Origin: a virus
DNA: 23,238 bases
Direction: 5' to 3' (one strand)
Virus record (IMG/VR): IMGVR_UViG_3300023174_000655
Location: 1 to 23,238 of that record
How positions within the stretch are numbered: position 1 is the first letter of the stretch; the number at the start of each line of letters is the position of its first letter. The position numbers were made by a program, and so were the translations under genes. Positions 1 to 23,238 of the stretch are shown here, one piece after another. The notes under the pieces are model-generated. The model saw nothing but the letters and a program-made list of their open reading frames with translations, was not told the origin of the DNA and made no database searches.

Positions 1-860
1 CGTCCTGCTGACTTCTTAACAACACCACGATATAAAATTTCACTAGCACCACGACTTACTAGACCGTAGTTACCAAATGAGCTGTTACTTAGGTTGATCG
101 AGCAAAATCCACCGTTTTCACATAAGAATGAAATATCGCAGCAAATTGTAAAGATGGAAACTAACTGTGTGTTTCCTCTGTTCAACATGTGAATACCAAT
201 ACCACCTTGGTTGTACTGTGTAAACGCATCAGCAACCATTGAACGTAAGCCAGTAGTTACAGCACCGTCAACACGCATACCTGTACCAGTTGTTGTGATA
301 CTGGTTACCGCTTGGGTGTATGGGGAAGTTACAATTTCACCAGCACTACCGTCTGGTGGGAAACAGACCGCAGCTGAAGGAGCAATGTGTCCTTTGAAAT
401 TCATACAGAAAATATAAGCACCGTTGTAAACCCAGAAAATATCTTTAGTTGGGTTCTTTGGACGAACTGTGGTGTTACGCAAGTTGTCGCCAACAACTGA
501 TACACGAGCAGGAACTCTTAGTGGGTTATCTTCAATATACTCCCCACTCTTTAAAAATATGGTCGTGCCAGGTGTCGCAACACTCAGAGCCTTTTTTAGG
601 CTTGCAAAACTCTCCCCCAATGTTTTACCGCTGTTGCTGTCATCGCCGCTTTTACTAACATAAAGTACGTTAGGTACTGATGTTGCGCCGATTTCAACAA
701 TCTTTTGTATAGCTGAAAACCCTGCAGGTTGTTTAATTTCTTGTTTAGTAAATAGTTTACCGTCAGCACTGTTAATTGCTAACTCACCTAATTCTAATGC
801 CTCTAGTGATGGTACTTTTCCTGGTATATCACTGCGTTTAAATCTAATATTAGTGCTCAT
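1..860 (-). CDS. Beta-helix tail fibre / virion structural protein (3' part cut by window edge)
   Basis: An open frame runs from ATG at 860 (minus) to the left edge with no stop, giving 286 codons; the C-terminus is outside the window. It starts MSTNIRFKRS and has LELGELAINSADGKLF near residues 23-37, an N-terminal pattern I associate with marine T4-like fibre proteins. Residues about 66-125 (YVSKSGDDSNSGKT, then VSVVGDNLRN) look like the start of a right-handed parallel beta-helix of the pectate-lyase type. Further on are GTGMRVDGAV and YNQGGIGIHM, typical of beta-helix rungs in these virion proteins. A weak ribosome site (AGGGA) lies about 8 bases before the ATG. GC content is visibly higher than in the neighbouring fibre genes. 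Likely role: host-contacting fibre or baseplate appendage. The structural class is fairly sure, the exact role is not. Confidence 0.8.
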   Translation of the reverse strand, partial: MSTNIRFKRSDIPGKVPSLEALELGELAINSADGKLFTKQEIKQPAGFSAIQKIVEIGATSVPNVLYVSKSGDDSNSGKTLGESFASLKKALSVATPGTTIFLKSGEYIEDNPLRVPARVSVVGDNLRNTTVRPKNPTKDIFWVYNGAYIFCMNFKGHIAPSAAVCFPPDGSAGEIVTSPYTQAVTSITTTGTGMRVDGAVTTGLRSMVADAFTQYNQGGIGIHMLNRGNTQLVSIFTICCDISFLCENGGFCSINLSNSSFGNYGLVSRGASEILYRGVVKKSAG

Positions 861-906
861 CTAATTTCCCTTTTGAATTTAATGAATAAGTTTCACGTAA
901 CTTTTT

Positions 907-914
907 TATTTACC
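907..914 (-). promoter_or_regulatory. Weak late-promoter-like element
   Basis: On the minus strand this reads GGTAAATA, six of eight bases of the T4 late -10 box TATAAATA, 47 bases before the ATG of the left-edge fibre gene. It lies between CTTTTTT and AAAAAAG arms that could pair. The match is weak in AT-rich DNA, so this is only a candidate. Confidence 0.2.
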
Positions 915-937
915 AAAAAAGCTAAAATTACTGCTTA

Positions 938-2848
938 TTAGTACTCCCCACAATCGATTATTGTATCAACAAGTTTACCTGCTTTAAGCTCGCCTTCTAC
1001 AGATAAACCTCTGTTCATTTGAGTATTTCCCTCAACTACTAACTCTTTCTGTACTGATGTTGAACCTTGAACTGTCAATGATTCACTTAGATCAGTATTT
1101 CCTGTTACATATAGACTGTTATTAACGTCTACAATTCCCTCCACAGTCAATTTACTATTAACTGTGGTATCACCTTCTACGGTTAATTCTTTTTGTACAT
1201 TTGTCACACCGTCAACAGTTAAATTATTGTTGACATTAGTGTCGCCTTGATCACTACCAATTTGAATATCTGTGGCTTCACCAGCAAAATTAACCTTAGT
1301 AGTTGTGTCATTTAATAGGTTAAATTCTTCTGTTGATGCCTTTAAGTCACCGCCGTCAATATACACATCAGCTGTGACATTTAAATTGTTATTGACATTG
1401 GTAAATCCTTCACTGCTACCAATACTAACTGTATTAGCTTCCCCTGCAAAATTCACTGTTCTTGCTGTGGTATTGGCCAAATTAAATTCTTCTGTGCTGA
1501 CTGTTAAGTCACCACCATCAATCTGTACATCACCAACAACATCTAAATTATTATTAATGTTAGTGGTGCCTTCAGTGCTACCAATATTAATATTATCTGC
1601 ACCGCCTGCAAAGTTTACTGTTTTTGTAGTAGGAGTGTTTAATAGATTAAATTCTTCTGTGCTGGCAATTAAATCACCACCATCAATGACAACATCACCA
1701 ACAACATCTAAATTATTATTAATATTAGTATACCCGTCATAACTTCCAATATTAATATTATCTGCACTACCAGCAAAATTCACTGTGGTAGCATTTGTAT
1801 TAGCTAGGTTAAATGTACTTGTGCTAACTGTTAAATCACCACCATCAATATTGACATCGCCATCAACATCTAAATTATTACGAACGTTAGTAGTGCCTGT
1901 TGCAGCACCCAATACAAGATCAGTAGCAGCACCAGCAAAATTAACTGTAGTTGCTGTATCAGGCAATAAATTAAACGTTGATGAAGTAGTTGTTAAATCA
2001 CCACCGTCAATATTAACATCACCGACAACATCTAAATTATTATTAATATTAGTATACCCATCACCACTACCAATATTAACTTCAACAGCATCTCCAGCAA
2101 AATTAACCGTGGTAGCTGTGGTGTTTAATAAATTAAATGTTGTTTGATTTGTAGTTAAATCACCACCTTGTATTTCTAAGTCTTCGGTGATCGTTAGATT
2201 CTTTTCTACTACAATGTCACCTTTTAGTGTGATCAAACTAGGCAATGATAAATTACCTCTCATTGTAGGAGTATCTACTTGGAATACACTATTAAATCCT
2301 CTTGGGCCTATATATCTATAACCTAGTACATAGATCACATGAGTTGATGTCATGCCTGCTGGTATTGGGGTATCACCAAAGAAATTTAATATTCCTGATT
2401 GATAATCAAAGAACCATTCACCTTGGCCTAAACTGCCATCAGCAAATATCTGTGTGCCGCCACTGGCTTCTGGATCAGTTAAACCTGTATTACCATAAAA
2501 TACTTTAACTCTATATGTATTAATAATATTGACTGAATCAAACTCAGGTGGAATCCAATCTATTAGACCAGTTTTCCATGTTGGATAAACATTGTTTATT
2601 CGTTGACTAGTTGTATCAGGTGTACATTGTATTCTATTATTTTGAAAATAACCATTTACAGTGCCTAATGTTGAACTGGCAGTACTTGGTATTAAGTATG
2701 AATTTAGCCATTGAGTATCACCTCTGTTAAGAGATGGACTTGGAATAGATTCATTACTTGGGCTTTTATTCGCACCGAGATCTGTCTTACTAAGACCTGA
2801 TAATTTCTTTAATAATAAATCTACTTTTGTGTCGAGTGATACTGCCAT
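938..2848 (-). CDS. Repeat-rich tail fibre / virion structural protein
   Basis: The product has 636 residues. The N-terminal 30 residues (LDTKVDLLLKKLSGLSKT) look helical and could be the attachment end. Residues about 45-205 form a non-repetitive domain with YIGPRGFNS near its end. From about residue 230 to 540 there are six copies of a unit of about 54 residues carrying NFAG, then a T-N-NNNL segment, then DGGDL and FNL. After it come six copies of a 12-residue unit (L-T/V-V-E/Q-G) up to the C-terminus IIDCGEY. Such short periods are typical of beta-helix or beta-spiral fibre shafts. AGGATAAGATA precedes the ATG, and the gene follows the 911-residue fibre gene by 12 bases, so the two are probably cotranscribed. 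I infer an elongated trimeric fibre; its place on the virion is unknown. Confidence 0.75.
   Translation of the reverse strand: MAVSLDTKVDLLLKKLSGLSKTDLGANKSPSNESIPSPSLNRGDTQWLNSYLIPSTASSTLGTVNGYFQNNRIQCTPDTTSQRINNVYPTWKTGLIDWIPPEFDSVNIINTYRVKVFYGNTGLTDPEASGGTQIFADGSLGQGEWFFDYQSGILNFFGDTPIPAGMTSTHVIYVLGYRYIGPRGFNSVFQVDTPTMRGNLSLPSLITLKGDIVVEKNLTITEDLEIQGGDLTTNQTTFNLLNTTATTVNFAGDAVEVNIGSGDGYTNINNNLDVVGDVNIDGGDLTTTSSTFNLLPDTATTVNFAGAATDLVLGAATGTTNVRNNLDVDGDVNIDGGDLTVSTSTFNLANTNATTVNFAGSADNINIGSYDGYTNINNNLDVVGDVVIDGGDLIASTEEFNLLNTPTTKTVNFAGGADNINIGSTEGTTNINNNLDVVGDVQIDGGDLTVSTEEFNLANTTARTVNFAGEANTVSIGSSEGFTNVNNNLNVTADVYIDGGDLKASTEEFNLLNDTTTKVNFAGEATDIQIGSDQGDTNVNNNLTVDGVTNVQKELTVEGDTTVNSKLTVEGIVDVNNSLYVTGNTDLSESLTVQGSTSVQKELVVEGNTQMNRGLSVEGELKAGKLVDTIIDCGEY
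966..1215 (-). repeat. Six 12-residue repeats inside the 636-residue fibre gene
   Basis: The coding sequence repeats with a 36-base period. Each unit has the form xxL-x-V-E/Q/T-G-x-T/V-x-V/L/M-x, for example KLTVEGIVDV, SLYVTGNTDL and SLTVQGSTSV. The DNA copies are diverged, so selection seems to act on the protein period. A strand-turn fibre shaft is the likely structure. Confidence 0.7.
1218..2155 (-). repeat. Six tandem repeats of about 162 bases in the 636-residue fibre gene
   Basis: The forward-strand landmark C-C-A/T-G-C-A-A-A-A/G-T-T recurs near 1279, 1442, 1602, 1771, 1933 and 2095, a spacing of about 160 bases (54 codons). The encoded unit runs NFAG, an I-G-S segment, NNNLDVVGDV, IDGGDL and FNL. 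Reading frame is kept through all copies. This is protein-coding repetition and not a CRISPR-type array. Confidence 0.8.
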
Positions 2849-2860
2849 TATCTTATCCTA

Positions 2861-5596
2861 TTAAATAGTGCTCGCACCTAAAGTCAATCTTGTAATACTT
2901 TGATTTTGATTCAATTTAATTCTTACCCAAATTTCATTATTGGTAGCATTGGTACTATTTAAAATTCCAAAACTACAATTATAAGTTATAGTTCCTGTGG
3001 CTGAAGAATCCATATTACCCCCTAATGCACATCCATTAGCCAAACTATTATCTATCCTCATGTCTAACCATTTATTTAAACTACTTTGTGTACCGCCTGC
3101 TCCTGGCATAGCACAGAAAATTGCTGCTACACCTGTGGTTGTTGTATATGTAATACTAAATTTACTAACTCCTGATCTAGTAAATCTAAAAGTAAAATAC
3201 TGTGAATTGCCAGCTACTCTAGTACTTAAATTTGGCCCTGCTGGCAAATACCCTGTACTATAATTTGTTCTATCATGTTTAAGACTATTTACACCAGATC
3301 CTGTTCCTACTACTGTGGCATCTGTGGCCAACAATGTCGAAGTTTGACTATTAAATAATGTACTACCTGCTGTGAATACTGGTGTATCCTGATTAGCCGT
3401 TCCGCTATCTGGATTAACACATCTTGTAGCACCTGTTGTGCTTCCGCCAACTGCTGATGTAAAAAAGATATTGGCTTCATCTAGGAAACTAGTACTACTT
3501 GTAGTACCTGTTTTATATAATACGATGGCATTTAATGCTGGCAATGATGAACTAGCACTACTATAACTGTTATCAACAGTAAATTGTGGCACTGTGGTCG
3601 TTGTAGTCCATGCACCAAATCCTGGTATAATATTGAAAGTAAAATCTGTATTGTTAGGACCAACACCATTTGACACTGCTGTTGTTGATCCTAAGTAAGT
3701 ATAGCCTAAATTTGAATAAGTTTTATTACCTGCACTAGTCCATGGACCAACAGCACTTGTTCTTATTAGTTCGTAGCTTAAAGAGTCATGTGCAGTTTCA
3801 CCAGGATTCCATGTGACTGTAAATCCTGCTTGATATTTTGTTCCTGTATTGTAATGAGGAATAGTGCTGGAATAAGTTAAAGATGATGTCTTTAGAGTAA
3901 ATGACTGTGAACCAAATGCAGGAGCCAATATTGAACTAGAATCATAATACCATAAACCTGTAAATACAGATGGACTAGTTTCGCTTGGTAAACTTATACT
4001 GGTCTGTCCTGCATCACTATGAACAATTTGTACTGTGTTCCAACCTGCTGGTACATTAATACCATTTACAGTATAATCTATAATTTCATGGAATCCAGGT
4101 GTGGTCAACGGATAAGCAACATTATTACTGAGATTTAAAGTAGTATTAGTTACTGTGTAATTGCCTTCATCAGTAATAGATGAAAAAGTAAATGTACCTG
4201 TAGCCGTACTTGTGGCTACAAAAGGTGCACCAACTGAACCTGTAGTCATATCGTATGCTGACAGCTTAATAACTTTACTACTGATAGCAGTAATAATATA
4301 AGTTTCATTAGACTGTAACCCGCCAAATGAGGACTGACCTGCACCCATTCTAATCAAATATCCCACAAGTAATACACCTGCTGTGGGTTGAGTATATCTA
4401 AGTTCCTGACTACCTAATGTAGTCGATGTGAAAACTGTGGTAATAACCTGTGTTGAATTACCATATGTTAATAATTTTGTAACTGTTGTTTGAGTGTTTC
4501 TTTTTACAGTGACTGTTCCTCTATTTGCAGGACCTGTTGCTGTAATTGCATTGGTTTGAAATGAATTTGCCCTAGCTACTAAGATAATTGTTCCTTGGGC
4601 AGGTGCAGTAATCGTATTACCATTAAGTAATTGGCTGCCTGCTGACAAATTAATCAGTCTATATGATAAATTTTGAACTTGAAGTAGTTGATTATTAGGA
4701 AAGGATGGCGGTGCTGGAGGTACTAATAAAGTTAAAGTAAGATTTAGCTGGGCAACCCCATCAGTTAAACTAGTTTGTGGTGTCATTTCAATAGCGCCAT
4801 CTAAGATACCATATTCTGGATCACCTAGTAGAATATAATTGGCATTGTCTGTGGCAATATCCCCTAATACGTTTAAATCCTGATGTACTCTTGTATCATT
4901 AACTAATTCAATAAGTCCAACACCGTTTGAGCTAAGAGCTAAATGACCATCAGTGTTGGTATTATTGATTTTTGTATAATTACTTGCATTTGCAATACCA
5001 GTAAATGTTTTAGCTGGCAGTGTGCCTGATCCTACTATGCTAGTTTGAGCAAAATTATATTCATCGGTGATTTGTGGATCACCCAATCTCATATTATCTA
5101 CATAAATTCTGCGCCATGATTGTGTTAATGATCCTAAATCAAAAGCATTATCTGTATTAGGTATTAGATCACTATTAATATCAGCGTTAAACACAATATT
5201 ATCAGTATTGGCGTCGCCTAGAGTTAAATCACCATCTGCTGTGATAGCACCTGTGGCATGTAAATTGCCATTAATTAAAACATTATTATTAAATATAATT
5301 TCATCGTTAGTAGTAGCAGCTTCAAAAACTAAAGCACCTGCTGTACTATTAATAATGTTATCTTCAATATGGATATCGCCAACTTCAAAAGTAGTACCTA
5401 AAATATTAGTACTTCTTGTTGTTCCATTTACGTCTAGTGTATAGGCTGGATTTGCAGTCTTAATTCCAACCTTATGGTTGGCTCCATCAGCGTCGCTGAC
5501 TAGCAGATAAATTAAGTCATTCTCAAAGCGTAAATTTGTTCCATCACGGAGCAAATTGTCCTTTAAGAGCTGCCCTGAAATACGACCAACGGCCAT
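2861..5596 (-). CDS. Large tail fibre / virion structural protein
   Basis: The product has 911 residues. It opens MAVGRISGQLLKDNLLRDG, an N-terminus I recognise from large structural proteins of marine T4-like phages. Residues about 40-160 hold short beta repeats (ATGAITADGDLTLGDANTD, NAFDLGSLTQSWRRIYV). The rest is Ser/Thr/Asn/Gly-rich with few charges, suggesting several beta-sandwich or beta-prism domains. The C-terminal third has scattered Cys residues (TRCVN, FCAMP, GCALGG, YNCSF) and may be the receptor-binding tip. A strong ribosome site (GGGGAG) precedes the ATG, at the end of a 138-base leader region with a candidate late promoter and two hairpins. The next gene follows by 12 bases. 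Family-level assignment as fibre is likely; the domain roles are inference. Confidence 0.75.
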   Translation of the reverse strand: MAVGRISGQLLKDNLLRDGTNLRFENDLIYLLVSDADGANHKVGIKTANPAYTLDVNGTTRSTNILGTTFEVGDIHIEDNIINSTAGALVFEAATTNDEIIFNNNVLINGNLHATGAITADGDLTLGDANTDNIVFNADINSDLIPNTDNAFDLGSLTQSWRRIYVDNMRLGDPQITDEYNFAQTSIVGSGTLPAKTFTGIANASNYTKINNTNTDGHLALSSNGVGLIELVNDTRVHQDLNVLGDIATDNANYILLGDPEYGILDGAIEMTPQTSLTDGVAQLNLTLTLLVPPAPPSFPNNQLLQVQNLSYRLINLSAGSQLLNGNTITAPAQGTIILVARANSFQTNAITATGPANRGTVTVKRNTQTTVTKLLTYGNSTQVITTVFTSTTLGSQELRYTQPTAGVLLVGYLIRMGAGQSSFGGLQSNETYIITAISSKVIKLSAYDMTTGSVGAPFVATSTATGTFTFSSITDEGNYTVTNTTLNLSNNVAYPLTTPGFHEIIDYTVNGINVPAGWNTVQIVHSDAGQTSISLPSETSPSVFTGLWYYDSSSILAPAFGSQSFTLKTSSLTYSSTIPHYNTGTKYQAGFTVTWNPGETAHDSLSYELIRTSAVGPWTSAGNKTYSNLGYTYLGSTTAVSNGVGPNNTDFTFNIIPGFGAWTTTTTVPQFTVDNSYSSASSSLPALNAIVLYKTGTTSSTSFLDEANIFFTSAVGGSTTGATRCVNPDSGTANQDTPVFTAGSTLFNSQTSTLLATDATVVGTGSGVNSLKHDRTNYSTGYLPAGPNLSTRVAGNSQYFTFRFTRSGVSKFSITYTTTTGVAAIFCAMPGAGGTQSSLNKWLDMRIDNSLANGCALGGNMDSSATGTITYNCSFGILNSTNATNNEIWVRIKLNQNQSITRLTLGASTI

Positions 5597-5612
5597 ACTG
5601 CTCCCCTATACC

Positions 5613-5625
5613 CCGTGTTTCACGG
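5613..5625 (-). other. Small hairpin upstream of the 911-residue fibre gene
   Basis: CCGTG, a three-base loop and CACGG form a perfect 5-bp stem about 12 bases upstream of the GGGGAG ribosome site. It may position or modulate translation initiation. No U-run follows on either strand, so it is not a clear terminator. Confidence 0.35.
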
Positions 5626-5682
5626 TTAACCAAATTCACACCTCTTACGAGTTCTTTGCTGGTTTACCACAGTATAATAGAT

Positions 5683-5703
5683 CAATCAGACCAATTCTGA
5701 CTG
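5683..5703 (-). other. Predicted 5'-terminal mRNA stem-loop
   Basis: On the minus strand CAGTCAGA, the loop ATTGG and TCTGATTG form an 8-bp stem with one G-U pair. If transcription starts at the spacing usual for a T4-type late promoter at 5712-5719, the RNA begins at about 5706 and the hairpin starts at its fourth base. Such 5'-terminal hairpins can protect phage mRNAs from decay. On the plus strand the hairpin is followed by a T-rich stretch (CTCATTTTTATTT), so a plus-strand terminator is an alternative. Confidence 0.45.
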
Positions 5704-5711
5704 CTCATTTT

Positions 5712-5719
5712 TATTTATC
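5712..5719 (-). promoter_or_regulatory. Candidate T4-type late promoter (-10 box) for the fibre genes
   Basis: The minus strand reads GATAAATA, seven of eight bases of the T4 late consensus TATAAATA. It lies in the 138-base gap before the 911-residue fibre gene. Late T4-like promoters need only this -10 box, because gp55-type sigma does not read a -35 element. No promoter-like spacing conflicts with the downstream ribosome site. Confidence 0.5.
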
Positions 5720-5734
5720 AAAATACAAAAAAAC

Positions 5735-6316
5735 TCAATCAAACCCGTGTAAAACGTAGATATTTTTTCCCATGGGCGGTGGGCTGCTGAATCTCAAATA
5801 CACTCCTGCAGGATAAAATTTACCTGGTTGAGCTTGAATATCATCACTTTGTATTAGATCATAATTGGCATAGGCCATTTGCGGAACGTTTTCCACATAG
5901 ACTAATATATTTTTAGGACCAACTGGTTGTTGATCATTCTGACCAATTAACGGCCCAAAATATATTTCTTCTCCATCAACATAAGTAACACCAGCCAATT
6001 CAACATCAGGAGGAGGTGTAAAAATTTGTTGTACAATAGCTGCTGGAGTTTTAGTTTTTAACGCATACCAGATACCTTCTTGCAAAACTTCTAAGGCTCG
6101 AGTAGTAGTATTGTATCTCAACAATCCGCTGTTATTATATGGGATATTTGGTCTTTGATTTAGTGCAGTACCTGGTGGTTCATTTGGATCTCCTGTACCA
6201 ATTGGCAAGGCCAAGCTAACTGTAGAGCTCATAATAATTTGCTGATCTGCTCTATAGGTCACAGATAGATCTTTTGCTTTTTTATTATTAATCTTATAAG
6301 TTTTTAAAAATTTCAT
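5735..6316 (-). CDS. Fibre-associated virion protein, hypothetical
   Basis: The product has 193 residues. Around residues 60-90 is a GLLRYNTTTRALEVLQEG segment followed by WYAL. This resembles the 'G-x-I/L-R-Y-N-T-x-T' stretch seen in many phage tail-fibre and baseplate wedge proteins. The C-terminal half is Pro/Tyr-rich and ends YVLHGFD. The start overlaps the stop of the upstream 105-residue gene by one base (TAATG), suggesting translational coupling. An ATG at codon 29 exists, but it lacks a ribosome site and the coupled start is preferred. It may connect or decorate fibres. No enzyme motif is visible. Confidence 0.6.
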   Translation of the reverse strand: MKFLKTYKINNKKAKDLSVTYRADQQIIMSSTVSLALPIGTGDPNEPPGTALNQRPNIPYNNSGLLRYNTTTRALEVLQEGIWYALKTKTPAAIVQQIFTPPPDVELAGVTYVDGEEIYFGPLIGQNDQQPVGPKNILVYVENVPQMAYANYDLIQSDDIQAQPGKFYPAGVYLRFSSPPPMGKNIYVLHGFD

Positions 6317-6633
6317 TATGCAACTCTAACGTAACTCAATGTAACACTAATACTAGCAGTTGGGTCTGACTTAGCTTGCACTGAGTCTCCTGAATCTAAA
6401 ATGATTTTTTCAGTATCAAAAGTAAACGTATCTCCAGGGGCAATCAATAAATCACTGATAATTTTATTATAATCACTAAAAGTACTACCACCAGTTACAA
6501 GATGTACTTGAATAGTGGTATTATGAGAAGTGGTATTACAAAAAAACATACTGGTAATAGCATATTGCTGACCATTTGCCACCTGTAATACAATATCAGT
6601 TTGATCACTAAGAATCGTACTTTTTAAAGTCAT
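6316..6633 (-). CDS. Small beta-rich virion protein, hypothetical
   Basis: The product has 105 residues, with alternating hydrophobic and polar residues throughout (TDIVLQVANGQQYAI, TTIQVHLV, ISVTLSYVRV) and no Lys-rich or helical stretch. This suggests one beta-sandwich domain, as in small phage tail or decoration proteins. AAGGAA lies close upstream of the ATG. The gene starts 9 bases after the stop of the 360-residue fibre-like gene and overlaps the next gene at TAATG, so it sits inside a fibre operon. I do not recognise a named family. Confidence 0.6.
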   Translation of the reverse strand: MTLKSTILSDQTDIVLQVANGQQYAITSMFFCNTTSHNTTIQVHLVTGGSTFSDYNKIISDLLIAPGDTFTFDTEKIILDSGDSVQAKSDPTASISVTLSYVRVA

Positions 6634-6642
6634 TTTTATTCC

Positions 6643-7725
6643 TTAAAATATTAATCCGTAAACTAATGCCTTAGTAGCACTGATCAATTCACCTGCAGAT
6701 CCTTGATTAACATAATATATTCCAGTACCACCAGTCCTTTGTTCACTTCTTGTATATATCAAACTTTTTCCTTGAAGATATACTGGATCTGATTCTTCAG
6801 ATGGTATATCCTTTATAGTTATTTTTGATTCAAAATTAATTATTCCATCTGATGGACCTATGATAAAAGGCGAGCTCTGTCTTGAATTAGTATTTTCTGT
6901 ACTAATAGTCGTACCAGACATTTTTATTTTTGATGTAGTTGGCGAACCTAAATCGCCAACTACAACTCCATCATTGTTGACAATAAACTTAACTTTTTTA
7001 AGTGTTGTTGCAAGATCAGAAACTGAAATTTGCACCTCAGTATTTGCATCTCCCGCCTGTTTATCATAAGTTTGTATACCAGTATTGGTCTTGATAAATG
7101 ATCCACCAACATTTTTATATCTGTACATTTTTTCAATAAGAGCGTTACCTGCTTCAGCAGCAACGTAGTTTCTTAAATAGGCCAAATTTGGAATATCATT
7201 ACCTTCATCTATTCTATCTTGATATGGATTACTTGTAGGATCTATTTTTATAGATAATACACCTTGATCGCCCAAATCAAATACCAAGCTACTGAAGTTT
7301 CTATAACTACTGCCAGTAGTTATAGAATTAATTTGCAGTCCAACAAGATCATTATTGCTATTTTTTAATACAAAACTTCCATCAACCCTAGTACTTAATA
7401 CTGGATTATAGTGTGTTATTTCTTCATCAAAAAACATTTGAGCCGCATATTTGTCTGGGTTGACACCTCTTTGAATCATTATGCCAGCTTGGCCATCGTT
7501 CAAAGTTCTAGAAATTCCATTGGTGCCTTTATCACCTCTGTTTAGTTCAATGATATTATCTTCAACCTGCATGTCAGTAACATTGACATAATTGGCAACG
7601 CCAGTGACATTTAAACTTCCAATAATGGTAACCTGACCTGTTTGCCCAGTATCAAGTTTGATCTCACTGCCATTTTTGGCAATAATTTTATAACCACCTT
7701 CTTGGATTCTTAGAACTTTTGACAT
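6643..7725 (-). CDS. Tail fibre-like virion structural protein
   Basis: The product has 360 residues. Residues about 25-60 carry beta-repeat sequence (VTIIGSLNVTGVANYVNV, MQVEDNIIELNRGD) very like the N-terminal parts of the larger fibre proteins nearby. NDGQAGIMIQRGVNPDK and the later FFDEEITHYNPV are typical of long phage fibre proteins. The C-terminus ATKALVYGLIF is hydrophobic. No clear Shine-Dalgarno sequence is seen. The ATG lies one base after the TAA of the upstream MGRPL gene, so reinitiation is likely. Probable role: a fibre or fibre-connector subunit. Other structural roles are possible. Confidence 0.65.
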   Translation of the reverse strand: MSKVLRIQEGGYKIIAKNGSEIKLDTGQTGQVTIIGSLNVTGVANYVNVTDMQVEDNIIELNRGDKGTNGISRTLNDGQAGIMIQRGVNPDKYAAQMFFDEEITHYNPVLSTRVDGSFVLKNSNNDLVGLQINSITTGSSYRNFSSLVFDLGDQGVLSIKIDPTSNPYQDRIDEGNDIPNLAYLRNYVAAEAGNALIEKMYRYKNVGGSFIKTNTGIQTYDKQAGDANTEVQISVSDLATTLKKVKFIVNNDGVVVGDLGSPTTSKIKMSGTTISTENTNSRQSSPFIIGPSDGIINFESKITIKDIPSEESDPVYLQGKSLIYTRSEQRTGGTGIYYVNQGSAGELISATKALVYGLIF

Positions 7726-7726
7726 A

Positions 7727-8134
7727 TTAGGTCGTTGGAGTTAACACAATAAAGTCGCCTGTGCTATCTTGATAATTACTCAAATACCATGTGTAAGTAT
7801 TTGAACTAAAATCAGTGGCCAATCTCTTAGTTAATTTGGCAATGGCAATTGATCCTGCTGATGGTGTAGCACCTAGTGTAGGTGTTTTTCCACTATCAGT
7901 GGAGCCTGTGATTAAAATGTCACCATTATTAACAATACTTGATGCTAATACACCAGTTTGATAAGTTGTGCCATCTCTTGTAACCACATAAGTTTTAGCG
8001 CCACGCTGTTTGACAATATAGTAGTCAGTATTAACTGTACCACCAAACTTGCCTACTACTCTGATGCCTGCATCACCTGTGTATGTGCCAATTACCTTGA
8101 CACCGTTTACATCTTTACTTAATGGACGTCCCAT
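7727..8134 (-). CDS. Small conserved virion protein of the 'MGRPL' type
   Basis: The product has 135 residues, starting MGRPLSKDVNG. The MGRPL-N/S-K start is one I associate with small structural proteins of marine T4-like phages. The middle (DYYIVKQRGAKTYVVTRDG) and the C-terminal YTWYLSNYQDSTGDFIVL look like beta strands. A strong ribosome site (CAGGAG) precedes the ATG, in a 73-base leader with a GC hairpin and a candidate late promoter. Having its own leader suggests high expression, as expected of a shell-decorating or abundant virion protein. Function is not established; decoration protein is an inference. Confidence 0.65.
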   Translation of the reverse strand: MGRPLSKDVNGVKVIGTYTGDAGIRVVGKFGGTVNTDYYIVKQRGAKTYVVTRDGTTYQTGVLASSIVNNGDILITGSTDSGKTPTLGATPSAGSIAIAKLTKRLATDFSSNTYTWYLSNYQDSTGDFIVLTPTT

Positions 8135-8168
8135 TTTTTTTCTCCTGTTAATGGCGTTCTAGGCCTAC

Positions 8169-8182
8169 GGGGCGGGAACCCC
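8169..8182 (-). other. GC hairpin in the leader of the MGRPL gene
   Basis: On the minus strand GGGG, the loop TTCCCG and CCCC form a 4-bp GC stem in otherwise AT-rich DNA. It is flanked by TCTAG (8192-8196) and CTAGA (8158-8162 read on the minus strand), which can pair and enclose it. The predicted RNA start at about 8196 makes this a 5'-terminal structure upstream of the CAGGAG ribosome site. Confidence 0.45.
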
Positions 8183-8201
8183 ATAATATATCTAGACAAT
8201 T

Positions 8202-8209
8202 TATTTATC
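8202..8209 (-). promoter_or_regulatory. Candidate late promoter for the MGRPL gene
   Basis: The minus strand reads GATAAATA, seven of eight bases of TATAAATA, 68 bases before the ATG. Its first bases overlap the TGA stop of the glycosyltransferase-like gene. It lies in the loop of an inverted repeat, CTAGACA (8192-8198) with TGTCTAG (8215-8221). Confidence 0.5.
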
Positions 8210-8888
8210 AATACTGTCTAGTTAGATGTTTGCCGTCTGTGTGATATATTGTGGGTGGGTGACCTAGTGGACCATACATAGCACCACGAATTGGGCTAGC
8301 CGTTAAATATTCTTCTAAACCATATGAACCACCAAATCTTACCCATTTGGTATGTTTTGTTGCTTCATCTAACCAACGTTGTCTATTAATGATATGAGGA
8401 TTATTACTAACACAGTCAGTCATACAAAAATCAAAAACACTTCCTTTGACTTCTACCACATTTAAATCCATGCCTCGAGATGCTATTTCATCATCTCGAT
8501 TGCCTTCTTCTTTTCTATTGAATCTCAAATGTAAAATATTATCCTTACGCATGCCATTTACAATTTGTAGCAATGTATGATTTATATTTTTAGCAAGAAA
8601 ATCCCAGTCATGCTCTAACATAAACATAAATTCAGCATTGCTATTTCTAGCAGCTAAATGATAGCCATGACTCATGCCACCAATCTCATGATTAACTATG
8701 GGAAATATTTTTTTTAAATTGTTAAGATATTCTTCTGATGCTTCCACATTAGGATTTCTATCACACCAAACTGTGGTTTTAACTTTAAATTTGAAAGTAT
8801 CCATAAATGACTTATAGGTATTTTCAATATGTGTAGTTGACGGTGCATGTACTGTGGAATTTGTAAAAATATGTAATTCTATTATCAT
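8208..8888 (-). CDS. Putative glycosyltransferase (GT-A-like)
   Basis: The product has 226 residues. It begins MIIELHIFTN, then TTVWCDRNPN near residues 38-47. Residues 85-97 read AEFMFMLEHDWDF, with D94-x-D96 after a hydrophobic strand, as in the metal-binding DxD of GT-A glycosyltransferases. Other polar clusters (HLRFNRKEEGNRDDE, WVRFGGSYGLEEYL) fit an acceptor site. It is short for a complete GT2 enzyme but in the range seen in phages. It lies just after the gp23 terminator. There is no ribosome site; instead AATAAATA ends five bases before the ATG, suggesting its own leaderless late transcript. It may modify virion proteins, but acceptor and sugar are unknown. The family call is moderate. 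Confidence 0.55.
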   Translation of the reverse strand: MIIELHIFTNSTVHAPSTTHIENTYKSFMDTFKFKVKTTVWCDRNPNVEASEEYLNNLKKIFPIVNHEIGGMSHGYHLAARNSNAEFMFMLEHDWDFLAKNINHTLLQIVNGMRKDNILHLRFNRKEEGNRDDEIASRGMDLNVVEVKGSVFDFCMTDCVSNNPHIINRQRWLDEATKHTKWVRFGGSYGLEEYLTASPIRGAMYGPLGHPPTIYHTDGKHLTRQY

Positions 8889-8893
8889 GCAGA

Positions 8894-8901
8894 TATTTAT
8901 T
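8894..8901 (-). promoter_or_regulatory. Late-promoter-like box five bases before the glycosyltransferase ATG
   Basis: The minus strand reads AATAAATA, seven of eight bases of TATAAATA, then five bases, then ATG. T4 late RNAs start about six bases after the last A of the box, which would be the A of the ATG. It stands just downstream of the gp23 terminator, where a new promoter is expected. Confidence 0.5.
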
Positions 8902-8910
8902 CAGTCATAA

Positions 8911-8936
8911 AAAAGGCACTACGAATAGTGCCTTTT
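8911..8936 (-). terminator. Intrinsic terminator after gp23 (bidirectional shape)
   Basis: On the minus strand AAAAGGCACTA, the loop TTCG and TAGTGCCTTTT form a perfect 11-bp stem, followed by a run of six T. UUCG is a stable tetraloop common in terminators. It lies 29 bases after the gp23 stop and fits the end of the capsid transcript. Confidence 0.9.
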
Positions 8937-8964
8937 AAAGTTACTCTAAAATAACTAGTGCAGA

Positions 8965-10143
8965 TTAACTGAACTTGACGTTTCCGCTATTAATAGCTAC
9001 CTTACCTAGGTAGTCTGCTGCGTTACCAAGAGAACTTGCTGTATTGCTTAGTTCAACATATCCATAACGTGTCATAAAGCTTACGACTGGTTCGAATGTT
9101 GTTGGATCTAGTACAACACCACTGCTCATCAATGGAATGTATGGGCAATAGAATGCTGCTGCATCACTTTCACTTGTACCTTTGTATCCAATAAGGATAT
9201 CAGCACTATCTTGGCTATATGTGTTAACATAAATCTTCATTGCGCCATTTAGTGTACCAACAAACTTGGTGTTTGTTGGAGCTTCGAATGTACCTTCAGT
9301 AGTACGTGCAAAAGCTGATGTTGTTGCGCTTTGTAGAATTGTTAGTGTAAATGGACTTACAACTGCCCAGTTACCAGCGCCACGACGTGTACGCTGTGCA
9401 ATGATGTTAGCAACACGGTTGATTTGAACTGCTAGAGCAGCATGTTCGTCACCAACGAATGTGGCTGTACCACTGACCTGTGCTTGGTTGTATGTCAACG
9501 CTGCTGTACCTGCCAAGCTATTTAGGCTTGCTAGGATCTCTTGGTCAATCTCAGCAGTAATTTCTTGTGCTAGAGCTGCCATGATTTCAGCTTCGATGTC
9601 AATACCTTGTTGAGCTTGTGCGTCTTGAGCTGCCTCAAATGTCCAACGAGCTGATAGCTTACGTGTCTTAGCTTCAACTGTTTGCTTGAGGATTTGAATG
9701 CTCATACGCTTTCCAGCTACGCCTTCAAGAGCTGCTGTACTTGCAGCCTTACCAGTGTTAGCACCGGAATACTGCTCAGCAATCTTGAATGGGCTTAGTG
9801 CCTCTTCACCTGCTGTTACACCAACAACGTCGCCATTGGCATTGACGCTGTCGCTATAACGAACACGTAGAGTATGAATTTGACCAACTGGTCCAGTCAT
9901 TGGTTGTACGCCTAGTAACTCGTTAGCGATAACGGTTGGCATAACACGACGGATTACTGGAAGAATCACGCGGTTTAGTGTTGCTACGTTGCCAGCAGAG
10001 GTACCACCAGCTGTTGCGCTCTCTGCCAAATACTTACGTGTATTTTCTAAAGTAACACCCATCACTGATTTCTTTGTACCTTGAAGACCTTCTAATAGGG
10101 CCTCTTTAGTCTCCTGCCAACGACTTGTTAGTAGTTGTGACAT
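8965..10143 (-). CDS. gp23: Major capsid protein gp23
   Basis: The product has 392 residues; T4 gp23 has about 520. It builds the hexamers of the head shell with an HK97-type fold. The sequence has the conserved SAGNVATLNRVILPVIRRVM and the following P-T-V-I-A-N-E-L-L-G-V-Q-P-M-T-G-P segment (residues about 49-85). These are hallmark gp23 residues, followed by IHTLRVRYSD. The C-terminal YCPYIPLMSSGVVLDPTTFEP is also typical of gp23. A likely gp21 cleavage site of the L-x-E type is L39-A40-E41, and a second L-x-E/G site is L16-L17-E18/G19. The ribosome site AAGGAG is strong. The gene follows gp22 by 16 bases and is ended by a strong terminator. GC content is higher than in neighbours, consistent with high expression. 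The reduced length suggests loss of surface insertions present in T4. Confidence 0.95.
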   Translation of the reverse strand: MSQLLTSRWQETKEALLEGLQGTKKSVMGVTLENTRKYLAESATAGGTSAGNVATLNRVILPVIRRVMPTVIANELLGVQPMTGPVGQIHTLRVRYSDSVNANGDVVGVTAGEEALSPFKIAEQYSGANTGKAASTAALEGVAGKRMSIQILKQTVEAKTRKLSARWTFEAAQDAQAQQGIDIEAEIMAALAQEITAEIDQEILASLNSLAGTAALTYNQAQVSGTATFVGDEHAALAVQINRVANIIAQRTRRGAGNWAVVSPFTLTILQSATTSAFARTTEGTFEAPTNTKFVGTLNGAMKIYVNTYSQDSADILIGYKGTSESDAAAFYCPYIPLMSSGVVLDPTTFEPVVSFMTRYGYVELSNTASSLGNAADYLGKVAINSGNVKFS

Positions 10144-10159
10144 TGTATAATCTCCTTAA

Positions 10160-11257
10160 TTATAGTCCAGCCAGGCGACGGATATCAACGATGTTACTAT
10201 CGGGCTCGCTGCTGTTTGGTTTTGTCTCTTTGGTAACTTTGTTACCGGTAATTTCTTTTGCCTCTACAAGTGCCTGTCTTCTTTTTGGAGCACCGCCACC
10301 GTCAATAACGGTTGGCAAATACTTATTAAAACTTTCATTCAATCTCTGAGTTTGAACAGTTTCCAAAAGCTCGCTCATAATTCCCTTTTGTTCTGCGTTC
10401 AATGGAGCCAATAGCTCACTCATGATTGCTTTTCTTTGAATATTTTCTTTTAATACACGAATTTCAGTCTGTTTGCTTTCAATGACCTTTTGAGCCTTTG
10501 ACAGTACAGTATGTGCTTCAGCAATCTCATAGTCCTTTTTATTAACGACCTTGAGCAATTTACTTGTTTCTGATTTCTCATTCAAGTAACTAGCTTGATA
10601 TTCATTACTAAATGCTTCAAATATTCTACGTCCAAAATCTGCCTTTCTTGCTGCTTCGATGTCTTCTTTTAGTTGTACTAATTCTCTATTCAAGTTCTTA
10701 GTAACTAAACCTTCAACCATTACGGCAGCACGTTTGACAAATTGTTTCTTCATTTGATCTAATGCAACACGACCTTCCTTGATCAACTTGACCTTGGTAG
10801 CTGCTAGATCTTTCTTATCTGCATAAAATTCCGCAATTTCATTAGCAAGTGCTTCTACTACAAATTCTTCTAACTTAAAGAACTTACCGGCCATGACCTT
10901 TTGATCTTCATGCAATTCTTTCACTTCGCCAGCTAAACTTCTAAGAACGAATTCTTTTAATTTTGCACTGTCTTGTTTCATTTTAACTGCATACTTGGCC
11001 TTAGCCTCGGCAAGTTGAGCACGATCTTCAGCAAACTCAGCAATTTCAGGAGCCAACTGATCACCGATCATACGATCGATTGCTTCAATCATGACTTGAC
11101 GGTCATGGTCATAGCGTTGACTAAATTCTTCTCTAAGTTGTTGAGTCACTTGTTCACGGTTCTCGGCAATGCGAGCCTCCCAAGCCTCTTCAATTTGTAA
11201 TCTAACACTCTCACTAACCACATTGTTTTCAAATAAGCCTTTCAATACGTCCAACAT
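10160..11257 (-). CDS. gp22: Prohead scaffold protein gp22
   Basis: The product has 365 residues, almost entirely Glu/Lys/Ala/Leu-rich helix and coiled coil (for example QLAPEIAEFAEDRAQLAEAK, DYEIAEAHTVLSKAQKVIES). This is as expected for the scaffold core around which gp23 assembles and which gp21 later degrades. It begins MLDVLKGLFENNVVSE, which resembles the N-terminus of marine gp22 proteins. The C-terminus (NIVDIRRLAGL) is short and basic to hydrophobic, a usual shell-contact end in scaffolds. The family in T4 is about 269 residues, so this one is longer. AAAGGAGA lies before the ATG, 12 bases after the gp21 stop. Position between gp21 and gp23 makes the call strong. Confidence 0.9.
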   Translation of the reverse strand: MLDVLKGLFENNVVSESVRLQIEEAWEARIAENREQVTQQLREEFSQRYDHDRQVMIEAIDRMIGDQLAPEIAEFAEDRAQLAEAKAKYAVKMKQDSAKLKEFVLRSLAGEVKELHEDQKVMAGKFFKLEEFVVEALANEIAEFYADKKDLAATKVKLIKEGRVALDQMKKQFVKRAAVMVEGLVTKNLNRELVQLKEDIEAARKADFGRRIFEAFSNEYQASYLNEKSETSKLLKVVNKKDYEIAEAHTVLSKAQKVIESKQTEIRVLKENIQRKAIMSELLAPLNAEQKGIMSELLETVQTQRLNESFNKYLPTVIDGGGAPKRRQALVEAKEITGNKVTKETKPNSSEPDSNIVDIRRLAGL

Positions 11258-11269
11258 GTGATTCTCCTT

Positions 11270-11896
11270 TTAGTGGAGTTTGCTTATTATTGATAATAAG
11301 CTCTCTTTGATGTATTTTTGTGCTTTTGGATCACCCTTGACCTCTTTCGCTATGCGTAAAGCATTATGGCCACCTCTAGCGTTCATGATATGTTCATAAA
11401 TTGGTGTGGGATATGCTCCAGGAGCACTAGGTTGAGCCACTACATCTACTGTAATGATCTCAAAATCGCTGACTTTGCCAGTACCATCACCGCTGACATT
11501 GCCAGAACCTCTGCTAGATACTCCCAATTTGACTCCACTTTCCAACATAGTTCGCACTAGTTGACCCATGGGTGTTGGCAATATCTTGAATTTTCCATAA
11601 CCATTTGGACCGTCCATCCACATTTCAGTAATCATGTGTGACACACGGTCCAAATTGATCTTTAAGTCATCTGGATGATCTACTTCGCCCAAAACGCTAT
11701 ATCCGCCTGTAATTTGATCATTCAAAGTTTTGACAGCTCTTTCAATTTCATCTACAGGATATACTCTCTGGTTGGCATTTTTGATGCCTCCCTGAATGCA
11801 GATACCCTTCATGTAAAGGTTTTTGCCGTCTTGGCCGTCAGATTCGACCACCATACGGGCTTGGTCGAAACTGAGATTTTCACGTAAGTAGTTCAT
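11270..11896 (-). CDS. gp21: Prohead maturation protease gp21
   Basis: The product has 208 residues, close to T4 gp21 (212). It is a serine protease of the T4 prohead-protease family, cleaving scaffold and capsid N-termini at L/I-x-E sites during head maturation. GEVDHPDD gives the catalytic His at residue 74, GVSSRGSG gives the Ser at 127 or 128, and SDFEIITVDVV supplies candidate Asp residues 144 and 151. This order (His, Ser, Asp) is as expected. The 'NQRVYP' segment near residue 42 is also a family hallmark. The ATG lies 8 bases after the stop of the prohead core gene and has only a poor ribosome site, so translational coupling is likely. Confidence 0.95.
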   Translation of the reverse strand: MNYLRENLSFDQARMVVESDGQDGKNLYMKGICIQGGIKNANQRVYPVDEIERAVKTLNDQITGGYSVLGEVDHPDDLKINLDRVSHMITEMWMDGPNGYGKFKILPTPMGQLVRTMLESGVKLGVSSRGSGNVSGDGTGKVSDFEIITVDVVAQPSAPGAYPTPIYEHIMNARGGHNALRIAKEVKGDPKAQKYIKESLLSIISKLH

Positions 11897-11904
11897 CTAT
11901 ATGT

Positions 11905-12843
11905 TTACTTTGCTCTACCTGGAGCGCCATTGATTGGACTGTCAGCACTTCTGTCACCATTGTCACCTGTGCTCTTCTTCTCAGCCCCATGTCCTGGCTC
12001 TTTCTTCTTAAATGCTGTCTTACCAGCTTTTCCACCTGGAACATTGATATTGCCGCCATCTTGTAGTTGTGGCTTGCCGCCTTTGAATACACCAGTGCCT
12101 TTCAATTGTCCTTGATTGGCAAATGTTGGAGTCTCTGTACCGCCTTGATTTAAATTCTTAGCTGTGCCGCCCATGTCATTCTTACCAGCTACGATTGACT
12201 TGGTGTTTACACCGTCATCGCCCATTTTACCAAAGCTAGTATAGTCCTTGCCGCCGCCGACTTTTTCTACGTACTCACGAATAAAGTCTTCGTCAGTTAG
12301 TTTGTCTTCATCATCTTCGTCTTCATCACTATGGCCTTCATAGTAACCTTCTTCCTCACCTTCTTCCTCTTCCTCGCCTTCTTCCTCACCGCCGAAGTCG
12401 TCGCCGCCCATGTCGTCGCCGCCTTCTTCACCTTCTTCACTGCCCATTAAGCTTTCAAACTCATCCTTAAGAGCCTCTAATTCTGCTTCTAGGTCATCTA
12501 ACCGATCACCTAATTCTTCCTCGCCGCCCATGCCCATGTCATCGCCGCCGAACTCATCACCGCCCATGTCATCGCCACCAAACTCGTCACCGCCCATGTC
12601 ATCATCTGATTCAACATCGCCTAACATGTCATCGGTTTCGTCACCGCCCATGGCTTCTTCAGGCTCCATTGGCATTTCGCCGTCCATGCCTTCTTCTGTT
12701 TCTTCAAAGTCATCGGCTAATAGATTCTCATAAATCTCACGGGATTTAGCTACTACGATGTCATGAAATAATTCACGTGCTTTGGCCTCATTGTCATTGA
12801 TAAGGTGCTCAAGCATCTGCTCGAATTTTGAACGATCTGTCAT
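11905..12843 (-). CDS. Prohead core protein, acidic (gp67/gp68-like)
   Basis: The product has 312 residues. Residues 1-45 (FEQMLEHLINDNEAKARELF, then VAKSREIYENLL) form a helical head that I recognise from prohead core proteins of marine T4-like phages. Residues about 45-185 are extremely acidic, with a repeated GGDDMGGDEFGG motif and a run of Glu, interrupted by one helix (LDDLEAELEALKDEFESL). The C-terminal third is Gly/Lys/Asn-rich and basic. In T4, gp67 and gp68 are acidic and basic core components cleaved by gp21; this protein seems to combine both traits. It has a good ribosome site (TAGGAGA) and a candidate late promoter 34 bases upstream, and leads the core-21-22-23 operon. Role as core protein is likely from position; exact T4 homology is uncertain. 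Confidence 0.75.
   Translation of the reverse strand: MTDRSKFEQMLEHLINDNEAKARELFHDIVVAKSREIYENLLADDFEETEEGMDGEMPMEPEEAMGGDETDDMLGDVESDDDMGGDEFGGDDMGGDEFGGDDMGMGGEEELGDRLDDLEAELEALKDEFESLMGSEEGEEGGDDMGGDDFGGEEEGEEEEEGEEEGYYEGHSDEDEDDEDKLTDEDFIREYVEKVGGGKDYTSFGKMGDDGVNTKSIVAGKNDMGGTAKNLNQGGTETPTFANQGQLKGTGVFKGGKPQLQDGGNINVPGGKAGKTAFKKKEPGHGAEKKSTGDNGDRSADSPINGAPGRAK
12520..12620 (-). repeat. Short Gly-Asp coding repeats in the prohead core gene
   Basis: The coding strand repeats GGCGGTGA and GGCGATGACATG units with a period of about 30 bases, encoding alternating GGDDMGGDEF blocks. A further copy, GGDDMGGDDFGG, occurs near 12390-12425. The near-identical units suggest slippage or recombination between them. 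Confidence 0.6.
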
Positions 12844-12876
12844 TTTGTTCTCCTATAGGTAATGAGCTGTCAAGTA

Positions 12877-12884
12877 TATTTACA
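12877..12884 (-). promoter_or_regulatory. Candidate late promoter for the core-21-22-23 operon
   Basis: The minus strand reads TGTAAATA, seven of eight bases of TATAAATA, within the 76-base gap between the sialyltransferase-like gene and the prohead core gene. The expected RNA start at about 12871 would give a 28-base leader containing the TAGGAGA ribosome site. Confidence 0.45.
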
Positions 12885-12919
12885 TATAACTGTAAAAATT
12901 GGTTGATAATGGTATGATT

Positions 12920-13507
12920 TTAACGTATTTTTTCCCAGTTGGACATTATATCCCTAAATTCATTAAAAAATATTCTTTTATAATTATCATAACGCCAAGA
13001 TGGATCGAAAAAAGTCTCCACATTGACTCTATAATATTTTACTGTGGGGTTGTCTTTTATTATTTTTTCAGTTTGTTTAAGCCAGTTACCATGATAGGTA
13101 GCTGGGTCTGAACTCTTTTTGTAATTGTTTGTATTGGCATAAACATTATTGAGTTTGCCTTTGAGCCCTTCGTAATCAAATCCAAAAATATAGACCTCAT
13201 TAGGTCTATGACTAGTAGCTAGATTTAATGCAGTCGGTCCACTACTCCAACCTAAATTAGGCTCAAAGTAATTGAATTTTTCATAATTTTTATAACTTGG
13301 GATATAATTGGTCCATACTTGATTAGTTAACTGATACTTACTTTCGTTTATCTCATTGACCATTTTACTATCTACAGCTACAAGATAATCTGGCCTGTAA
13401 TCCCTATAAACTGCATTACAGGCATAGATTAATCCATATGGTCTAACTTCATCAAATCCCATGTTAAGTCGTGTTCGACCGTTGCCAAACACAAAACTTC
13501 TTTTCAT
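12920..13507 (-). CDS. Sialyltransferase-like / DUF115-like putative glycosyltransferase
   Basis: The product has 195 residues. It begins with a hydrophobic strand and the GNG motif at residues 8-10 (SFVFGNGRTR), then an 'ACNAVYRD' segment. Residues 89-114 read SGPTALNLATS and EVYIFGFDYEG. This GNG ... SG-x-x-A ... I-F/L-G-F/I-D-x-x-G layout is shared by GT42 sialyltransferases such as Campylobacter CstII and by DUF115-type proteins. YHGNW at 138-142 may supply a His. The start overlaps the stop of the methyltransferase gene at ATGA, so the two are translationally coupled. It sits inside the capsid cassette, which suggests modification of a virion protein or of a host glycan. Donor sugar is unknown; fold-level call only. 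Confidence 0.55.
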   Translation of the reverse strand: MKRSFVFGNGRTRLNMGFDEVRPYGLIYACNAVYRDYRPDYLVAVDSKMVNEINESKYQLTNQVWTNYIPSYKNYEKFNYFEPNLGWSSGPTALNLATSHRPNEVYIFGFDYEGLKGKLNNVYANTNNYKKSSDPATYHGNWLKQTEKIIKDNPTVKYYRVNVETFFDPSWRYDNYKRIFFNEFRDIMSNWEKIR

Positions 13508-14103
13508 AAAGGTTTACGTCTGCACATCCAAACAACAGACTGAAATTCATCTTGCATATAAGGAACACAACGATTTCTATCCAATGCTTCCTTTACGTCT
13601 GCAAAAGTAATCTCACACCATAACCATTCATTAGGTGTAATATATTTTTCAAAATACTCTTTACTTTCACTATAGTCATGTGCCATGATAAAATCACCTG
13701 GCTTGAGCAAATCTGCTAGCAAATTGACTTCATTGATTTTATTACCACCATCACACATCAATACTGTGGTACCTGGTCTTTGAATATTATTTTTAATTTC
13801 ATCATAATTACTATCACGAATACTTTGATAATCATCATTAAATAAATTACAAATTCGCATGTTAATTCCAGCTTCAGTCAATTGTGCATATTGCCCTAAG
13901 ACATGAACATCATAACTAAAATAGGTAAACGGGTAATCTAACGCTTTTAAAATGTTATTTAAGGACATAGCTGTACCGCCTTGTCCTGTACCAATTTCAA
14001 CAATGGTTGCTGGTTTTACCTGTGCAAAAAACTTTTCAAAAACAGGTATAAAATTTCTATGCTGCTGGCTAATCATGCCATGTAAACTAAGATTCCAATC
14101 CAT
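13504..14103 (-). CDS. Class I SAM-dependent methyltransferase (cephalosporin-hydroxylase-like type)
   Basis: The product has 199 residues. TIVEIGTGQGGTAMSL at residues 33-48 is the SAM-binding motif I. YDVH at 64-67 is the acidic end of strand 2. TTVLMCDGGNKINEVNLL at 112-129 and KPGDFIMAHDY at 134-144 match the small methyltransferases often annotated as 'cephalosporin hydroxylase' or Methyltransf_24, which typically act on sugars or small molecules. The length is that of a single catalytic domain. AAGGA lies 6 bases before the ATG. The gene is paired by a 4-base overlap with the sialyltransferase-like gene, so the two probably act on the same glycan. It is inserted between the gp20-side small gene and the prohead core genes. 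The substrate is not known. Confidence 0.7.
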   Translation of the reverse strand: MDWNLSLHGMISQQHRNFIPVFEKFFAQVKPATIVEIGTGQGGTAMSLNNILKALDYPFTYFSYDVHVLGQYAQLTEAGINMRICNLFNDDYQSIRDSNYDEIKNNIQRPGTTVLMCDGGNKINEVNLLADLLKPGDFIMAHDYSESKEYFEKYITPNEWLWCEITFADVKEALDRNRCVPYMQDEFQSVVWMCRRKPL

Positions 14104-14120
14104 CTTTAATCCTTTATAAT

Positions 14121-14363
14121 TTAAGCTGCTGGCGCTGCAGGTTCGGCCCCATACATACTTTGAACAAATGTAAGTTCTTCTTCCATTTCTAAAATATGCG
14201 CTTCCGAACTCTTCCTTAAATCATTTATCTGTTTTAAAGTGAGTCTAGTTTTTCTTGTGTCACTACGCAAGAGCTCTTCAACATCCCGCGCCGAATCAAA
14301 CCTAAAATCGTTGCCAACTTTTTGTGTTTCTGGATTGAGGTAGAATAACTCTCTTAGTATCAT
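14121..14363 (-). CDS. Small gp20-adjacent virion/prohead protein
   Basis: The product has 80 residues: MILRELFYLNPET, then RKTRLTLKQINDLRKSSEAH and a helical EEELTFVQSMYG, ending in Ala/Pro. I recall similar proteins of about 80 residues directly after gp20 in marine T4-like phages, where T4 has gp67. The charged helical make-up fits a prohead core component or a portal-associated protein. The start lies 11 bases after the gp20 stop. There is no Shine-Dalgarno sequence, and AATAAATA ends five bases before the ATG. Existence as a gene is well supported by position and composition; the role is inference. Confidence 0.7.
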   Translation of the reverse strand: MILRELFYLNPETQKVGNDFRFDSARDVEELLRSDTRKTRLTLKQINDLRKSSEAHILEMEEELTFVQSMYGAEPAAPAA

Positions 14364-14368
14364 ATATC

Positions 14369-14376
14369 TATTTATT
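14369..14376 (-). promoter_or_regulatory. Late-promoter-like box five bases before the gp20-adjacent gene
   Basis: The minus strand reads AATAAATA, then GATAT, then ATG. It matches seven of eight bases of TATAAATA and overlaps the TAA stop of gp20. With the usual late spacing, the transcript would start at the ATG itself. Because the stop codon contributes part of the match, chance is a real alternative. Confidence 0.35.
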
Positions 14377-16102
14377 AAACTGGAGGTGCTGCTGCCGGGG
14401 CAGTTGCTCCCATGCCAGTATCAACTCCTGGGGGCATACCGCCAGCTGCCTGTTGCATATCTTCTGGGGCACTAGTGTCACTGTTTAATTCCAAATCACT
14501 GTCGATGCCAGCAGCACTAACACCTGCACTACGCAACTCACCACTGGCATCTGTACCAGTAATATTGCTCATGCCTTTTTCCTGCTTCCATAAGTTTTCA
14601 TTTTCTGCCATCTCTTCTTCACTAAGCCCTAAGAATCTTTTCAAAGCAAAACGCTTACTGATATAGGGAATAGCCTGTATAGTATTAAATGTATTAATTC
14701 TCTGTCCATCAACTTCAGATTGACGATAACTAGCAAAGTTTTGAGGTGGTTGAAAACGTATCTCAAACAAACTAGTATCAATATTGATACCTTTACTATA
14801 CAAATAACGTTTGAATTCCTGATCAAATGCATTGGTCAATAACGTCTGCAAACGTATACAATAATTATTAAAACGTAATTCTTGAATGTAAGCAGTGCCT
14901 ACTCTTCCGTCGTTGTATTGTGCCTGACTGTCGTCCGCACCAGTAGGTAAGTAACTGCTAGGAATCCTAAGAGCTCTAAAAAGTTTGTTCGTAAAGTATT
15001 TAAGGTCATCAATCTCACCTAAGTTTGTGCCACCAGCCAATGTGTCGACTTTACTGCCACGACCGCCTTCAGTCTGAGGGAAGAAATAATCTTCACTGAT
15101 ACTTAACGGATTATAGGCACTGTCAATAACGTTCATACCACCGCCACTTTGACTGGGGATACGACGTTGGTGTATCTCATTCTTAACACGTTCCACAAAG
15201 GCCATGGCCATGTGACTGGGCATGTTACCCACATCAATATAAAATATTCTACGCTCTGGTGCTCGTTGAATACGATAGATTAGAATAGCATCTTCTAATA
15301 ATTCTTTTTGCTTGTATACTTTGAACACTTGCTCTAACAAACTATTGCCAAATGGATAATTGTTGTCAAGACCTTCACTCAAACTTAAATGCACTACATG
15401 AGCAGCGTCAATAGCCATTTCATTTTCACCAATATGAAATCTATCTCCATACTGAGTGGGATACGCACCTGTGGCTCCTCTAGTTTGTCCGCCGCCTGCA
15501 ATATAATTACTGCCTCTATTATTAGTCTGTTGTGGACTGGTTTGAATCTGTGTGGCTACTAAATTTTGGAAATTAGGTGCTAGGTCACGGACTATATACT
15601 GTTCAGGTTTTTTACCTTCACTTTCGTTTACAATGACCTTGACTAATTTACTAGGATCTATATAAAACCACTTTTGTGTTTCTGGATCTCTAATAAAAAA
15701 TGCATCGCCATACTTAAAAGTATTACGTACTATACGAAAAAATCTTGTGTCAAATTGTTGTACTTTAAACCATTGCTGTACGTATTCTCTTAGTACTCGT
15801 ATCTCTGAATTAGTAGCTTTATCTTTAAAACTGAGATGAAAAGTTGTGTTGTTTTCTTTATTTTTCTGTGTGCAAAATTCTGCTAGAATATCCAATGCTG
15901 CATTGATTTCTGGATCCATATCCATAGTATCATATTGCATATAACGTTCTATTCTATTAGGACTGCCCACATAAATGTCTGGTAAATAGCTACTATAATT
16001 ACTACGTGCAGGACCAGCCTTACTGCCATTTCCTACAGGACTGTTATTACCAGAAAGATTACTGGAAGTAGGGGCAGGGGTAAAGTATCTACGCCAACTC
16101 AT
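14375..16102 (-). CDS. gp20: Portal vertex protein gp20
   Basis: The product has 575 residues (T4 gp20 has 524). It forms the dodecameric portal that starts head assembly, passes DNA and joins the tail. Hallmark portal segments are visible: RYMQYDTMDMDPEINAALDI (about 53-72), RIVRNTFKYGDAFF (about 122-135), EDAILIYRIQRAPERRIFYI (about 265-284) and YLPTGADDSQAQYNDGRVGT (about 385-404). The last two are the conserved regions used in gp20 diversity studies. The C-terminal 60 residues are Ala/Gly/Pro/Met-rich and probably disordered. The start overlaps the stop of the 1589-residue gene at TAATG, so translation is probably coupled. The identification is strong. Confidence 0.97.
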   Translation of the reverse strand: MSWRRYFTPAPTSSNLSGNNSPVGNGSKAGPARSNYSSYLPDIYVGSPNRIERYMQYDTMDMDPEINAALDILAEFCTQKNKENNTTFHLSFKDKATNSEIRVLREYVQQWFKVQQFDTRFFRIVRNTFKYGDAFFIRDPETQKWFYIDPSKLVKVIVNESEGKKPEQYIVRDLAPNFQNLVATQIQTSPQQTNNRGSNYIAGGGQTRGATGAYPTQYGDRFHIGENEMAIDAAHVVHLSLSEGLDNNYPFGNSLLEQVFKVYKQKELLEDAILIYRIQRAPERRIFYIDVGNMPSHMAMAFVERVKNEIHQRRIPSQSGGGMNVIDSAYNPLSISEDYFFPQTEGGRGSKVDTLAGGTNLGEIDDLKYFTNKLFRALRIPSSYLPTGADDSQAQYNDGRVGTAYIQELRFNNYCIRLQTLLTNAFDQEFKRYLYSKGINIDTSLFEIRFQPPQNFASYRQSEVDGQRINTFNTIQAIPYISKRFALKRFLGLSEEEMAENENLWKQEKGMSNITGTDASGELRSAGVSAAGIDSDLELNSDTSAPEDMQQAAGGMPPGVDTGMGATAPAAAPPV

Positions 16103-19100
16103 TAAGCCATCCCATGTAAGTTTCCACTAGCTGCTGATGCAACTGATTTAGTGGCTTTAATTTGATCTTTTATTAATGCACCATTTGTATTGTTCACTGC
16201 AATTAGTTTTTCCATAGCAGTATTTAATTTTTCTAAGGTTTTTACTACGTCGTCTAGGCTTTTTGCCTCAGCTTTATCACTAGATTTGCCACCAGTTTTA
16301 TCTTTTTCTTCTTGAGCAGTTTTAGCTGCTGCTTGCCTTTTAAGTTTGGCTGTTTCAGCATCGTCGACACTGGTATCTTCTTTGCCTTTGACCTTAGGTA
16401 ACGCTTTGTTATCTGCTTTAGGCTCAGCTAAAATTGGCATACCATTAGCACCAATTTTACTTACTTTACCAAAAGATATTTTAGACCTGTCAAGAGTATC
16501 AGGTTGCTCTTGTTTAATATCTTCTGTGGTTCTTGCTGCTGTATCTTGATCACTATACTTGGGTTCAGGAGCCATGTTCTGTAACATTTGCTCGCCAATA
16601 GCTTCATCTACTCCGCCAAATTCATCCATTACACTGGGTGGCTCTGGTAAGGATTTTTTTATATCGTCCATGATTTGATCTGTATTATCAGTAAAATCAG
16701 TACTGGAATCTGACAGACCCCCAATTAAATCCCCCATTGATTCGTCAACTACCTTGGCTAAATTTTCATTGGCATCACTTAGTTCTTGAGCAAGTATCTC
16801 ATATTGTTCACCTATGTCTTCCTCACTGGCGCCCATTAATAAATCATCTAGTTTTTGTTGTGCTTCTTTCTGTCTTGCTATGGCCTTATCTATGTTATCC
16901 TGTGCTTCTACTGCTTTCATTTCTCCATCAGTAGGTCCTGGTATAGAATCCTTTATATCAGCCATGATTTTTTCTGTATTGTCAGTAAAATCATCACTTG
17001 ATTCAGTTAATCCACCAACTAGATCACCAAATGATTCATCAACTACTTTGGCTAGATTTTCATTAGCCTCGCTTAGTTGCTGTGCATAGTACTCATACTG
17101 CTCACCTATATCTTCCTCACTAGCACCCATTAACAAATCGTTTAGTTTTTGTTGTGCTTCTTTTTGTCTTTCTATGGCCTTGTCTATATTATCTTGTGCT
17201 TCAGTAGACTTCATTGCTGCATCAGTAGGCCCTGGTATAGATTGTTTTATGTCAGCCATGATTTGATCTGTATTGTCAGTAAACCCAGCACTTGATTCAG
17301 TCATTCCACCAACTAGATCACTAAACGATTCATCAACTACTTTGGCCAAGTTCTCGTTAGCTTCTTTTAGTTCTTGAGCAAGTATCTCATATTGTTCATT
17401 TAAATCATCATCAGTGGCTTCATTAAACAGATCATTTAATTTTTGTTGTGCTTCTTTTTGCCTTGCTATGGCCTTGTCTATGTTATCTTGTGCAGCAACA
17501 GATTTCATGTCTGCATCACTAGCATCTGTACTTGGAACTACACTATCAATATCTGAACTAACTTGTTCACTATATTTGGGGCCAAGATCCATATTTCCCA
17601 ACATTTGGCCACCAATAGCTTCATCTACTCCACTAAACTCATCTGGTAACGCATTATCAATATCTGAACTAACCTGCGTTAAAGAATCACTATAATCGAT
17701 ACTTGAACTTTCCACAGTACCAATTAAGTCACTCATTGATTCGTCAACTACTTTGGCTAAATTTTCATTAGCATCACTTAGTTCTTGAGCAAGTATCTCA
17801 TATTGTTCATTTAAATCATCATCAGTGGCTTCATTAAACAGATCATTTAATTTTTGTTGTGCTTCTTTTTGTCTTGCTATGGCCTTGTCTATATTGTCCT
17901 GTGCAGTAACAGATTTCATGTCTGAATCACTAGCACCTGGCACTGTTTTGTTAATATCCTCACTGACATTGGCTAAATTATCACTTGAATACTCAACGGT
18001 ACCAATTAAGTCACTCATTGATTCGTCAACTACTTTGGTCAAGTTCTCGTTAGCTTCTTTTAGTTCTTGAGCATAAATTTCATATTGCTCACCAATATCC
18101 TCTTCACTGGCTCCCATTAGTAAATCATTTAACTTTTGCTGTGCTTCTTTTTGCCTTGCTATGGCCTTGTCTATATTGTCCTGTGCAGCAACAGATTTCA
18201 TATCTGAATCACTAGCACCTGGTAAAGTGCTATTAATATCCTCACTAACTTGCTCACTGTATTTGGGACCAAGATCCATGTTTTTCAACAGTTGCTCGCC
18301 AATAGCTTCATCCAATCCAGCAAACTCATTTACGGGGATAACATTTTTTATATCATTAGAAACTTTCTCAGTAGTTTGTTCTTTTTTAGATTCTTCTTTT
18401 TTAGGTTCTTCTTTTTTAGGCTCTTCTTTTTTAATTCTAGGAATTTCAATCTTAGCCCCAGCAAAAATCTTATTTGGATCTTTGATCTGTGGGTTAGCTT
18501 TCATTATGTCCTCAATGGACACCCCTGCTGCTTTGGCAATTTTAGTTAAATTGTCGCCAGCTTTAATAGTGTAAGCCTCTAACTTTTTACTATCAGTGTC
18601 TGCAGAATCTTTTTTAACTGCTACAGCAACTTCTTTATTTGACTGAATAGTAGCAGCAGCTATTTTTTCCTGTGCTTCCTTTGAAAGCTCTTTAGCATTT
18701 AAAAAATGCTCTTTAAATAATTGTCCTAACCCAGCGGCTTCAGCTTTTTGATACTCCTCTGCAATTTTCTTTTTATATTCAGCAGCATCCTTCTCGCTCA
18801 TATTACGAGTGTTTAATAACATTTTTTCTTGAAATGCTGTATCAGCTTGTGTTTTGTTATCTTCCTTTTTAGCCGCTATTGGTGCTGCTGTTGGTGCTGC
18901 TGTTGGCTGTGATACTTTAGGCTCTGATTTTGTTTCTGCTGGCTTTGCTGTTGGAGCAGGCTGAGTTTGAACTGGTGTAAGTTTTTTTAAGTCTGTAATT
19001 TCTTTTGGCCAATTAGTAACTTCTACTTTACTAACTGTGGTTTTAATGTCTGTGAGTATTTTATTAATATCAATACCAGGCATTTTGGCTGAATCTGCTT

Positions 19101-20871
19101 TAGGCATGTTTTTAACAGCATCACCAAATCCACCAGTTATGCCTTTGATATCAATCTTACCTGCATCTGCTTTAGGCATGTTTTTAACAGCATCACCAAA
19201 TCCACCAGTCATACCTTTGATATCTAATTTAGAATTATCTGATAATTGTTGAGCCAATTTCTTAGTAGAATCAGGATCTAACACAGTTTCATCTTTGTGA
19301 ATTTTAACTAGTGCATCCATAGGCTCTATTGGACTGCCAGTTTTTTCTAAAGTTCCGCCTTCTCTAGTTCCAGGTGGCTTTTCATTTGAATTTGGCGCAG
19401 CAACCCTATTAACAAATTTAGCAACATTGCCAGCACCATATGTTGGTAATGCTAATGGATTTTCTTTAGCTACTTGCTCTGGTGATTTGCCTTCCCTAGC
19501 TGCCTTAAATCCTTCCTTGCCTGCGTTCTCCCCAGCAGTAATCATTTTTTTAGCTGCACCACTTGCGCCAAGAACGTTTTCAGCTAATGATTTTAATGCA
19601 GGACTAACTTCTTTAACCAAAGGTTGAACAAGTCCACTCATCATTGCTGCATTTACATCCTTCATTCTTTGATCAAAATTCACAACTGCTTTGGTTGCTC
19701 CATCAGAAGCCTTTTGTTCTTCTTTGGCGTTATCTTCATATCTTTTTCTGGCTTCTTCAGTGGTCACTGGTCTACCAAGCTCTTCTTCCATTTGTTTTCT
19801 AGTTGCTTCAACTCCTTTGGATAAAGCTTCTGTGTCTTTGGATGTTTGAGCCACTGCTCTGCCAAAATCTCCAGTTACGCCAGATAATACTCTCATTTGT
19901 AAATGAGCAGAATCTTTACTGTTTTTGGCAGCTTCTTCCTGTGCTTCAGCAGCTTTTTGATCAGCTTCTTTAAATCTACCTGCTCTCGCAAGGTTGGCCT
20001 GTTCTACTGTGGCCAAACCTTGTTTCCCACTGGCTGCCAATTGCATAGCCGCTTCTTTGGACTGCACAGTTCCATATAAGAACTGCTCTTTGAACATCTG
20101 GCCCTGACCCAAAGCCTCTGCTTTGGCATACTGTTCTGCCATTTTTTTCTTATATTCAGCAGCTTCTTTATCACTCATGCCCTGAGTTTGTAGGGCTATC
20201 TTAGCTTGATAGGCCTGATCAGCTTGTAACTTTTTAGCAGACTCCATCTGCTCTTCACGACTTTTTCCAGTCATCTTGGCCATTAAATCCATTTCTGTTG
20301 CTAATTCCATAGCACCTTTAATGGCCATTTCATCTTTTTCCTTGCCAGCTCGCATACTGTTACCAATTGCGCTCATTTGTAATGCTAATATCTCATTAAG
20401 ATCCTTATTAGCATAACCCATATTTCTTAATTGGTCTACAGCTCCAGCACTTTCATCATACATTAACTTGCTGGCTCTGGCAAATTCTTTAGCACCTTTG
20501 TCGATGCTTCCGCCCCATCCAGCTAGACTAGCCCTATTTTGTGTGACAATTTCATTAAACTCACCTAGGCTAATTCTAGCACCTTTTGCAGCGGCCTGCA
20601 TGTCTACTATGCTGTTGCCAAAACTTATACCAGTTTTACTGATATTTTGCCATGTCTCCATGCCAGAAGCAATATCTCGACTTAGATCTATAAAAGCCTT
20701 TGCAGCATTGCCCATGGGGCCAGGCAATCTAGTCAAATAGCCTTCAAAAGCAGTAAGTGCAGCATTAGATGATTTTGTGTCAATTGGTCCGCTGCCAGTA
20801 TTACGGCTTCCGCCAATAGCTTTTGCTAGTCGTTGTATGCTTTCATCTGATAAATTGACACTGTCAGCCAT
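16102..20871 (-). CDS. Giant repeat protein with tape-measure character and internal LysM domain
   Basis: The product has 1589 residues. The N-terminal 480 residues are helical with tape-measure-like stretches (KTGISFGNSIVDMQAAAKG, SLGEFNEIVTQNRASLAGWG). KIHKDETVLDPDSTKKL near residue 535 resembles a motif common in tape-measure and tail proteins. Two 24-residue repeats follow (GGFGDAVKNMPKAD). A LysM domain lies at about 764-811 (YTIKAGDNLTKIAKAAGVS ... NKIFAGAKIEIP), then a KKEEP tract. Five long repeats cover about 887-1390, and the C-terminus is charged and helical. LysM implies peptidoglycan binding, so the protein may act at the cell wall during DNA entry. It overlaps gp20 and the upstream gene at TAATG junctions. 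T4 encodes its tape measure (gp29, 590 residues) elsewhere, so tape measure is an inference; an internal or tail-tip structural protein is the alternative. Confidence 0.6.
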   Translation of the reverse strand: MADSVNLSDESIQRLAKAIGGSRNTGSGPIDTKSSNAALTAFEGYLTRLPGPMGNAAKAFIDLSRDIASGMETWQNISKTGISFGNSIVDMQAAAKGARISLGEFNEIVTQNRASLAGWGGSIDKGAKEFARASKLMYDESAGAVDQLRNMGYANKDLNEILALQMSAIGNSMRAGKEKDEMAIKGAMELATEMDLMAKMTGKSREEQMESAKKLQADQAYQAKIALQTQGMSDKEAAEYKKKMAEQYAKAEALGQGQMFKEQFLYGTVQSKEAAMQLAASGKQGLATVEQANLARAGRFKEADQKAAEAQEEAAKNSKDSAHLQMRVLSGVTGDFGRAVAQTSKDTEALSKGVEATRKQMEEELGRPVTTEEARKRYEDNAKEEQKASDGATKAVVNFDQRMKDVNAAMMSGLVQPLVKEVSPALKSLAENVLGASGAAKKMITAGENAGKEGFKAAREGKSPEQVAKENPLALPTYGAGNVAKFVNRVAAPNSNEKPPGTREGGTLEKTGSPIEPMDALVKIHKDETVLDPDSTKKLAQQLSDNSKLDIKGMTGGFGDAVKNMPKADAGKIDIKGITGGFGDAVKNMPKADSAKMPGIDINKILTDIKTTVSKVEVTNWPKEITDLKKLTPVQTQPAPTAKPAETKSEPKVSQPTAAPTAAPIAAKKEDNKTQADTAFQEKMLLNTRNMSEKDAAEYKKKIAEEYQKAEAAGLGQLFKEHFLNAKELSKEAQEKIAAATIQSNKEVAVAVKKDSADTDSKKLEAYTIKAGDNLTKIAKAAGVSIEDIMKANPQIKDPNKIFAGAKIEIPRIKKEEPKKEEPKKEESKKEQTTEKVSNDIKNVIPVNEFAGLDEAIGEQLLKNMDLGPKYSEQVSEDINSTLPGASDSDMKSVAAQDNIDKAIARQKEAQQKLNDLLMGASEEDIGEQYEIYAQELKEANENLTKVVDESMSDLIGTVEYSSDNLANVSEDINKTVPGASDSDMKSVTAQDNIDKAIARQKEAQQKLNDLFNEATDDDLNEQYEILAQELSDANENLAKVVDESMSDLIGTVESSSIDYSDSLTQVSSDIDNALPDEFSGVDEAIGGQMLGNMDLGPKYSEQVSSDIDSVVPSTDASDADMKSVAAQDNIDKAIARQKEAQQKLNDLFNEATDDDLNEQYEILAQELKEANENLAKVVDESFSDLVGGMTESSAGFTDNTDQIMADIKQSIPGPTDAAMKSTEAQDNIDKAIERQKEAQQKLNDLLMGASEEDIGEQYEYYAQQLSEANENLAKVVDESFGDLVGGLTESSDDFTDNTEKIMADIKDSIPGPTDGEMKAVEAQDNIDKAIARQKEAQQKLDDLLMGASEEDIGEQYEILAQELSDANENLAKVVDESMGDLIGGLSDSSTDFTDNTDQIMDDIKKSLPEPPSVMDEFGGVDEAIGEQMLQNMAPEPKYSDQDTAARTTEDIKQEQPDTLDRSKISFGKVSKIGANGMPILAEPKADNKALPKVKGKEDTSVDDAETAKLKRQAAAKTAQEEKDKTGGKSSDKAEAKSLDDVVKTLEKLNTAMEKLIAVNNTNGALIKDQIKATKSVASAASGNLHGMA
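16700..18210 (-). repeat. Five coding repeats of about 75-80 residues in the giant protein
   Basis: Copies lie near 17983-18209, 17703-17929, 17287-17515, 16991-17224 and 16700-16933. Each encodes a unit with AQDNIDKAIARQKEAQQKL, E-Q-Y-E, ANENLAKVVDES and a D-L-I/V-G end, with linkers ending in IPGPTD or LPGASD. A second element, DEAIGEQML ... PKYS, occurs three times between or beside them. Copies two and three share 94 identical bases (17367-17460 and 17778-17871). Confidence 0.85.
18440..18580 (-). other. LysM domain coding segment within the giant protein
   Basis: The segment encodes YTIKAGDNLTKIAKAAGVS, then IEDIMKANPQI and NKIFAGAKIEIP, the usual LysM pattern (Y-x-V/I-x-x-G-D-x-L-x-x-I-A ... 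N ... I-x-x-G-x-x-I-x-I-P). LysM domains bind peptidoglycan or chitin. It is followed at 18370-18430 by a Lys-Lys-Glu-Glu-Pro tract, probably a flexible linker. Confidence 0.85.
19093..19209 (-). repeat. Tandem 72-base repeat in the giant protein
   Basis: Forty-five bases at 19093-19137 recur exactly at 19165-19209, a 72-base period (24 codons). Each encodes GGFGDAVKNMPKAD. Exact identity points to a recent duplication. Confidence 0.85.
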
Positions 20872-21854
20872 TATTTTTTACCTTTGAATTTTTCCCATTG
20901 CGCTATGAACCCATCAGGAGTATTAAACTGATCATTATAACCAGTCCAAACAGGATATATGGCACCAGGTCTTTTAGGAATCTTATCTAAAGGATTGCCT
21001 TTGCCATTTGCAATATCCAATGATACTGTGTTTTTTACCGAAGGCAGATAATAAAACTGTGGTTCTATAGTTAAATAACCATCTTTATCAGTGGCAATTT
21101 CATCCCCAACTCTAATACCTTTAGGGCTATCAAAAGTACCATTAGCACCATAAAGCAGACCATGTAAACCATTAGGATCTGTAGGTATTGTCAAATCTTT
21201 CTTAGTTTGGTCCACTGACTTGCCAAATATTTTGTCAATACCTACAGCTTTTAATGCATCGGCACCCAGTGACACAATTGTGTTCCAACCCTCTGTTGCT
21301 GGCCACCCAACTAAAGAATATAATATTTTTTTAACAAACTGTGTTAGAAAGTCATTGCTTTTTTCAAACCATAACAGTGTAAGTGCAGGAGACAAGGTAA
21401 GAACATACTTAAATATGCCTACAATAGTTGCCGGAATCCAACCAACAACTGGAATAAATCTAAGCAAAATTTGTACTCCGCCAAGTATTTTTCTAAATCC
21501 CCCTCTTGACCATGCTAATACTACTGAAGCAGCAACCTTACCTACCAGTTGTTCCATTTGTTCATAATATTTTGTCTGTGCTTCTTGAATAGATGCACTG
21601 CCACTAAACATATTATTTTTAGGAACATCACCATTAGATTTTTTAAATTGATTAAAATCATTATTGAGTTTGTCTTTTTGTTTGATAAAATCATTGATAA
21701 AATAGACTACTCCTAGAAATTGAAAGAACGTTAATAATATTGGCCCACCAAGAATTTTACTAAAATACTTTTGCTCAATGCTAGTTCTTCCAGCAATTAC
21801 AGGGTTTCTTTCAGCAAAGGTTGGTGCTTCTTTGACAATTTCTATGATTTTCAT
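20871..21854 (-). CDS. Hydrophobic virion-associated protein of unknown function
   Basis: The product has 327 residues, starting MKIIEIVKEAPTF, a start I have seen in small marine phage virion proteins. A hydrophobic segment lies at about 36-54 (GPILLTFFQFLGVVYFI). A second at 104-116 is weaker, and a long hydrophobic block at 124-163 contains FIPVVGWIPATIVGIF. The C-terminal half is soluble, with GLLYGANGTF, VGDEIATDKDGYL and AIYPVWTGYND. It overlaps the giant LysM protein gene at TAATG, so the two are made together and may interact. An ejected membrane-active protein that helps DNA cross the envelope is possible but unproven. No Shine-Dalgarno sequence is present; CTAAATA ends five bases before the ATG. 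I do not recognise the family. Confidence 0.6.
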   Translation of the reverse strand: MKIIEIVKEAPTFAERNPVIAGRTSIEQKYFSKILGGPILLTFFQFLGVVYFINDFIKQKDKLNNDFNQFKKSNGDVPKNNMFSGSASIQEAQTKYYEQMEQLVGKVAASVVLAWSRGGFRKILGGVQILLRFIPVVGWIPATIVGIFKYVLTLSPALTLLWFEKSNDFLTQFVKKILYSLVGWPATEGWNTIVSLGADALKAVGIDKIFGKSVDQTKKDLTIPTDPNGLHGLLYGANGTFDSPKGIRVGDEIATDKDGYLTIEPQFYYLPSVKNTVSLDIANGKGNPLDKIPKRPGAIYPVWTGYNDQFNTPDGFIAQWEKFKGKK

Positions 21855-21859
21855 AAGTT

Positions 21860-21866
21860 TATTTAG
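21860..21866 (-). promoter_or_regulatory. CTAAATA late-promoter box five bases before the hydrophobic protein ATG
   Basis: The minus strand reads CTAAATA, the form of the late -10 box I recall from marine T4-like cyanophages, followed by AACTT and ATG. It would drive the hydrophobic protein, the giant protein and gp20 as a late operon with a leaderless first message. Confidence 0.5.
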
Positions 21867-21883
21867 TTACCAAAATATGGTAA
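21867..21883. promoter_or_regulatory. Inverted repeat between divergent late promoters
   Basis: TTACC, seven bases and GGTAA form a small dyad in the 89-base gap between the divergent genes at 21854 and 21944. It adjoins the minus-strand CTAAATA box. It could be a protein site, but five-base arms are often chance. Confidence 0.2.
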
Positions 21884-21911
21884 ATTTTTAATCGACCCCA
21901 TTTTATGCTAG

Positions 21912-21919
21912 TATAAATA
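21912..21919 (+). promoter_or_regulatory. Exact T4-type late promoter (TATAAATA) for the gp26-like operon
   Basis: TATAAATA matches the T4 late consensus at all eight bases. The expected start at about 21925 gives a leader of about 19 bases that contains the GGAG ribosome site at 21932-21935. It drives the only plus-strand operon in the window. Confidence 0.8.
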
Positions 21920-21943
21920 TTCAAAATTATTGGAGCTGCCACC

Positions 21944-22762
21944 ATGAACAACCCTCTGCAAAAATATTTCAGACAACCTAAAATCTTTATTAACTTACCT
22001 AGTAAAGGACTTTATTACGAACCAGGAACTTTGATAGGAGATCATAGTAATTTTCCCATATTGGCCATGACTGGAATTGACGAAATATTAGTTAAAACTC
22101 CAGATGCATTGTTTAACGGAGAATCCACTATTAGAATTATAGAAAGTTGCTGTCCCTATATTAAGGACGCCAAAAATATGCCAGTCATTGACGTTGATTC
22201 TATTTTAGCTGGTATTAAGATTGCCACATTTGGCAATACTGCTACAGTAACTAAGACTTGCACTAATTGTGGCACTGAAAATGATTATGATTTACCCTTG
22301 AGTAATATTATTGATTATTTTGGCAGTTTAAAATTCAGTAATAAAATTACCATTGAAGATAATTTAGAAATTGTTATCAGACCATTAAAATATAGTGAAA
22401 TGAGTTATTTTAGTATGGAAAATTTCAAACTTCAAAAAATTCTAAATCAAACAGTTGAAATGAGTGATGAAGATAAAAAATCTAAAATTAATGAAATTTA
22501 TATTAAACTCAGTGAATTACAATTGGAATTATTTTTATTTGCAGTTGAGAGTGTTATTATAGACGATGTGTCAGTTACTGAAAAAGAATACATTGAAGAA
22601 TGGTTGAAAAATGTTGAAAGATCAGTGTTCAGTAATATCAAAAAGAAAATAGAAGAAAATAAAAATCTATGGGAAATTCCAGATACCCCTGTAGTATGCG
22701 CAGAATGTGGTACTGAAAACAAAGTCCAACTAAGTTTGGATCAATCAAGTTTTTTCGGATAA
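21944..22762 (+). CDS. gp26: Baseplate hub protein gp26-like (possible tail-assembly chaperone short form)
   Basis: The product has 272 residues, starting MNNPLQKYFRQPKIFINLPS, which I recognise from gp26-type baseplate hub proteins of marine T4-like phages (T4_baseplate family). Other family-like parts are LAMTGIDEILVKTPDALFNG (about 40-59) and the ESCCPYIKD segment. Two CxxCGTEN motifs (C106/C109 and C252/C255) could together bind one zinc ion. The second half is a helical domain (about 150-245). GGAG lies 8 bases before the ATG, under an exact TATAAATA promoter. The last codons are AGT TTT TTC GGA TAA, and the heptamer T TTT TTC allows -1 slippage into the next frame. In T4, gp26 is listed as a hub assembly protein; a chaperone role is my inference. 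Confidence 0.8.
   Translation: MNNPLQKYFRQPKIFINLPSKGLYYEPGTLIGDHSNFPILAMTGIDEILVKTPDALFNGESTIRIIESCCPYIKDAKNMPVIDVDSILAGIKIATFGNTATVTKTCTNCGTENDYDLPLSNIIDYFGSLKFSNKITIEDNLEIVIRPLKYSEMSYFSMENFKLQKILNQTVEMSDEDKKSKINEIYIKLSELQLELFLFAVESVIIDDVSVTEKEYIEEWLKNVERSVFSNIKKKIEENKNLWEIPDTPVVCAECGTENKVQLSLDQSSFFG
22750..22756 (+). promoter_or_regulatory. Slippery heptamer T TTT TTC for -1 frameshifting
   Basis: In the gp26-like frame the codons are TTT (22751-22753) and TTC (22754-22756), preceded by T at 22750. This is an exact X XXY YYZ slippery site. It lies two codons before the stop at 22760-22762. The -1 frame continues CGG ATA AAG and stays open to 22989. No strong downstream hairpin or pseudoknot is obvious by eye. 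P2 is known to frameshift at the similar T6G in its E/E' tail genes. Confidence 0.7.
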
Positions 22763-22989
22763 AGCTCCTATATTCCTCAAACTCTGACATTGAAGACTAT
22801 ATTAAAGACTTAGAAATTCAAGTCTTAGAGTTCAAAGAGGAATTATATAAAATCTCATGGTACATGAGAGGAGGAGTCACAGCAAATGATTTGCTATACC
22901 TTTATAGCTATGAAGATAGAAAGATAATGTATAAGATTATTAAAGATAATATTGAAACAACTAACAAAACTGGAATGCCATTAATTTAA
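22756..22989 (+). CDS. Start-less -1 frame extension of the gp26-like gene (gp51-like position)
   Basis: Seventy-seven codons follow the slippery site in the -1 frame: FFRIKLLYSSNSDIEDYI, then ISWYMRGGVTANDLLYLYSY, and the end TNKTGMPLI. The 'WYMRGG' helix and the T-x-K-T-G-M-P end are features I recall from the small protein annotated after gp26 in marine T4-like phages, often as gp51 (hub assembly catalyst). The frame is open from 22717 but has no ATG, GTG or TTG until an ATG at 22864, which would leave only 41 residues and cut the conserved part. Frameshifting would give a fusion of 348 residues. Independent initiation at ATA or another rare start is the alternative. The coding nature looks good; gp51 homology is uncertain. 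Confidence 0.7.
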   Translation, partial: RIKLLYSSNSDIEDYIKDLEIQVLEFKEELYKISWYMRGGVTANDLLYLYSYEDRKIMYKIIKDNIETTNKTGMPLI

Positions 22990-22995
22990 TATTTG

Positions 22996-23020
22996 AGAGT
23001 GAGCAAGCTCACTCTGTTTT
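22996..23020 (+). terminator. Intrinsic terminator after the gp26-like operon
   Basis: AGAGTGAG, the loop CAAG and CTCACTCT form an 8-bp perfect stem followed by GTTTT, 6 bases after the end of the -1 frame ORF. It is the first of three hairpins in a row. Confidence 0.8.
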
Positions 23021-23045
23021 AAGACTCACGTCTTAAAACATTTTT
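23016..23045. terminator. Second terminator-like hairpin
   Basis: GTTTTAAGAC, the loop TCAC and GTCTTAAAAC form a perfect 10-bp stem followed by ATTTTT. With its A-run upstream the hairpin can also act on the minus strand. It abuts the first hairpin and shares its T run. Confidence 0.65.
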
Positions 23046-23062
23046 CTTCAGCGAAGCTTTTT
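23046..23062 (+). terminator. Third small terminator-like hairpin
   Basis: CTTC, the loop AGC and GAAG form a short stem followed by CTTTTT. It is weaker than the two before it, but the T-run placement is right. Confidence 0.4.
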
Positions 23063-23089
23063 AATATTATGCAGATTGTGTGGACGTAC

Positions 23090-23109
23090 TTCTCCCGTTG
23101 CCGGGAGAA
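23090..23109. other. GC-rich hairpin in the gene-free right end
   Basis: TTCTCCCG, the loop TTGC and CGGGAGAA form a perfect 8-bp stem without a following T run. It lies in 23066-23238, a stretch visibly richer in GC than the neighbouring genes. That stretch holds no convincing gene or tRNA, but has further pairing arms (GGGC with GCCC, GAGG with CCTC, ACTATAT with ATATAGT). Confidence 0.5.
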
Positions 23110-23238
23110 CGAAAGACATTATGCGAGTTGCTTAGTCCGATACTATATTAGGGCATTACAGAGGCGGTCATCCTGTACCTCGAGCCCAGTCTTCTATACG
23201 ACGGGAAATAATTAAACAAATATAGTCTTGCCTAACTA

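Follow-up and report, generated by a model that had tools for sequence, protein, structure and literature searches.

Leiman et al. (2010, PMC3004832) count gp26 and gp51 of phage T4 among the chaperones of hub assembly and state that the particle does not contain gp51. Atkins et al. (2016) describe wide conservation of the G-T frameshift, with T4 as the exception. The chaperone genes of T4-like phages were identified by Vladimirov, Gautam & Davidson (2022, Virology 566:9-15), whose results we cite as given in PMC10885494 and PMC12846349. According to the PRFect paper (PMC10885494), some T4-like phages have both a short gene and a longer one for the fusion, and the paper on phage Adele (PMC12846349) attributes to the same study poly-T -1 signals in the TAC-N genes of T4-like phages. 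The principle is already published, since both papers report it from Vladimirov et al. (2022).

Here, we describe a gene of this kind in a 23,238-nucleotide stretch of viral DNA (IMG/VR record IMGVR_UViG_3300023174_000655, positions 1 to 23,238), which we call the window. We estimate a probability of about 0.88 that positions 21944-22989 constitute a T4-superfamily tail-assembly chaperone gene, expressed in two forms by a -1 frameshift with the aid of downstream RNA. This estimate is founded on the slippery site and its conservation, selection for coding in the -1 frame, the downstream RNA structure, and the match of T4 gp26 and gp51 to the two predicted products of the relatives. The finding is real in that many T4-related phages have retained this signal. 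Our additions are the extent of the conservation, the RNA structure, and the metagenomic lineage of the window. This lineage and the jumbo phages may lie outside the coverage of Vladimirov et al. (2022), as far as that study is represented in the two papers citing it.

Gene layout and slippery site

The features of the locus and of its neighbors are listed in Table 1. The gp26-like protein matches PF12322 over residues 53-271 (E=3.9e-15; 56.6 bits, above the curated cut-off of 24.5) and the baseplate hub family phrog_150 (E=3.8e-20), and has relatives of 44-83% identity on viral contigs. The zero frame ends in AGT TTT TTC GGA TAA, so that a single sense codon, GGA, separates the heptamer from the stop at 22760-22762. 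The position of T TTT TTC, in phase near the gp26-like stop, is as given in a preliminary description of this DNA. A -1 slip would give the reading TTT TTT CGG ATA AAG (SFFRIK), and the -1 frame, FRIKLLYSSNSDIEDYIKDLE..., runs up to the TAA at 22987-22989, 77 codons beyond the second phenylalanine. The preliminary description had also noted that this frame is open for 77 codons and has no ATG, GTG, or TTG near its beginning, which we confirmed: the earliest such codon is an ATG 104 nt beyond the gp26-like stop, at about codon 37. The 78-residue extension gave no match in Pfam and PHROG scans, and the window gave none in an Rfam scan. Relatives of the extension are present in viral contigs and in phages Atu_ph07 and Phosso.

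Table 1. Coordinates of the candidate chaperone gene, its predicted expression signals, and neighboring genes in the window
Feature	Position	Strand	Evidence
1589-aa repeat-rich LysM protein	16102..20871	-	LysM PF01476, E=2e-12
Divergent neighbor, 327 aa	20871..21854	-	no significant Pfam/PHROG match, no phage match
Shine-Dalgarno-like GGAG, 8 nt 5' of the ATG at 21944	21932..21935	+	read from sequence
gp26-like ORF, putative short form (TAC-N), 272 aa	21944..22762	+	PF12322/phrog_150; two CxxC pairs
Slippery heptamer T TTT TTC	22750..22756	+	in phase; invariant among sampled relatives
-1 frame extension, 77 codons and stop; putative C-terminal part of the long form (TAC-NC), gp51 position	22756..22989	+	open frame
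Predicted long-range stem-loop, candidate stimulator, 12 nt 3' of the heptamer	22769..22847	+	MFE -21.1 kcal/mol, z -1.89
Intrinsic-terminator-like hairpin and T run, 3' of the gene	23015..23040	+	11-bp stem followed by TTTTT

In the proposed mechanism, most ribosomes would translate the gp26-like frame, stop at 22760, and release a 272-residue short form. Some ribosomes, in which tRNA-Phe occupies both the P site and the A site while paired to T TTT TTC (22750-22756), would slip back by one base and re-pair with TTT TTT, aided by the downstream RNA structure. They would read 77 codons more and produce a 348-residue long form, with the extension at the place of T4 gp51. By analogy with lambda G/GT, the N-terminal part shared by both forms may coat the tape-measure protein, and the additional C-terminal part of the long form may recruit tail-tube or hub components. 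The occurrence of the slip, its rate, and the chaperone role of the products are what we infer from the sequences.

The window itself provides weak evidence for the heptamer, because AT-rich DNA such as this contains TTTTTTC often, with 15 copies in the window against an expectation of about 10. At the contig end, positions 23000-23238 appear to be non-coding and contain several inverted repeats after the terminator (e.g. TTCTCCC GTTGCC GGGAGAA); no Rfam match and no tRNA gene were found in this segment. Elsewhere on the minus strand, a 636-residue protein encoded at 938-2848 contains several degenerate repeats of the type NNNLDVVGDVNIDGGDLTT, and genes at 8208-8888, 12920-13507, and 13504-14103, located among structural genes, resemble by eye those of a glycosyltransferase, a sugar- or glycan-related protein, and a methyltransferase.

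Conservation of the heptamer and of the -1 frame

Two scans of IMG/VR, based on a profile or a protein, each yielded at least 560 confirmed relatives, from which the best 80 per scan were sampled; the E-values of these searches are relative to the candidates only. Removal of duplicates left 117 distinct loci, 60 from the window's group and 57 of the cyanophage type. The sampled loci, being the nearest 80 of each scan, are mutually related and not phylogenetically independent, and the heptamer counts are therefore not independent trials.

Just 5' of the stop, an in-phase TTTTTTC is found in 60/60 loci belonging to the window's group and in 57/57 cyanophage-type loci (best 80 of at least 560 in each scan). 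Conservation of the heptamer across relatives was the check that the preliminary description had proposed, and it holds in 117/117 distinct loci of this sample. Other Phe-Phe sites of the same loci are encoded as T TTT TTC in 7/99 and 6/143 cases (4-7%). At the level of sequence comparison, the conservation of the heptamer is far beyond chance and constitutes strong evidence.

In the best-80 sample of the window's group, 58 loci are untruncated, and each of them has an extension of exactly 77 codons. Among relatives in this group, its substitutions are distributed over the three codon positions as 1765, 843, and 3480, and its single changes comprise 2021 synonymous versus 896 nonsynonymous ones. 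This pattern of substitution is that of a protein-coding -1 frame, open through the junction.

The in-phase TTTTTTC is also present in isolated phages, whose hosts include Vibrio, Klebsiella, Salmonella, Agrobacterium, and cyanobacteria: Agrobacterium phage Atu_ph07, Sinorhizobium phage Phosso, Klebsiella phage RaK2, Salmonella phage Munch, Vibrio phage 2.275.O, KVP40, P-SSM2, S-PM2, syn9, and Aeh1. Phages HTVC008M, Cr30, and phiM12 have the variant TTTTTTT at the site. Among the isolates compared, the zero-frame stop lies at variable distances of 7 to 40 nt past the start of the heptamer, and the start of the -1 frame is fixed. Together, these data indicate that the locus is very probably a single gene producing two forms by a -1 slip at TTTTTTC.

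The second frame could instead be a gene of its own that ribosomes enter by re-initiation (translational coupling) once they have reached the gp26-like stop, as implied by records that annotate a 'gp51'. Separate gp51 coding sequences are annotated in P-SSM2, S-PM2, and KVP40, the junction in KVP40 reads TAATG, and an ATG or GTG is located one to three codons past the heptamer in all 57 cyanophage-type loci of the best-80 sample. However, in the window's group 35 of the 60 loci (best-80 sample) have no start codon in the first 15 codons of the extension, and syn9 has none near the junction. The lack of a start codon, which the preliminary description had named as support if seen in relatives, is accordingly found in most of the window's group and in syn9, but not in the sampled cyanophage-type loci. 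Furthermore, homology reaches 5' of any start codon, up to the FFR junction, and re-initiation leaves the invariant in-phase heptamer unexplained. We consider re-initiation very improbable.

Existing records treat the extension in different ways. In Munch (locus L044, 1558-1716) and Atu_ph07 (L041, 1612-1734), it is annotated as a short hypothetical gene with an internal start codon, and in RaK2 (L043) it is absent from the annotation. In the records of RaK2 and Atu_ph07, the extension is missing or cut short. The records of cyanophages, of pelagiphage HTVC008M, and of KVP40 present 'gp51' as a protein by itself, whereas our data favor a frameshift fusion, which would correct how this gene pair is annotated in many phages. 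Rhodothermus phage RM378 (L067) has a single PF12322 gene, the end of which contains a run of seven T (TCC TTT TTT TGG ... TGA). A plausible C-terminal frame is found there in +1 (or -2), not -1, which suggests a different direction of shift.

Downstream RNA and possible slippage by the polymerase

The RNA downstream of the heptamer in the window is weakly structured and suggestive of a stimulatory element, with a z-score of -1.89 over 109 nt (-21.1 kcal/mol) and -0.31 over 80 nt. Averaged over the window's group, the 80 nt 3' of the heptamer have a z-score of -2.10, versus -0.65 to 0.04 in controls (p ~3e-16). The mean for the cyanophage group is -2.3, compared with -2.1 for the window's group and values around 0 for most control stretches. 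Folding predictions of this kind are consistent with a stimulatory element in both groups as wholes and remain suggestive for the window alone.

The base-pairing partners are lineage-specific and differ among subgroups, and RNAalifold found no structure common to all 61 sequences of the window's group. A single stem, GGCTTCT/AGAAGCC, was considered and rejected: it occurs in only some of the group's loci, where RLL and EAK codons overlap with it. Therefore, we claim downstream structure in general and no particular stem.

No clear Shine-Dalgarno element was found 5' of the heptamer in the window's group. In cyanophages, GGAGGG is positioned about 9 nt 5' of the heptamer (mean anti-Shine-Dalgarno duplex energy -8.8 versus -5.7 kcal/mol in shuffles), and a hairpin begins about 6 nt 3' of it (consensus -5.7 versus -1.3 +/- 1.2 for shuffled columns). 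The cyanophage relatives share this three-part layout of GGAGGG, heptamer, and hairpin with Escherichia coli dnaX, where, however, the slip site is A AAA AAG instead of T TTT TTC; the window's own group differs from dnaX also in having no clear upstream Shine-Dalgarno element. The layout further weakens the case for re-initiation, as the cyanophage ATG lies inside the conserved downstream hairpin, and the heptamer is preceded by GGAGGG as in dnaX. The -1 frameshift put forward in the preliminary description held in every comparative test tried, namely those of the invariant heptamer, of coding selection in the -1 frame, of the absence of a usable start codon in most of the window's group, and of structured downstream RNA.

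If the RNA polymerase of the phage or of the host slipped at the run of T, mixed mRNAs would arise and give both products from ribosomes that do not slip. Poly-T runs can cause such slippage, and HTVC008M, Cr30, and phiM12 have 7-8 T at the site. In contrast, the window and all 117 sampled loci have only 6 T, which is short for polymerase slippage, and a ribosomal frameshift fits the X XXY YYZ phase, the invariant C, and the downstream RNA structure. We regard polymerase slippage as very improbable. A homopolymer run is prone to errors in metagenome assemblies. A sequencing error or a recent frameshift mutation splitting one gene is refuted by the comparative data, since independent assemblies and many isolates from different laboratories share the same break and heptamer.

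gp26 and gp51 as probable short and long forms of one chaperone

T4 gp26 and gp51 are both members of PF12322/phrog_150. Virtual frameshift products of eight T4-like phages were compared by hhalign with the T4-type proteins. The alignment with gp51 is end to end and includes the junction (9e-20; P-SSM2 product residues 12-292), and that of gp26 with the short product extends up to the junction (4.9e-19). The number of PF12322 copies differs correspondingly: each heptamer-bearing isolate searched has one, and T4, RB49, RB43, Acinetobacter phage 133 (Acj133), and Campylobacter phage CP220 have two such genes and no heptamer. In the two-gene phages of the Straboviridae, the pair consists of a short gp26 and a long gp51, of which gp51 matches the predicted frameshift product over its entire length. 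A search for a PF12322-type gene in S-TIM5 gave no match. Because of the split in copy number and the end-to-end match of gp51, gp26 most likely corresponds to the short form, and gp51 to the long form, of a single tail-assembly chaperone. The preliminary description had suggested this relationship, and the shared families and the gp51 alignment support it. The paralogy of the T4 proteins is explained in this way, as they resemble the two forms made elsewhere from one frameshifted gene.

The preliminary description called the second frame 'gp51-like', which is appropriate in position and architecture, but not in sequence. The window's extension of 78 residues has no match to phrog_634, and its direct comparison with gp51 of T4 and cyanophages is not significant. 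The label rests on position and architecture, because the 77 residues lack a direct gp51 match. A bridge that includes weak links connects the window to RaK2/Munch (1.5e-6), RaK2/Munch to cyanophages (0.011), and cyanophages to T4 gp51 (8e-7).

We consider it somewhat probable that the ancestral state of the T4 superfamily, including the jumbo phages, was a single PF12322 gene frameshifted at T TTT TTY. T4 genes 26 and 51 would then be replacements by duplication that arose at least twice, in the T-even-like Straboviridae and in CP220, with KVP40 and Aeh1, members of the same family as the former, keeping the frameshift. In that case, T4 gp51 would exert its catalytic role as the minor, long form of the chaperone. 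In CP220 (L251, L255), the two PF12322 copies are about 9 kb apart, and one of them, of 244 residues, has a gp51-type motif at its end; with no slippery site, this phage possibly replaced the frameshift by two genes independently.

In P-SSM2, KVP40, and HTVC008M, the pair is positioned between a 5' gene of the tail-tube family and a long protein, as in the lambda order V-G-T-H, and in HTVC008M an annotated tape measure follows 3' of the pair. In the window, the gp26-like gene is divergent from its 1589-residue neighbor, and none of the proteins of the window that were profiled was recognized as a tail-tube protein. The preliminary description regarded the 1589-residue protein as tape-measure-like; however, it has no recognizable tape-measure homology. 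It gave no match to tape-measure profiles, and its first 500 residues gave none in tblastn against phage records, so that Pfam, PHROG, and phage tblastn leave this identity unsupported. The protein contains repeated stretches of about 70 residues and four DUF6553 matches.

The structure of the short form was predicted with a pLDDT of 86.9. A Foldseek search of the PDB gave chance matches only, none at E<=0.001, and among predicted viral structures the short form matches T4-type baseplate hub assembly proteins. The fold does not support the chaperone role, since no solved structure resembles the short form.

The chaperone genes of lambda (G/GT) and P2 (E/E') resemble the locus in having a -1 frameshift near the end of the first open reading frame, short and long forms, and, in relatives of the window's gene, a position beside the tube and tape-measure genes. 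The heptamer of P2 E/E' is similar to TTTTTTC. Unlike the lambda and P2 chaperones, to which Pfam, PHROG, and Foldseek found no similarity in sequence or solved structure, the short form predicted here is larger and has two CxxC pairs. The T4-like chaperones of Vladimirov et al. (2022), as described in the papers citing that study, belong to the same family PF12322 and follow the same short/long logic, whereas T4, RB49, RB43, and Acj133 use two genes in place of the frameshift. The TAC locus of Vandenendeviridae and Andersonviridae, described for phage Adele (PMC12846349), is found in different phage families, yet it similarly has a conserved poly-T (GTTTTT) -1 site and an extension that was earlier annotated as a separate hypothetical gene.
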